Shown here in pieces: positions 1-64,000 of a stretch of 64,000 nt of DNA. The translations under genes and the position numbers were made by a program. The stretch covers positions 496,001-560,000 of the forward strand of contig NZ_NIOF01000001.1 of assembly GCF_002205645.1 (NCBI RefSeq). The letters run 5' to 3'. Under the pieces are notes generated by a model. That model did not search any database. It had not been told where the DNA came from and was given only the letters and a program-made list of their open reading frames with translations. The stretch comes from Roseateles aquatilis. GTDB taxonomy: Bacteria > Pseudomonadota > Gammaproteobacteria > Burkholderiales > Burkholderiaceae_C. Every line of letters starts with the position of its first letter. The first letter of the stretch is position 1.

Positions 1-329
1 AGTCCAAGTACTCCGACGACGCCCGCATCCGCATCGACTACATCACCAACAGCCTGGCTGCCTACGAAGTGCATGTGGCGCGCTACTACTACAACCGCGG
101 CGCCTACCTGGCCTCGGCGAACCGCGCGCAGGCGGCGCTGCTGGAGTTCCAGCACGCCCCCGCGCTGGAGGAAGCGCTGTTCCTGATGGTCAAGAGTTAC
201 GACCGGCTGGGCATGACCCAACTGCGCGACGACTCGGAGCGCGTGCTCAAGGCCAGCTTCCCGGACAGCAGCTATCTGACGACGGGCACGGCTCGAGCGA
301 AAGACAAAGCCTGGTGGCAAATCTGGTAA
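1..329 (+). CDS. bamD: Outer membrane assembly lipoprotein BamD, C-terminal part
   Basis: This is the last ~108 residues of BamD, the TPR-repeat lipoprotein of the BAM complex that inserts beta-barrel proteins into the outer membrane. The reading frame is open from the window edge (first full codon at base 3), so the signal peptide and lipobox are outside. The segment AAYEVHVARYYYNRGAYLAS followed by ANRAQ and EEALFLMVKSYDRLG matches the family's C-terminal TPR helices. The end (SFPDS, then KDKAWWQIW) is an aromatic tail. A strong terminator follows 30 bases after the stop, so this ends its transcription unit. Identity rests on the fragment only, but the motif match is clear. Confidence 0.9.
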   Translation, partial: SKYSDDARIRIDYITNSLAAYEVHVARYYYNRGAYLASANRAQAALLEFQHAPALEEALFLMVKSYDRLGMTQLRDDSERVLKASFPDSSYLTTGTARAKDKAWWQIW

Positions 330-357
330 CTTGAGCGGACTCTGCTCGGACCACCCG

Positions 358-384
358 GCCCGCTTTCGAGCGGGCTTTCTTTTT
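358..384 (+). terminator. Rho-independent terminator after bamD
   Basis: A perfect 7-bp stem (GCCCGCT/AGCGGGC) closed by a TTCG tetraloop is followed by TTTCTTTTT. It ends bamD on the plus strand, and the convergent helicase gene stops just beyond it. Confidence 0.9.
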
Positions 385-390
385 GCCGCG

Positions 391-2490
391 TCAGGCGTCG
401 TGGGAAGCGCGCAGTTCGGCCAGCCATGCCTGAGCCGTCGCTTCGTCGGGCACTTGCGTCATCGGCGGCAAGGCCTCGCGCAGGCGACGGCCGTAGTGGG
501 AGCCCGCCAGGCGCGGGTCGCAAACGACCAGCAGCCCGCGATCGGTCTCGGTGCGGATCAGGCGCCCCGCGCCCTGCTTCAGCGCGATCGCGGCCTCGGC
601 GACGAAGTACTCCATGAACGGGTTGCGCCCCTCGGACTCCAGCCGCGTCACGCGCGCCTCGACCAGCGGATCGTTCGGCGGCGGAAACGGCAACTTGTCG
701 ATCACGACGCATTGCAGCGAATCGCCGGGTACGTCGATGCCCTCCCAGAAGCTCGCCGATCCGACCAGCACCGACGCCGGCTGATCGACGAACTGCTGCA
801 GCAACTGCCGCTTGGGCATGCTGCCCTGCACCAGCACCTCGATGCGATGGCCGCCTTCCTCGAAACGCTGGCGCAGCACATCGGCGACCGTCTGCAGTTG
901 GCGCAGCGTCGTCGTCAGGATGAAGGTCCGCCCGCCGAGCTTGGCCGCCAAGCGGGCGCCGAGCCACCCCACCGATTCGCCGTGGTCGGGCTCGGACGGC
1001 TTCGGAAAATGCCGCGGCACGTATAGCCGCGCGTGCGTCGCGTAGTCGAACGGGCTGCCGACACGCAGCGTGCGCGCGCCCTGCAGGCCGGCGGGCTCGG
1101 TGAACCAGGCCAGGTCCTCGCCCTCGCCCAGCGTCGCGGACGTGAACACCCAGGCCTTGGGCGTGCTCGCCAGCGCCTCCTGCATCGCCTCGCGGATGTC
1201 GAGCGGCGATTCCACCAGCCGGACCTGGTGTGTGCCGACATCGACCCAGCGCACCGCGCCGGGATCGGGCTCGCGCGCGAACAGCAGCGCGTTCTTGTAG
1301 ACCTCGACCGCGCGCTCGTGCAGCCGCGCCAGGTCGGGTCCGACCTCCATCACCGTCGCCAGCGCGTCGACGCTGAGCTCAAGCGCCCGCGCCACCTCCG
1401 CCAGCGCGGCCTCGAAGTCGGCGCGGCCGGCGCATTCGTTCCAGCGCAGCTTGAGCAGGCCGCGCAGTTCACGCCCACCGGCGCAGGCCAGCCGCAAGGC
1501 GCGGGCCGCGCGCTCGACGCCGGCTGAAATCTCCTGCCACTCCTGTAGCCCGCGCGCATGGACCAGCCCTTGCGCGACCAGGTCGCGCGCGAAGTCGAAC
1601 AACTGCGCGCTGCCGACCATGCGGCCGAGGAAGTTCAGACCCGCCTCGGGCAGTTGATGCGCCTCGTCGAAGATCGCCACCTCGACGCTGGGCAGCAGCT
1701 CCGCGACGCCGCTGTCGCGCAGCACCAGGTCGGCGAAGAACAGGTGGTGATTGACGACGACGAGGTCCGCTTCCATCGCCTCGCGCCGCGCCTTGACGAC
1801 ATGGCAGTCGCGATACGACGGGCAGTCCGTGCCGAGGCAGTTGTCGCGGTTCGAGCTCACGATGGGCAGCACCGGCGAGCGCTCGTCCAGGCCGTCGATC
1901 TCGGAGAAGTCGCCGGTGTGCGTCGTCATGGCCCAGCGCTCGATGCGCGCCAGCTGCGCGACGGCGCGGCGGTCGGGCAACTCGGCGCTGTGGCGCGCCT
2001 GCTCCAGCCGATGCAGGCAGAGATAGCTGCCACGGCCCTTCAGCAAGGCGGCGCGCAGCGGCAGCGAGAAGGTCTCCAGCAGCCGCGGCAGGTCGCGCAG
2101 ATAGAGCTGGTCCTGCAGGCTCTTGGTCGCGGTGCTGATCAGCGTGCGCCCGCCGGAGAGCAGCGCCGGCACCAGGTAGGCGAAGGTCTTGCCGACGCCG
2201 GTGCCGGCCTCGACCACCAGCGTCTCGCGGCCCGCGATCGCCTGCGCGACCGCGCGCGCCATGCCCTGCTGGGGCTCTCTGGGCGAATAACCGGCGTCAT
2301 GCCGCGACAACGGGCCACCGATGTCGAACGCGGCCACGACGGCCTGTTCCAGCTCGCCCGGACGCAGCGCCTCGGCGGCGGGACGCTCGCGGACCGGCGC
2401 GGGCGGGACGTCGGACCCCGGCGCTCCCCAGGGAGCATCCGCCATCAGGTCGTCGGTCGATTCGGTGGGGTCCTGGTCAGGCCGGCTCAT
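391..2490 (-). CDS. ATP-dependent DNA helicase, DinG/YoaA (XPD-like) family
   Basis: A 699-residue superfamily 2 helicase of the iron-sulphur XPD/DinG group, acting 5'-to-3' in repair of damaged or structured DNA. Walker A EAGTGVGKT lies at residues ~94-102 and the DEAH box at ~275-278. Four cysteines (C158, C218, C223, C229) between them have the spacing of the family's 4Fe-4S cluster. The C-terminal half has the helicase motifs SASFWEGIDVPG and KQGAGRLIR. The first ~60 residues are acidic and Pro-rich, so probably disordered. The start overlaps the end of the upstream DUF465 gene by 14 bases, which implies translational coupling and one operon. It could be named dinG or yoaA; the sequence does not decide. 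Confidence 0.9.
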   Translation of the reverse strand: MSRPDQDPTESTDDLMADAPWGAPGSDVPPAPVRERPAAEALRPGELEQAVVAAFDIGGPLSRHDAGYSPREPQQGMARAVAQAIAGRETLVVEAGTGVGKTFAYLVPALLSGGRTLISTATKSLQDQLYLRDLPRLLETFSLPLRAALLKGRGSYLCLHRLEQARHSAELPDRRAVAQLARIERWAMTTHTGDFSEIDGLDERSPVLPIVSSNRDNCLGTDCPSYRDCHVVKARREAMEADLVVVNHHLFFADLVLRDSGVAELLPSVEVAIFDEAHQLPEAGLNFLGRMVGSAQLFDFARDLVAQGLVHARGLQEWQEISAGVERAARALRLACAGGRELRGLLKLRWNECAGRADFEAALAEVARALELSVDALATVMEVGPDLARLHERAVEVYKNALLFAREPDPGAVRWVDVGTHQVRLVESPLDIREAMQEALASTPKAWVFTSATLGEGEDLAWFTEPAGLQGARTLRVGSPFDYATHARLYVPRHFPKPSEPDHGESVGWLGARLAAKLGGRTFILTTTLRQLQTVADVLRQRFEEGGHRIEVLVQGSMPKRQLLQQFVDQPASVLVGSASFWEGIDVPGDSLQCVVIDKLPFPPPNDPLVEARVTRLESEGRNPFMEYFVAEAAIALKQGAGRLIRTETDRGLLVVCDPRLAGSHYGRRLREALPPMTQVPDEATAQAWLAELRASHDA

Positions 2491-2743
2491 CGGGATCGCT
2501 GGCCCGTTCGAGCCGCGCGATCTCGTCGCGCAGCGCCAGGCGTTGCTTCTTCAGGCGACGCAGGGTCAGGTCGTCATTCGGCTGGCCGAGCGCATCGGCC
2601 TCATCGGCCGCATCAGGCGGGTCAGGTTGATCGCGATTGTCCGGCTGAGCACCGGACAATCGATCGATGCGGCCGTCCAACTCGGCATGCGCGATGCGGA
2701 GTTCGATCAGACGCCGGGCCGGAGAGTGAAGTTGTTCATCCAT
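2477..2743 (-). CDS. DUF465 (YdcH/SlyX-like) small coiled-coil protein
   Basis: An 88-residue hydrophilic protein. The N-terminal HSPARRLIELRIAHAELDGR and C-terminal LKKQRLALRDEIARLE helices match the DUF465/YdcH family of short, cytosolic, coiled-coil proteins of unknown function. A Pro/Asp-rich spacer of ~25 residues separates the two helices and makes it longer than the usual ~70 residues. I chose the ATG at 2743 because the family-like sequence begins there; a longer reading frame upstream is antisense to the phosphatase gene. It overlaps the helicase start by 14 bases, so the two are co-expressed. No function is known. Confidence 0.75.
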   Translation of the reverse strand: MDEQLHSPARRLIELRIAHAELDGRIDRLSGAQPDNRDQPDPPDAADEADALGQPNDDLTLRRLKKQRLALRDEIARLERASDPDEPA

Positions 2744-2780
2744 GAGGGGGAACCACTCGACCGAGAGGCCGAGGGAGGCG

Positions 2781-2786
2781 ATTATA
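2781..2786 (-). promoter_or_regulatory. Consensus -10 box for the DUF465-helicase operon
   Basis: Read on the minus strand this is TATAAT, a perfect sigma-70 -10 hexamer, 37 bases upstream of the DUF465 start codon. It lies only 8 bases before the divergent PP2C start, so the two units share a ~50-base control region. No -35 with ideal spacing is obvious (GGTTGT at 17-base spacing is the best). Confidence 0.5.
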
Positions 2787-2794
2787 GTTTTGGG

Positions 2795-3562
2795 ATGAGT
2801 CGCACAACCCCAGGCTTTCGCCTCAGCGCCGCCACCGGCATCCATCGCGGCGATCGCCTGTACCAGCAGGACCAGGTCCAGGTCATCGCCCACCCTCGCC
2901 AGGCAGGCTGCGTGCTGGGCATCGTCGCCGACGGCATGGGCGGCAAGAGCGGCGGCCGCAAGGCGGCGGACCAGGTCATCCTGACCGCGCAGCAGCTCTT
3001 CGAGCGCTTCGTGCCGGGTGAGGAGGACGAGGCCGAGCTGCTGCGGCAGATCGTCTCCGAAGCCCACCTCATGATCCGCCTGACGGCGATTTCCGCCGAG
3101 GAAGAGCCGCACGCCACGCTGGCCGCCTTCCTGCTGACGGCGGACCGGCGCTGCTTCTGGATCCACACCGGCGACTCGCGCATTTATCACTTCCGCGGCC
3201 CCAACATGGTGACGCGCTCGCTCGACCAGTCGTACGTGCAGCGACTCGTCGACGAGGGCCAGATCACCGAGGAAGAGGCGCTGGTCCATCCGCAGTCCAA
3301 CCTGCTGACCGCCTGCCTGGGCACGGTGCAGGAGCCCACGCCGGTCGAGGCCTTCATCGAGCAGCTAGAACACGGCGACAGCCTGATGGCCTGCAGCGAC
3401 GGCCTGTGGCACTACTTCTCCGCCGCCGAGCTCGGCACCGTGATGCACAGCCTGCCGCCGCGCGACGGCGCGGAACTGCTGGTCAACAAGGCCCGGCAAC
3501 GCGCGAAGGGCACGGGCGACAACTTGTCGATCGCGATTGTGCGACTGGATCCGCGGGAATGA
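2795..3562 (+). CDS. PP2C-family serine/threonine protein phosphatase
   Basis: A 255-residue stand-alone PP2C phosphatase domain, a metal-dependent enzyme removing phosphate from Ser/Thr residues. The family motifs appear in order: RGDRLYQQDQ (~18-27), VADGMGG (~44-50, metal-binding Asp), HTGDSRIY (~124-131), CSDGLW (~200) and GDNLSIAIV near the end. The start at 2795 gives a normal N terminus; the open frame upstream runs antisense to DUF465. There is no membrane segment. No partner kinase gene is next to it, so its substrate cannot be inferred here. A terminator follows. Confidence 0.9.
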   Translation: MSRTTPGFRLSAATGIHRGDRLYQQDQVQVIAHPRQAGCVLGIVADGMGGKSGGRKAADQVILTAQQLFERFVPGEEDEAELLRQIVSEAHLMIRLTAISAEEEPHATLAAFLLTADRRCFWIHTGDSRIYHFRGPNMVTRSLDQSYVQRLVDEGQITEEEALVHPQSNLLTACLGTVQEPTPVEAFIEQLEHGDSLMACSDGLWHYFSAAELGTVMHSLPPRDGAELLVNKARQRAKGTGDNLSIAIVRLDPRE

Positions 3563-3610
3563 GCACGCTGCCCGCGGCGGCCTCGGCGCCCGCGAGGGCC
3601 TGACCAGGAA

Positions 3611-3645
3611 AAACGCCGGTCCTCGCGACCGGCGTTTGCCTTTTT
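3611..3645 (+). terminator. Rho-independent terminator after the PP2C gene
   Basis: A 10-bp stem AAACGCCGGT/ACCGGCGTTT with a 7-base loop is followed by TTTGCCTTTTT. It separates the phosphatase from the convergent gene at 3668. Confidence 0.85.
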
Positions 3646-3667
3646 GGGGGCCGATCGGCCTCGCGCT

Positions 3668-4348
3668 TCAGCGCCTGGGCAGCGCCTTGATGTCGGACGC
3701 GGACGGCGTCGGCAGATGGATGGGATCAGGCTTGGGCGTCGCGTTGCCCTTGGCCGACGACGCGGCGCTGGCGCGCTTCTGGTCGCGCAGGGCCAGGTCC
3801 TCGCTGGCCTTGCGCTGGCGCTGCTGCGCCTTCACGCGCCGCTCGGCGGCAGCGTCGCGACGGTCGGCCGCCTTGGCCTTCGCCTCGGCGTCCTGCTGCG
3901 CCTGCTGGCGCTGATGCAGCTCGGGATTCGCGCGCGGCGTCTTCGCCGCCGGCACTTGCGGCGCCGAGGCCGGATGGTCGGCCATGCGGACCGATTCGGT
4001 CTTGCGCCTGGCCTCGTCGGCGGCGGCCTGGCGTTCGTTCTCCAGCACGCGGGCGCGGGCCGCGACACCACGGCGTTCGCGATCCTCGGCGTTCACGATG
4101 TGTTCGGCGCGGTCCAGCGGGCGCAACAGGCGGATGCGCTCGTCACGCGCGTCCTCCAGGCAACTGGTGACGACGAAGCGCTGCCGGCACTCGCGCACCT
4201 TGTCCTGGTAGTCCTTCTCGACGCGGGCGCGCTCGGCCTCGATCTGGGCCCGGGTCATCTCGGCGGCCTGGGCCGGAGCGGGCAACGAGGACAGGGACGC
4301 GCACAACGTCAGCGGAGCAAGGACCGGAAGAAAAGCGGAAGGCTTCAT
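3668..4348 (-). CDS. Secreted Lys/Arg/Ala-rich coiled-coil protein, unknown function
   Basis: A protein of 226 residues beginning MKPSAFLPVLAPLTLCASLS and ending its signal peptide near APAQA/AE, so it is exported. I prefer this ATG (4348) to one 24 bases upstream because the signal peptide starts here. The mature part is a long charged helix with one Cys pair spaced ten residues apart in CRQRFVVTSC, probably a disulphide in the periplasm. The rest is Ala-, Lys- and Gln-rich with heptad-like character. The Cys-pair segment DARDERIRLLRPLDRAE looks like a family conserved in Burkholderiales, but I know no function. It ends 36 bases downstream of zapE and may be co-transcribed with it. Confidence 0.65.
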   Translation of the reverse strand: MKPSAFLPVLAPLTLCASLSSLPAPAQAAEMTRAQIEAERARVEKDYQDKVRECRQRFVVTSCLEDARDERIRLLRPLDRAEHIVNAEDRERRGVAARARVLENERQAAADEARRKTESVRMADHPASAPQVPAAKTPRANPELHQRQQAQQDAEAKAKAADRRDAAAERRVKAQQRQRKASEDLALRDQKRASAASSAKGNATPKPDPIHLPTPSASDIKALPRR

Positions 4349-4384
4349 GGGGGCGATCATCGCATCCGCCACACCGCCGCCGGA

Positions 4385-5485
4385 TCAGGTCAACGACGTA
4401 TCGACGTCGCGCCGCTCCAGTGCCAGGTACTCCTTGGACTGCATCTCCTGCAGCCGCGACACGGTGCGCGGGAATTCGTGCGCCAGCGGCCCTTCGGTGT
4501 AGAGCTGCTCGGCCGGCACCGCGGCCGAGATGATCAGCTTGCAGCGGCGGTCGTACAGCACGTCCACCAGCAGCGTGAAGCGGCGTGCCTCGCTGGCCAG
4601 CCGCGGCGGCATGGCCGGCACCTTGGACAGGATCACCGTGTGGAACTGGGTCGCCAGCTCCAGGTAGTCGTTCTGGGAGCGCGGCCCGCCACACAGCTCC
4701 GCGAAGTCGAACCACACCACGCCACCGGCGCGTCGGCGCGAGCGGATCTCGCGATGCTCGATGCGCAGGATCGGGTCCTCGTCGCGCGCCTCGGCCAGCG
4801 ACTCGAAGGCCGCCGTCAGCGCCTGCTCGGCCGCGTCGTTCAGCGGCGTGTGGTACAGGTCGACGTGGTCCAGCGAGCGCTGGCGATAGTCGGTGCCGTT
4901 GTCGACGTTGATGACCTCCAGGTTGGCCTTCAGCAGTTCGATCGCGGGCAGGATGCGATCCCGATGCAGGCCGTTGGGGTACAGGCCGTCGGGATGGAAG
5001 TTGGACGTCGTCACGATCGACACGCGGTTGCGGAACATCGCATCCAGCAGCCGGTGCAGGATCATCGCGTCGGTGACGTCGGCGACGTGGAACTCATCGA
5101 AGCAGATCAGGCGGAAACGCCGCGCGATGCGCTTGCCGAGCTCCTCCAGCGGGTCCTGGATGCCCTTGAGGTCCTGCAGCTCGCGGTGGACCTCGCGCAT
5201 GAACTCGTGGAAGTGCAGCCGCGTCTTGCGCGTCAGCGGCACCGCCTGGAAGAAGCAGTCCATCAGGAAGCTCTTGCCCCGCCCCACCCCGCCGAACATG
5301 TAGACGCCGCGCGGCAGCGGCGGCCGCACCAGCAGCTTGCTGAACGCGTTGGAACGTCGCGCCTTGTAGTCGGCCCATTCGTCCTGGCAACGCTGCAGCG
5401 CGGCGACGGCGCGTAACTGCGCGGGGTCGGCGGTGTAGCCGCGTTCGGCCAGGGTCTGCTGGTAAAGCTCGGTGACGGAGGTCAT
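4385..5485 (-). CDS. zapE: Cell division protein ZapE (AFG1-like ATPase)
   Basis: A 366-residue AAA-type ATPase of the AFG1/ZapE family. In E. coli ZapE associates with the FtsZ ring under stress; mitochondrial AFG1 has roles in protein turnover. Walker A GGVGRGKS is at ~65-72 and Walker B CFDEFHVAD at ~128-136. The family signature HFHEFMREVH follows Walker A, and the segment IVTTSNFHPDGLYPNGLHRD is typical sensor-1 sequence. Length is normal. It lies about 100 bases downstream of lpd on the same strand, separated by a GC-rich hairpin. Confidence 0.93.
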   Translation of the reverse strand: MTSVTELYQQTLAERGYTADPAQLRAVAALQRCQDEWADYKARRSNAFSKLLVRPPLPRGVYMFGGVGRGKSFLMDCFFQAVPLTRKTRLHFHEFMREVHRELQDLKGIQDPLEELGKRIARRFRLICFDEFHVADVTDAMILHRLLDAMFRNRVSIVTTSNFHPDGLYPNGLHRDRILPAIELLKANLEVINVDNGTDYRQRSLDHVDLYHTPLNDAAEQALTAAFESLAEARDEDPILRIEHREIRSRRRAGGVVWFDFAELCGGPRSQNDYLELATQFHTVILSKVPAMPPRLASEARRFTLLVDVLYDRRCKLIISAAVPAEQLYTEGPLAHEFPRTVSRLQEMQSKEYLALERRDVDTSLT

Positions 5486-5541
5486 GCGACGGTCTCGGGA
5501 GTCTGTTCGGCACGGTCGCGCGCCAGGCGCGGCACAAGGAC

Positions 5542-5568
5542 AAAGGGGCGACTCAGCGCCGCCCCTTT
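5542..5568 (-). terminator. Weak terminator-like hairpin after lpd
   Basis: A 9-bp stem AAAGGGGCG/CGCCCCTTT with a 9-base loop lies 20 bases after the lpd stop. On the minus strand it is followed by only TTTGTCC, so it may attenuate rather than fully stop transcription into zapE. Confidence 0.5.
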
Positions 5569-5588
5569 CGCGAGTTCCGAGCCGGGGC

Positions 5589-7016
<1,428 letters not shown>

Positions 7017-7044
7017 CAAAATCTCCAATCTCATTCAACGCTCT

Positions 7045-7170
7045 GTCGGAGCGTAGCGAGCGGGGTCAGGGCTAGGCGCGGGTGCCGAGCCACCGGAACG
7101 TAGCAGCGCTACGTGAGGATGGCGAGGCGGGCCCCGCAACGACGCCCTGGCGCCGCGCAGTAGCTCCGAC
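7045..7170 (-). repeat. Nested palindromic element between sucB and lpd
   Basis: Outer inverted repeat GTCGGAGC (7045-7052)/GCTCCGAC (7163-7170) is concentric with an inner perfect repeat ACGTAGC (7098-7104)/GCTACGT (7108-7114). GC-rich partial complements lie between them, such as GCGGGG with CCCCGC. The shared centre near 7106-7107 indicates one ~126-base stem-loop. It starts exactly at the sucB stop codon. It does not look like an intrinsic terminator, as no T-run follows. Confidence 0.65.
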
Positions 7171-8433
7171 TTAGATGTCGAAGAGGAGGCGGGACGGATC
7201 TTCGAGCGCTTCCTTCATGGCCACCAGGCCCAGCACGGCTTCGCGGCCGTCGATGATGCGGTGGTCATAGGACATCGCCAGATAGTTGATCGGGCGGATC
7301 ACGATCTGGCCGTTCTCGACCACGGCGCGGTCCTTGGTGGCGTGCACGCCCAGGATCGCGGATTGCGGCGGGTTGATGATCGGGGTCGACAGCATCGAGC
7401 CGAAGGTGCCGCCGTTGGAGATCGAGAAGGTGCCGCCGGTCATCTCTTCGATGCCCAGCTTGCCCTCTTGCGCCTTCTTGCCGTACTCGGCGATCTTCTT
7501 CTCGATGTCGGCGAAGCTCATCTGGTCCGCGTTGCGCAGGATCGGCACGACCAGGCCGCGCGGCGAGCCGACGGCGATGCCGATGTCGAAGTAGCCGTGG
7601 TAGACGATGTCGTTGCCGTCGACCGAGGCGTTCAGCACCGGGTACTTCTTCAGCGCGTGCACGGCGGCCTTGACGAAGAAGCTCATGAAGCCCAGCTTCG
7701 TGCCGTGCTCCTTGGTGAAGCTGTCCTGGAACTTCTTGCGCAGCTCCATGACCGGGGCCATGTTCACTTCGTTGAAGGTGGTCAGGATGGCGTTGGTCGA
7801 CTGCGACTGCAGCAGACGCTCGGCGATGCGGGCGCGCAGGCGGCTCATCGGCACGCGCTGCTCCGGGCGGTCGCCCAGGCTGGCGGCGGCCGGGGCGGCC
7901 ACGGCCGGCAGCGGCTTGGCGGCGGGCGCGGTCGGCGCCTGCACCGGGGCGGCCACGGCGGCCGGCTTGGCGCCGCCTTCGATGGCGCCCAGCACGTCAC
8001 CCTTGGTCACGCGGCCGTCCTTGCCGGTACCGGCGACGGAGCCGGCGGCCAGGTTGTTGTCGGCCATGATCTTGGCGGCGGCGGGCATCGCCACGCCGGC
8101 CTTGCTGTTGTCGCCAGTGGCGACGGCAGCGGCGGGTGCCGGAGCGGCGGCGGCGGGCGCTGCCGCGGCCGGGGCGGCGGCGCCGGCCTTGCCTTCGGAG
8201 TCGATCTTGGCGATGACCTGGTCCGAGGTCACCGTGCCGCCGTCGGCGACGACCAGCTCGGTCAGCACGCCGGCGGACGGCGCCGGCACTTCCAGCACGA
8301 CCTTGTCGGTCTCGATCTCGATCAGGATCTCGTCGATGGCGATGGCGTCACCGGGCTTCTTCTTCCACTGCAGCAGCGTCGCTTCGGCGACGGACTCGGA
8401 CAGTTGGGGGACTTTGACTTCTACGATTGCCAT
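7171..8433 (-). CDS. sucB: Dihydrolipoyllysine succinyltransferase (E2 of 2-oxoglutarate dehydrogenase)
   Basis: A 420-residue E2 core enzyme that passes the succinyl group from E1 to CoA. There is one N-terminal lipoyl domain with the lipoylated Lys in ETDKV (K44). Next come an Ala/Pro-rich linker (~78-110), a peripheral-subunit-binding domain ([10 protein letters not shown] to GRVTKGDVL, ~115-148), a second Ala/Pro linker, and the catalytic domain. That domain carries YDHRIIDG near residue 390, with the active-site His and Asp. A single lipoyl domain and the LSESV start mark it as SucB rather than pyruvate dehydrogenase E2. It lies 114 bases downstream of sucA, same strand. Confidence 0.96.
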
Positions 8434-8547
8434 GATGTTTTTTCTCTCGGTTTTTCAGTAAACCGGAGCCTTGCGCCTGCCGGCGCCGGGGAGCTGTGCC
8501 TGTCCCCGGCGGCCGGTGTCATTGCGGCGCGCGGCGTCCGCAATGAC

Positions 8548-11400
8548 TCACTTGGTCAGCACGAAACCCTTCAGCTTGCCGAAGGCCTGCTCCAGCAACG
8601 CCTTCTGCTGCTCCTGGTGCAGGTGCGCATAACCCACGGCCGGCGAGGCCGACGCCGGACGGCCGGCGTAACCCAGCTTCTGGCCGTCGGTCATGTTCTC
8701 GTGGATGTAGTGCTGCACGAAGAACCAGGCGCCCTGGTTCTGCGGCTCGTCCTGGCACCAGACGATCTCGGTCGCGTTCGGGTACTTCTTGAGCTCGGCC
8801 GCGAAAGCCTTGTGCGGGAACGGATAGAGCTGCTCGACGCGGATGATGGCCACGTCCTTCTTCTCGCCGCGGGCCTTCATCAGGTCGTAGATCACCTTGC
8901 CGGAGCACGCGATCACGCGCTTGACCTTGGACGCGTCGATGTCGGCGTTTTGCTCGCCGATGACGGTGCGGAACTCACCCTTGGTGAACTCGCTGACCGG
9001 CGACGTGGCGTCCTTGGCGCGCAGCAGCGACTTGGGCGTCAGGATCACCAGCGGCTTGCGGAACATGCGCAGCATCTGGCGACGCAGCAGGTGGAAGATC
9101 TGCGACGCGGTCGTCGGCTGCACGATCTGCATGTTGTTGTCCGCGGCCAGCTGCATGAAGCGCTCCAGGCGGGCCGAGCTGTGCTCGGGGCCCTGCCCTT
9201 CGTAGCCGTGCGGCAGCATCAGCGTCAGGCCGTTGGAGCGGCCCCACTTCACTTCGCCCGAGGCGATGAACTGGTCGATCACGACCTGCGCGCCGTTGAC
9301 GAAGTCGCCGAACTGCGCTTCCCAGATCGTCAGCGTGTGCGGGTCGGCGGCGGCGTAGCCGTACTCGAAGCCCAGCACCGCCTCTTCCGACAGGATCGAG
9401 TCGATCACCACGAACGGCGCCTGGCCGTCGGCGACGTTCTGCAGCGGGATGTAGGTGCCTTCGTCGAAGCGCTCGCGGTTCTGGTCGTGCAGCACCGCGT
9501 GGCGGTGGGTGAACGTGCCGCGGCCGCAATCCTCGCCCGACAGGCGGATCGGATGGCCCGCCGCGACCAGCGAGGCGAAGGCCATGTGCTCGCCCATGCC
9601 CCAGTCGACGTTGATGTCGCCGCGACCCATGGCGGCGCGGTCGGCGATCACCTTCTCGACCAGCGAGTGCGCCTTGAAGCCCACCGGCAGCGTGGTGATC
9701 TTCTCGGAGATGCGCTTCCACTCGACCACCGGCAGCGCGGTGTCGCAGCTGTCGGTCCACTTCTTGCCGAGGAACGGCGTCCAGTCGGTGGCGTACTTGC
9801 TCTTGAAGTTGGTCAGCACCGGGTCGACGGTGTGACGGCCTTCGTCCATCGCGGCGCGGAAGGCCTTGACCATGCCGTCCGGACCGTCGGCCTGCAGGAC
9901 GCCCTGGGCCACCAGTTTCTCGCCGTACAGCTTGCGGGTGCCCGGGTGCTGGGCGATGGTCTTGTACATCAGCGGCTGGGTCAGCGCGGGCGTGTCCTGC
10001 TCGTTGTGGCCCAGCTTGCGGAAGCAGACGATGTCGACGACGACGTCCTTCTTGAACTGCTGGCGGTACTCCAGCGCCAGCTGGGTGCAGAACACCACGG
10101 CTTCCGGATCGTCGCCGTTCACGTGCAGCACCGGAGCCTCGATCATCTTGACGACGTCGGAGCAGTACAGCGTCGAGCGGGTGTCGCGCGGGTCGCTGGT
10201 GGTGAAGCCGATCTGGTTGTTGATGACGATGTGGACGGTGCCGCCGGTGTAATAACCGCGCGTCTGCGCCAGCGCCAGCGTCTCCATCACCACGCCCTGG
10301 CCGGCGAAGGCGGCGTCGCCGTGCACCAGCACGGGCAGCACCTGCTCGCCGGTCTTGTCGCCGCGACGGTCCATGCGGGCCTTGACCGAGCCCTCGACGA
10401 CCGGGTTCACGATCTCCAGGTGGGACGGGTTGAAGGCCAGGCTCAGGTGGACCGGGCCGCCGGGGCTGGTCACGTCGCTGGAGAAGCCCTGGTGGTACTT
10501 CACGTCGCCGGAGGGCAGGTCCTCGGGGGCGGTGTGGTCGAACTCGGCGAACAGGTCCTTGGGCATCTTGCCCAGGGTGTTCACCAGCACGTTCAGGCGG
10601 CCGCGGTGGGCCATGCCGATGACGATTTCCTGCACGCCCTTGGCGCCGGCGCATTGCACCAGTTCGTCCATGGAGGCGATGAAGCTCTCGCCGCCTTCCA
10701 GCGAGAAGCGCTTCTGGCCGACGTACTTCGTGTGCAGGTAGCGCTCCAGGCCTTCGGCCGCGGTCAGGCGGTCAAGGATGTGCTGCTTCTTCTCGGCCGT
10801 GTAGCTCGGCTTGCTGCGCACCGTTTCCAGGCGCTCCTGCCACCAGCGCTTCTCGGTCGGCTCGGTGACGTGCATGAACTCGGCGCCGACGGAGCCGCAA
10901 TAGGTGTCACGCAAGGCCTGCACGATCTCGCGCAGGGTCATGCGCTCGGCCTTGGTGAAGTAGGTGTTCGTGGCGCTGAAGCTGATGTCCATGTCGGACT
11001 CGCTCAGGCCGTAGGACGCGGGATCCAGCTCGGGGATCTTGGCGCGCTCGGTGCGCTTGAGCGGGTCCAGGTCCGCCCAGCGCGAGCCCAGCGTGCGGTA
11101 GGCCGCGATCAGCGACTGCACGTGGACCTGCTTGCCGGCGACCTCGAGTTCCGCGCTCGACACCTTGGTGTTCAGCGCGTTGGCCTTGGCGCGCTGCGCG
11201 AAGGACTCGATCACGGGGGCGTGGGGGACGTCGCGCTTGTCGCTGCCGTCGACAGCAGGGACGTGCTGCAGCGCGTCGAAATAGGCGCGCCAGTTGTCAG
11301 GCACGGCGCCAGGGTTGTCGAGGTACTGTTCGTACATTTCCTCGACGTAGGGCGCATTGCCCCCGAACAGGTAGGAGTTAGACCTGTATTGCTGCATCAT
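8548..11400 (-). CDS. sucA: 2-oxoglutarate dehydrogenase E1 component
   Basis: A 950-residue thiamine diphosphate enzyme that decarboxylates 2-oxoglutarate in the TCA cycle. The short N-terminal E2-binding segment NSYLFGGNAPYVEEMYEQYL is typical. The thiamine-pocket motifs GMAHRGRLNVL and HGDAAFAGQG, and the C-terminal transketolase-like domain (GHPIRLSGEDCGRGTFTHRH, LPHGYEGQGPEHSS), are intact. Length is normal. It is first in sucA-sucB-lpd. A long untranslated leader precedes it, in the position of the sucA RNA motif described in Burkholderiales. Confidence 0.97.
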   Translation of the reverse strand: MMQQYRSNSYLFGGNAPYVEEMYEQYLDNPGAVPDNWRAYFDALQHVPAVDGSDKRDVPHAPVIESFAQRAKANALNTKVSSAELEVAGKQVHVQSLIAAYRTLGSRWADLDPLKRTERAKIPELDPASYGLSESDMDISFSATNTYFTKAERMTLREIVQALRDTYCGSVGAEFMHVTEPTEKRWWQERLETVRSKPSYTAEKKQHILDRLTAAEGLERYLHTKYVGQKRFSLEGGESFIASMDELVQCAGAKGVQEIVIGMAHRGRLNVLVNTLGKMPKDLFAEFDHTAPEDLPSGDVKYHQGFSSDVTSPGGPVHLSLAFNPSHLEIVNPVVEGSVKARMDRRGDKTGEQVLPVLVHGDAAFAGQGVVMETLALAQTRGYYTGGTVHIVINNQIGFTTSDPRDTRSTLYCSDVVKMIEAPVLHVNGDDPEAVVFCTQLALEYRQQFKKDVVVDIVCFRKLGHNEQDTPALTQPLMYKTIAQHPGTRKLYGEKLVAQGVLQADGPDGMVKAFRAAMDEGRHTVDPVLTNFKSKYATDWTPFLGKKWTDSCDTALPVVEWKRISEKITTLPVGFKAHSLVEKVIADRAAMGRGDINVDWGMGEHMAFASLVAAGHPIRLSGEDCGRGTFTHRHAVLHDQNRERFDEGTYIPLQNVADGQAPFVVIDSILSEEAVLGFEYGYAAADPHTLTIWEAQFGDFVNGAQVVIDQFIASGEVKWGRSNGLTLMLPHGYEGQGPEHSSARLERFMQLAADNNMQIVQPTTASQIFHLLRRQMLRMFRKPLVILTPKSLLRAKDATSPVSEFTKGEFRTVIGEQNADIDASKVKRVIACSGKVIYDLMKARGEKKDVAIIRVEQLYPFPHKAFAAELKKYPNATEIVWCQDEPQNQGAWFFVQHYIHENMTDGQKLGYAGRPASASPAVGYAHLHQEQQKALLEQAFGKLKGFVLTK

Positions 11401-11403
11401 CTT

Positions 11404-11500
11404 CGCTCACCTCTTGCCCCGGCTTCCAGGGCTATCGGCTGGTTAAGAAACCTTCCGCGACACGGCTTGACCGGTTGGCGGATTGCGACCCGCCTTTGCT
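11404..11500 (-). ncRNA. Candidate sucA leader RNA motif (5' UTR of sucA)
   Basis: The 344 bases between sucA and the divergent oxygenase gene have no supported protein. The ~100 bases next to the sucA start can fold into GC-rich hairpins, and the ribosome-binding sequence AAGAGGTGAG sits at the end beside GCCGGGGC/GCCCTGG-type complements. A structured element called the sucA motif is described in the 5' UTR of sucA specifically in Burkholderiales. Location and taxon match, but I could not test the covariance model. Boundaries are approximate. The rest of the gap holds the promoters of both genes, and I see no clear hexamers. Confidence 0.5.
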
Positions 11501-11744
11501 GTTGCCAGAAAAGGGGACGGGAAGGACCTCTAGTCACAAGCGCAGGACTGTAGCACCACGGCGAAACCGTTGCTGTTGCAGGCGCGCCCACTTTTTGTGC
11601 GCAATGTCCATGACGCGGATCAAGGGGTTGCACCAGTACGGCTACCAAACGTTTGCGATCCGACAGCCCAAACCGATAGACTTCCGACCTGCGGTACCGC
11701 CCCGACATTGAATGGCGGATCGTTCGGGACACAGGAGATCCCAC

Positions 11745-12587
11745 ATGCAAGTTCGAGTCGTCGACTACCGCGCCGCGGATGCGGCCGAGCAATTCACCCG
11801 CTCCCTGCACGAGACAGGTTTCGGCGTCCTGGTGAATCACCCCCTGCCCCAGAGCCTGGTCGAGAAGATCTACGGCGACTGGCTGGGCTTCTTCAACGGC
11901 GGCGAGAAGCAGGACTTCGCGTTCTCCAAGGAGACGCAGGACGGCTACTTCTCCACCGAGATCTCGGAGACCGCCAAGGGTCACACGCAGAAGGACATCA
12001 AGGAGTACTTCCACATCTACCCGTGGGGGCGCGTCCCGGCATCGCTGAAGGATGACGCGATGGAGTACTACCGGGTGGCCAACGACCTGGCGGCGGAGTT
12101 GCTGTCGTGGGTCGAGCGGCACACGCCGGCCGACATCGCGAAGAACTATCGCGAGCCGCTGTCCAACATGATCAATGACAGCCGGCTGACGCTGCTGCGG
12201 GTGCTGCGCTATCCGCCGCTGACGGGCAACGAGCCGGCCGGTTCGCTGCGCGCGGCGGCGCACGGGGACATCAACCTGCTCACCATCCTGCCGGCGGCCA
12301 ACGAGCCCGGCCTGCAGGTGCAGGGGAAGGACGGCGAATGGGTCGACGTGCCCGGCGACTTCGGCATGCTGATCATCAACATCGGCGACATGCTGCAGGA
12401 GGCCTCGCAGGGCTACTACCCGTCGACGCAGCACCGCGTGGTCAACCCGACCGGCGAAGGCGCGAAGAAGAGCCGCGTGTCGTTGCCGCTGTTCCTGCAT
12501 CCGCGGGAGGAGGTCGTGCTGTCCGATCGGTACACCGCGCACGAGTATCTGGAAGAGCGACTGCGGGAGCTGGGGGTCAAGACCTGA
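11745..12587 (+). CDS. 2-oxoglutarate/Fe(II)-type oxygenase, isopenicillin N synthase family
   Basis: A 280-residue non-haem iron oxygenase of the isopenicillin N synthase-like family. The double-stranded beta-helix has the iron triad H173-x-D175 (AAHGDINLL) and H230 (STQHRVV), with the oxoglutarate-binding R244-x-S246 pair. The N-terminal DIOX_N-type region contains TGFGVLVNHPL. I chose the ATG at 11745 because AGGAG lies eight bases upstream and the family fold begins there. The substrate is unknown: relatives include ethylene-forming, flavonoid-type and gibberellin-type enzymes. It is divergent from sucA, so a 2-oxoglutarate consumer faces the enzyme that burns the same metabolite. Confidence 0.85.
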   Translation: MQVRVVDYRAADAAEQFTRSLHETGFGVLVNHPLPQSLVEKIYGDWLGFFNGGEKQDFAFSKETQDGYFSTEISETAKGHTQKDIKEYFHIYPWGRVPASLKDDAMEYYRVANDLAAELLSWVERHTPADIAKNYREPLSNMINDSRLTLLRVLRYPPLTGNEPAGSLRAAAHGDINLLTILPAANEPGLQVQGKDGEWVDVPGDFGMLIINIGDMLQEASQGYYPSTQHRVVNPTGEGAKKSRVSLPLFLHPREEVVLSDRYTAHEYLEERLRELGVKT

Positions 12588-12629
12588 CACGCCGGATGCC
12601 CTCGGATGTCTTCGCATGCCTCGGATCGA

Positions 12630-12701
12630 GTCGGCGAAAGCCGGGGCGGAGGCGACGATTTGGCGAGCATATGAGGAGCCCCCGCTCCGGCTTTCGCTGA
12701 C
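12630..12701 (+). repeat. Stem-loop repeat element, copy A
   Basis: A 20-base inverted repeat (12630-12649 with 12682-12701, 18 of 20 paired) encloses an extra GGC/GCC pair and a 24-base loop, 12654-12677. The loop starts GACGATTT and ends TATGAGGA. Copy B at 43885-43955 (minus strand) has the same loop ends and a similar GGCGAA..GCCGGGG stem. It sits 42 bases downstream of the oxygenase stop codon, in the same transcription sense. Confidence 0.7.
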
Positions 12702-12759
12702 GGGCGCACGCGGCCCCTCCCTGCGACCGCCTCGGCCCGGCTCGGGGCTACAGTGCCAA

Positions 12760-13158
12760 ATGCCTCCCCAGCCCGCCCGAGCCGTCATCTGGATCCATCC
12801 GGAAGCGCCGCCCAAACCCGCCATCGGCCAGCCTTGCAACGGCTGCGGCGTCTGCTGCCTGGCCGAGCCCTGCCCGCTCGGCATGGTCGTCAGCCTGAAG
12901 CGGACCGGTGCCTGCCGCGCGCTGGAATGGTCCGACGAGGGCCACCAGTACCGCTGCGGCATGCTGACCCATCCGGCGCGTTATGTGGGCCTGCGCACAT
13001 TGAACCCGGAAGGGCTGCTCAACCGGCTGATCCGACGCTATGCGCGGCGGATGATCGCCGCCGGCATCGGCTGCGACGCCGACATCGAGCCGCAGCGTCC
13101 ATCCGACGCCCCGCCGCCGGCACCCTCTCCCGCGCACCGCCCCCCGGAGAAGCGCTAA
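12760..13158 (+). CDS. YkgJ-type cysteine-cluster (metal-chelating) protein
   Basis: A 132-residue protein with the signature CNGCGVCC (C26, C29, C32, C33) and further cysteines C38, C52 and C66. This is the CxxCxxCC zinc/iron-chelating domain of the YkgJ family, whose function is not established. The C-terminal ~30 residues are Pro-rich and probably disordered. I start at the ATG at 12760, directly before the domain; an upstream in-frame start would run through the stem-loop repeat. There is no signal peptide. It is probably transcribed with neither neighbour tightly: 172 bases upstream and ~70 bases downstream are non-coding. Confidence 0.7.
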   Translation: MPPQPARAVIWIHPEAPPKPAIGQPCNGCGVCCLAEPCPLGMVVSLKRTGACRALEWSDEGHQYRCGMLTHPARYVGLRTLNPEGLLNRLIRRYARRMIAAGIGCDADIEPQRPSDAPPPAPSPAHRPPEKR

Positions 13159-13229
13159 GCAACACCCGACCCTCGCCGGACTAGCATGGACTTCGCATCG
13201 CCTGATCAGGCTTCATCGGAGTCACCCCC

Positions 13230-14837
13230 ATGCCCCGCTCCACGAGAAGTTCCCGGTTCGTCCCTGCCTTCCCGATCGCGCGCGTCGCGTTGTCGGTGGC
13301 GCTGGCCCTCGGCGCCGCCGCCGCGCACGCGGTGCCGCTGCGCTGGGCCGCTCAGAACGACGTGCTCACGCTGGACCCGCATTCGCAGGACCACACGACC
13401 ACGTCGGCCATCCTGCAGCACGCCTACGAGGGCCTCACCCGCTATGACGAGCAGTGGGAGATCGAGCCCTGCCTGGCGACGAAGTGGACCACCATCAGCC
13501 CGACGCAGGTGCGTTTCGAACTGCGCAAGGGCGTGAAGTTCCAGGACGGCTCCCCGTTCACCGCGGAGGACGTGATCTTCAGCTTCAACCGCGTCCGCCA
13601 GCCGCAGGGCACGATGCAGATCTACGTCACCGGCATCAAGGAGATCCGGAAGATCGACGACTACACCGTCGACGTGATCCTCGACGCGCCGCAGCCCATC
13701 CTGCTGCGCAACCTGGTCGACTTCCGCATCATGAGCAAGGCCTGGGCGGAGAAGAACAAGGCCACCCAGCAGGCCGATTACAAGTCCAAGGACGAGAACT
13801 ACGCCAGCCGCCACGCGATCGGCACCGGCCCGTATGAAATCACCTCCTGGCAGCCCGACCAGAAGGTGACGATGAAGATCAACAAGGACTGGTGGGACAA
13901 GAACAAGGGCAACATCACCGAGGTCACCTACGTCCCCATCAAGTCCGATCCGACGCGCGTCGCGGCGCTGACCTCGGGCGACGTCGACCTGCTGACGGAC
14001 GTGCCGACGCAGGACGTCGGCGCGCTCAAGGCCGATCCCAAGCTCAAGTCGATCGAAGGCCCCGAGACCCGCACGATCTTCTTCGCCATGGACCTGGGCA
14101 GCGACGAGTTGCGCGGCTCGTCGGTGAAGGGCAAGAACCCGTTCAAGGACGTCCGCGTGCGTCAGGCGCTGTCGCTCGCGATCGACCGCGAGGCCATCAA
14201 GCGCAGCATCATGCGCGGCCTGTCGGTGCCGGCGGCGCTGATGATTCCGCCCGGCGTGCACGGCTACGCGGCCGACATCGACAAACCCCTGACGCCCGAC
14301 CTGGCCAAGGCGAAGAAGCTGCTCGCCGACGCCGGTTATCCGTCCGGCTTCGAGATCCCGCTGAACTGCCCCAACAACCGCTACGTCAACGACGAGAAGA
14401 TCTGCCTGGCCGTCGTGTCGATGTGGAGCAAGATCGGCGTGACCGCGCGGCTGACGGTGCAGCCGATGTCGCAGCACAGCCAGCTGTTCCAGCGCTTCGA
14501 GGCGCCGCTGTACATGCTGGGCTGGGGCGTGTCGACGCGCGACGGGCTGTACTCGCTGCAGGCGCTGGCGCGCACGCGGTCGGGCGGCGCGGACGGCAGC
14601 TTCAATTTCTCCAAGGTCAGCGATCCGCAACTCGACAAGCTGATCGACGCCATCAAGACCGAGATCGATACCGCCAAGCGCGACGCCCTGCTGCGCGAGG
14701 CATTGCTGCTCGTGCGCGACCAGGCGCTGTTCATCCCGCTGCATCACCAGGTGCGGCCCTGGGCCATGCGCAGCAACGTGCAGACGCCGCACCGCTCCAA
14801 CGACCGGCCGGAAGCGCGCTTCACCACCATCAAGTGA
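13230..14837 (+). CDS. ABC transporter substrate-binding protein, family 5 (peptide type), copy 1
   Basis: A 535-residue periplasmic solute-binding protein of the DppA/OppA class. A signal peptide of ~34 residues ends in AAAAHA. The mature protein starts PLRWAAQNDVLTLDPHS and carries the class features YEGLTRYD, RKGVKFQDGSPFTAEDV and VRQALSLAIDREAI. It is ~70% identical by eye to the next gene, so the two are tandem duplicates. No permease or ATPase gene is within the window, so the transporter partner lies elsewhere or is shared. The ligand is unknown; peptides, opines, nickel or glutathione are all possible for this class. Confidence 0.88.
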   Translation: MPRSTRSSRFVPAFPIARVALSVALALGAAAAHAVPLRWAAQNDVLTLDPHSQDHTTTSAILQHAYEGLTRYDEQWEIEPCLATKWTTISPTQVRFELRKGVKFQDGSPFTAEDVIFSFNRVRQPQGTMQIYVTGIKEIRKIDDYTVDVILDAPQPILLRNLVDFRIMSKAWAEKNKATQQADYKSKDENYASRHAIGTGPYEITSWQPDQKVTMKINKDWWDKNKGNITEVTYVPIKSDPTRVAALTSGDVDLLTDVPTQDVGALKADPKLKSIEGPETRTIFFAMDLGSDELRGSSVKGKNPFKDVRVRQALSLAIDREAIKRSIMRGLSVPAALMIPPGVHGYAADIDKPLTPDLAKAKKLLADAGYPSGFEIPLNCPNNRYVNDEKICLAVVSMWSKIGVTARLTVQPMSQHSQLFQRFEAPLYMLGWGVSTRDGLYSLQALARTRSGGADGSFNFSKVSDPQLDKLIDAIKTEIDTAKRDALLREALLLVRDQALFIPLHHQVRPWAMRSNVQTPHRSNDRPEARFTTIK

Positions 14838-15041
14838 CGCGCCGGGCGCGGCGCGGCGCCCGTGCCTCGCCCCGGAAGGCTTCGGCCCCGCCTTCATCGC
14901 CGCCCGCATTTGCCGACGCGCGGCCGCTCCCTTCCAAGGGCAATCCCCGAGGCGGCGCGATGACACATCGCCCGCCCCGGCGGCTAGCATCCGGACAACT
15001 TCACATCTTCTTAACGACGTTGTCAGAGGGAGCTACCGCTC

Positions 15042-16658
15042 ATGTCGAAGACCCCGGGATCGATCTCCCGCGCCGCGCACGCCATCCGCCTCACCACCCT
15101 CGCCTGCGCCGCCACGGCGGCCCTGGGCCTGGCGTTGCCCGCCGCGGCCGCGACGCTGCGCTGGGCGGCGCAGAACGACGTGCTGACGCTGGATCCGCAC
15201 TCGCAGAACCACAGCACCACCAACGCCATCGCGCAGCACGCCTACGAGGGCCTGACGCGCTATGACAAGAGCTACCAGGTCGAGCCCGCGCTGGCCACGA
15301 AGTGGACGCAGACCGGCCCGACCACCTGGCGCTTCGACCTGCGCAAGGGCGTCAAGTTCCATGACGGCTCGCCGTTCACCGCGGACGATGTGGTGTTCTC
15401 GTTCCACCGCATCAAGCAGCCGGTCGGCACGATGCATCCGTTCGTGGCGGGCGTGGCGGACATCAAGAAGGTCGACAGCCACACCGTCGACGTGATCCTG
15501 GCGGCGCCCAACCCGATCCTGCTGCGGCAGTTCGTCGACTTCCGCATCATGAGCAAGGTCTGGGCGGAGAAGAACAAGGCCGTCAACCTGCCCGACTTCA
15601 AGGCCAAGGAAGAGACGGTGGCCACGCGCAGCGCCAACGGCACCGGCCCGTACCGCATCACCGGCTGGCAGCCGGACCAGCGCATCACCATGGTCCAGAA
15701 CAAGGAGTGGTGGGACGCGAAGAACGCGACCAACGTGGACGAGCTGATCTACACGCCGATCAAGTCGGACCCGACGCGCGTCGCGGCGCTGCTGTCGGGG
15801 GACGTGGACCTGCTGTCCGACATCCCGACCCAGGACGTCGCCCGGCTGCGCACCGACGCGAAGCTGACGGTGCTGGAGGGCAGCGAGATCCGCACGATCT
15901 TCATCGGCATGGACCAGGGCAGCGACCAGCTCAAGGGCAGCAATGTCCAGGGCAAGAACCCGTTCAAGGACAAGCGCGTGCGCGAGGCGCTGTCGATCGC
16001 GATCGACCGCGAGGCGATCAAGCGCGCGACGATGCGCGGCCTGTCGGTGCCCGCCGGCATCATGGTCGCGCCGGGCGTGAACGGCAACTCGCCGGACATC
16101 GACGTGGCCGCCAAGGCCGACCCCGAACGCGCCAGGAAGCTGCTGGCCGAGGCCGGCTATCCGGGTGGCTTCGAGGTGCCGCTGAACTGCCCCAACAACC
16201 GCTACGTCAATGACGAGGAGATCTGCCTGGCGGTGGTGTCGATGTGGAGCAAGGTGGGCGTGAAGGCGCGGCTGCAGACCGAGTCGTTCAGCACCTTCAG
16301 CCCGAAGCTGCAGGCTTTCGAGTACCCGCTGTTCCTGTACGGCTGGGGCGTGCCGACCTACGACGCGCTGTACACGATGCAGTCGCTGGCGCGCACGCGG
16401 GCCGGTGGCGCGGACGGCAGCGGCAACTACTTCCGCCTCAGCGACGCCAAGCTCGATCAGATCATCGACGCGGCCAAGGTCGAGGGCGATGTCGCCAAGC
16501 GCAACGCGCTGCTGAAGGACGGCCTGCTGCGCATCCGCGACGAGGTGCTGTTCATCCCGCTGCACCACCAGGTGCGTCCGTGGGCGATGAAGAAGGCGGT
16601 GCAGACGATGCATCGCTCGGACGACCGACCGGAGGCGAGGTTCACGACGGTGAAGTGA
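15042..16658 (+). CDS. ABC transporter substrate-binding protein, family 5 (peptide type), copy 2
   Basis: A 538-residue paralogue of the preceding gene with the same order of motifs: signal peptide ending near ALPAAAA, TLRWAAQNDVLTLDPHSQNH, RKGVKFHDGSPFTADDV, VREALSIAIDREAI, and a C-terminal HHQVRPWAMKKAVQT. A purine-rich GAGGGAG ribosome site lies ~10 bases before the ATG. The gap of ~200 bases to copy 1 holds a GC hairpin but no clear terminator, so both may share transcription or have separate control. Divergence is concentrated in the ligand-cleft half, which suggests different specificities for one membrane complex. Confidence 0.88.
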   Translation: MSKTPGSISRAAHAIRLTTLACAATAALGLALPAAAATLRWAAQNDVLTLDPHSQNHSTTNAIAQHAYEGLTRYDKSYQVEPALATKWTQTGPTTWRFDLRKGVKFHDGSPFTADDVVFSFHRIKQPVGTMHPFVAGVADIKKVDSHTVDVILAAPNPILLRQFVDFRIMSKVWAEKNKAVNLPDFKAKEETVATRSANGTGPYRITGWQPDQRITMVQNKEWWDAKNATNVDELIYTPIKSDPTRVAALLSGDVDLLSDIPTQDVARLRTDAKLTVLEGSEIRTIFIGMDQGSDQLKGSNVQGKNPFKDKRVREALSIAIDREAIKRATMRGLSVPAGIMVAPGVNGNSPDIDVAAKADPERARKLLAEAGYPGGFEVPLNCPNNRYVNDEEICLAVVSMWSKVGVKARLQTESFSTFSPKLQAFEYPLFLYGWGVPTYDALYTMQSLARTRAGGADGSGNYFRLSDAKLDQIIDAAKVEGDVAKRNALLKDGLLRIRDEVLFIPLHHQVRPWAMKKAVQTMHRSDDRPEARFTTVK

Positions 16659-16689
16659 TCGCAAGGCGGCGCCGGCGAGCGCCGCCCGT

Positions 16690-17253
16690 TCATGCCCGCG
16701 CGGTGGCGCGCGCGGGCCGCGCGGCCTGTCGCCCTGGCTTGCCGGGCGCCTCGTCCGACCTCGCCGCGGCCGCGCGCAGCGCCCGACGCGCCGCGGCCTC
16801 ATCCCGAATGCGCTGCTTCCACATCGGCAGTTCAACACCGGCGCGATCAGCGAGCCATTTCAACACCGCGGGCATTTCGATGGCCGCGGTGAGCAGCAGG
16901 GTCATCGAGTCATCCGGATAGCTGCTTTCGTTCTCGTAGCGCGAGAACGCAATTTTTCCTTTGCCGAACACCTTCGCCGCGGCCTGCTGCGTCAGGCCAT
17001 ATCGTTTTCGCAGCGCAACAATCTCCTGCCCCATCAACAACCCGTCGTACCGAGACTTGCGAGCCTGAAGACGTTTGGTGTTCTCGCGCAACTGCTTCAG
17101 GTCGCCGAACACGTGATCACATGCCGCGCAGCGCCATTGCAGAAGTGCCACGACGACCTCCTGACCCCTGGGGCGAAATGTCTCGTTGAACGACTCCTCC
17201 TGGAGGCGCGTCGAACCACATGCTGGGCAGTCAGGCTTGAATCGGTGAGTCAT
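16690..17253 (-). CDS. MqsA-like antitoxin: zinc finger plus HTH
   Basis: A 187-residue protein with an N-terminal CPAC...CAAC zinc site (C9, C12, C42, C45) and an XRE-type helix-turn-helix. The HTH segment is LRKRYGLTQQAAAKVFGKGK followed by IAFSRYE (~81-107), closely resembling the FGGG-xNAFSRYE recognition helix of MqsA (YgiT). A basic Ala/Arg tail of ~40 residues is extra. In MqsRA systems this protein neutralises the toxin and represses the operon. It is the second gene here, overlapping the upstream gene by four bases (ATGA), as expected for a toxin-antitoxin pair with the toxin first. Base composition is less GC-rich than the flanks, which suggests acquisition. Confidence 0.75.
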   Translation of the reverse strand: MTHRFKPDCPACGSTRLQEESFNETFRPRGQEVVVALLQWRCAACDHVFGDLKQLRENTKRLQARKSRYDGLLMGQEIVALRKRYGLTQQAAAKVFGKGKIAFSRYENESSYPDDSMTLLLTAAIEMPAVLKWLADRAGVELPMWKQRIRDEAAARRALRAAAARSDEAPGKPGRQAARPARATARA

Positions 17254-17819
17254 CCGAGGCTTCTCAGGTTGAGCAGTGACAGGACGCGATCAGGATGGTC
17301 ACTCGATCCCCCCATATCGACGGAAAACTTCAGGTAGACCGGCACCGCTCGCACATCCCGGCGGCGACGCAACGCGTCGTAGTACGTGTGATAGACGTCG
17401 CAAGCGACCCAGCGACGTCCTCGATCAATTCGTGCCCACTCGGACTTTTTGTAGTCCTTCGCGACAAGGACCGCAATGATCTGTCGCACATCGCCATCGG
17501 ACCACCCTTCACGATGGATGTCCTTCAAGACATCCGGGTTGGCAAGGCGTATCTGACGCTCGTCGAAGCCCTCGCCGTCCATGAGTTCGTGCAAGCATTT
17601 CAAGTTGAAGAGCGGGCCGAAATCAATCCTCCGAGCGTTCGCATCCTCGGGCTTCATGGCTCGAAGACGCCCTGCGAAACAGTAGAGCCGATCGGTTTCA
17701 AACTTTATCACCGTGATAAGCCTCCGGAACACCGACGACATGTCGAAGAGTGACATCCCCTCTATCGCCGACCATGGAGGATCGAAGTCGACTCGCCCTT
17801 TCGTATTGCGTAATCTCAA
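17250..17819 (-). CDS. MqsR-like toxin with extra N-terminal region (tentative)
   Basis: A 189-residue protein whose last ~85 residues resemble the mRNA interferase MqsR: IIAVLVAKDYKKS, then DVYH and PVYLKFSV. By-eye alignment keeps the equivalents of E. coli K56 (K125) and Y81 (Y162). Q68 appears replaced by C140, and K96 falls near R186. MqsR is normally ~100 residues, so the first ~90 residues are additional and unrecognised. Alternative starts are the ATGs at 17756 (M22) and 17741 (M27), neither with a well-spaced ribosome site. It overlaps the antitoxin start by four bases. Activity is not assured given the substitutions. Confidence 0.5.
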   Translation of the reverse strand: MRLRNTKGRVDFDPPWSAIEGMSLFDMSSVFRRLITVIKFETDRLYCFAGRLRAMKPEDANARRIDFGPLFNLKCLHELMDGEGFDERQIRLANPDVLKDIHREGWSDGDVRQIIAVLVAKDYKKSEWARIDRGRRWVACDVYHTYYDALRRRRDVRAVPVYLKFSVDMGGSSDHPDRVLSLLNLRSLG

Positions 17820-17925
17820 CGTTCTGGTTGAGCCCGCCGAAAACGACTTGTCCCAGTCAGGAACCGGCGACTCACGGATGGATGCGGCATGACCGATCCA
17901 GGTCTTCTGGCATCGCCAAAAGGAA

Positions 17926-17946
17926 ACGCCCCGCGAAGCGGGGCGT
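17926..17946 (-). terminator. Terminator after the etf/acyl-CoA dehydrogenase block
   Basis: A perfect 9-bp stem ACGCCCCGC/GCGGGGCGT with a GAA loop is followed on the minus strand by TTTCCTTTT. It lies 30 bases past the stop of the nitronate monooxygenase-like gene and insulates the toxin-antitoxin pair. Confidence 0.8.
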
Positions 17947-17975
17947 CGGATGGTCGGGCCGGGCGCCGGCGCGGC

Positions 17976-18929
17976 TTACGCCACCGCCAACCGTTGACGC
18001 GCCGCCTCGTACTCGCGGCCGAGGCGCGCCACCAGTTCACCCGCCGGCAGCACCTCGCGGATCGCGCCGATGCCCTGGCCGCTGCCCCAGACGTCCTTCC
18101 AGGCCTTGGCGCCGTTGCCGCCGAAGTTCATCTTGGATGGATCGCTCTCCGGCAGGTTCTCCGGGTCCAGGCCGGCCTTGACGATCGAGCCCTTCAGGTA
18201 GTTGCCGTGCACGCCGGTGAACAGGTTGCTGTAGACGATGTCGTCGCTGTTGCTCTCGACGATCATGCGCTTGTAGTCGTCGGAGGCGCGCGCCTCGTCG
18301 GTGGCGATGAAGGCCGAGCCGATGTAGGCCAGGTCGGCTCCCATCGCCCGCGCCGCCAGCACCGCGTCGCCGCTGGCGATCGATCCCGACAGCGCCAGCG
18401 GGCCGTCGAACCACTCGCGGATCTCCTGGATCAGCGCGAACGGGCTCTTCACGCCCGCGTGGCCGCCCGCGCCGGCCGCCACCGCGATCAGGCCGTCGGC
18501 GCCCTTCTCGATCGCCTTCCTCGCGAACTTGTTGTTGATGATGTCGTGCAGCACGATGCCGCCCCAGCCGTGCACCGCCGCGTTCACGTCCTCGCGCGCG
18601 CCCAGCGACGTGATCACGATGGGCACCTTGTACTTGGCGCACAGGGCCATGTCGTGATCGAGCCGGTCGTTGCTCTTGTGCACGATCTGGTTGATGGCGA
18701 ACGGCGCCGCCGGCGACTCCGGATGCGCGCGGTCATGCGCGGCCAGCGCCTCGGTGATCTCGGCCAGCCACTCGTCGAGCAACTCGGCCGGACGGGCATT
18801 GAGCGCCGGCATCGAGCCGACGATGCCAGCCTTGCATTGCGCGATCACCAGCTTGGGGTTGCTGATGATGAACAGCGGCGAGCCGATCACCGGCAGGCGC
18901 AGCGTGTTGAACAGCGGGGGAAGTGCCAC
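17976..18929 (-). CDS. NAD(P)H-dependent flavin oxidoreductase, nitronate monooxygenase-like
   Basis: A 317-residue FMN-binding TIM-barrel of the nitronate monooxygenase/2-nitropropane dioxygenase family. The segment RLPVIGSPLFIISNPKLVIA starts the barrel; AAGAGGHAG carries the active-site His, and LSGSIASGDAVLAARAMGADL plus YIGSAFIATDEA are the phosphate-binding parts. I use the GTG at 18929, since AGAGGAG lies eight bases upstream and the family's N terminus begins there. It is the last gene downstream of etfB-etfA-acyl-CoA dehydrogenase, so it probably works in flavin-linked lipid or amino-acid catabolism. The natural substrate is unclear: relatives detoxify nitroalkanes or act as enoyl reductases. 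Confidence 0.85.
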   Translation of the reverse strand: MALPPLFNTLRLPVIGSPLFIISNPKLVIAQCKAGIVGSMPALNARPAELLDEWLAEITEALAAHDRAHPESPAAPFAINQIVHKSNDRLDHDMALCAKYKVPIVITSLGAREDVNAAVHGWGGIVLHDIINNKFARKAIEKGADGLIAVAAGAGGHAGVKSPFALIQEIREWFDGPLALSGSIASGDAVLAARAMGADLAYIGSAFIATDEARASDDYKRMIVESNSDDIVYSNLFTGVHGNYLKGSIVKAGLDPENLPESDPSKMNFGGNGAKAWKDVWGSGQGIGAIREVLPAGELVARLGREYEAARQRLAVA

Positions 18930-19050
18930 CTCGAGATCTCCTCTGGTCAATGGGATCGGACCACCGTCCGATGTTGGCCCCGACACGCCGCTCCGAGCGT
19001 CGCGTGGGGGACGCGGCGCGAGGCGCCGCGAGCGTCGATCGCGCGGCGGA

Positions 19051-20844
19051 TCAGAACGCGTCCACCGGCAGCGCCATGACGCTGTCGGCGCCGTTCACCA
19101 CCGCGTCGCGCAGCGACTGGCAGCGCGGCAGGATGTGCTCGGCATAGAAACGCGCGGTGGCGATCTTGGCGGTCATGAAGTCCGTGTCCTCGCCCACGGC
19201 GAGCAAGGCCTTGGCGGCGAGCAGCGAGCGCGCCAGTTGCCAGCCGGCCATCAGGTTGCCGCCCAGCATCAGGTACGGGACCGAGCCGGCGAAGGCCGCG
19301 TTGGGCTGCGCCTTGCCATGGGCGGCGATGAAGTCCACCACCTGCACGAACGAGGCCCGCGCCGCCGCCAGTTGCGCCCGCACGGCCAGCGCGTCGGCGC
19401 CGCCGTCGGCGGCCAGCGCGCCTTCGGTCTCCTCGATCTGCGCCGCGATGCCGCGCGCGAAGACGCCGCCGTCGCGCACCGTCTTGCGGCCGACCAGGTC
19501 GTTGGCCTGGATCGCCGTGGTGCCCTCGTAGATCGGCAGGATGCGCGCGTCGCGGTAGTACTGCGCCGCGCCGGTCTCCTCGATGAAGCCCATGCCGCCA
19601 TGCACCTGCACGCCCAGCGAGGTCACCTCCAGGCTCATCTCGGTGCTGTAGCCCTTGACCAGCGGCACCATGAATTCGTAGAAGGCCTGCGCCTGCTTGC
19701 GGGCGTCGGCATCGGCGTGATGGTGCGCGATGTCGTAGGCCGCGGCGGCGTCGATCGCCATCGCGCGGCAGCCCTCGACCAGCGCGCGCTGCGTCATCAG
19801 CATGCGGCGCACATCGGGGTGATGAATGATCGCCACCGGCGCCGACGCGGAGCCGTCGACCGGCCGCGACTGGACGCGGTCCTTCGCGTACGCGACCGCC
19901 TTCTGGTAAGCCCGGTCCGCCACCGCGATGCCCTGCACGCCGACGCCGAAGCGGGCCGCGTTCATCATGATGAACATGTACTCCAGGCCGCGGTTCTCCT
20001 CTCCGATCAGCGTGCCGATGGCGCCACCATGGTCGCCGAACTGCAGCACCGCGGTCGGGCTGGCCTTGATGCCCAGCTTGTGCTCGATGGACACGCAGTG
20101 CGCGTCGTTGCGCGCGCCCAGCGAGCCATCCTCGTTGACCAGGAACTTCGGCACCAGGAACAGGCTGATGCCCTTCACGCCCTCGGGCGCGCCGGGGACG
20201 CGCGCCAGCACCAGGTGGACGATGTTGTCCGCCATGTCATGCTCGCCCCAGGTGATGAAGATCTTGGTGCCGAAGACCTTGTAGGTGCCGTCGCCCTGCG
20301 GCTCCGCGCGGCTGCGCACCAGCGCCAGGTCCGAGCCGGCCTGCGGCTCGGTCAGGTTCATCGTGCCGGTCCATTCCCCGGACAGCAGCTTGGGGATGAA
20401 GCGCTGCTTCTGCGCCTCGCTGCCGGCCACCAGCAGCGCCTCGATCGCGCCGTCGGTCAGCAGCGGGCACAGCGCGAAGCTGACGTTGGCCGCCTGCACG
20501 ATCTCGCCGCACGCGGCGCCGATCGTCTTGGGCAGGCCCTGGCCGCCGTATTCCTCCGGATGCTGCAGCCCCTGCCAACCGCCCTGCGCATACTGCCGGA
20601 ACGCCTCCTTGAAGCCTGGCGTCGCGAAGACCTGGCCGTCCTTCCAGTACGACGGGCTCTTGTCGCCCTCGAAGTTCAGCGGAGCGATCACATCCTCGTT
20701 GAGCTTCGCCGATTCCTCCAGCACCGCCTGCGCGGTGTCCAGTCCATGGTCGGCGAAGGCGGGGATCTGCTCGGCGAGCGTCTGCAGGCCGGCCAGGGCC
20801 TGCATGTCGAACAGCATGTCCTTGATCGGGGCGCGGTAGGTCAT
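19051..20844 (-). CDS. Acyl-CoA dehydrogenase, long (DmdC-like) form
   Basis: A 597-residue FAD acyl-CoA dehydrogenase with the extra C-terminal domain of the ~600-residue subfamily (AcdA/DmdC). N-terminal YRAPIKDMLFDM is diagnostic of this subgroup. FAD/substrate-binding signatures are MNLTEPQAGSDL and FGTKIFITWGEHD; the catalytic region is ILPIYEGTTAIQANDLVGRK. DmdC uses 3-methylmercaptopropionyl-CoA, but many members act on ordinary acyl-CoAs, so the substrate is open. It lies ~100 bases downstream of etfA. ETF is the direct electron acceptor of this enzyme class, which makes a functional unit. Confidence 0.9.
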   Translation of the reverse strand: MTYRAPIKDMLFDMQALAGLQTLAEQIPAFADHGLDTAQAVLEESAKLNEDVIAPLNFEGDKSPSYWKDGQVFATPGFKEAFRQYAQGGWQGLQHPEEYGGQGLPKTIGAACGEIVQAANVSFALCPLLTDGAIEALLVAGSEAQKQRFIPKLLSGEWTGTMNLTEPQAGSDLALVRSRAEPQGDGTYKVFGTKIFITWGEHDMADNIVHLVLARVPGAPEGVKGISLFLVPKFLVNEDGSLGARNDAHCVSIEHKLGIKASPTAVLQFGDHGGAIGTLIGEENRGLEYMFIMMNAARFGVGVQGIAVADRAYQKAVAYAKDRVQSRPVDGSASAPVAIIHHPDVRRMLMTQRALVEGCRAMAIDAAAAYDIAHHHADADARKQAQAFYEFMVPLVKGYSTEMSLEVTSLGVQVHGGMGFIEETGAAQYYRDARILPIYEGTTAIQANDLVGRKTVRDGGVFARGIAAQIEETEGALAADGGADALAVRAQLAAARASFVQVVDFIAAHGKAQPNAAFAGSVPYLMLGGNLMAGWQLARSLLAAKALLAVGEDTDFMTAKIATARFYAEHILPRCQSLRDAVVNGADSVMALPVDAF

Positions 20845-20946
20845 GGGGATGTCTCCGGATGAAAAAAGGGCGCCGCGCTTCGTCGGCGGGCGCCCTGGGT
20901 CTGACGCGCGGTGGACCAGCCGGCCGCGCGGGGTCGTCGCGTCGGT

Positions 20947-21876
20947 TTACAGCGCCTTGACGAGCTCGGGCACGGCCACGAACAGGTCGGCTTCCAGGCC
21001 GTAATCGGCCACCGAGAAGATGGGCGCTTCCGGGTCCTTGTTGATCGCCACGATCACCTTGGAGTCCTTCATGCCGGCCAGATGCTGGATCGCGCCCGAG
21101 ATGCCGGCGGCGATGTACAGCTGCGGCGCGACGATCTTGCCGGTCTGGCCGACCTGCCAGTCGTTGGGCGCGTAGCCGGCGTCGACCGCGGCGCGGGAGG
21201 CACCCAGCGCGGCGTTCAGCTTGTCGGCCAGCGGCGTCAGTACTTCATTGAACTTGTCGCTGCTGCCCAGCGCGCGGCCGCCGGACACGATGATCTTGGC
21301 GGCGGTCAGCTCGGGGCGGTCGCTCTTCGTGACCTCGCGGCCGACGAACGCGCTCTTGCCGCTGTCGGCGGCGGCCGTCAGCATTTCCACGGCGGCGCTG
21401 CCGCCTTCGGCCGCGGAGTCGAAGCCGGTGGTGCGGACGGTGATGACCTTCACCGCGTCCGTGGCCTGCACGGTCGCGATCGCGTTGCCGGCGTAGATCG
21501 GGCGCTCGAAGGTGTCGGCGCTGATCACCTTGGTGATGTCGCTGACCTGCGCCACGTCCAGCAGCGCGGCGACGCGCGGGGCGACGTTCTTGCCGGCGGC
21601 GGTGGCGGGGAACAGCAGGTGGCTGTAGTCCTTGGCGATGGCGATCACCTGGGCGGCGACGTTCTCGGCCAGGCCGTCGGCGAACTGCGCGCCGTCGGCG
21701 TGCAGGACCTTGGCGACGCCCGTGATCTTCGCGGCGGCGGCGGCGACGGCCCCGGCGTTCGAGCCGACGACGAGCACATGCACGTCGCCGCCCAGCGCGG
21801 CGGCGGCGGTCACGGTGTGGTGGGTGGCGCCCTTCAGGGACGTGTTGTCGTGTTCAGCAATGACGAGAGCGGTCAT
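20947..21876 (-). CDS. etfA: Electron transfer flavoprotein alpha subunit
   Basis: A 309-residue ETF alpha subunit that binds FAD and hands electrons from acyl-CoA dehydrogenases to ETF-ubiquinone oxidoreductase. The C-terminal FAD domain is intact: [28 protein letters not shown], then [20 protein letters not shown] and NKDPEAPIF. Length is normal. It starts 34 bases after etfB, a standard etfBA arrangement. The plus-strand frame over the same bases is a composition artefact. Confidence 0.96.
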
Positions 21877-21910
21877 GAGCTTTTCTCCGTGTCTTGTTCT
21901 GCGGGGCGCG

Positions 21911-22666
21911 TCAGATGACCTTGGCTTCGGTCTTCAGCTTCGTGACCAGCGTGGCCACGTCCGGCACCTTGATGCCGGCGCTGCGCTTGGGCGGCTCGGC
22001 CACCGACAGCGTCTTGATGCGCGGCGCCACGTCCACGCCCAGATCGGCCGGCTTGACGACGTCCAGCTGCTTCTTCTTCGCCTTCATGATGTTGGGCAGC
22101 GTCACGTAGCGCGGCTCGTTCAGGCGCAGGTCGGTGGTCACGACCGCCGGCAGCGTCAGGCTGACCGTCTCCAGGCCGCCGTCGACTTCACGCGTCACGT
22201 TGACCTTGCCGTCGACGACTTCCACCTTCGACGCGAACGTGCCCTGCGGCAGCCCGGTCAGCGCGGCCAGCATCTGGCCGGTCTGGTTGCAATCATCGTC
22301 GATGGCCTGCTTGCCCAGGATCACGAGCTGCGGTTGTTCCTTGTCCACCAGCGCCTTCAGCAGCTTGGCCACGGCCAGCGGCTGCAGTTCGACATCGGCC
22401 GGCGTCTCGACCAGGATGGCGCGGTCCGCGCCGATGGCCATCGCGGTGCGCAGGGTCTCCTGGCATTGCGTGACGCCGCAGGACACGGCGATGACCTCGG
22501 TCACCACACCCTTTTCCTTCAGGCGGACGGCCTCCTCGACGGCGATCTCGTCGAAGGGGTTCATCGACATCTTCACGTTGGCGATGTCGACCCCGGTGCC
22601 GTCAGCCTTGACGCGCACCTTGACGTTGTAATCGACGACTCGTTTGACGGGGACCAATACCTTCAT
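21911..22666 (-). CDS. etfB: Electron transfer flavoprotein beta subunit
   Basis: A 251-residue ETF beta subunit that binds AMP and forms the heterodimer with EtfA. It starts [20 protein letters not shown] and contains the family signature [20 protein letters not shown] and [18 protein letters not shown], then [20 protein letters not shown]. It is the first gene of the block, and two palindromes precede it (22685-22700 and 22799-22810), described separately. Confidence 0.96.
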
Positions 22667-22684
22667 CGAAGCACTCCAAGCGGA

Positions 22685-22700
22685 TTGACGTTAACGTTAA
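22685..22700 (-). promoter_or_regulatory. Palindromic operator before etfB (LiuR-like)
   Basis: TTGACGTTAACGTTAA is a 16-base palindrome with one mismatch, 18 bases upstream of the etfB start. Its ACGTTAACGT core resembles sites proposed for LiuR, the MerR-family regulator of branched-chain amino-acid catabolism that often controls etfBA. The assignment is an inference; the palindrome is seen directly. Confidence 0.5.
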
Positions 22701-22798
22701 TTCGATTCTATGGGAGGCCTGGGCCGCTCCCGTGTCTCTCAGCCATCATGCGCCCTGCCCTCGTTGGGGGCTCTGCGGCGTCGGCTCGAAAATAAAAC

Positions 22799-22810
22799 GA
22801 ACGATCGTTC
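22799..22810. promoter_or_regulatory. Palindromic operator between etfB and murI (TetR-like)
   Basis: GAACGATCGTTC is a perfect 12-base palindrome in a short AT-rich patch of the 235-base divergent region. The size and symmetry are typical of TetR-family operators that control fatty-acid or branched-chain amino-acid catabolism in beta-proteobacteria. It lies 133 bases from etfB and 92 bases from murI; regulation of etfB is more plausible. The rest of the region shows no other clear signal. Confidence 0.5.
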
Positions 22811-22901
22811 TATTCTAGCCACCGAATCGCGGCTGCCAAGCGGTAATCGAACGCCCGTCAGGGAATCTTCTAGACTGCGCACCCGACGCCTGCCGCCCAC
22901 G

Positions 22902-23729
22902 ATGACCAGCCCGAGCCTGCTCCCCGCCTCTTCCGCCCTCCATGTCCCTTGCATCGGGGTCTTCGATTCCGGCGTCGGCGGCCTGACCGTGCTGAAGGCG
23001 TTGCGCGAGCAGTTGCCGGACGTGCCGCTGCACTACCTCGCGGACGCGGCGCATGCGCCATATGGCGATCGCAGCAGCGCCTACATCGTCGAGCGCAGCG
23101 TGCGCGTGGCCGAACACCTGCACGCGCTGGGCGCCCGCATGGCGGTTGTCGCCTGCAACACGGCGACGGTGCACGCGGTGCAGGCGATGCGGGAGCGCTG
23201 GCCGGCATGGCCGGTCGTGGGCACCGAGCCCGGCGTGAAGCCGGCGGTGGCGGCGACGCGCACCGGCCGCATCGGCGTGATGGCGACGACGGCGACGATC
23301 GCGAGCCGGCGTTACGAGCAGCTCGTCGCCGCGCATGCGACCGACGTCACCTTGATCAGCCAGCCCTGCCCCGGACTGGTGACGCTGATCGAGCAGGGAG
23401 ATCTGCGCAGCGCCGAACTCGACCGCTTGATCGAGCGCTACTGTGCGCCGCTGCGGGAGGCGGAAGTGGACACCGTCTTGCTGGGCTGCACCCATTACCC
23501 CCTTGTGCAGGCCCGCATCCAGGCGGCGCTCGGCGATGGCGTGCGTCTGCTCAACATCGAGGACGCCGTCGCGCGTCAGGCGAAGCGGATCTGGGACGGG
23601 CTGGGGATCGCGCCGGAGGGGTCGGCCTCGATCGTGCTTGAAAGCACCGGCGACCCGGCACCGCTGCAGGTGCTGGCGCGCGAGGCGCTCGGCTGGCGCG
23701 ATGCCGTGGCGACACGCGTCGCCACCTGA
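22902..23729 (+). CDS. murI: Glutamate racemase
   Basis: A 275-residue cofactor-independent racemase that makes D-glutamate for peptidoglycan. The catalytic motifs are intact: GVFDSGVGGLTVLKAL (~19-34), C85 in VACNTATVHA and C196 in LGCTHYPLV, the two acid/base cysteines, plus GTEPGVKPA. I chose the ATG at 22902, giving a ~15-residue N-terminal arm; longer upstream reading crosses the operator region. It is divergent from etfB and convergent with the UMF1 transporter. Confidence 0.95.
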   Translation: MTSPSLLPASSALHVPCIGVFDSGVGGLTVLKALREQLPDVPLHYLADAAHAPYGDRSSAYIVERSVRVAEHLHALGARMAVVACNTATVHAVQAMRERWPAWPVVGTEPGVKPAVAATRTGRIGVMATTATIASRRYEQLVAAHATDVTLISQPCPGLVTLIEQGDLRSAELDRLIERYCAPLREAEVDTVLLGCTHYPLVQARIQAALGDGVRLLNIEDAVARQAKRIWDGLGIAPEGSASIVLESTGDPAPLQVLAREALGWRDAVATRVAT

Positions 23730-23759
23730 ACCCGCCTCCGGCCGACCCGGTCAGCGCTA

Positions 23760-25052
23760 TCAGACGAGCGCGCGCGCCAGGCCACGCGTCATGTCGACGC
23801 GCCGCAGCAACCACCACCCCAGCGCGAAGAACACGCCGGTCGACAGGATCGCCAGTCGGTGGTTGCCGGCCGTCAGCACGGTGACCGCGCCGTAGGTCAG
23901 CGGACCCACGATCGCGGCAAGCCGGGTGGCGAAGGTCCACAGGCCGAAGAATTCGGCGAGGCGGTCATGCGGCGCCAGGGCGCCCGCGAGCGCGCGCCCG
24001 CAGGACTGGCTCGACCCCATGCACAGCCCCGCGATCGCCGCGGCGATCCAGAACAGCCAGGCGCTGGTCGCGAGGAACGCCAGCAGCGTCATCACCATCC
24101 AGCCCACCAGCGTGAAGGCCAGCGCCGGCTGATGGCCGATGCGGTCCTCGTAATAGCCGAAGGCGAAGGCGCCGACCGCGGACGCGATGTTGACGAGGAA
24201 CACCAGCGTCATCGTCTGGGCCTGCGTGAAACCGAGGGCCTGCTCCGCATACACGGCGGCCAGCGCGATGACGACGGCGATCCCCGCTTGATAGCTGGTG
24301 CCGCAAGCGAGCAGCCGCAGGAAGTCCGGATACGCACGGGCGCGTTGCCACGATATCCACAGCTGGGAAAGACCCGACCCCATCTTCGCCGCGCGCCGCG
24401 TCGCACAGGGGTCGGCGCGCTCGCGCAGCAGCAGGAAGGTCGGGAGCGCGGCGAGCAGGTACAGGCCGGCGGTGATCAGCATCGCGACCGGCACGAAGGC
24501 CCCGGCGGACTCGCCGCGCGACTGCGCGCTCAGCACATATCCGAGGCACAGCCCCAGCGCGAGCATGCCGCCAAGATACCCGAAGGCCCAGCCCCAACCC
24601 GACACGCGGCCGAGCGCGTCGCGCCGGGCCAGCTCGGGCAGGAAGGCGGCGATCAGCGATTCGCCATAGGAGAAAAACACGTTCGACAGCACGACCGCCG
24701 TGGCCGCCCACCCGAGCTGCGTCGGCCCGAAGATCGCCAGCGCCGCGGTCGACAGCACGCAGCCGAGGGTGCAGATACCGAGCAGTTTCTTCTTGGCCGC
24801 GTGCGCGTCGGCCCATGCGCCCAGGCCCGGCATCGTGATCATCACGAGGAAGCTGGAGAAGGCCACCAGCATCGTCCACAGCAAGGTGGCGGACGGCTGG
24901 CCCTTGGCGATCACACCGACGAAATAGGCGTTGTAGACGGCGGTCAGGACGACGGTCGTGTAGCCCGAGTTGGCGAAGTCGTACATCGACCAGCCGAAGA
25001 CTTCGCGTTTGCGAACGCCCGGATTCAACAGTTCCTGCGCGAACAAGGCCAT
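23760..25052 (-). CDS. MFS transporter, UMF1 (Atg22-like) family
   Basis: A 430-residue integral membrane protein with about 12 hydrophobic segments. It begins with the family hallmark KREVFGWSMYDFANSGYTTV and contains MPGLGAWADAHAAKKK, the loop-2 motif that replaces the classical MFS motif in this group, and YGESLIAAFLPELA. Eukaryotic relatives (Atg22) export amino acids from the vacuole; the bacterial substrate is not known. It is convergent with murI and lies 51 bases beyond the tRNA-Leu on the same strand, so it may receive some readthrough from the tRNA cluster. Confidence 0.88.
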   Translation of the reverse strand: MALFAQELLNPGVRKREVFGWSMYDFANSGYTTVVLTAVYNAYFVGVIAKGQPSATLLWTMLVAFSSFLVMITMPGLGAWADAHAAKKKLLGICTLGCVLSTAALAIFGPTQLGWAATAVVLSNVFFSYGESLIAAFLPELARRDALGRVSGWGWAFGYLGGMLALGLCLGYVLSAQSRGESAGAFVPVAMLITAGLYLLAALPTFLLLRERADPCATRRAAKMGSGLSQLWISWQRARAYPDFLRLLACGTSYQAGIAVVIALAAVYAEQALGFTQAQTMTLVFLVNIASAVGAFAFGYYEDRIGHQPALAFTLVGWMVMTLLAFLATSAWLFWIAAAIAGLCMGSSQSCGRALAGALAPHDRLAEFFGLWTFATRLAAIVGPLTYGAVTVLTAGNHRLAILSTGVFFALGWWLLRRVDMTRGLARALV

Positions 25053-25103
25053 GCCGTGTCCATACCGTCCATGCGTGAGGGGGAGCCCGCAGGGGTCAGC
25101 GTG

Positions 25104-25191
25104 TGGTGCCTGGAACGGGACTCGAACCCGTACGCCGGTTGAAGGCGGCGGATTTTAAGTCCGCTGTGTCTACCGATTTCACCATCCAGGC
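25104..25191 (-). tRNA. tRNA-Leu (anticodon TAA)
   Basis: An 88-base class II tRNA with a long variable arm. Acceptor stem GCCTGGA pairs with TCCAGGC, the T-arm is GGGTTCGAGTCCC, and the encoded CCA ends the gene. The anticodon in CTTAAAA is TAA (reads UUA). It is last in a five-tRNA cluster on the minus strand. Confidence 0.95.
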
Positions 25192-25245
25192 CACGATGGC
25201 TCGCGGGGATTGACCGCGCATTATCGGGGGTACCGACCATGAAAA

Positions 25246-25271
25246 ATGGGAAGCCAGAACTGGCTTCCCAT
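25246..25271 (-). terminator. Terminator-like hairpin between tRNA-Gly and tRNA-Leu
   Basis: An 11-bp stem ATGGGAAGCCA/TGGCTTCCCAT with a short loop is followed on the minus strand by five T. It lies 10 bases past the third tRNA-Gly, so tRNA-Leu(TAA) may depend on readthrough or its own promoter. Confidence 0.7.
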
Positions 25272-25280
25272 GGAGGAGTT

Positions 25281-25356
25281 TGGAGCGGGAAACGAGGCTC
25301 GAACTCGCGACCTCAACCTTGGCAAGGTTGCGCTCTACCAACTGAGCTATTCCCGC
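25281..25356 (-). tRNA. tRNA-Gly (anticodon GCC), copy 3
   Basis: A 76-base tRNA with acceptor GCGGGAA/TTCCCGC, D-arm AGCTCAGTTGGTAGAGC, anticodon loop TTGCCAA and encoded CCA. Its sequence is identical to the copies at 25406-25481 and 25660-25735. Confidence 0.97.
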
Positions 25357-25405
25357 ATCGCAGGACAGTCGAATGACGTTGCATCCAACCACCCTTGAAG
25401 TGTTT

Positions 25406-25481
25406 TGGAGCGGGAAACGAGGCTCGAACTCGCGACCTCAACCTTGGCAAGGTTGCGCTCTACCAACTGAGCTATTCCCGC
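25406..25481 (-). tRNA. tRNA-Gly (anticodon GCC), copy 2
   Basis: A 76-base tRNA identical to the other two tRNA-Gly genes in this cluster, with encoded CCA. It lies between tRNA-Cys (13 bases upstream in the transcript) and copy 3 (49 bases downstream). Confidence 0.97.
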
Positions 25482-25494
25482 AATGTCCATTCTT

Positions 25495-25568
25495 TGGAGG
25501 CGCGATCCGGAGTCGAACCGGACTGACCGGATTTGCAATCCGGGGCATAACCGCTTTGCTATCGCGCC
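25495..25568 (-). tRNA. tRNA-Cys (anticodon GCA)
   Basis: A 74-base tRNA with acceptor GGCGCGA/TCGCGCC, anticodon loop TTGCAAA and encoded CCA. It is the second gene of the cluster. The preceding hairpin at 25629-25648 separates it from the first tRNA-Gly. Confidence 0.96.
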
Positions 25569-25628
25569 CCAGAACCCTGGACGGGATTCTGAATGGAGCC
25601 AGATTTGGTTGTCTGACTCCGATAAAAA

Positions 25629-25648
25629 ATGGAAGCAGAAGCTTCCAT
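25629..25648 (-). terminator. Terminator-like hairpin between tRNA-Gly and tRNA-Cys
   Basis: A perfect 8-bp stem ATGGAAGC/GCTTCCAT with a 4-base loop is followed on the minus strand by a run of six T. It ends the transcript carrying the first tRNA-Gly, or acts as a processing hairpin. Confidence 0.75.
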
Positions 25649-25659
25649 CTTTTGATGCC

Positions 25660-25735
25660 TGGAGCGGGAAACGAGGCTCGAACTCGCGACCTCAACCTTG
25701 GCAAGGTTGCGCTCTACCAACTGAGCTATTCCCGC
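25660..25735 (-). tRNA. tRNA-Gly (anticodon GCC), copy 1
   Basis: A 76-base tRNA, first in the cluster and identical to the two other copies. It lies 230 bases downstream of lon, beyond the lon terminator, and is followed at once by its own terminator-like hairpin. Confidence 0.97.
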
Positions 25736-25914
25736 AGGGTCTTCAACGCACTGCCTGCTCGGCTTGAAACTGCTCTTGCGATCAGCTTCTTGCTGCAGCA
25801 CCGTTTGCGCCGAAGCCGAGAGTATAGAACGATTTTCGAGGGGCACACAAGAGTTGCGCGAACTCTTTGTGAACATCGCCCATCTCTCCACCGGGCCCAC
25901 CGACCAGAAACAAC

Positions 25915-25936
25915 GATAGCGCCCGAAGGCGCCATC
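25915..25936 (-). terminator. Terminator after lon
   Basis: On the minus strand a 9-bp stem GATGGCGCC/GGCGCTATC (one G-U type mismatch) has a TTCG loop and is followed by GTTGTTTC. It is 29 bases past the lon stop. Confidence 0.7.
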
Positions 25937-25965
25937 GTGATTCATCGCGACGGTGTCGCAGCCGC

Positions 25966-28404
<2,439 letters not shown>

Positions 28405-28493
28405 GAAAACCTCTCTTTCTCAGACCCATCTAGGGCCCGAGGGACCAATTACAAGGTGCCGTTCAATAGCCTGGGACAAAGGCCGCAACGCGG

Positions 28494-29762
28494 TCAGGCG
28501 CTGGCCTTGGCCTCGCGGTAAACCAGCAGCGGCTTGGAGTCCTCGTCGATGTTGTGCTCGTCCAGGACCACCTTGGCCACGCTCTCCAGCGACGGCAGCT
28601 CGAACATCGTGTCGATCAACGCATGCTCGACGATCGATCGCAAGCCACGCGCCCCAGTCTTGCGGGCCAGCGCCTTGCGAGCGACGGCGTTGAGCGCCGA
28701 CGGGCGTACTTCCAGTTCGACCCCGTCCATCGAGAACAACTGCTGGTACTGCTTGACCAGCGCGTTGCGAGGTTCGGTCAGGATCTGCACCAGCGCGTCC
28801 TCGGTCAATTCGCCCAGCGTGGCGATCACCGGCAAACGGCCGACCAGTTCCGGGATCAGACCGAACTTGATCAGGTCGCCCGGCTCCACTTCGCGGAACA
28901 GCTCGCCGACGCGCTTCTCGCTCTTGCTCTTCACCGACGCGCCGAAACCGATGCCGGATTTCTCGGAGCGGTTCTGGATGACCTTCTCCAGGCCGTCGAA
29001 CGCACCGCCGCAGATGAACAGAATGTTGGTCGTGTCGATCTGCAGGAAATCCTGATTCGGATGTTTGCGGCCGCCCTGCGGCGGCACCGACGCCATCGTG
29101 CCTTCGACCAGCTTCAGCAGCGCCTGTTGCACGCCCTCGCCCGACACGTCGCGCGTGATCGACGGGTTGTCAGCCTTGCGGCTGATCTTGTCGATTTCGT
29201 CGATGTAGACGATGCCGCGCTGGGCGCGCTCGACGTCGTAATTGCAGTTCTGGAGCAGCTTCTGGATGATGTTCTCGACGTCCTCACCCACGTAGCCGGC
29301 TTCGGTCAGCGTGGTGGCGTCGGCGATCACGAACGGGACGTTCAGCACGCGGGCCAGTGTTTGCGCCAGCAGCGTCTTGCCCGAGCCGGTCGGACCGATC
29401 AGCAGGATGTTGCTCTTGGACAGCTCGACGCCGTCCTTCGTGTCGGCCGCGTGGCGCAGCCGCTTGTAATGGTTGTAGACGGCGACGGCCAGCGTGCGCT
29501 TGGCCACGTCCTGGCCGATCACGTACTGGTCGAGCGTAGTCTTGATCTCGCTGGGCACCGGCAGGTCCGACTTGCTCGCGCGACCGCTGGTCGCGGCCTC
29601 GGCCGGAACCTCGTCGCGGATGATGTCGTTGCACAGCTCGATGCACTCGTCGCAGATGAACACCGACGGACCCGCGATCAGCTTCTTGACCTCGTGCTGG
29701 CTCTTGCCGCAGAAGGAGCAATACAAGACTTTTTCGCTGGAGTTGCCTTTTTTCTCGGCCAT
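28494..29762 (-). CDS. clpX: ATP-dependent Clp protease ATP-binding subunit ClpX
   Basis: A 422-residue AAA+ unfoldase that feeds proteins to ClpP. The N-terminal zinc-binding domain has C15, C18, C37 and C40. Walker A GPTGSGKT is at ~123-130, Walker B is [10 protein letters not shown], and the ClpP-binding IGF-type loop appears as SGIGFGASV. Length is normal. A terminator-like hairpin separates it from clpP upstream, so it may have its own promoter in the 195-base gap. Confidence 0.97.
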
Positions 29763-29929
29763 GGAAGTGCTGCTGGGGCTGCTAGATGACAGGCAAGTGC
29801 CTGCATTGATGATAGTTCAATTGCCGCTACCACCCTTGGGGGGATAAAAGCCCCTAAGAGAGGTCAGTTGGTGTGCTGAACCGGCAATTCCGCCTCCCCC
29901 GGCGAGCGATTTCCCGTGTCAAAAGGAAA

Positions 29930-29949
29930 CCGCCCGGCGGAGCGGGCGG
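29930..29949 (-). terminator. Terminator between clpP and clpX
   Basis: On the minus strand a 7-bp stem CCGCCCG/CGGGCGG is followed by TTTCCTTTT, nine bases after the clpP stop. The remaining ~165 bases before clpX hold no gene. They probably contain a clpX promoter, but I see no convincing hexamer pair. Confidence 0.65.
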
Positions 29950-29957
29950 GGGCGTCG

Positions 29958-30566
29958 TCAAGGGCGCTTGGCGATGACCTGATCGACCAGGCCGTAGGTC
30001 GATGCTTCGTCGGCCGACATGAAGTAGTCGCGCTCGGTGTCGGCCTGGATCTTCTCCAGGCTCTGGCCGGTGCGCTCGGCCAGGATGCGGTTCAGTTGCT
30101 CGCGGGTCTTGAGGATCTCGCGGGCGTGGATCTCGATGTCCGTGGCCTGACCCTGCGCGCCGCCCAGCGGCTGATGGATCATGATCTTGGCGTTGGGCAG
30201 CGCGAAGCGCTTGCCCTTCTCTCCGGCGGCCAGCAGGAACGCACCCATCGACGCGGCCATGCCCATGCACAGCGTCGACACCTGCGGCTTGATGAACTGC
30301 ATCGTGTCGTAGATCGACATGCCGGCGGACACGCTGCCACCCGGCGAATTGATGTACAGCGAGATCTCCTTGTCGGGGTTCTCGCTCTCCAGGAACAGCA
30401 GCTGCGCGACCACCAGGTTCGCCACGGCATCGTTCACGGGGCCGACCAGGAACACGATGCGCTCGCGCAGCAGGCGGCTGTAGATGTCATAGGCGCGCTC
30501 GCCGCGGCCCGACTGTTCGATGACGATGGGCACCATGCCCAGATTGCTAGTTTCCAGCGCGCTCAT
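29958..30566 (-). CDS. clpP: ATP-dependent Clp protease proteolytic subunit ClpP
   Basis: A 202-residue serine protease forming the 14-mer degradation chamber. The catalytic triad is visible: S106 in [10 protein letters not shown]131 in IMIHQPLGG and D180 in [11 protein letters not shown]. The start of the mature protein, [20 protein letters not shown], is typical. Length is normal. It lies downstream of tig, separated by the tig terminator. Confidence 0.97.
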
Positions 30567-30660
30567 GAAGTCCTCTGTGTGTGGTTCGCGTCACGGCTCA
30601 TTATGTCGTGCGCCCCAATGCCCTTGCCGACGACGCGTCGGGTGGTTCCGGGGAAAGAAA

Positions 30661-30689
30661 AAGGCGCCGGCCTCGCGGCCCGGCGCCTT
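30661..30689 (-). terminator. Terminator after tig
   Basis: A 10-bp stem AAGGCGCCGG/CCGGCGCCTT is followed on the minus strand by TTTTTCTTTCC. It separates tig from clpP, so clpP needs a promoter in the ~95 bases between this hairpin and its start. Confidence 0.85.
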
Positions 30690-30772
30690 ACATGGCGATC
30701 GCGGCTCAGTGAATCAAGAGCGAGCCGGAATGCGACCGCACGTTGTCATTGTCGCGACGCGAGGGCTGGCGC

Positions 30773-32083
30773 TCAGGCGCCGGCCATCAGCTCGTCGAAC
30801 GGCAGTTGCTTGTCGGCGATCTTGGCCTTGGCCAGGATGAAGTCAGTGACGTTGTTCTCGATCACGACAGCTTCCACCTCGGCCATGCGCTCGCGGTCCG
30901 AGAGGTACCAGCGCACGACTTCCGCCGGCTTCTCGTAGCTCTGCGAGATTTCCTCGATGTGGGCCTGCAGCTGCTCGGGCTTGGCTTGCAGGTTGTTCGA
31001 GCGCACCAGCTCGGCCACCACGAGGCCCAGGCGCACGCGCTTCTCGGCCTGCTCGCTGAACAGCTCGGCGGGGATCGGGGCCTTGTCGGCGTCCTTGATG
31101 CCGCGCTTCTTCAGGTCCTCGCGGGCGTTAGCGACCATGCGCTCGGCTTCGCCTTCGACCAGGGCCTTGGGCACGTCCAGCTCGGCCTTCGAGACCAGGG
31201 CATCCATCGCGGCGCCCTTGTTCTTGGCGAGCACGCGGAACTTCACTTCGCGCTCGAGGTTCTTCTTGATGTCGGCGCGCAGCGCTTCCACGGTGCCGTC
31301 CTTGATGCCCAGGGCCTTGGCGAACGACTCGTTCACTTCGGGCAGGTGCTGGGCCTCGATCTTCTTGACGGTGACCAGGAAGTCGGCTTCCTTGCCCGCG
31401 ACATCCTTGCCGTGGTAGTCCTCGGGGAAGGCCAGCGGGAAGGTCTTGGACTCGCCCGCCTTCATGCCGCGCACGGCCTTCTCGAAGGCTTCGAGCATCT
31501 GGCCTTCGCCCAGCAGGAACTGGAAGCCGTCGGCCTTGCCGCCAGCGAAGGGTTCGCCGTCGATCTTGCCTTCGAAGTCGATGGTGACGCGGTCGCCATC
31601 GGCGGCGACGTCGGCTGCACCGCGCTGCGCGAACGAGCGGCGCTGCTTGCGCAGGATCTCGACGGTCTTGTCGATGGCTTCCTCGGTCACGTCGGCGGTG
31701 ACGCGCTCGACTTCAGCCTCGGCCAGGTCGCCCAGCTTGACTTCGGGGTAGATCTCGAAGGTCGCGTCGAAGGCCAGCTGGCCTTCGGCGGCGCCGTCCT
31801 TCTGCTCGATGCGGGGCATGCCGGCGACGCGCAGCTTGGCCTCGTTGGCGGCGGCGCTGAAGGCCTCGCCGAGCTTGTCGTTGACGACCTCGTACTGCAC
31901 CGAGGCGCCGTAACGCTGGGCCACGAAGGACATCGGCACCTTGCCCGGACGGAAGCCGTCGGCCTTGACGGTGCGAGCCAGCTTCTTCAGGCGGGACTCG
32001 ACCTCGGAGTTGATGTCAGTGGCCGCCAGCGTGAGCGTGATGCGGCGTTCGAGCTTTTCGAGAGTTTCGACGGTGACAGCCAT
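30773..32083 (-). CDS. tig: Trigger factor
   Basis: A 436-residue ribosome-associated chaperone and peptidyl-prolyl isomerase. The N-terminal ribosome-binding domain holds FRPGKVPMSFVAQRYG, the trigger-factor signature near residue 45; the FKBP-type PPIase domain follows (GDRVTIDFEGKIDGEPFAGG, LGEGQMLEAFEKAVRGMKAG), then the helical C-terminal chaperone arms. I start at the ATG at 32083; upstream reading in frame runs through the tRNA-Leu gene. It opens the tig-clpP-clpX-lon block and sits only 24 bases beyond tRNA-Leu(TAG), probably on the same primary transcript. Confidence 0.96.
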   Translation of the reverse strand: MAVTVETLEKLERRITLTLAATDINSEVESRLKKLARTVKADGFRPGKVPMSFVAQRYGASVQYEVVNDKLGEAFSAAANEAKLRVAGMPRIEQKDGAAEGQLAFDATFEIYPEVKLGDLAEAEVERVTADVTEEAIDKTVEILRKQRRSFAQRGAADVAADGDRVTIDFEGKIDGEPFAGGKADGFQFLLGEGQMLEAFEKAVRGMKAGESKTFPLAFPEDYHGKDVAGKEADFLVTVKKIEAQHLPEVNESFAKALGIKDGTVEALRADIKKNLEREVKFRVLAKNKGAAMDALVSKAELDVPKALVEGEAERMVANAREDLKKRGIKDADKAPIPAELFSEQAEKRVRLGLVVAELVRSNNLQAKPEQLQAHIEEISQSYEKPAEVVRWYLSDRERMAEVEAVVIENNVTDFILAKAKIADKQLPFDELMAGA

Positions 32084-32107
32084 AGTGGACTCGGAAACAG
32101 TTGGAAG

Positions 32108-32194
32108 TGGTGCGCGGGGCCGGACTCGAACCGGCACGCCCGTGAAGGCGTCAGGACCTAAACCTGGTGCGTCTACCAATTTCGCCACCCGCGC
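32108..32194 (-). tRNA. tRNA-Leu (anticodon TAG)
   Basis: An 87-base class II tRNA with acceptor GCGCGGG/CCCGCGC, long variable arm, anticodon TAG in the loop GTTTAGG, T-arm CGGTTCGAGTCCG, and encoded CCA. It reads CUA/CUG-type leucine codons. It lies directly upstream of tig. Confidence 0.95.
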
Positions 32195-32391
32195 TGGGTG
32201 AACTGAGGACGCCGCGATCGCTTTCAGCAACCGGCGCGGCGGCCCCTTGGTAATTCGAAGTTCGCGTGACCGGGCCGTGAACGGCCCCGGTTCCGCGATC
32301 CGGAAAACCGGCGATTGTAGCCAAGGAAAGGGGCGTTTTCGCGCCGCCCCCTCCGGGATAACCCACGCCGGGCCGGTGGCGGCCGGTCAGA

Positions 32392-35300
32392 TCAATGCGT
32401 CGACGGCGCGATCCCCGCGTCCTTGTCCCGCTCGACGCGGAACCAGGCGGCGTACATGGCCGGCAGCGCCAGCAGCGTCAGCACGGTGGCGACGATCAGG
32501 CCGCCCATGATGGCCACGGCCATCGGCCCCCAGAACACGCTGCGCGACAGCGGCACCATCGCCAGCACCGCCGCCGCCGCGGTCAGCGCGATCGGCCGCA
32601 GCCGCCGCACGGCGGACTCGACGATCGCTTGCGCCGCCGGCACGCCGCGGCTGCGGTCCTGCTCGATCTGGTCGATCAGGATCACGGAGTTCCGCTGGAT
32701 CATGCCCATCAGCGCGATCACGCCGAGCAGCGCGACGAAGCCGAACGGCCGGTTCAGGATCAGCAGCGCCGCGGACACGCCCGCGATGCCCAGGAAGCCG
32801 GTCAGGAAGGCCAGCATCGCCCGCGAGAAGCTGTGCAGTTGCAGCATCAGCAGCGTGAAGGTGATGAACAGCATGATGGGCACGCCCGCGGCGATCGAGC
32901 CGGTGCCCTTGCTGCTCTCCTCCACCGCGCCGGCGATGCTGATGCCGTAGCCGGGCGGCATCTCCTTGGCCATCGCGTCGAGTTGCGGCCACAGCTGGTT
33001 GGTCACCGTCGCGCCCTGCAGGCCCTCGATCACGTCGCCCTGGACGGTGATCGCGAACTGCCGGCTCTCGCGGTGCATCACGCCCGGCTCCCAGGTGAAC
33101 TGGGGCTTGGCGATCTGCGTCAGCGGCACCGAGCGGCCCGAGGCCGTCGGCACGTAGGCATTGGCCAGTTCCGACAGCGTGTCGCGCTCCTGCACCGGCT
33201 GGCGCAGGACGATGTCGATCAGCCGATCCGCCTCGCGGTACTGCGCCACCGTCGTGCCGGACACGAGGATCCGCGCAGCCTGCGCGATGCTCTGGCTGGT
33301 CACGCCCAGGGCGCGCGCCTTGTCCTGGTCGACCTGCAGGCGCAGGACCTTGATGGCCTCGTTCCAGTTGTCGTTGACGCCCACCATGTTGGTGTTGGCG
33401 CGCATCATGTCCTTGGCGCGGTCGGCGTACTGGCGCAGCGTCGCCGGGTCGTCGCCGAAGATGCGGAACTGCACCGGATACGGCACCGGCGGCCCGTTGG
33501 GCAGCAGCTTCACGCGGCCGCGTACGTCGGAGAACTCCTCCGCCAGGATCTTCGGCAGCTTGTGGCGCAGCGCCTCCCGCTCGGCCGGCGTCTTGGGCAG
33601 GATGATGGCCTGGCTGACGTTGGTGTTGGGCAGGATCTGGTCCAGCGGCAGATAGAAGCGCGGCACGCCCGAGCCCACCCACGTCGCGACGCTGCCCACC
33701 AGCGGCTCCTTGGCCATGCGCGCCTCGAAGCGCTTGGCGACCTCGTTGCTCTGCGCGATCGTCGAGCCTTCCGGCAGCCACAGGTCGACCAGGATCTCGG
33801 GTCGGCTTGAATCGGGGAAGAACTGCTGCTGCACCTTGCCCATGCCCACCAGCCCCAGCACGAACACCAGGATGGTCAGGCCGATGGTCTTCCAGCGGTG
33901 GTACACGCACCAGGCCACCGCGCGGCGGAAGCGGCTGTAGAACGGCGTGTCGAAGACCTCGTGCGCCTCGCCCTCGTGGCCGGCGCGGGTCTTGAGCAGC
34001 AGCGCGCCCAGGTAGGGCACGAAGTACACGGACACGATCCAGGAGATCACCAGCGCCGCCGCGGTCACGGCGAAGATCGCGAACGTGTACTCGCCGACGG
34101 TGGACTTGGCCAGCCCGATCGGCAGGAAGCCGACGGCGGTGATCAAGGTGCCGGTCAGCATCGGCTTGGCGGTGGCGTCGTAGGCATACGTCGCCGCATG
34201 CATCTTGTCGTAGCCCTCCTCCAGCTTGCGCACCATCATCTCGACCGCGATGATCGCGTCGTCCACCAGCAGGCCCAGCGCGATGATCAGCGACCCCAGC
34301 GAGATCTTGTGCAGCCCCACCCCCGCGTACAGCATCACCACGAAGGTGATCGCCAGCACCAGCGGGATGGTGATGCCCACCACCAGCCCCGGCCACACGT
34401 CGATGCGCAGCGGCTTGGTGTGCAGCCCCAGGCTGATGAAGCTCACCGCCAGCACGACGACCACGGCCTCGATCAACACGTGCACGAACTCGCCCACCGA
34501 GCTCTTCACGGCCGACGGCTGATCCTGGATCTGCTGCAGCGTGACGCCGGCCGGCAGCGTCTGCTGCAGGCGCTTGACCGAGGTCTGCAGCGCCTTGCCC
34601 AGCGCGATGATGTCGCCGCCCTTGCCCATCGACACGCCCAGCGCCACGACCTGCTTGCCCTGAAAGCGGACCATGGTGGTGGCCGGATCGACGAAGCCGC
34701 GCCGCACCTTGGCGATGTCGCCCAGGCGCAGGCTGCTGGCCGTGCCGGTGGCGGCGTTGGTCGCGCGGATCGGGAAATCGCTCAGCGACTGGACCGAGTT
34801 CAACTGGCCCTCGACGCGGATCTGCAGGTTGGCGCTGCCGGCGTCCATCACACCGGCGCTCTCGACCGCGTTCTGCGCGTTGAGCTGCGAGATGACCTGG
34901 TTGAAGTCCAGGCCCAGCTCGGCGAGCCGCTTCTGCGAGATCTCGACGAACAGCTTCTCGGCCTGCACGCCGAACAGGTCGACCTTGGCGACGTCGGGCA
35001 GCCTCAGCAGCTCCGAGCGCACGGCCTCGGCCTGCTGGCGCAGGTCCTCCATCGAGAAGCCGCCGTCCGACGAGAGCGCGAAGATCGAGCCGTACACGTC
35101 CCCGAACTCGTCGTTGAAGAACGGCCCCAGCACGCCCTGCGGCAGCGTGGCCTTGAGGTCGCCGATCTTCTTGCGGACCGTGTACCAGAGCTGCGGCACC
35201 TCGCCCGGGGCGGTGCTGTCCTTGACCTGGAAGATGGTCAGCGACTCGCCCGGCTTGGTGTAGCTGCGGATCTTGTCGGCGTGCGGCACCTCCTGCAGGG

Positions 35301-35532
35301 TGCGCTCGATCTTGTCGGTGACCTGCTCCGCCATCTGCTGCGGCGTGGCGCCCGGCCAGTAGGCCTGAACGACCATGGCGCGGAAGGTGAACGGCGGGTC
35401 CTCGTCCTGGCCCAGCTGGAAGTAGGCGGCGAAGCCCAGCACCATCAGCACCACCATCAGGTAGCGCGTCAGCGGGGCGTGCTCCAGCGCCCAGCGCGAG
35501 AGGTTGAAACCGGCGCGGCTCGGGTTGCTCAT
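32392..35532 (-). CDS. RND efflux transporter permease
   Basis: A 1046-residue inner-membrane RND pump driven by protons that exports drugs or solvents through a tripartite complex. There are 12 expected membrane segments, with two large periplasmic loops. The signature GSLIIALGLLVDDAIIAVEM lies in TM4 and carries the proton-relay Asp pair. The N terminus LTRYLMVVLMVLGFAAYFQL and the DEDPPF motif fit the HAE1-like group rather than metal pumps. It is 16 bases downstream of its adaptor gene. No outer-membrane channel gene is present, so it must borrow one. Its substrate is unknown. Confidence 0.9.
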   Translation of the reverse strand: MSNPSRAGFNLSRWALEHAPLTRYLMVVLMVLGFAAYFQLGQDEDPPFTFRAMVVQAYWPGATPQQMAEQVTDKIERTLQEVPHADKIRSYTKPGESLTIFQVKDSTAPGEVPQLWYTVRKKIGDLKATLPQGVLGPFFNDEFGDVYGSIFALSSDGGFSMEDLRQQAEAVRSELLRLPDVAKVDLFGVQAEKLFVEISQKRLAELGLDFNQVISQLNAQNAVESAGVMDAGSANLQIRVEGQLNSVQSLSDFPIRATNAATGTASSLRLGDIAKVRRGFVDPATTMVRFQGKQVVALGVSMGKGGDIIALGKALQTSVKRLQQTLPAGVTLQQIQDQPSAVKSSVGEFVHVLIEAVVVVLAVSFISLGLHTKPLRIDVWPGLVVGITIPLVLAITFVVMLYAGVGLHKISLGSLIIALGLLVDDAIIAVEMMVRKLEEGYDKMHAATYAYDATAKPMLTGTLITAVGFLPIGLAKSTVGEYTFAIFAVTAAALVISWIVSVYFVPYLGALLLKTRAGHEGEAHEVFDTPFYSRFRRAVAWCVYHRWKTIGLTILVFVLGLVGMGKVQQQFFPDSSRPEILVDLWLPEGSTIAQSNEVAKRFEARMAKEPLVGSVATWVGSGVPRFYLPLDQILPNTNVSQAIILPKTPAEREALRHKLPKILAEEFSDVRGRVKLLPNGPPVPYPVQFRIFGDDPATLRQYADRAKDMMRANTNMVGVNDNWNEAIKVLRLQVDQDKARALGVTSQSIAQAARILVSGTTVAQYREADRLIDIVLRQPVQERDTLSELANAYVPTASGRSVPLTQIAKPQFTWEPGVMHRESRQFAITVQGDVIEGLQGATVTNQLWPQLDAMAKEMPPGYGISIAGAVEESSKGTGSIAAGVPIMLFITFTLLMLQLHSFSRAMLAFLTGFLGIAGVSAALLILNRPFGFVALLGVIALMGMIQRNSVILIDQIEQDRSRGVPAAQAIVESAVRRLRPIALTAAAAVLAMVPLSRSVFWGPMAVAIMGGLIVATVLTLLALPAMYAAWFRVERDKDAGIAPSTH

Positions 35533-35548
35533 CGATGGCTCCCGGCGC

Positions 35549-36772
35549 TCAGCGTTGAGCCGGGGCCGACGAGGGCGCGGGCATCGGAGCGGCCACCGCC
35601 TGCCCTTCGGCCGTCGGGCCCGGCGGACGGAAGCGCTTGATCTTCTGGCCCGGCGTCAGCACGTGGCCGCCGGCGGCCACGATCTCCATGCCGGGCGTCA
35701 GGCCCTGCACGATCAACTCGTTGCCCTCGGCGCCGGCGACGGTCACCGGCTTGGGGTTCACCGTCATCGTCTTCGGATCGAGCAGCAGCACCGCGCTCTT
35801 GCCCTGCGATTCCATCACCGCGCTCAGCGGCAGCTTGATCGAGTTGTCCGACGGCGTGCCGGTCAGGATGACCGTCGCGGTCTGGCCCAGGTGGACGTTC
35901 TTGTCCTTGAGCTCCGCCTTGACCAGGAAGGTCCGCGTCACCGGGTCGGCGGCGGCGGCCAGCTCGCGCAGCTTGATCGGCTGCGGCTCGGCCTTGCCGT
36001 CGGTCCACAGCTTGACCTTCATGCCGTCCGGGCGCGCCGCGGCGGCGCGCACCATCGCGACCTGGTCTTCGGCGACGGAGAAGACGATGTCCCGGGGGCC
36101 GTCGTTGGCCACGCGCACCACCGGCGTGCCGGCGGCCACGACCATGCCGGGCTCCGCGTCGATGCCGGTCACCACGCCGGCCACGTCGGCGATCAGGGAC
36201 GAGTACTGCGCCTGGTTGCGCTGCACGTCGGACTGGGCGCGCGCCTGGTCGAACTGCGCCTGCGCGGCCTTGAACGCGGCGTCGCGGCGGTCAAGCTCGG
36301 CGGCGCTGATGAAGCCCTGGTTGCGCAGGTCGATGTAGCGCTTGTAGTCGGCGCCGAGCTGGTCGCGGTTGACACGGGCGGCCAGCACCCCGGCCTTGGC
36401 GGCCTCCTGGGCCAGCATCAGGTCCTGGCTGTCCAGCCGGGCCAGCACCTGCCCTGGCTTCACCACCGACCCCAGGTCCACGCGGCGCTCCAGGATCTTG
36501 CCGGCGACGCGGAAGGACAGGCGCGACTCGACGCGGGCCCGCACCTCGGCGGCGAACTCCCGTTGCAGGCCGGTCGATTGCGGCGCCAGCACCAGCGTGC
36601 GCACATAGCGTTCCGGCTCGGGCGGGGGCGCCTGCTTGCCGCAGGCCGCGAGCACCGCCAGCGACGCCGCCGCCGACACCATCATCAACACGCGGCTCCA
36701 CCGGCCGCCAGGCGACGACACGGACGAGGACACAAGAGACCGTTGGGGCATGAACCACCTCGACAAAGGCAC
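35549..36772 (-). CDS. RND efflux periplasmic adaptor (membrane fusion) lipoprotein
   Basis: A 407-residue adaptor linking the RND permease to an outer-membrane channel. The lipobox LAAC puts the lipidated Cys at residue 44, after an unusually long basic N-terminal region; an internal Met at 30 could be the true signal-peptide start. The barrel-sandwich half SRLSFRVAGKILERRVDLG, the central hairpin (~105-170) and the beta-barrel parts follow. It is the first gene of the pump operon. A perfect TetR-type palindrome lies 30 bases upstream of its start codon. Confidence 0.88.
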   Translation of the reverse strand: MPLSRWFMPQRSLVSSSVSSPGGRWSRVLMMVSAAASLAVLAACGKQAPPPEPERYVRTLVLAPQSTGLQREFAAEVRARVESRLSFRVAGKILERRVDLGSVVKPGQVLARLDSQDLMLAQEAAKAGVLAARVNRDQLGADYKRYIDLRNQGFISAAELDRRDAAFKAAQAQFDQARAQSDVQRNQAQYSSLIADVAGVVTGIDAEPGMVVAAGTPVVRVANDGPRDIVFSVAEDQVAMVRAAAARPDGMKVKLWTDGKAEPQPIKLRELAAAADPVTRTFLVKAELKDKNVHLGQTATVILTGTPSDNSIKLPLSAVMESQGKSAVLLLDPKTMTVNPKPVTVAGAEGNELIVQGLTPGMEIVAAGGHVLTPGQKIKRFRPPGPTAEGQAVAAPMPAPSSAPAQR

Positions 36773-36802
36773 GGTGTCCGACGCCGGACACCGAAGTAAC
36801 TG

Positions 36803-36816
36803 ACTGACCGGTCAGT
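36803..36816 (-). promoter_or_regulatory. TetR/AcrR-type operator palindrome upstream of the RND operon
   Basis: ACTGACCGGTCAGT is a perfect 14-base palindrome, inside TGACTGACCGGTCAGTAA. This core is typical of TetR-family repressors of RND pumps. It lies 30 bases from the adaptor start and ~82 bases from hpnC. No tetR gene is adjacent. Confidence 0.6.
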
Positions 36817-36897
36817 AATGTATTCAGCGAGTCCGGACGTGTCAAACCGACGGCGTACGGTTCACCGGGGGGTACTGCTCTGTTGACGGAAGCGGCG

Positions 36898-37773
36898 ATG
36901 GATCCTCAGCGGACAATGCCGGCCGTGAGCATAGAGCACTACGAAAACTTTCCTGTCGCTTCCTGGCTGAGCCCGCCGGCGTTGCGTCCCGCGATCGCGG
37001 CGATCTACCACTTCGCGCGGACCGCCGACGACCTGGCCGACGAGGGCGACGCCAGCGCCGACGAGCGCCTGCGCGACCTGACGGCATACCGCGCGGACCT
37101 GCGGGCGGTCGCCGCCGGCCGGCCGCCGTCGCCGCGCTGGGAGCAGCGCGTGTTCGCGCCACTGGGGCGGGTCCTGGCGTCGTTCCACCTGCCCGTGCCG
37201 CTGCTGGAGGACCTGCTCGACGCCTTCGAGCAGGACCTCGTCAAGACGGACTACGCGACCCGCTCCGAGCTGCTGGACTACTGCCGCCGCTCGGCCAATC
37301 CGATCGGGCGGCTGCTGCTGCACCTGTATGGCATCGACGACGCCCGGGCGCTACGCAGCTCCGACGCGATCTGCTCGGCGCTGCAGTTGGTCAACTTCTG
37401 GCAGGACTTCACCGTTGACGGTCCGCGAGGCCGTCTGTACGCGCCGCGGGAGGATCGTCAACGTCACGCGGTCGAGGGACAAGACCTGCTGGCGCTGCGG
37501 GACAGCCCGGGCGCCCGGGCGCTGATCGGCGAGCTTTGCGGCTGGGCCCGCGCCTTGATGACCGAGGGGGCGCCGCTGGTGCATCAGATCCCGGGCCGGG
37601 CCGGCTGGGAGCTGCGCTTGGTGGTACAAGGCGGCCTTCGTATTCTCGACAAACTGGAAGCGATGCATTTCGCCGCCTTGCTGCAACGGCCCCGGCTCGG
37701 CGCGCTCGACGCGCCGCCGCTGCTGTGGCGGGCGCTGACCATGAAGACACGCCGCCAGGAGACGGCGCGATGA
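36898..37773 (+). CDS. hpnC: Squalene synthase-like HpnC
   Basis: A protein of 291 residues in the trans-prenyltransferase fold. With HpnD and HpnE, HpnC converts farnesyl diphosphate to squalene: HpnD makes presqualene diphosphate, HpnC makes hydroxysqualene, HpnE reduces it. It has HYENFPVASWL, the first Asp motif FARTADDLADEG, and LLDAFEQDLVKTDYATRSEL; the second site LQLVNFWQDFTVD is conserved in type. Start choice is unsure: ATG 36898 has GGAAG five bases upstream, while ATG 36916 and GTG 36925 are nearer the usual family N terminus. It overlaps hpnD by four bases. Confidence 0.88.
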   Translation: MDPQRTMPAVSIEHYENFPVASWLSPPALRPAIAAIYHFARTADDLADEGDASADERLRDLTAYRADLRAVAAGRPPSPRWEQRVFAPLGRVLASFHLPVPLLEDLLDAFEQDLVKTDYATRSELLDYCRRSANPIGRLLLHLYGIDDARALRSSDAICSALQLVNFWQDFTVDGPRGRLYAPREDRQRHAVEGQDLLALRDSPGARALIGELCGWARALMTEGAPLVHQIPGRAGWELRLVVQGGLRILDKLEAMHFAALLQRPRLGALDAPPLLWRALTMKTRRQETAR

Positions 37774-38708
37774 ACACCAAGACCGACAAGAATCCGATCG
37801 ACCCGACCGACCAGCGCGCCGCCGGAGCACCTGGCCGCGCCGCCGGCGCGCCCGCGGCCTCGACGCCCGAGCAGTACGTGCAGCAGAAGGCTGCCGCCAG
37901 CGGTTCGAGCTTCTATTACGCCTTCCTGTTCCTGCCCCCGACGCGGCGCGCGGCGATCACCGCGTTCTACGCCTTCTGCCGCGAGGTGGACGACGTGGTC
38001 GACGAGGTCACCGACCCCGGCGTCGCCGCGACCAAGCTGGCCTGGTGGCGCAAGGAGGTCCTGAGCGCCTTCGGCGGCCAGCCCTCGCATCCGGCGATGA
38101 AGGCCTTGATGCCGCATGTCCAGGACTACGACATCCGCGCCGAACACCTGATGGCCGTCATCGACGGCTGCCAGATGGACCTGGAGCAGACGCGCTACCT
38201 CGACTACGCCGGCCTGCAGCGCTATTGCCACCTGGTGGCGGGCGTGGTCGGCGAGGTCGCTTCGGGCATCTTCGGCCGCACCGATGCCGCCACGATCGCC
38301 TACGCCCACAAGCTGGGCCTGGCGATGCAGTTGACGAACATCATCCGCGACGTCGGCGACGACGCCCGCCGCGGCCGCATCTACCTGCCGGTCAGCGAGT
38401 TGCAACAGTTCGACGTCAAGGCGCACGAGATCCTCAAGCGCGACGCGCCCTGGGGCTACAGCGAGCGCTTCACCGCCTTGATGAAGTTCCAGGCCGATCG
38501 CGCGCACCGGCTCTACGACGAAGCCTTCGCGCTGCTGCCCGAGGCCGACCGCAAGGCGCAGAAGCCGGGGCTCATGATGGCCAACATCTACCGCACGCTG
38601 CTGCGCGAGATCGAGGCGGAGCACTTCCAGGTCCTGCAGCAACGCATCGCGCTGACGCCGCTGCGCAAGCTGTGGATCGCGATGAAGACGAACTGGCGCG
38701 GCCGCTGA
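37770..38708 (+). CDS. hpnD: Presqualene diphosphate synthase HpnD
   Basis: A 312-residue enzyme condensing two farnesyl diphosphates to presqualene diphosphate. The first Asp-rich motif is FCREVDDVVDEV and the second is LTNIIRDVGDDARRGRIYLP, followed by EL and a C-terminal YRTLLREIE. The first ~30 residues are Ala/Pro-rich and not part of the fold. Its ATG overlaps the hpnC stop as ATGA, so the two are translationally coupled. It is the middle gene of hpnCDE. Confidence 0.93.
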   Translation: MNTKTDKNPIDPTDQRAAGAPGRAAGAPAASTPEQYVQQKAAASGSSFYYAFLFLPPTRRAAITAFYAFCREVDDVVDEVTDPGVAATKLAWWRKEVLSAFGGQPSHPAMKALMPHVQDYDIRAEHLMAVIDGCQMDLEQTRYLDYAGLQRYCHLVAGVVGEVASGIFGRTDAATIAYAHKLGLAMQLTNIIRDVGDDARRGRIYLPVSELQQFDVKAHEILKRDAPWGYSERFTALMKFQADRAHRLYDEAFALLPEADRKAQKPGLMMANIYRTLLREIEAEHFQVLQQRIALTPLRKLWIAMKTNWRGR

Positions 38709-38741
38709 CGTGATGACACGCATGAGCGCCCGACGCCCGGC

Positions 38742-40070
38742 ATGAGCGTGCGGCTGGCCGTCGTCGGCGGCGGCTGGGCCGGACTGGCCGCGGCCGTGGA
38801 GGCGGTGTCGCTGGGCGCCGCGGTGACGCTGTTCGAGATGGCCCCGACGCTGGGCGGCCGGGCGCGCAGCCTCCCCGCCGGGCCGACCCCGGGGGACCAC
38901 GCCCTCGACAACGGCCAGCACATCCTGATCGGGGCCTACGCCGACACGCTGGCGCTGATGCGCCGCGTTGGCGCGAATCCGGACGAACTGCTGCTGCGTA
39001 TGCCGCTGCGGCTGCGTTATCCCGACCGCGAGACGCTGCGGTTGCCGCCCGGTCCGCCCGCCCTCGCCTTCCTGCGCGGCGTGCTCGGCTGCGGGGCCTG
39101 GGCGTGGGGCGACAGGCTGCGATTGCTCGTCGCCAGCACTGGTTGGACGATGCGCGGCTTCCGCTGCGATCCGGCCTCGACCGTCGCCGACCTGTGCGCG
39201 GACTTGCCGCGCGATGTCCGCGACGACCTGATCGATCCGCTGTGCGTCGCCGCGCTGAACACGCCCGCCGCACAGGCCAGCGCGCAGGTCTTCCTGCGGG
39301 TATTGAAGGACGCGTTGTTCACCGGCCCGGGCAGCGCCGACCTGCTGCTGCCCAGGCAGGGCCTGAGCGCGCTGCTGCCGGATCCGGCGCGCGCCTGGCT
39401 GCTCCAGCACGGCGCCACGGTCCGCACGGGGCGCGTCCAGCAACTGGCGGCGACGGGCCGCGGCTGGGCGGTCGACGGGGAGGCGTTCGACCTCGTCGTC
39501 CTTGCCAGCAGCTTGGGCGAAGCGGCGCGCCTCACGCGTGATCTCGCGCCCGCGTGGAGCGCCGTCGCCGGGGCGTTCGAGTTCCAACCCATCGTCACCA
39601 TCTACCTGGAAAGCGTCGGGTCGGCGCTGCCCGCGCCGATGGTCGCACTGCGCGAATCGGCGACGGAACCCGCCCAGTTCGCCTTCGACCTCGGTCAGCT
39701 CGGCCAGCAGCCGGGGCTGTTCAGCCTCGTCGTCAGCGGTGCGGGGCCCTGGATCGCGCAGGGCCTCGATGCCACCGGCGAGGCAGCGCGGGCGCAGGCG
39801 ATGCGTCGTCTCGCCTGGGCGACACCGCCGCGCATCGTGCGCGTCCTCAGCGAGAAACGCGCCACCTTCGCCTGCACGCCGAACCTGGCGCGTCCGCAAG
39901 CCTCGATCGCACCGGGACTGATGGCCGCTGGCGATTACCTCGCCGGCCCCTACCCCGCGACGCTCGAAGGCGCGGTCCGCAGCGGCCTGGCCGCCGCGCG
40001 TTCCGCATTGCAACAAAGTGGTCGCCCCGCGCCCCATCGAGGGGCAGTTGATGGACAAAAGCGACGGTAG
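38742..40070 (+). CDS. hpnE: Hydroxysqualene dehydroxylase HpnE
   Basis: A 442-residue FAD amine-oxidase-fold protein that reduces hydroxysqualene to squalene, the last step of the three-gene route. The dinucleotide-binding motif VVGGGWAGLAAAVEAVSLGA (~7-26) is followed by the second FAD contact LGGRARS, then DNGQHILIGAY, typical of HpnE and phytoene-desaturase relatives. The C-terminal AAGDYLAGPYPATLEGAVRS closes the FAD site. It starts 33 bases after hpnD. No squalene-hopene cyclase is in the window, so the product could feed hopanoids made elsewhere. Confidence 0.92.
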   Translation: MSVRLAVVGGGWAGLAAAVEAVSLGAAVTLFEMAPTLGGRARSLPAGPTPGDHALDNGQHILIGAYADTLALMRRVGANPDELLLRMPLRLRYPDRETLRLPPGPPALAFLRGVLGCGAWAWGDRLRLLVASTGWTMRGFRCDPASTVADLCADLPRDVRDDLIDPLCVAALNTPAAQASAQVFLRVLKDALFTGPGSADLLLPRQGLSALLPDPARAWLLQHGATVRTGRVQQLAATGRGWAVDGEAFDLVVLASSLGEAARLTRDLAPAWSAVAGAFEFQPIVTIYLESVGSALPAPMVALRESATEPAQFAFDLGQLGQQPGLFSLVVSGAGPWIAQGLDATGEAARAQAMRRLAWATPPRIVRVLSEKRATFACTPNLARPQASIAPGLMAAGDYLAGPYPATLEGAVRSGLAAARSALQQSGRPAPHRGAVDGQKRR

Positions 40071-40128
40071 GGATGGCTCTCGGTTTCGCCATGCAAAACC
40101 GTCGCGAAATCCTTCACAATCGTCCGCC

Positions 40129-40896
40129 ATGAAGTCCAAGGAGCTGCAGTCCCCCGCCATCCAGGTCCTGGAGCGCACCTTCGCGCTGCTGGATGTCCTG
40201 GCCCAGCATCAGGATCCGGTGTCGCTGAAGTTGATCAGCGAGACCACCGGCTTGCACCCGTCCACGGCCCACCGCATCCTCAACGACCTGACGCTGGGTC
40301 GCTTCGTCGATCGCCCGGAGGCCGGCAGCTACCGCCTCGGGATGCGGCTGCTGGAGCTGGGCAACCTGGTCAAGGCGCGGCTGGACGTGCGCGAGGCCGC
40401 CATCGGCCCGATGCGCGAGCTCCACAAGCTGACGCATCAGCCGGTCAACCTGTCGGTCCGCCAGGGTGACGAGATCGTCTACATCGAGCGGACCTACAGC
40501 GAGCGCAGCGGCATGCAGGTCGTGCGCGCGGTCGGCGGCCGGGCGCCGCTGCACCTGACCTCGGTCGGCAAGCTGTTCCTGGCCGGCGACGATCCCCAGC
40601 GCGTGCGCGCCTACGCCACGCGCACGGGGCTGTCGGGACACACCCGCAACAGCCTCACCGACCTGTCCCATCTGGAGCGCGAGATGGCGCTGGTGCGCCA
40701 GCGCGGCGTGGCCCGCGACGACGAGGAGCTGGAACTGGGCGTGCGCTGCATGGCCGCCGGCATCTACGACGATCAGGGCAAGCTCGTAGCGGGGCTGTCG
40801 ATCTCGGCGCCCGCCGACCGGCTGGAGGAAGGCTGGCTGCCCCGCTTGAAGGAAACGGCGACGCGGATCTCGGCGGCGCTCGGCTTCCGGGGCTGA
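40129..40896 (+). CDS. IclR-family transcriptional regulator
   Basis: A 255-residue regulator with an N-terminal winged helix (AIQVLERTFALLDVLAQH, SETTGLHPSTAHRILNDL, ~10-65) and a C-terminal effector domain (VGGRAPLHLTSVGKLFLAGD, GVRCMAAGIYDDQGKLVAGL). The effector is unknown; IclR regulators sense glyoxylate, aromatic or sugar-acid metabolites. I start at the ATG at 40129. It lies 58 bases after hpnE on the same strand but has its own terminator, so a role in squalene synthesis is not implied. Confidence 0.9.
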   Translation: MKSKELQSPAIQVLERTFALLDVLAQHQDPVSLKLISETTGLHPSTAHRILNDLTLGRFVDRPEAGSYRLGMRLLELGNLVKARLDVREAAIGPMRELHKLTHQPVNLSVRQGDEIVYIERTYSERSGMQVVRAVGGRAPLHLTSVGKLFLAGDDPQRVRAYATRTGLSGHTRNSLTDLSHLEREMALVRQRGVARDDEELELGVRCMAAGIYDDQGKLVAGLSISAPADRLEEGWLPRLKETATRISAALGFRG

Positions 40897-40944
40897 GCCC
40901 GGGGCCGGCACGCGCCGGCCGGCGCGGATCGGCCGGAAACGACA

Positions 40945-40969
40945 AAGCGGGCACGAAGCCCGCTTTTCC
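40945..40969 (+). terminator. Terminator after the iclR-type gene
   Basis: An 8-bp stem AAGCGGGC/GCCCGCTT with a 5-base loop is followed by TTTTCC. On the other strand it is preceded by the same stem and could also serve pbpG, which ends at 41018. Confidence 0.8.
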
Positions 40970-41017
40970 ATGGGTGCCCGGCGTCGCGGAGTCCCTGGCC
41001 TGGCGCCGGAGTCCGGC

Positions 41018-42088
41018 TTACTTCGCCAGGACCGTCGCCGCGGTGGGCGCCGACACCGTCGCCAGCGGCGAGCTCGTGCTGGTCAGCCACTTGCGCACCC
41101 GTTCCGCATCACCGATCCGCGAGTACTTCCCCGCCGAATCCAGGAACACCATGATCAGCTTGCGACCCGCCAGTTGCGCCTGCATCACCAGGCACTGCCC
41201 CGCTTCGTTGATGAAGCCGGTCTTCTGCAGGCCGATGTCCCAGTCCGACTTGCGCACCAGGCCGTTGGTCGTGCCGAAGCGGACCTGCTTGCGGCCCAGG
41301 GCCACGGTGTATTCAGGGGACGTCGACAGCTCGCGGATCAGCGGGAACTGATGCGCCGTCTTGACCAGCGCCGCCAGATCCTTGGCGCTGGACTGGTTGC
41401 GGCTGGACAGGCCGGTCGGCTCGACGTAATGGGTGTCCATCATGCCCAGCGACTGCGCCTTGGCGTTCATCGCCGCCACGAAGGCTTCCAGGCCGCCCGG
41501 GTAGTTCCGGCCCAGCGCATGCGCCGCGCGGTTCTCGGAGGACATCAGGGCCAGATGCAGCAACTCGCCGCGCGTCAGCGTGGTGCCGACGGCCAGACGC
41601 GAGCCGGTGAATTTCTCGGTGTCCTTGTCCTCGTCGCTGATGGTCAGCTTCTCGTCCAGCGACTGGTTCGCCTCGACGACGAGCAGCGCGGTCATCAGCT
41701 TGGTGATGGACGCGATCGGCAGCACCGCCTGCGGATTCTTGGAGAACAGGACCTCGTTGGTGTCCTGGTCGACGACGAAGGCGACGCTGGACTTCAGGTC
41801 GAGCGGATCTTCGGTGTCGTGCAGGCCGTACATCTGGCCGAAGGAGGGTTTGGCCGGGACGATCTCGCGGACCGGGGCGGCCGCGCGGGCCGCCACCTTG
41901 CGCGGGGACCGCGGGGCCGGTTTGGCCTTGCGCACGGTCTTCGCCTTGGCTTTGGAGGAAGACGACGCCGTCGCCGCCTGCGCCGGTTGAACCGGCGCGA
42001 GACTGGCGGTCAAGCCCGTCAGCAACATGACACCGCTGAGCGCGGCACCAGACAGCAATGTCGCAATGGTCTTCAATCCAGTCCCCAA
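41018..42088 (-). CDS. pbpG: D-alanyl-D-alanine endopeptidase (PBP7-type, S11 peptidase)
   Basis: A 356-residue periplasmic low-molecular-weight penicillin-binding protein that cuts peptidoglycan cross-links. A signal peptide ends near AQAA/TA (~38). A Lys/Ala-rich linker of ~40 residues follows, then the serine peptidase with S127-ITK130, the SEN motif (184-186) and KTG (289-291). The order and spacing fit PBP7/PbpG rather than a D,D-carboxypeptidase with a membrane tail. The 124 bases to the leuA stop upstream contain no gene. Confidence 0.9.
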   Translation of the reverse strand: MGTGLKTIATLLSGAALSGVMLLTGLTASLAPVQPAQAATASSSSKAKAKTVRKAKPAPRSPRKVAARAAAPVREIVPAKPSFGQMYGLHDTEDPLDLKSSVAFVVDQDTNEVLFSKNPQAVLPIASITKLMTALLVVEANQSLDEKLTISDEDKDTEKFTGSRLAVGTTLTRGELLHLALMSSENRAAHALGRNYPGGLEAFVAAMNAKAQSLGMMDTHYVEPTGLSSRNQSSAKDLAALVKTAHQFPLIRELSTSPEYTVALGRKQVRFGTTNGLVRKSDWDIGLQKTGFINEAGQCLVMQAQLAGRKLIMVFLDSAGKYSRIGDAERVRKWLTSTSSPLATVSAPTAATVLAK

Positions 42089-42212
42089 ATCAGTGGGCGC
42101 GAGTGTAGGGGATCACGGAAAGACCGGCAAGATCAAGGACTTAGTCCACTCTTTTAAAGTGTCCGAATCCGTGGCATCCGACGCGGCCCGAAGACCTTTG
42201 CCGGAGACCCTG

Positions 42213-43754
42213 TCAACCTTGGGCCGCGACCCGCTCCGTCTTGCTTTGCAGCTTGTTCAGAGCGCTCAAATATGCTTTGGCCGAGGCGACGACGATATCG
42301 GGGTCTGCCCCCACACCGTTCACCACGCGCCCCGCATGTTGCAGTCGCACCGTGACTTCTCCCTGCGATTCTGTGCTTCCGCTGGTGATGGCGCTGACGG
42401 AATACAGCAGCATTTCGGCCCCACTTTCGACCTTGCTCTCGATGGCCTTGAGGACCGCGTCGACCGGCCCGTTGCCGTCGCTCTCGGTGCGATGCTCGAC
42501 GTCGCCGGCCGAGAACACCACCTGCGCCTGGGGGCGCTCGCCGGTTTCGGAGCGCTGCGCCAGGGCCACCAGGCGGAAGTGCTCCTGGTCCTGCGTGACC
42601 GATTCATCCATGACCAGCGCGATGATGTCCTCGTCGAAGATCTCGGACTTGCGGTCGGCCAGGTCCTTGAAGCGGACGAAGGCGGCGTTGATCTCCGCCT
42701 CCGATTCCAGCACCACACCCAGCTCCTGCAGGCGCTGCTTGAACGCGTTGCGGCCGGACAGCTTGCCCAGCACGATGCGGTTGGCGCTCCAGCCGACGTC
42801 CTCGGCGCGCATGATCTCGTAGGTGTCGCGGGCCTTCAGCACGCCGTCCTGGTGGATGCCCGACGCATGCGCGAAGGCGTTGGCGCCGACCACGGCCTTG
42901 TTCGGCTGGACGACGAAGCCCGTCGTCTGCGACACCATCCGCGACGCCGGCACGATCTGCGAGGGATCGACGCGCACGTCCAGCCCGAAGTAGTCGCGGC
43001 GCGTCTTCAGCGCCATCACGACCTCCTCCAGGGAGCAGTTGCCCGCCCGCTCGCCCAGGCCGTTGATCGTGCATTCGATCTGTCGCGCACCGCCGATCTT
43101 CACGCCGGCCAGCGAGTTGGCCACCGCCATGCCCAGGTCGTTGTGGCAGTGCACGCTCCAGATCGCGCGGTCGGAGTTGGGGACGCGCTCGCGCAAAGTC
43201 CGGATGAACTCGCCGTAGAGCTCCGGGATCGCATACCCGACGGTGTCGGGGATGTTGATGGTGCGGGCGCCCTCCTTGATCACGGCCTCGACGACACGGG
43301 CCAGGAACTCCGGGTCGGACCGATAGCCGTCCTCGGGCGAAAACTCGATGTCGTCGGTCAGCGTGCGCGCGAAACGCACCGCCTGCGTGGCCTGCTCCAG
43401 CACCTGCTCGCGGCTCATGCGCAGCTTCTTCTCCATGTGGAGCTCGCTGGTCGCGATGAAGGTGTGGATGCGCGAGCGCGCCGCCCCCTTGAGCGCCTCG
43501 GCGGCGCGCGCGATGTCGCGGTCGTTGGCCCGCGCGAGCGAGCACACCGTGCTGTCCTTGATCGCCTCGGCGATCGCCCTCACCGCCTCGAAGTCACCCT
43601 GGCTGGAGGCGGCGAAACCAGCCTCGATCACGTCGACCTTGAGCCGCTCCAGTTGCCGCGCGATGCGCAGCTTCTCATCCTTGGTCATGGACGCGCCGGG
43701 CGACTGCTCACCATCGCGAAGGGTGGTGTCGAAGATGATCAACTGGTCGGTCAT
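42213..43754 (-). CDS. leuA: 2-isopropylmalate synthase, short form (LeuA type 1)
   Basis: A 513-residue enzyme condensing acetyl-CoA with 2-oxoisovalerate, the first step of leucine synthesis. Motifs: [12 protein letters not shown] at the start of the TIM barrel, [20 protein letters not shown] with the metal-binding His residues, and a C-terminal regulatory LeuA-dimer domain. I start at the ATG at 43754, next to [15 protein letters not shown]; the open frame further upstream reads through the stem-loop repeat and has no family resemblance. It lies 317 bases downstream of a second, longer leuA on the same strand. Homocitrate or citramalate synthase are less likely alternatives. Confidence 0.9.
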
Positions 43755-43884
43755 GGTCGGGCTTCCTTGGGGCGGTGGCTCGTGTCGGTGGGGCGGTGGT
43801 CGTTTGGAGGTGCGTTCGGGCGAGCGGCTAGCGGTCTGGTCGCTCTGGCCAATCTGGCGGCCTGTCGACCGCACCACCGGGCGC

Positions 43885-43955
43885 GGCGAAGGAAGCCGGG
43901 GGGCGGCTTCCTCATAAGTCCCAAAATCGTCAGCCGCCCCCCGGCTCCCTTCGCC
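43885..43955 (-). repeat. Stem-loop repeat element, copy B
   Basis: A 24-base inverted repeat (43885-43908 with 43932-43955, 23 of 24 paired) encloses a 23-base loop. On the minus strand the loop starts GACGATTT and ends TATGAGGA, as in copy A at 12630-12701. It lies 117 bases after the stop of the upstream leuA and 131 bases before the downstream leuA start. The rest of this 317-base gap (43755-44071) shows no gene. Confidence 0.75.
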
Positions 43956-44071
43956 CACACACACCGCGCATCACGCCCTCCCAGACCGCGGACCGAGGTT
44001 CTCGACCTGGGGATCGCTTGTCGTGGGTGGCGGGCCTTGGCGTGTGCGCGTGGGTTCGCTTTGTCTCGATC

Positions 44072-45757
44072 TTAGGCGGTGACGCGGTCGGCGAGTTTCA
44101 GGATGCCGCGCTGCGCGGCACGGCGCAGGCCGGACACGATCGCCTTCAGCGACGCGGAAGCAATGTTGCCGTCCATGCCAACGCCAAACAACGTCGCCTC
44201 GCCCACGCGCAACTCCAGATAGGCCACCGCCTGCGCGTCGGCGCCGCTGCCCATCGCGTGCTCGTGGTAGTCGAGCACCCGGACCTGCGTCTTCAACACC
44301 TTGTTCAGGCCCTCGACGAACGCGTCGATCGGACCACTGCCCTGGCCGTCGATCTTGACCATGCGCACGCACAGGTCGGCCTGCGCGCTCACCGTCGTCT
44401 GGCCATCGGCGGCCGTGCCGATCTGCGGATGCAGCGCCGGCGCCTGCTTGACACCGTACTCGCGGTCGAAGATCTGCCACAGGTCCGCGGCGCCAAGCTC
44501 CTTGCCGTTCGTGTCCATCACGCCCTGGACAATCTGGCTGAACTCGATCTGCAGGCGGCGCGGCAGCTCGACGCCGTACTCGGCCTCGAGGAGGTAGGAG
44601 ATGCCGCCCTTGCCCGACTGGCTGTTGACGCGGATCACCGCCTCGTAGCTGCGGCCCAGGTCCTTGGGGTCGATGGGCAGGTAGGGGATCTCCCAAATGT
44701 CGTCCGCCTTGCGGGCCGCGAAGGCCTTCTTGATGGCGTCCTGGTGCGAGCCGGAGAACGAGGTGTAGACCAGCTCGCCCACATACGGATGCCGCGGATG
44801 GACCGGCAACTGGTTGCAGTGCTCGACGCAGCGGCGGATCTCGTCGATGTCGGAGAAGTCCAGCGCCGGATGGACGCCCTGCGTGTACAGGTTGAGCGCG
44901 ACATTCACCAGGTCGAGGTTGCCGGTGCGCTCGCCGTTGCCGAACAGGCAGCCCTCGACGCGATCGGCGCCCGCCATCAGCGCCAGCTCCGCCGCCGCCG
45001 TGCCGGTGCCCCGGTCGTTGTGCGGATGCACCGACAGGATCACGCAGTCGCGACGCTCGATGTGGCGGCCCATCCACTCGATCATGTCGGCGTAGATGTT
45101 GGGCGTCGAATGCTCGACCGTGGTCGGCAGGTTGATGATGATCTTGCGATCCGGCGTCGGTCCCCAGGCGGCGGTGACAGCGTCGACGACGCGCTTGGAG
45201 AAGGCCAGCTCGGTGCCCGAGAACATTTCCGGCGAGTACTCGAAGCGGAAGTCCGTCTCCGGCTGCCGCTCGGCCATCTCGCGGATCATCGCGGTGTGCG
45301 TGACGGCGAGGTCGACGATCTCGTCCTCGGTCATGTTCAGCACCACGCGGCGCATCACCGGCGCGACCGCGTTGTACAAGTGCACGATCGCGCGCCGGGC
45401 GCCGACCAGCGACTCGAAGGTGCGCGCGATCAGCGGCTCGCGTGCCTGCGTCAGCACCTGGATCGTGACGTCGTCGGGGATGTGCCCCTGCTCGATCAGC
45501 AGGCGGACAAAATCGAAGTCGGTCTGCGAGGCGGACGGGAAACCGACCTCGATTTCCTTGAAGCCGATCTTGACCAGCATCTGGAACATTCGCAGCTTGC
45601 GCTCGGCGTCCATGGGCTCGATCAGCGCCTGGTTGCCATCGCGCAGGTCGGTGCTCAGCCACAGCGGCGCCGTCGTGATCTGCGCATCGGGCCAGCGGCG
45701 GTCCGGGAGAGCGATGGGCGCGAAGGCGCGGTACTTGGTCTGCGGTTGCTTGAGCAT
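44072..45757 (-). CDS. leuA: 2-isopropylmalate synthase, long form (LeuA type 2)
   Basis: A 561-residue enzyme of the long LeuA form, with the same reaction as the downstream leuA. Motifs: [16 protein letters not shown] at the barrel start, [20 protein letters not shown] (metal-binding His), [11 protein letters not shown], and a C-terminal allosteric domain. The diverged RDGNQAL instead of RDGEQSPG separates the two forms. It is preceded by a leucine leader peptide and an attenuator, so transcription should fall when leucyl-tRNA is plentiful. It follows pssA on the same strand but has its own promoter. Confidence 0.93.
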
Positions 45758-45811
45758 GGAAGCGTTCCTGTTGGGTTCAGGGGGGCAACTCGCGGACTCT
45801 CCAGAAACAGA

Positions 45812-45843
45812 AACGGCCCGCTGCGAGTTGCATTCGGGCCGTT
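45812..45843 (-). promoter_or_regulatory. Leucine attenuator terminator of leuA
   Basis: On the minus strand a 9-bp perfect stem AACGGCCCG/CGGGCCGTT with a 14-base loop is followed by TCTGTTTCT, between the leader peptide and leuA. The loop contains GCAACTCGC, whose complement GCGAGTTGC lies downstream at 45785-45793. ACTCGCAGC also occurs both in the loop and inside the leader peptide. These give the alternative pairings expected of an attenuator. The exact antiterminator is not resolved. Confidence 0.75.
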
Positions 45844-45882
45844 GATCTGGGATGAGCGTCTGGATGGACGGACGTGCGCGAT

Positions 45883-45948
45883 CTAGCGAACCCGAAGGTC
45901 ACCTAGTAGTAGCAGCGCAATGCTGCGAGTCGCGGTCACGGACGTCAT
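45883..45948 (-). CDS. leuL: leuA leader peptide (leucine-rich)
   Basis: A 21-residue leader: [11 protein letters not shown], four leucines, then GDLRVR and stop TAG. The four tandem codons are CTG CTA CTA CTA; CTA is rare in such a GC-rich genome, so ribosomes should stall when leucyl-tRNA is short. The attenuator hairpin begins 40 bases after the stop. The start codon lies only eight bases beyond a strong -10 box, so the mRNA would be leaderless or nearly so. The gene is too short to be found by length, but position, codons and hairpin agree. Confidence 0.8.
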
Positions 45949-45956
45949 GGTTGTCG

Positions 45957-45986
45957 AATATAGAGGGGCGGCGCGGGCAGCGTCAA
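45957..45986 (-). promoter_or_regulatory. Sigma-70 promoter of the leuL-leuA unit
   Basis: On the minus strand TTGACG (45981-45986) and TATATT (45957-45962) are spaced by 18 bases, close to consensus. The expected start of transcription is within 0-3 bases of the leader peptide ATG at 45948. Confidence 0.75.
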
Positions 45987-46021
45987 CGCCAGTGGGCGAA
46001 GGACCGCGCCGCGAGCATTCG

Positions 46022-46867
46022 CTATCGGTGAAGGCCGGCTTCATCGGGCTCGTCGGTCGACATCGCGATCACGCTCGCCGGCTTGCCCTTGGCGCGCCGC
46101 ACGGCATAGACGATGTAGCCCGAGATGCCGTAGGCGCAGAACACGCCGAACAGCACGCGCGGCGGATCGATGTTGATGGCCGCGATGGCCAGCATGATCA
46201 CGACCAGGACGATGAACGGCACCGAGCGCTTGAAGGTGATGTCCTTGAAGCTGTAGAACGGCGCGTTCGTCACCATCGTCAGGCCGGCGTACAGCGTGAA
46301 TCCGAAGGCCAGCCAGGCCAGCGCCGGATCGCGGTGAATGTCCTTGTAGCCGGCGCTGTCGAGCGCCCAGATCAGGCTCATCACCAGCGCCGCGGCGGCC
46401 GGGCTGGGCACGCCCTGGAAGAAGCGCCGGTCCACGACGCCGATGTTGGTGTTGAAGCGCGCCAGGCGCAACGCGGCACCGGCGATGTAGACGAAGGCCG
46501 CGAACCAGCCCCACTTGCCCAGGCCCTGCAACGCCCACGAGTACATGATCAGCGCGGGCGCCGCGCCGAAGGAGACCATGTCGGACAACGAGTCCATCTG
46601 CTCGCCGAAGGTGCTCTGCGTGTTGGTCATGCGCGCGACGCGGCCGTCCAGGCTGTCCAGCACCATCGCGGCGAAGATGCCGTAGACGGATTGCTCGAAG
46701 CGGCCACCGATGCCCATCACGATCGCGTAGAAGCCGCTGAACAGCGCCGCCAGCGTGAAGAGGTTGGGCAGCAGGTAGATGCCCTTGTGGCGAGGACGCT
46801 GCGGCTCGTGGACGTCGGGCTCGTCCTCGTCGAGCAGGTCCACGTTCTTGTTCTGGGGTGAATTCAT
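46022..46867 (-). CDS. pssA: Phosphatidylserine synthase (CDP-diacylglycerol-serine O-phosphatidyltransferase)
   Basis: A 281-residue membrane enzyme of the CDP-alcohol phosphatidyltransferase family that makes phosphatidylserine for phosphatidylethanolamine. The signature DSLDGRVARMTNTQSTFGEQ followed by MDSLSDMVSFG is complete, with the catalytic Asp residues. About eight hydrophobic segments follow, and an acidic N-terminal arm of ~28 residues precedes. It lies within the branched-chain amino-acid block after ilvC, as in other Burkholderiales, yet the ilvC terminator separates the two. Confidence 0.95.
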   Translation of the reverse strand: MNSPQNKNVDLLDEDEPDVHEPQRPRHKGIYLLPNLFTLAALFSGFYAIVMGIGGRFEQSVYGIFAAMVLDSLDGRVARMTNTQSTFGEQMDSLSDMVSFGAAPALIMYSWALQGLGKWGWFAAFVYIAGAALRLARFNTNIGVVDRRFFQGVPSPAAAALVMSLIWALDSAGYKDIHRDPALAWLAFGFTLYAGLTMVTNAPFYSFKDITFKRSVPFIVLVVIMLAIAAINIDPPRVLFGVFCAYGISGYIVYAVRRAKGKPASVIAMSTDEPDEAGLHR

Positions 46868-46900
46868 GGGGCGGGAGGATACCTTACGCCATCCGACGAA

Positions 46901-46932
46901 AAAGGCCGCGCCGGTGTGCCGGCGCGGCCTTT
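46901..46932 (-). terminator. Terminator between ilvC and pssA
   Basis: A perfect 14-bp stem AAAGGCCGCGCCGG/CCGGCGCGGCCTTT with a TGTG loop. On the minus strand it gives TTTTTCG after the stem. It lies 30 bases past ilvC and ends the ilvI-ilvH-ilvC transcript. Confidence 0.9.
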
Positions 46933-46962
46933 CGAGAACGACTTTCGTCGACTGGTTCCGGA

Positions 46963-48105
<1,143 letters not shown>

Positions 48106-48597
48106 TCAGACCCGCAGGATCCGCTCGCCGCGGCCGATGCCGCTGGTGCCGGTGCGCACCGTCTCGAGGATGGCCGCGCGGTCGATCGCGTCGATGAAGG
48201 CGTCCAGCTTGCCGGCGTCGCCGGTGAGCTCGATCGTGTAGGTCTTCTCGGTGACGTCGATGACGTGGCCGCGGAAGATGTCGGCGGTGCGCTTGAGTTC
48301 CTCGCGCTCCTTGCCGACCGCCCTCACCTTGATCAGCATGAGCTCGCGCTCGATGTAGCGGCCCTCGGTCAGGTCCACCACCTTCACGACCTCGATCAGC
48401 CGGTTCAGGTGCTTGGTGATCTGCTCGATGATGTCGTCGCTGCCGCTGGTGACGATGGTCATCCGCGACAGCGAGGCGTCCTCGGTGGGCGCCACCGTCA
48501 GGCTCTCGATGTTGTAGCCCCGGGCGGAGAACAGCGCCACGACGCGCGACAGCGCACCCGGCTCGTTCTCGATGAGCAAAGCAATGATGTGTTTCAT
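48106..48597 (-). CDS. ilvH: Acetolactate synthase small (regulatory) subunit
   Basis: A 163-residue regulatory subunit. The N-terminal ACT domain starts MKHIIALLIENEPGALSRVV and continues GYNIESLTVAPTEDASLSRM; it binds valine for feedback control. The C-terminal domain contains ELMLIKVRAVGKEREELKRT. Length and order are normal. It follows the large-subunit gene by 176 structured bases, in the position where an ilvH RNA motif is known in beta-proteobacteria. Confidence 0.96.
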   Translation of the reverse strand: MKHIIALLIENEPGALSRVVALFSARGYNIESLTVAPTEDASLSRMTIVTSGSDDIIEQITKHLNRLIEVVKVVDLTEGRYIERELMLIKVRAVGKEREELKRTADIFRGHVIDVTEKTYTIELTGDAGKLDAFIDAIDRAAILETVRTGTSGIGRGERILRV

Positions 48598-48773
48598 GGA
48601 ATCTCGTCCTTCGCGCTCTTCAGGCCGCCGGCGGTAACCGGTCGGCCCTTGGCCACGCTCTTCGATCAGGGAACAGGCTCGCGGAATCGCCGAGCGACTC
48701 GGGCCGTTCGCCGCCGGTCACGCCGCGCGCGGTAACGCGCGGTGCGCCGGACGGCTTCGGGCCGTCATCGGTC
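48598..48773 (-). promoter_or_regulatory. Structured intergenic RNA before ilvH (candidate ilvH motif)
   Basis: The 176 bases between ilvI and ilvH hold several GC stems, for instance CGCGCG-TTAC-CGCGCG and CCGG-TTAC-CGCCGG. A conserved ilvH RNA motif is described in the 5' UTR of ilvH in beta-proteobacteria. The position fits; I could not verify the consensus. There is no open reading frame. Confidence 0.35.
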
Positions 48774-50609
48774 TCAGAGGTCCTCGGAGCCCAGCAACAT
48801 CTCCGAGATGCCCTTGCCCGCCTGGACCATCGGCCAGACGTTTTCGGTCGGATCGGTCCGCACGTCCACGAAGACGGTGCGATCCTTCAGGCGCATCGCC
48901 TCGCGCAGCGCCGGCTCGACATCGGACGGCTTCTCCACCAGCAGGCCGACGTGCCCATAGGCCTCGGCCAGCTTGACGAAGTCGGGCAGCGCATCCATGT
49001 AGCTGTGCGAGTAACGCTTGCCGTAGTCCAGCTCCTGCCACTGCCGCACCATGCCGAGGTAGCGGTTGTTCAGCGAGATCACCTTCACAGGCGTCTTGTA
49101 CTGCTGGCAGGTCGAGAGCTCCTGGATGTTCATCTGGATGGAGCCCTCGCCGGTGATGCAGAACACGTCCGACTCCGGCTTGGCCAGCTTGATGCCCATC
49201 GCGTACGGCAGGCCCACGCCCATCGTGCCCAGGCCACCGGAGTTGATCCAGCGCCGCGGCTCGTCGAAGCGATAGAACTGCGCGGCCCACATCTGGTGCT
49301 GGCCGACGTCGGAGGTGATGTACGTGTCGCGGTCGCGGGTCAGGTTCCACAGCGTCTCGACGACGTACTGCGGCTTGATGACGTCGGTCGAGTGCTTGTA
49401 GGCCAGGCAGTCGCGCTTGCGCCAGTCGTTGATCTGGCTCCACCAGGCGTTGATCGCCTCGCCGTCGGGCCGCGCCTGCGCTTCACGGATCTGCGCGATC
49501 AGCTCCTGCAGCACGTCCTTCACATCGCCCACGATCGGGATGTCCACGCGCACGCGCTTGGAGATCGACGAGGGGTCGATGTCGATGTGGATGATCTTGC
49601 GGTCGACGCTGGAGAAGTGCTTCGGGTTGCCGATCACGCGGTCGTCGAAGCGCGCGCCCACGGCCAGCAGCACGTCGCAGTGCTGCATGGTCATGTTGGC
49701 CTCGTACGTGCCGTGCATACCCAGCATGCCCAGGAAGCGCGGATCGGTGCCGGGCATCGCGCCCAGGCCCATCAGCGTGTTGGTGCAGGGGTAGCCGAGC
49801 AGCTCGACGAGCTGGCGCAACTCCGCCGTCGCCTCGCCCAGGATGACGCCGCCGCCGGTGTAGATGTACGGCCGCTTGGCGTTCATCAGCAGTTGGACCG
49901 CCTTGCGGATCTGACCGCTGTGGCCCTTCTTCACCGGGTTGTAGGAGCGCATCTCGACGCGCTCCGGGTAGCTGAACGCGGCGCGGTTGAGCGAGACGTC
50001 CTTGGGGATGTCCACGACCACCGGGCCGGGGCGGCCGGTGCGGGCGATGTGGAACGCCTTCTTCAGCGTCATCGCCAGGTCGCGCACGTCCTTCACCAGG
50101 AAGTTGTGCTTGACGATGGGACGGGTGATGCCGACGGTGTCGCATTCCTGGAAGGCGTCCAGGCCGATGGCCGGGGTGGGCACCTGTCCGGTGATGATCA
50201 CCATCGGGATCGAATCCATGTACGCGGTCGCGATGCCGGTGATGGCATTCGTGACGCCCGGACCCGAGGTCACCAGCGCGACGCCCACCTCGCCGGTGGC
50301 GCGCGCGTAGCCGTCGGCGGCATGCACGGCGGCCTGCTCGTGCCTGACCAGCACGTGCTGGATGGCATCCTGCTTGTAGAGCGCGTCGTAGATGTAGAGG
50401 ACGGCACCGCCTGGATAACCCCAGAGGTACTTCACGCCTTCGGCCTGAAGACTCTGAACCAGGATTTCGGAGCCATTCAGCTCCTGACCGGAGCTGACGG
50501 AATTGGGGTGCGGTTGTGAGCGAGCTTCCGTGATCGCTGCACGTTTGATGTCCGCGGCAGACATGTCCATATGTCGAACCTCTGAGTTTTTTCTCTGACG
50601 AAAAACCAT
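48774..50609 (-). CDS. ilvI: Acetolactate synthase large (catalytic) subunit
   Basis: A 611-residue thiamine diphosphate enzyme joining two pyruvates, or pyruvate and 2-oxobutyrate. The catalytic Glu is E91 in [23 protein letters not shown]- and thiamine-binding regions include [14 protein letters not shown] and [21 protein letters not shown] chose the ATG at 50609 because GAGGAG lies six bases upstream; ATGs at 50570 and 50564 are alternatives (AGAGG at nine bases). It could equally be named ilvB. It is first in ilvI-ilvH-ilvC and divergent from the sigma-factor operon. Confidence 0.95.
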
Positions 50610-50831
50610 CGGTGCTCCTCCTCTCACCCTTGTGGGGCGGACTTGGAACGTCGCGTCAAAAACAGGGCGGCCCGGGTCGGGCGGCCAGCTTGAGACAAAT
50701 ACTGCGTTGTGCGAAGGCGCGATTATGCATGCAAACCCGCATGAACCTTCGAAGGCAATCGCTATTTGTAGTGCGAGTGCGATACTCTTCGCCGCTTTTG
50801 CCCGCCCGATCGCCGCTTTCGGCGCCAGCCC

Positions 50832-51398
50832 TTGGCCACAGACAAAGAACTCAACGACTTTCTCAAGACCGTCGACCGACGCGCGTTCAAGCGCACGGTT
50901 TACATGGTGCGAGACGAGGACGCCGCGCTGGACATCGTCCAGGACGCGATGATCCGTCTGGCCGAGAAGTATTTCGACCGCCCGGCCGCCGAGCTGCCGC
51001 TGCTGTTCCAGCGCATCCTGTCCAACGCGACGATGGACTGGTTCCGCCGGCAGAAGGTGCGCAACGCGCTCTTCAGCAACCTCTCGGACTTCGAGGGCGG
51101 CGAGCCCGGCGACGATTTCGACCTGCTGGAATCGCTGGAAACGCGGGAGGGCTCGATGGGCGCCCTGTCCGCCGCGGACGAGGTGTCGCGGTTTCAGGTG
51201 CTGGCCATCATCGAACAAGACGTTGCAGCTTTGCCGGCGCGTCAACGCGAAGCCTTTTTGCTGCGTTACTGGGAAGAACTCGACGTCGCGGAGACGGCCG
51301 CGGTCATGGGTTGCTCGGAGGGCAGTGTCAAGACACACTGCTCCCGCGCGGTGCATGCACTGGCCAAAACGCTCAAAGCCAAGGGAATCACGCTATGA
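50832..51398 (+). CDS. ECF-type RNA polymerase sigma factor
   Basis: A 188-residue sigma factor with regions 2 and 4 only. Region 2 is around [20 protein letters not shown] followed by [11 protein letters not shown]; the linker is Glu/Asp-rich ([15 protein letters not shown]); region 4 has [20 protein letters not shown] and [14 protein letters not shown], the -35 recognition helix. The start is TTG at 50832, with no strong ribosome site, so it may be set slightly differently. It overlaps the next gene by four bases. The downstream single-pass membrane protein is a candidate anti-sigma factor. Confidence 0.88.
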
Positions 51399-51892
51399 AG
51401 AAGAACACGCCAGGAACGCCGCTGCCGCAGGAGCTGGACGCGCGCGTGACCCGCTTCGGCCTGCGCGTCGCCGCCGGCTTGACCGAGAACAGCACCACCC
51501 TGTCCGGCGACATCCAGGAACGGCTGCGCTTCGCGCGTGAGCAGGCGCTCGCCAAGGCGATCGCCGCCCGCGCGGCGGCTCCGGTGACCGAGTCCGCCGT
51601 GCGCCACGTCGGTGGCGGCACGCTGGCCCTGGGCGGCGGCGACAAGACCCCGCGCTGGCTGAAGGCCGCGGCGCTGCTGCCTCTGGCGCTGCTGCTGGGC
51701 GGTCTGCTGCTGATCCAGCACAGCCAGTGGTACGAGCAGATCCGCAGCGCGGCCGAGCTCGACACCGAGATGCTCTCCAAGCCGCTGCCGCCCGCCGCGT
51801 ATAGCGACCCGGGCTTCCGCGAATACCTGAACGAGCACCCGAACGACCCCAACAGCGCCGACGACGCCAAGTCCGACGAAGCCAAAGAGTGA
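51395..51892 (+). CDS. DUF3619 single-pass membrane protein
   Basis: A 165-residue protein with a soluble N-terminal half (ELDARVTRFGLRVAAGLTEN, ~13-32), one hydrophobic segment (WLKAAALLPLALLLGGLLLI, ~88-107) and a C-terminal acidic tail that would be outside the membrane. It belongs to DUF3619, found beside sigma-factor genes in Burkholderiales. The start overlaps the sigma factor stop (ATGA), so both are made together. This layout is what anti-sigma factors look like, but no recognisable zinc-binding anti-sigma motif is present. Confidence 0.8.
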   Translation: MKKNTPGTPLPQELDARVTRFGLRVAAGLTENSTTLSGDIQERLRFAREQALAKAIAARAAAPVTESAVRHVGGGTLALGGGDKTPRWLKAAALLPLALLLGGLLLIQHSQWYEQIRSAAELDTEMLSKPLPPAAYSDPGFREYLNEHPNDPNSADDAKSDEAKE

Positions 51893-52758
51893 GCCGGCGC
51901 GTGGCCAGTCCCTTCCGCGTTATCCCTGACACCCCCACCGCCTCCCCCCGGGTTCGCCGCCTGGGGCTGACGCTTGTCGGCTGCGCGTTGGCATGCGCCG
52001 CCGCATGGGCGACCGCGCAGGACAACGCCGCGTCGGCGCCCGTGCTGGCGCCGGTGGAGATCGCCGTGCCGGTGCCGGTCGTGCCCGCGTCGGCCGCCGC
52101 CCGGGCCTCCGCCCCCCTTCCGACGCCGGCGACGCCGACGGCCCCGGCCGTCCTCAGCCTGGGCCAGAACTGGTCCTCGCTGACGCCGATGCAAAAGGAG
52201 GCGCTCGCGCCGCTGTCCCGCGAATGGGACCAACTGGACGGTGCCCACAAGGGCAAGTGGCTGGAAATCGCGGCCCGTTATCCGACCTTGCCCGTGGAGC
52301 ACCAGCAACGCCTGCGCGAGCGCATGGTCGAGTGGACGCGCATGTCCGCCGCCGACCGCCAGAAGGCCCGCATCGGCTACCAGCACGCTGGCGAGCTGCG
52401 CGGCCCCGAGCAGACCAAGCTGCAGGCGAAATGGGAGGCCTACCAGGCGCTATCGCCGGAGAAACGCCAGCGCCTCGTCGAACGCGCCGCCGAGAAGGCC
52501 TCGGCCGAGCGACGCGACGCCCCGCCGGCGCCCAACCTGGCCAAGGCCCCGATTCAGCGCGCCCCGCTGTCGGTGACCAGCACCGGTCCGACCGTCGTCC
52601 AGGCCCGCCCGGGCGCGACGACGGTGCTGCTGACGCAGCGCGCCGAGCCGGCTCCGGCCGGCGCCAGCACCGCGCCGGGCCGCCCGCTGCGCACACCGCG
52701 CGAAGCCAGGCTCGACCCCAATACGCTGCTCCCCAAGCGCGACGGCGCCAGCCGCTAA
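51889..52758 (+). CDS. DUF3106 secreted or membrane-anchored protein
   Basis: A 289-residue protein starting GTG within the preceding stop. A signal-like hydrophobic stretch (LTLVGCALACAAAWATAQ, ~27-44) leads into an Ala/Pro-rich linker. The conserved DUF3106 core is WSSLTPMQKEALAPLSREWD, LEIAARYPTLP, and RMVEWTRMSAADRQKARIGY. The C-terminal ~90 residues are low complexity. Repeated short Trp/Pro helices resemble periplasmic stress sensors of the CpxP type, but that is only a resemblance. It overlaps the upstream gene by four bases. Confidence 0.78.
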   Translation: MSRRVASPFRVIPDTPTASPRVRRLGLTLVGCALACAAAWATAQDNAASAPVLAPVEIAVPVPVVPASAAARASAPLPTPATPTAPAVLSLGQNWSSLTPMQKEALAPLSREWDQLDGAHKGKWLEIAARYPTLPVEHQQRLRERMVEWTRMSAADRQKARIGYQHAGELRGPEQTKLQAKWEAYQALSPEKRQRLVERAAEKASAERRDAPPAPNLAKAPIQRAPLSVTSTGPTVVQARPGATTVLLTQRAEPAPAGASTAPGRPLRTPREARLDPNTLLPKRDGASR

Positions 52759-52767
52759 ACTGGCGCG

Positions 52768-53319
52768 ATGACCTCCGCCCCCGCGACCGGCGACGACGCT
52801 CCGCCCGCCTTGATGCGCCGCATGGCGTCCTTTCTTTATGAAGGCGTCGTGCTGTTCGGCGTCGTCTTCATCGCCGGCTGGCTGTATTCGACGCTGACAC
52901 AGCAGCACAACGCGCTGGTCGGCCAGCAGGGGCTGCAGGCCTTCCTCTTCTTTGTGCTCGGCATCTACTTCATCTGGTTCTGGTCGCGCGGCGGCCAGAC
53001 CGTCGCGATGAAGGCCTGGCACCTGCGGGTCGTCGACGCGCAGGGCCGCCCGGTGACGCAGCGGCGGGCCCTGGCCCGCTACCTGGCGTCCTGGCTCTGG
53101 TTCCTGCCGGCGCTGGCCAGCGTCCACCTGCTGGACCTCGACCACAGCACCGGCGCGATCTTCGGCACGCTGTTCGCCGGCGTGCTGGGCTATCTGCTGC
53201 TGGCGCGGCTGCATCCGCAGCGCCTGTTCCTGCACGACGTGCTCTGCAGCACCCGCCTGATCACGCAGCGCCCGGCCCCACGCCGGGCCGCCGCCGCTCG
53301 GCCGGCCGCCGATTCCTGA
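52768..53319 (+). CDS. RDD-family membrane protein
   Basis: A 183-residue protein with three to four hydrophobic segments. It has the RDD-type features: an Arg in the first segment (LMRRMASFLYEGVVLFGVVF), the middle motif GGQTVAMKAWHLRVVDAQGR, and an Asp in the later loop (LFLHDVLCSTRLI). The family has poorly known roles; some members act as ion antiporters. It lies nine bases after DUF3106 and 18 bases before dgkA, within one operon. Confidence 0.85.
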   Translation: MTSAPATGDDAPPALMRRMASFLYEGVVLFGVVFIAGWLYSTLTQQHNALVGQQGLQAFLFFVLGIYFIWFWSRGGQTVAMKAWHLRVVDAQGRPVTQRRALARYLASWLWFLPALASVHLLDLDHSTGAIFGTLFAGVLGYLLLARLHPQRLFLHDVLCSTRLITQRPAPRRAAAARPAADS

Positions 53320-53337
53320 CCTTCTCCCCTCCCCACG

Positions 53338-53715
53338 ATGAGCAACCCCCACAAGGGCCGCACCGGCCTGGATCGCATCCTGCACGCCGCCGGTTATTCC
53401 TGGGACGGCCTGATGGCCGCCTATCGGGGCGAAAGCGCCTTCCGCCAGGAGGTCTGGCTGACGCTGGTCGGCGCGCCGCTGGCCTTCTGGCTGGGCAAGG
53501 ACTGGGTGCAGGTGGCGTTGCTGCTGGGCTCGCTGATCCTGGTACTGATCGTGGAGCTGCTGAACTCCGCGGTGGAAGCGGCGATCGACCGCGTCTCGTT
53601 CGAGCTGCACGACCTGAGCAAGCGCGCCAAGGACATCGCCAGCGCCGCCGTGCTGCTGTCGCTGCTGCTGAGCGCCGGCATCTGGGGCGCAGCGATCTGG
53701 CAACACCTGCGCTGA
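53338..53715 (+). CDS. dgkA: Diacylglycerol kinase
   Basis: A 125-residue trimeric membrane kinase that recycles diacylglycerol released by membrane-derived oligosaccharide or lipid A modification to phosphatidic acid. The N-terminal amphipathic helix contains RILHAAGYSWDGL; the catalytic EVWLTLVGAPLAFWLG and IVELLNSAVEAAIDRVS carry the conserved Glu and Asn residues. Three membrane helices are visible. Length is normal. It is the last gene of the sigma-factor operon. Confidence 0.95.
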   Translation: MSNPHKGRTGLDRILHAAGYSWDGLMAAYRGESAFRQEVWLTLVGAPLAFWLGKDWVQVALLLGSLILVLIVELLNSAVEAAIDRVSFELHDLSKRAKDIASAAVLLSLLLSAGIWGAAIWQHLR

Positions 53716-53749
53716 GCTGCCGCCGGTCCGACGATTCCCAGGAAATGAA

Positions 53750-53783
53750 GAAGGGCGGGACGCCGATCGGCGCCCCGCCCTTC
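53750..53783. terminator. Bidirectional terminator between dgkA and glnB
   Basis: A 10-bp stem GAAGGGCGGG/CCCGCCCTTC flanks an inner palindrome CGCCGATCGGCG. It lies between two convergent genes, with short T-rich stretches on both sides, so it can serve both. Confidence 0.75.
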
Positions 53784-53827
53784 TGTCCTTCCGGCCGCTC
53801 CGAAGACGCGAAGCAGCCGTCGGCGGA

Positions 53828-54211
<384 letters not shown>

Positions 54212-54287
54212 TTAAGCACGGATCCCCTCGATCACGTCCCCGCCATCCGAGAAGGCTGGCATCGCACAGCCTCGGGACGGGCGATGC

Positions 54288-56384
<2,097 letters not shown>

Positions 56385-56443
56385 GGGGCAACATCCTGCC
56401 ATCAAAGCGCGGGCTTTGGGCTTGCGCCTAAGATTTGCCGCGC

Positions 56444-57634
56444 ATGACCTCCGCCCACGCTACGCCGCCCGCCCCTCCTCAACCGCTGATCCGTGTCGAC
56501 GACGACCCCGCCGCGTTGCCGCGCGAGGCGTGGAATGCGCTGCTGACCCGGTCGCCGCTGCCCTCGCCGTTCATGCGGCTCGAGTATCTGGAGGCGATGC
56601 ACGCGTCCGGCTCGGCGGTCGCGAAGAAGGGCTGGCAGGCGCAGTTCCTGAGCGTCTGGGAGGACGACGAACTGATCGCCGCCTGCCCGGCCTACCTGAA
56701 GGGGCATTCGTATGGCGAGTACGTCTTCGACTGGGCCTGGGCCGACGCCTATCAACGTCATGGACTGGCCTATTACCCCAAGCTGCTGGTCGCCGTGCCC
56801 TTCACGCCGGTGCCGGGCAGCCGCCTGCTGGCGCGCGACGACACCGCGCGCGAGTGGCTGCTCAAGGGCCTGCGCGCGCTGGCGATGAAGACCGAACTGT
56901 CCTCCGTGCACGTGCTCTTCGGCGACGAGTCGGATCGACAGGCGCTGGCCGCGGACGGCTGGCTGCCCCGCCAGCAGGTGCAGTTCCACTGGACCGGCGA
57001 CGGCGTGCCGCGCGACTTCGACGACTACCTGCGAACGCTGCAACGCGAGAAGCGCAAGAAGATCCAGCAGGAGCGACGCAAGGTGGCCGACGCCGGCATC
57101 CGCTTCGAGACGCTGCGCGGGACCGCGATCGGCGCGGACGACTGGGACTTCTTCTACGAGTGCTACACGCTCACCTACCTGGCCCACCGCAACAAGCCCT
57201 ATCTGACACGGGACTTCTTCGCGCGGATGGCGGCGGACATGCCGGAGCACTGGTTGATGTTCGTCGCCCGCGACGCGCAGGGCGAGCGGGTGGCCGCGTC
57301 ATTGGTCGCCATCGACGACGCGCAGCGCGCGGCCTACGGTCGCTACTGGGGCGCGACGCGCTACATCCCCAACCTGCATTTCGATGCCTGCTACTACCAG
57401 CCGCTGGCCTGGTGCCTGGCGAACGGCTGGCTGCGCTTCGAAGGCGGCGCGCAGGGGGAGCACAAGATGGCGCGCGGCCTGATGCCGGTGGCGACGCATT
57501 CGGCGCACTGGCTGGCGCATCCGCAGTTCCGCGAGGCGGTGGCGGACTTCCTTGAGCGCGAAGGTCAGGCGATGGACGAGTACATCGACGAACTGGAGCG
57601 GCATCAGCCGTTCAAGGCCGCGGCGACGGATTGA
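56444..57634 (+). CDS. FemAB-like (DUF482) GNAT-fold protein
   Basis: A 396-residue cytosolic protein of the DUF482/peptidogalycan family, related to FemABX acyltransferases. Signature stretches: [20 protein letters not shown] near the start, [36 protein letters not shown], and the C-terminal [20 protein letters not shown], with [16 protein letters not shown]. The exact acyl acceptor is unknown. Start at the ATG at 56444; the TTG nine bases upstream is less likely. It is divergent from nadE with ~59 bases between and convergent with the glycosyltransferase. Confidence 0.85.
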
Positions 57635-58877
57635 CGCGCCCCGTCGACGTGACCAACCGCGGCTGAGCTCGCCCCACGGCGCCCGCATGCTCGCGGAACA
57701 AGGCCGCCAGCGTCTCGGCCGCATCGTCGATGTCGTGACGAGCGAGCACGCGTGCGCGCGCCGCCTCGCCCTTGCGCCGCAGCTCGGCGTCGTCGCAGCG
57801 CAGGCAGTCGATCATGGCCTGCGCCAGCGGCTGCGGATCACCGGCCGGCACCAGCCAGCCGTTGTCCGGGCGGACGAGCTCCGGGATCGCCGCGATCGCC
57901 GTGCTGATGACCGGGCGGCTCAACGCCATCGATTCCATCACCACGACCGGCAGGCCCTCGGCGAAGCTCGACACCACCAGCGCGCGGGACGCGAGCATCT
58001 CCTCGCGCACCTGATCGCTGCTGATCCAGCCCGTGATGCGGACGCGATGACCCAATCGCAGTTGGGCGATGCGCGCCTCGACCGGTCCGCGCAGCTCGCC
58101 GTCGCCCGCCAGCACCAGTTCAAACTCCAACCCCAGGGCGGCGACCAGCGCGGCGGCCTCCAGCATCAGCAGATGGCCCTTCTGCTCGCACAGGCGGCCG
58201 ACGGCCAGCAGGCGTCGACCACTGGCCGGCGCGGCCGCCGTGGCGTGGAAGGCCGGCTCGACGCCGCAAGGCACGATCTTGATCTTCGGCCAGTGGTCGT
58301 GGTCGACCCAGCGATAGACCTGGCTGCGGCAAAACGACGAGATCGCCACGACGAAACGCGCGCGGCGGATCTTCTCGCCCAGGTGCAGCATCTCGGGCCG
58401 GTCGAACTCCTCGGAGCCATGGCAGGTGAAGCTGTAGCCCGGCCCGCCCAGCGCCTCGATCAGCAGCGCCACCTCGGTGGCGTTCGTCCCGAAATGGGCG
58501 TGGACGTGGTCGACCCCCTGCTCGCGCAACATCGCGAGCGCGAGGCACGCCTCGGCCAGATAGATGAAGTGGACGGGCAGCGGGCGGTCGGCCCGGCGGC
58601 CCAGACGGAAGGTCAACATCAGCGCCGAGAAGAACCGGGCCGGCGACGTCAGCGCCTGTGTCAGCAAGGCCTTGATCAGCGGCCCCACGCCGCCGCGCAG
58701 CAGGTAATGCGTGTGCGCCTTCTCCGCCTGGTCGGTGGGATCAGGGGCGGCATCGTCCCAGCCGCGCACCGCCACCCGCATCACGTCCACGCCTTGCTGC
58801 TCCAGCGCCAGAATCTCGCGGCGGATGAAGGTGTGGCTGACCTTGGGGTAGTGATTCAGCAGGTAGGCGACTTTCAC
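57612..58877 (-). CDS. Glycosyltransferase family 4 protein
   Basis: A 421-residue GT-B fold glycosyltransferase, probably for exopolysaccharide or lipopolysaccharide sugars. The N-terminal acceptor domain starts KVAYLLNHYPKVSHTFIRRE and includes HVHAHFGTNATEVALL. The nucleotide-sugar domain has LLAVGRLCEQKGH and SSFAEGLPVVVMESMALSRP, the EX7E-type motif. I use the GTG at 58877, since GGAG lies eight bases upstream and the family starts there. Its 3' end overlaps the FemAB-like gene by 23 bases. No sugar-pathway neighbours help to define the substrate. Confidence 0.88.
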   Translation of the reverse strand: MKVAYLLNHYPKVSHTFIRREILALEQQGVDVMRVAVRGWDDAAPDPTDQAEKAHTHYLLRGGVGPLIKALLTQALTSPARFFSALMLTFRLGRRADRPLPVHFIYLAEACLALAMLREQGVDHVHAHFGTNATEVALLIEALGGPGYSFTCHGSEEFDRPEMLHLGEKIRRARFVVAISSFCRSQVYRWVDHDHWPKIKIVPCGVEPAFHATAAAPASGRRLLAVGRLCEQKGHLLMLEAAALVAALGLEFELVLAGDGELRGPVEARIAQLRLGHRVRITGWISSDQVREEMLASRALVVSSFAEGLPVVVMESMALSRPVISTAIAAIPELVRPDNGWLVPAGDPQPLAQAMIDCLRCDDAELRRKGEAARARVLARHDIDDAAETLAALFREHAGAVGRAQPRLVTSTGRVNPSPRP

Positions 58878-59355
58878 GTGTACGGCTCCTTTGTTCGCCA
58901 ATCGAATGGGCGACACAAGCCAACCATTCTGGTGCCTGGCGCACCAGGCACACAACGCGAATCCCCAAAATAGGGACATCCCGGATGTAACGCGGCGTCA
59001 AGGCATGGGGGTTGCCCTTCGGGACATTTGGGGAGCGCTGCTCGGCGGCTCGGCGGCTCGGCGGCAGCCTGAAGGATCCGGCTCCTGCGACGCTCGGCGC
59101 GTTGGCCGCAAGGGCGTTGGGGCCAGCGCCTTCGCGCAAACCCCACGCCCTTCCGTCCCAACCACCTGCCAACTTCCAAGGTTTCGCGATCGAGGACTTC
59201 GGATTGGGGCGGCAAGCGCGTGTGAGCGCGTGGAGCGCAGGGGATTTTCTTGATCGGTGTTGGCGTGGCGGTCGTTGCTTCCGGAAACGAAAAAGCGTCC
59301 CGGAGGACGCTTCGTTCGGCGCGGTCCTCGTGAGAGTCCCGCTTCCTGTCGGCGA
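58878..59355. other. Gene-free stretch with several stem-loops
   Basis: 478 bases with no supported gene. It holds a perfect hairpin GTGCCTGG-CGCA-CCAGGCAC (58933-58952), three tandem copies of CTCGGCGG (59041-59064), and a 12-bp stem with one bulge (59110-59122 with 59141-59152, core AAGGGCGT). The ppa terminator is at its end (59293-59312). No transposase-like coding is apparent in any frame. Confidence 0.6.
59293..59312 (-). terminator. Terminator after ppa
   Basis: A perfect 8-bp stem AAGCGTCC/GGACGCTT with a 4-base loop is followed on the minus strand by TTTTTCGTT, 43 bases beyond the ppa stop. Confidence 0.85.
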
Positions 59356-59895
59356 TCAGCCTTGCAGCGACTTCGCGTAGTTGGCGATGCCGTCGGTGAT
59401 TTCCTTCTTGGCGGCCTCGGGGCCTTCCCAGCCCTTGACCTTGACCCACTTGTTGGGCTCGAGGTCCTTGTAGTGCTCGAAGAAATGCTGGATGGCCTTC
59501 AGGCGCATCTGGTTGATGTCCTCGGGCTTCTGCCAGTGGTCGTAGATCGGCAGGATCTTGCTGGTCGGGACGGCCAGCAGCTTGGCGTCACCGCCCGCCT
59601 CGTCGTCCATGGCCAGCATGCCGATCGCGCGGCAGGTCACCACCACGCCCGGCGTCAGCGGGAAGGGCGTGATCACCAGCACGTCCACCGGATCGCCGTC
59701 GTCCGCCAGCGTCTGCGGCACGTAGCCGTAATTGCAGGGGTAATGCATCGCGGTCGTCATGAAGCGGTCGACGAACAGCGCGCCGCTTTCCTTGTCGACC
59801 TCGTACTTGATCGGGTCGGCGTTCATCGGGATCTCGATGACGACGTTGAACTGCTCGGGCGCCTTCGCGCCGGGGGTGACTTTGTGCAGGCTCAT
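59356..59895 (-). CDS. ppa: Soluble inorganic pyrophosphatase
   Basis: A 179-residue family I enzyme that hydrolyses pyrophosphate from biosynthetic reactions. The signature [11 protein letters not shown] with three Mg-binding Asp residues is intact; [16 protein letters not shown] and [14 protein letters not shown] are also typical. I start at the ATG at 59895 beside SLHKVTPG. It stands back to back with the membrane pyrophosphatase gene, 315 bases apart. Confidence 0.96.
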
Positions 59896-60210
59896 GATGG
59901 TGGACAGCGGGAATGCCAGGGAAACCGGGATTCTAGAGGCTCGCCTGAACCGGCCCTGACGTTCGGACCCAGCCGTCATGCCCACGTGAAGGCCCTGCGG
60001 GGCGTGGGGTCAGTTCTTGCCCGGCGCCCCTGCAAAGCCTGACACCAGCCTTGCGGCGCGGACTGAATCCGCTGGTAAACGCTCGTGCCATGACCTATCA
60101 CCGGGCTTAGCATCGTCCGACGGACTGTTGCTGTCGCATGCGCGCAGGGCCGGCGCGGCGGGGCATCGGGGCGTCTTCAAAAAATGGCGGTCAGCTAGAG
60201 GAGACAACAT
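59896..60210. other. Divergent control region between ppa and hppA
   Basis: 315 bases without a supported gene. A GGGGCG/CGCCCC stem occurs at 59999-60004 and 60025-60030. A strong ribosome site AGAGGAG lies about eight bases before the hppA ATG. I see no convincing promoter hexamers. The open frame over the ppa side is an upstream extension of ppa without family resemblance. Confidence 0.5.
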
Positions 60211-62415
<2,205 letters not shown>

Positions 62416-62445
62416 TCCTTGATAAGCAGCGGCTTCCAGCGCCGG

Positions 62446-63951
62446 TCAGAACAGCACGTCGCGAATGATGTGTGCCGTGGGACGGAGGTGAAGCGGTAGC
62501 GGCGGTGACGGCAGTCGCTCCGCGACCGTCTCCTCCCACCGCTCCTCGGTCGCCTGCGCACTGGATGACGTGGTCTCGTCGCTGTCGAGGCGGCAGGTCA
62601 CCACCAGTCCTTCCGCGCCGGGCGCGGCGCTCAGACGCCAGCCGTGCGCCGTCGCGATCTCCGTGCAGATGGACAGGCCCAGGCCGGCGCCGTCGTCGCG
62701 CCGGTCCTCTCCGCGCCAGAAGCGCTCGAAGATCCTCGGCAGATCCTTCGGCGCCACGCCGCCGCCCTGGTCCGAGACGCTGAAGCGACGCGGCTCCGCC
62801 GTCAGCCACACCGCCGCGCCGACCGGGCTGTGCTGGATGGCGTTCTCCAGCAGGTTCTTGAGCAGCGTGAACAGCGCGCCCCGGTCCACGTCCCAGGTCC
62901 GCAAGGCCGGATCCACGCGGATGCCCAGCCGCACCTGCCGCCGCGCCGCGACGCGGTCCATGAAGTCGAACACCTCCTGCAGCGCGGGGCGCGGGTCGAT
63001 GCGCTCGATGCGGTAGTTCTCCGGCTCGCTGGCCTCGGCGAGCAGCAGCAGTTGCTGGACCTGCCGCGCGACACGGTCCACGTCCTCCAGCAACTGGCCG
63101 CGCTCGGGCTCGGCGATGCCCAGCTCCACCTGCGCGCGGATCAGCGCCAGCGGCGTCTTCAGCTCATGCGCCGCGCTGGCCAGGAACTCCTGTTGCGCGC
63201 GGAAACCGCGCTGCAACCGGTCCAGCGCCTGGTTGAAACCCTGCACCAGGGGACGGATCTCCAGCGGCTGATCGGCCTCCTCGAGCCGGCGGTCCAGCGA
63301 CCGCGGCGAGATGCGGCGCGCCGCCGCCGAGGCCTGTCGCAAGGGCCGCAGCGCATGCCGGAGCGTGACGTGCATGGTGACGAAAAACACCACCAGGAAG
63401 ACCACGCACAGCGCCACCACGCCCTGGCGCAGCGCCGGCGCGCCGAACGACAGCTGCATGCTCTGCATCATGCGGTCGCTCACGGCCAGTTGCAGCAACC
63501 AGCGCCGGCCTTCATGGATCAACGGCACCGTGGCGGCATGCATCGGCACGCCCTGATGCAGCATCGGGAAGGACTCGCGGGCGGGATCGAAGGGTTGGCC
63601 TTCCGGCGCGAAGGCGCGCGGCGACGGGTCCGGGTCGGTGGCGAAGACCACGCGGCCCTCGGGCGTCAGCACGCGCAGCTTCGCTTCCTCGCTGAAGCTG
63701 TCGAACAGCCAGGGTTCGACCACGGTCTCGTCCAGGCCCCGCGGACGCCCTTGCGCATCGAAGCGCACGAACTCCGCCACCTCCTCGGCGTAATGATGCG
63801 CGATGCCCTGTCGCACCTCGCGATAGAAGGTGTCGTGCAGTGACACGTACAGCAGGCCCACCAACGCGGCGCTCAGGACCATGCCGAACACGAACACGGC
63901 GAACAGCCGGCCGCGCAGGCTAGCCGGCCAGGGAATCTTCGCGAAGCGCAT
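62446..63951 (-). CDS. Two-component sensor histidine kinase
   Basis: A 501-residue membrane kinase. Two hydrophobic segments (~17-37 and ~178-197) bracket a periplasmic sensor of ~140 residues. A HAMP-like region follows, then the phosphoacceptor H262 in SAAHELKTPLAL, the N box LLENAIQHSP, and the G boxes VSDQGGGVAPKDL and GAGLGLSIC. The kinase half resembles the QseC/TctE group. Its start overlaps the response-regulator gene by 32 bases, showing translational coupling. The C-terminal ~45 residues after the ATPase domain are unassigned. The signal is unknown. Confidence 0.88.
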   Translation of the reverse strand: MRFAKIPWPASLRGRLFAVFVFGMVLSAALVGLLYVSLHDTFYREVRQGIAHHYAEEVAEFVRFDAQGRPRGLDETVVEPWLFDSFSEEAKLRVLTPEGRVVFATDPDPSPRAFAPEGQPFDPARESFPMLHQGVPMHAATVPLIHEGRRWLLQLAVSDRMMQSMQLSFGAPALRQGVVALCVVFLVVFFVTMHVTLRHALRPLRQASAAARRISPRSLDRRLEEADQPLEIRPLVQGFNQALDRLQRGFRAQQEFLASAAHELKTPLALIRAQVELGIAEPERGQLLEDVDRVARQVQQLLLLAEASEPENYRIERIDPRPALQEVFDFMDRVAARRQVRLGIRVDPALRTWDVDRGALFTLLKNLLENAIQHSPVGAAVWLTAEPRRFSVSDQGGGVAPKDLPRIFERFWRGEDRRDDGAGLGLSICTEIATAHGWRLSAAPGAEGLVVTCRLDSDETTSSSAQATEERWEETVAERLPSPPLPLHLRPTAHIIRDVLF

Positions 63952-64000
63952 ACCCGAGGCTCCTGACGTTGATGATCTGCAGCCGCGACCCCGCGGCGGC
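63920..64000 (-). CDS. OmpR-family response regulator, C-terminal end
   Basis: The last 26 codons of a gene continuing beyond the window: LQIINVRSLGYALREDS then LAG and stop. The VRSLGYAL segment is the wing of an OmpR/PhoB-type winged helix (usual form VRGLGYRL). It overlaps the downstream sensor kinase by 32 bases, so the pair forms one two-component operon. Confidence 0.75.
   Translation of the reverse strand, partial: AAAGSRLQIINVRSLGYALREDSLAG

Follow-up and report, generated by a model that had tools for sequence, protein, structure and literature searches.

Among the short dispersed palindromes of bacterial genomes are the REP families. According to the part of PMC8266576 available to us, TnpA-REP binds REPs as single-stranded DNA, strand-specifically, by way of mismatches or loop bases. 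The accessible part of PMC3733652 gives a stem length of 5-13 bp for the GTAG REPs (Table 1) and reports REP families with copies inside the uvrA and DnaE2 genes of distant bacteria. Here we describe hairpins from Roseateles aquatilis and related bacteria which, in our judgment, are probably non-autonomous mobile elements that resemble REPs and REPINs, constitute a new family and act as single-stranded DNA hairpins. We found no description of it in the literature consulted, including the accessible portions of PMC5217627, PMC2817692 and PMC2267715, subscription papers falling largely outside this search.

The window, that is the whole stretch of DNA analysed, comprises 64,000 nt of the R. aquatilis contig NZ_NIOF01000001.1 (positions 496,001-560,000; assembly GCF_002205645.1). 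A search for GACGATTT-N(5-12)-TATGAGGA returned two matches, 12654-12677 (+) and 43909-43931 (-), for a mean expectation of 0.00 over 100 shuffles, and each of the two loop motifs caps a long stem. The two matching stem-loops, A and B, pointed out by the initial annotation were present as described according to motif search, stem scoring and folding, with the following features:

12629..12653, + strand, copy A, 5' arm of the outer stem (sequence, stem scoring)
12654..12677, + strand, copy A, module GACGATTT, tip GGCGAGCA and TATGAGGA (motif search)
12678..12702, + strand, copy A, 3' arm of the outer stem, then GGGC (foot GACGGGC)
43932..43956, - strand, copy B, 5' arm of the outer stem (sequence, stem scoring)
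43909..43931, - strand, copy B, module GACGATTT, tip TGGGACT and TATGAGGA (motif search)
43884..43908, - strand, copy B, 3' arm of the outer stem

Both copies (loci L006 and L007) have an outer stem with a score of 24 bp; when G.T is tolerated, A contains one mismatch and B is free of them. Folding z-scores of -7.08 (A) and -8.63 (B) were obtained as RNA, and of -5.32 and -8.26 as DNA, and the GACGATTT strand out-folded its complement in all four comparisons (A and B, RNA and DNA). Copy A lies 42 nt downstream of a same-sense ORF ending at 12587 and copy B 116 nt downstream of a same-sense ORF ending at 44072; inspection by eye showed no T-run after the stem of either copy, and the hairpins in the window gave no Rfam 15 match at gathering score. 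Copy B sits between two ORFs (window 42213-45757, -), both of which resemble 2-isopropylmalate synthases. Elsewhere in the window, a sucA RNA motif (RF01070; 11404-11488, -, 85.6 bits) is found just upstream of a 950-aa ORF, presumably encoding 2-oxoglutarate dehydrogenase E1.

The hairpin is not confined to these two copies, and its loop is conserved in relatives. In the R. aquatilis genome itself, the strict motif occurs eight times and a looser motif nine times, while the covariance model recovers 12 copies, six of which, A included and B not, carry the foot GACGGGC (by eye). Three tandem copies with a 144-bp spacing were also observed in this genome (G000:C12:220600-220930). The loose motif was detected in 37 of 399 same-family genomes, R. 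aquatilis included, and the reversed-motif control in none among the matches listed. A stem (score 8 or more) was present on at least one fetched copy in 27 of these 37 genomes and absent from the fetched copy in eight; G381 and G390 were not fetched. The 241 distinct motif matches in the collected loci fell into 118 with a stem score of 8 or more and 123 below, a bimodal distribution (116 of the 123 at 0-2, 114 of the 118 at 14 or more, 7 at 5 to 13). Two of the 123 low-scoring matches are nevertheless family members: the stem of L162 is broken, and L202 is truncated where its contig ends. At L162 (1800-1910, in uvrA), a hairpin pair seems to have collapsed into the arm of one hairpin, the module and the arm of the other, with loss of pairing.

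The named carriers are Rhodoferax lacus and MAGs of Rhodoferax, Hydrogenophaga, Comamonadaceae and Burkholderiales. A search of 31 genomes with a laxer filter gave matches in 8 of the 19 belonging to the g97 group and in none of the 12 from other families. An order-wide model search, in which copies may have been missed because 13 candidates were scored per genome, matched at least 4 of 399 genomes, among them G714 with a weak match that lacks the module. Scanning of genome contigs with the loose pattern revealed stems in 10 of 120 among the matches listed, nine of these with a label at or below the level of Burkholderiales; the tenth, L027, is labelled as a Cryomorphaceae MAG. Among the matches listed for viral contigs, none of at least 120 motif-bearing contigs had a stem. 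No match was found in phage records; four plasmid records matched at E about 0.6, and in the one inspected the match was unannotated. Sixteen family loci searched against Rfam 15 gave sub-threshold matches alone and none at gathering score.

Comparison of the copies defines a unit of about 76 nt, made of an outer stem, an apical module and, in many cases, a very small hairpin at the tip whose pairs covary. Among 114 copies chosen for a stem score of 14 or more, the outer stem measures 22-28 bp in 101 and under 16 bp in none. Watson-Crick pairing reaches at least 73% at every position up to 24, collapses beyond 25 and is 30% at position 26. The length of the stem is nearly constant and its sequence is free, to the point that stems differ strongly even between copies of one genome, a difference that simple recent transposition does not give. 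At the foot of the hairpin, a minority of copies show further motifs. CGRGC is present at +22..+28 in 17 of 60 (0-1 in windows from +30 on), and a GYAG-like G[CTG]AG at -30..-24 in 22 of the 60 copies, which are non-redundant (4-11 in windows further out), GTAG proper occurring in at most 1 of 60 copies in any window.

The apical module consists of GACGATTT facing NATGAGGA, an arrangement in which G.A/A.G and U.U mismatches may stack on one another; its invariance in our alignment arises by construction, the module being part of the search pattern. We infer a stacking order of C-G, G.A, A.G, U.U and U-A from the substitutions tolerated in model-found copies, in which, by eye, the outer G.A pairs become Watson-Crick in L247, L251 and L252, and the U-A beside U.U becomes G-C in L257 and L259. 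The tip forms in many copies a covarying hairpin of 2-4 bp (helix 2, 89.4% of cells paired). Where an open central loop was originally proposed, the relatives suggest an 8x8 mismatch module topped in many copies by this small hairpin; no clear hairpin is visible in the tip of copy B, TGGGACT.

The covariation score of the 57-sequence alignment was 0.909 compared with 0.208 after shuffling, a value reached by 0 of 500 shuffles. Since possession of a stem was the criterion for entering a copy in this alignment, the proportion of paired cells is in part a product of selection. The whole structure holds 421 cells with double changes versus 123.6 in shuffled alignments, and all 18 outer pairs changed on both sides; the number of pairs with a double change (21 versus 19.1, reached by 18 of 500 shuffles) is a less telling measure. 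Compensatory change was also found at orthologous sites. In 21 orthologous copy sets, selected by the author and composed of cells that share ancestry and are not independent, 203 of 1152 compared cells differ, of which 87 are double changes paired in both copies, 65 involve wobble and 51 are unpaired in one. Covariation and compensatory change uphold the earlier proposal of a constraint on both structure and loop sequence, and the retention of orthologous sites with compensatory change suggests that the hairpins have resided there for long, as would be expected if they had kept a function.

The mismatches of the stem are strongly polarized. At positions 1-22 of 111 copies, we counted 148 G.T/T.G, 13 A.C/C.A and 51 other mismatches; the corresponding figures for all 118 copies whose stem scores at least 8 are 154, 20 and 65. 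G.T may be slightly favoured in these counts, since the stem score forgives it. By group, G.T versus A.C amounts to 57 to 2 in g97, 44 to 3 in g68, 13 to 2 in the own genus and 6 to 2 in g104. The bias is alike in copies between genes and in copies within them. For copies inside long ORFs, a class that took in doubtful ORFs such as L004, L007 and L136, it is 30 to 3 in the 23 antisense copies and 33 to 1 in the 21 sense copies. A second count was restricted to named genes, identified by family or motif or, in the case of L160, L164 and L179, by their resemblance to genes so identified. Here the 19 antisense copies, which lie inside uvrA, hrpA and leuS, give 19 to 3 and the 19 sense copies 33 to 0. 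The persistence of the bias in antisense in-gene copies means that the GACGATTT strand matters, and not as mRNA of the host gene; as read from these sequences, the bias points to single-stranded DNA or to a transcript of the element itself.

When single copies are compared with the local GC skew (G111, G214, G118, G412 and the R. aquatilis genome), their orientation does not look random, but it differs from genus to genus. In G111, the hairpin strand is opposite the G-rich strand in 8 of 8 single-copy loci in which the hairpin was re-found; for L448, L453 and L455, where it was not, the strand given by the model agrees weakly in one and disagrees in two. The same orientation is seen in 6 of 6 copies of G214, partly orthologous, and in 9 of 12 copies of R. 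aquatilis, several at weak skew, and the contrary one in 7 of 10 copies of g104 (L476, L477, L480-L484).

Location just downstream of a gene in the same sense, initially noted for A and B, holds for these two and not as a general rule: orientation to flanking genes is mixed, both orientations occurring. Clean intergenic copies lie between convergent genes in 21 of 47 cases and between divergent genes in 3 of 47. Moreover, 44 of 114 copies lie inside ORFs of 450 aa or more, some of them doubtful, and named genes hold 38 copies, 19 per orientation. Open frames run through the copies in leuS, uvrA, dnaE2 and hrpA, the last being a carrier in g97. The in-frame hairpin of G112 leuS adds about 28 residues (ends set by eye from protein strings), and 13 of the 16 leuS genes examined (out of 30 loci), that of the same-genus G215 included, are without an insert at that place, providing a filled and an empty site. 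Two leuS genes (G016 and G023; L388 and L391) carry at the same place, by eye, a different hairpin-like insert, GGCACGGG..ATACCCT..CGCC; this place may be an insertion hot spot. A copy is found in uvrA in at least 11 genomes or records, and some uvrA genes hold two or three inverted pairs. In group g134, where three genomes have any exact-motif copy, all six are in uvrA (G148, G240, G370) or dnaE2 (G240, twice, and G370), and the hairpins of the two genes are very similar, with a common upstream stretch. Inverted pairs, whose starts are about 110-215 bp apart, account for 14 of the 26 copies of G111 (seven pairs). Many copies, inverted pairs, copies within genes and a filled site facing a same-genus empty one bear out the dispersed REP/MITE-like family suggested by the initial annotation, and mobility is the probable reading of this pattern. 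For copy A, a search for an empty site in 16 genomes of the genus, its own included, met a downstream region too diverged to align.

Insertion into existing palindromes was considered as a general rule and rejected: complementarity of the flanks beyond the stem hardly exceeds the mismatched-flank control (6 or more in 11 of 60 copies versus 11.6%; 7 or more in 3 of 60 versus 3.7%), the exceptions with palindromic surroundings being L027 and its near-copy L053. In these two unrelated loci (L053:300-445 and L027:550-700), a MITE-like element of about 150 bp with TTGGGGTCAGATCAACATTAATTT ends encloses the hairpin; at both loci it occupies the middle of a small palindrome, which is not the same in the two.

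Three other explanations can be weighed against these data. For the small structured RNA envisaged at the outset, the DNA repeats would be the genes. Its transcription would start at a promoter of its own or result from read-through, and the product would be a protein ligand or a substrate of RNase III. The G.T preference and the covariation suit RNA as well as single-stranded DNA, and tandem G.A modules, common in RNA, fit it too. However, the strand bias does not follow transcription of the host gene: antisense copies in uvrA, hrpA and leuS keep it, 19 to 3, so that such an RNA would need an antisense transcript there. The mixed orientation to flanking genes and the lack of a gathering-score Rfam match, for the window hairpins as for the 16 family loci, also speak against this RNA, which we regard as unlikely.

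The excess of convergent over divergent settings (21 versus 3 of 47) would fit a transcription terminator or a stabilizer of mRNA 3' ends between genes, but A and B lack a T-run, 44 of 114 copies occupy long, if partly doubtful, ORFs, the 38 copies in named genes are divided equally between the two senses and the strand bias is independent of transcription; such a role is quite improbable. Equally improbable are passive palindromes, whose arms would be kept identical by template switching (quasi-palindrome correction) and whose structure would serve no use. They would account for the free stem sequence and for arms matched even within coding sequence, but leave unexplained the conserved module, the near-fixed stem length and the preponderance of G.T mismatches over A.C (148 to 13), which spans groups of different replication orientation, albeit weakly in g104.

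Under the preferred reading of a mobile single-stranded DNA hairpin, the element would act as the folded GACGATTT strand, and the apical mismatch module with the tip would be recognized by an enzyme specific for hairpins and supplied in trans, the candidates being a Y1/HUH transposase or another single-stranded DNA recombinase. The stem of about 25 bp could serve as a spacer placing the cut at the base of the hairpin, its sequence being free provided that pairing holds. Of the 21 Y1-transposase matches listed, 10 loci were searched with the hairpin model; the one match was weak (E 0.83), so that no convincing copy adjoins a Y1 gene in these loci. A conserved Y1 gene is present in 190 of 200 family genomes, far more than carry the hairpin, and 4 of the 5 loci of this gene examined have their own AATTAATTGGG-type inverted repeats. 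These searches do not support a RAYT as the mobilizer.

It is conceivable, but doubtful, that these hairpins are single-stranded DNA elements that are directed towards DNA repair genes of the SOS type, or retained there; uvrA and dnaE2 would be such genes in these bacteria. If so, insertion would occur at single-stranded DNA exposed in the damage response, or in-frame hairpins would tune repair genes. The direction of wobble in sense versus antisense copies offers a simple test separating function in host mRNA from function as single-stranded DNA or own transcript, and the closely related carrier genomes allow insertion to be followed. The family also adds a further case of hairpins amassed in uvrA and dnaE2, a pattern found elsewhere and left unexplained in the accessible part of PMC3733652.

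As far as the available parts of the sources go, the hairpins share with the GTAG REPs/REPINs and their TnpA-REP (RAYT) short dispersed palindromes and inverted dimers, a preference for gene 3' ends and copies inside uvrA and DnaE2 genes (PMC3733652), as well as G.T pairing and stem mismatches (PMC3733652, PMC8266576). They differ by a stem mostly of 22-28 bp instead of the 5-13 bp given there, by a stem sequence that is not conserved, by a tag that seems absent or, in a minority, GYAG-like instead of GTAG, and by the lack of an adjoining RAYT gene in the loci examined. CGTC-tagged REPs, Rickettsia RPE-4/RPE-6 and Neisseria dRS3 resemble them, according to the same accessible part of PMC3733652, in forming in-frame palindromes in coding genes and paired copies with no known transposase, but have stems of 8-9 bp, loops of 4-5 nt and an unpaired CGTC end, whereas our family carries the reverse complement of GACG at the apex and not at the end. 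The TIR-type MITEs of TIRYT transposases (GGGGWSAS repeats) recall the hairpins of L053 and L027, located in the middle of an element of about 150 bp with TTGGGGTCAGATC ends; in contrast, both ends were found within 250 bp in these 2 alone of 111 scanned copies. The family is REP-like and of unusual design, with a conserved apical module on a stem of near-fixed length and free sequence. Integron attC sites are recognized as folded single-stranded DNA, with a stem of largely free sequence and fixed shape, and in these traits they may be likened to the hairpins described here.
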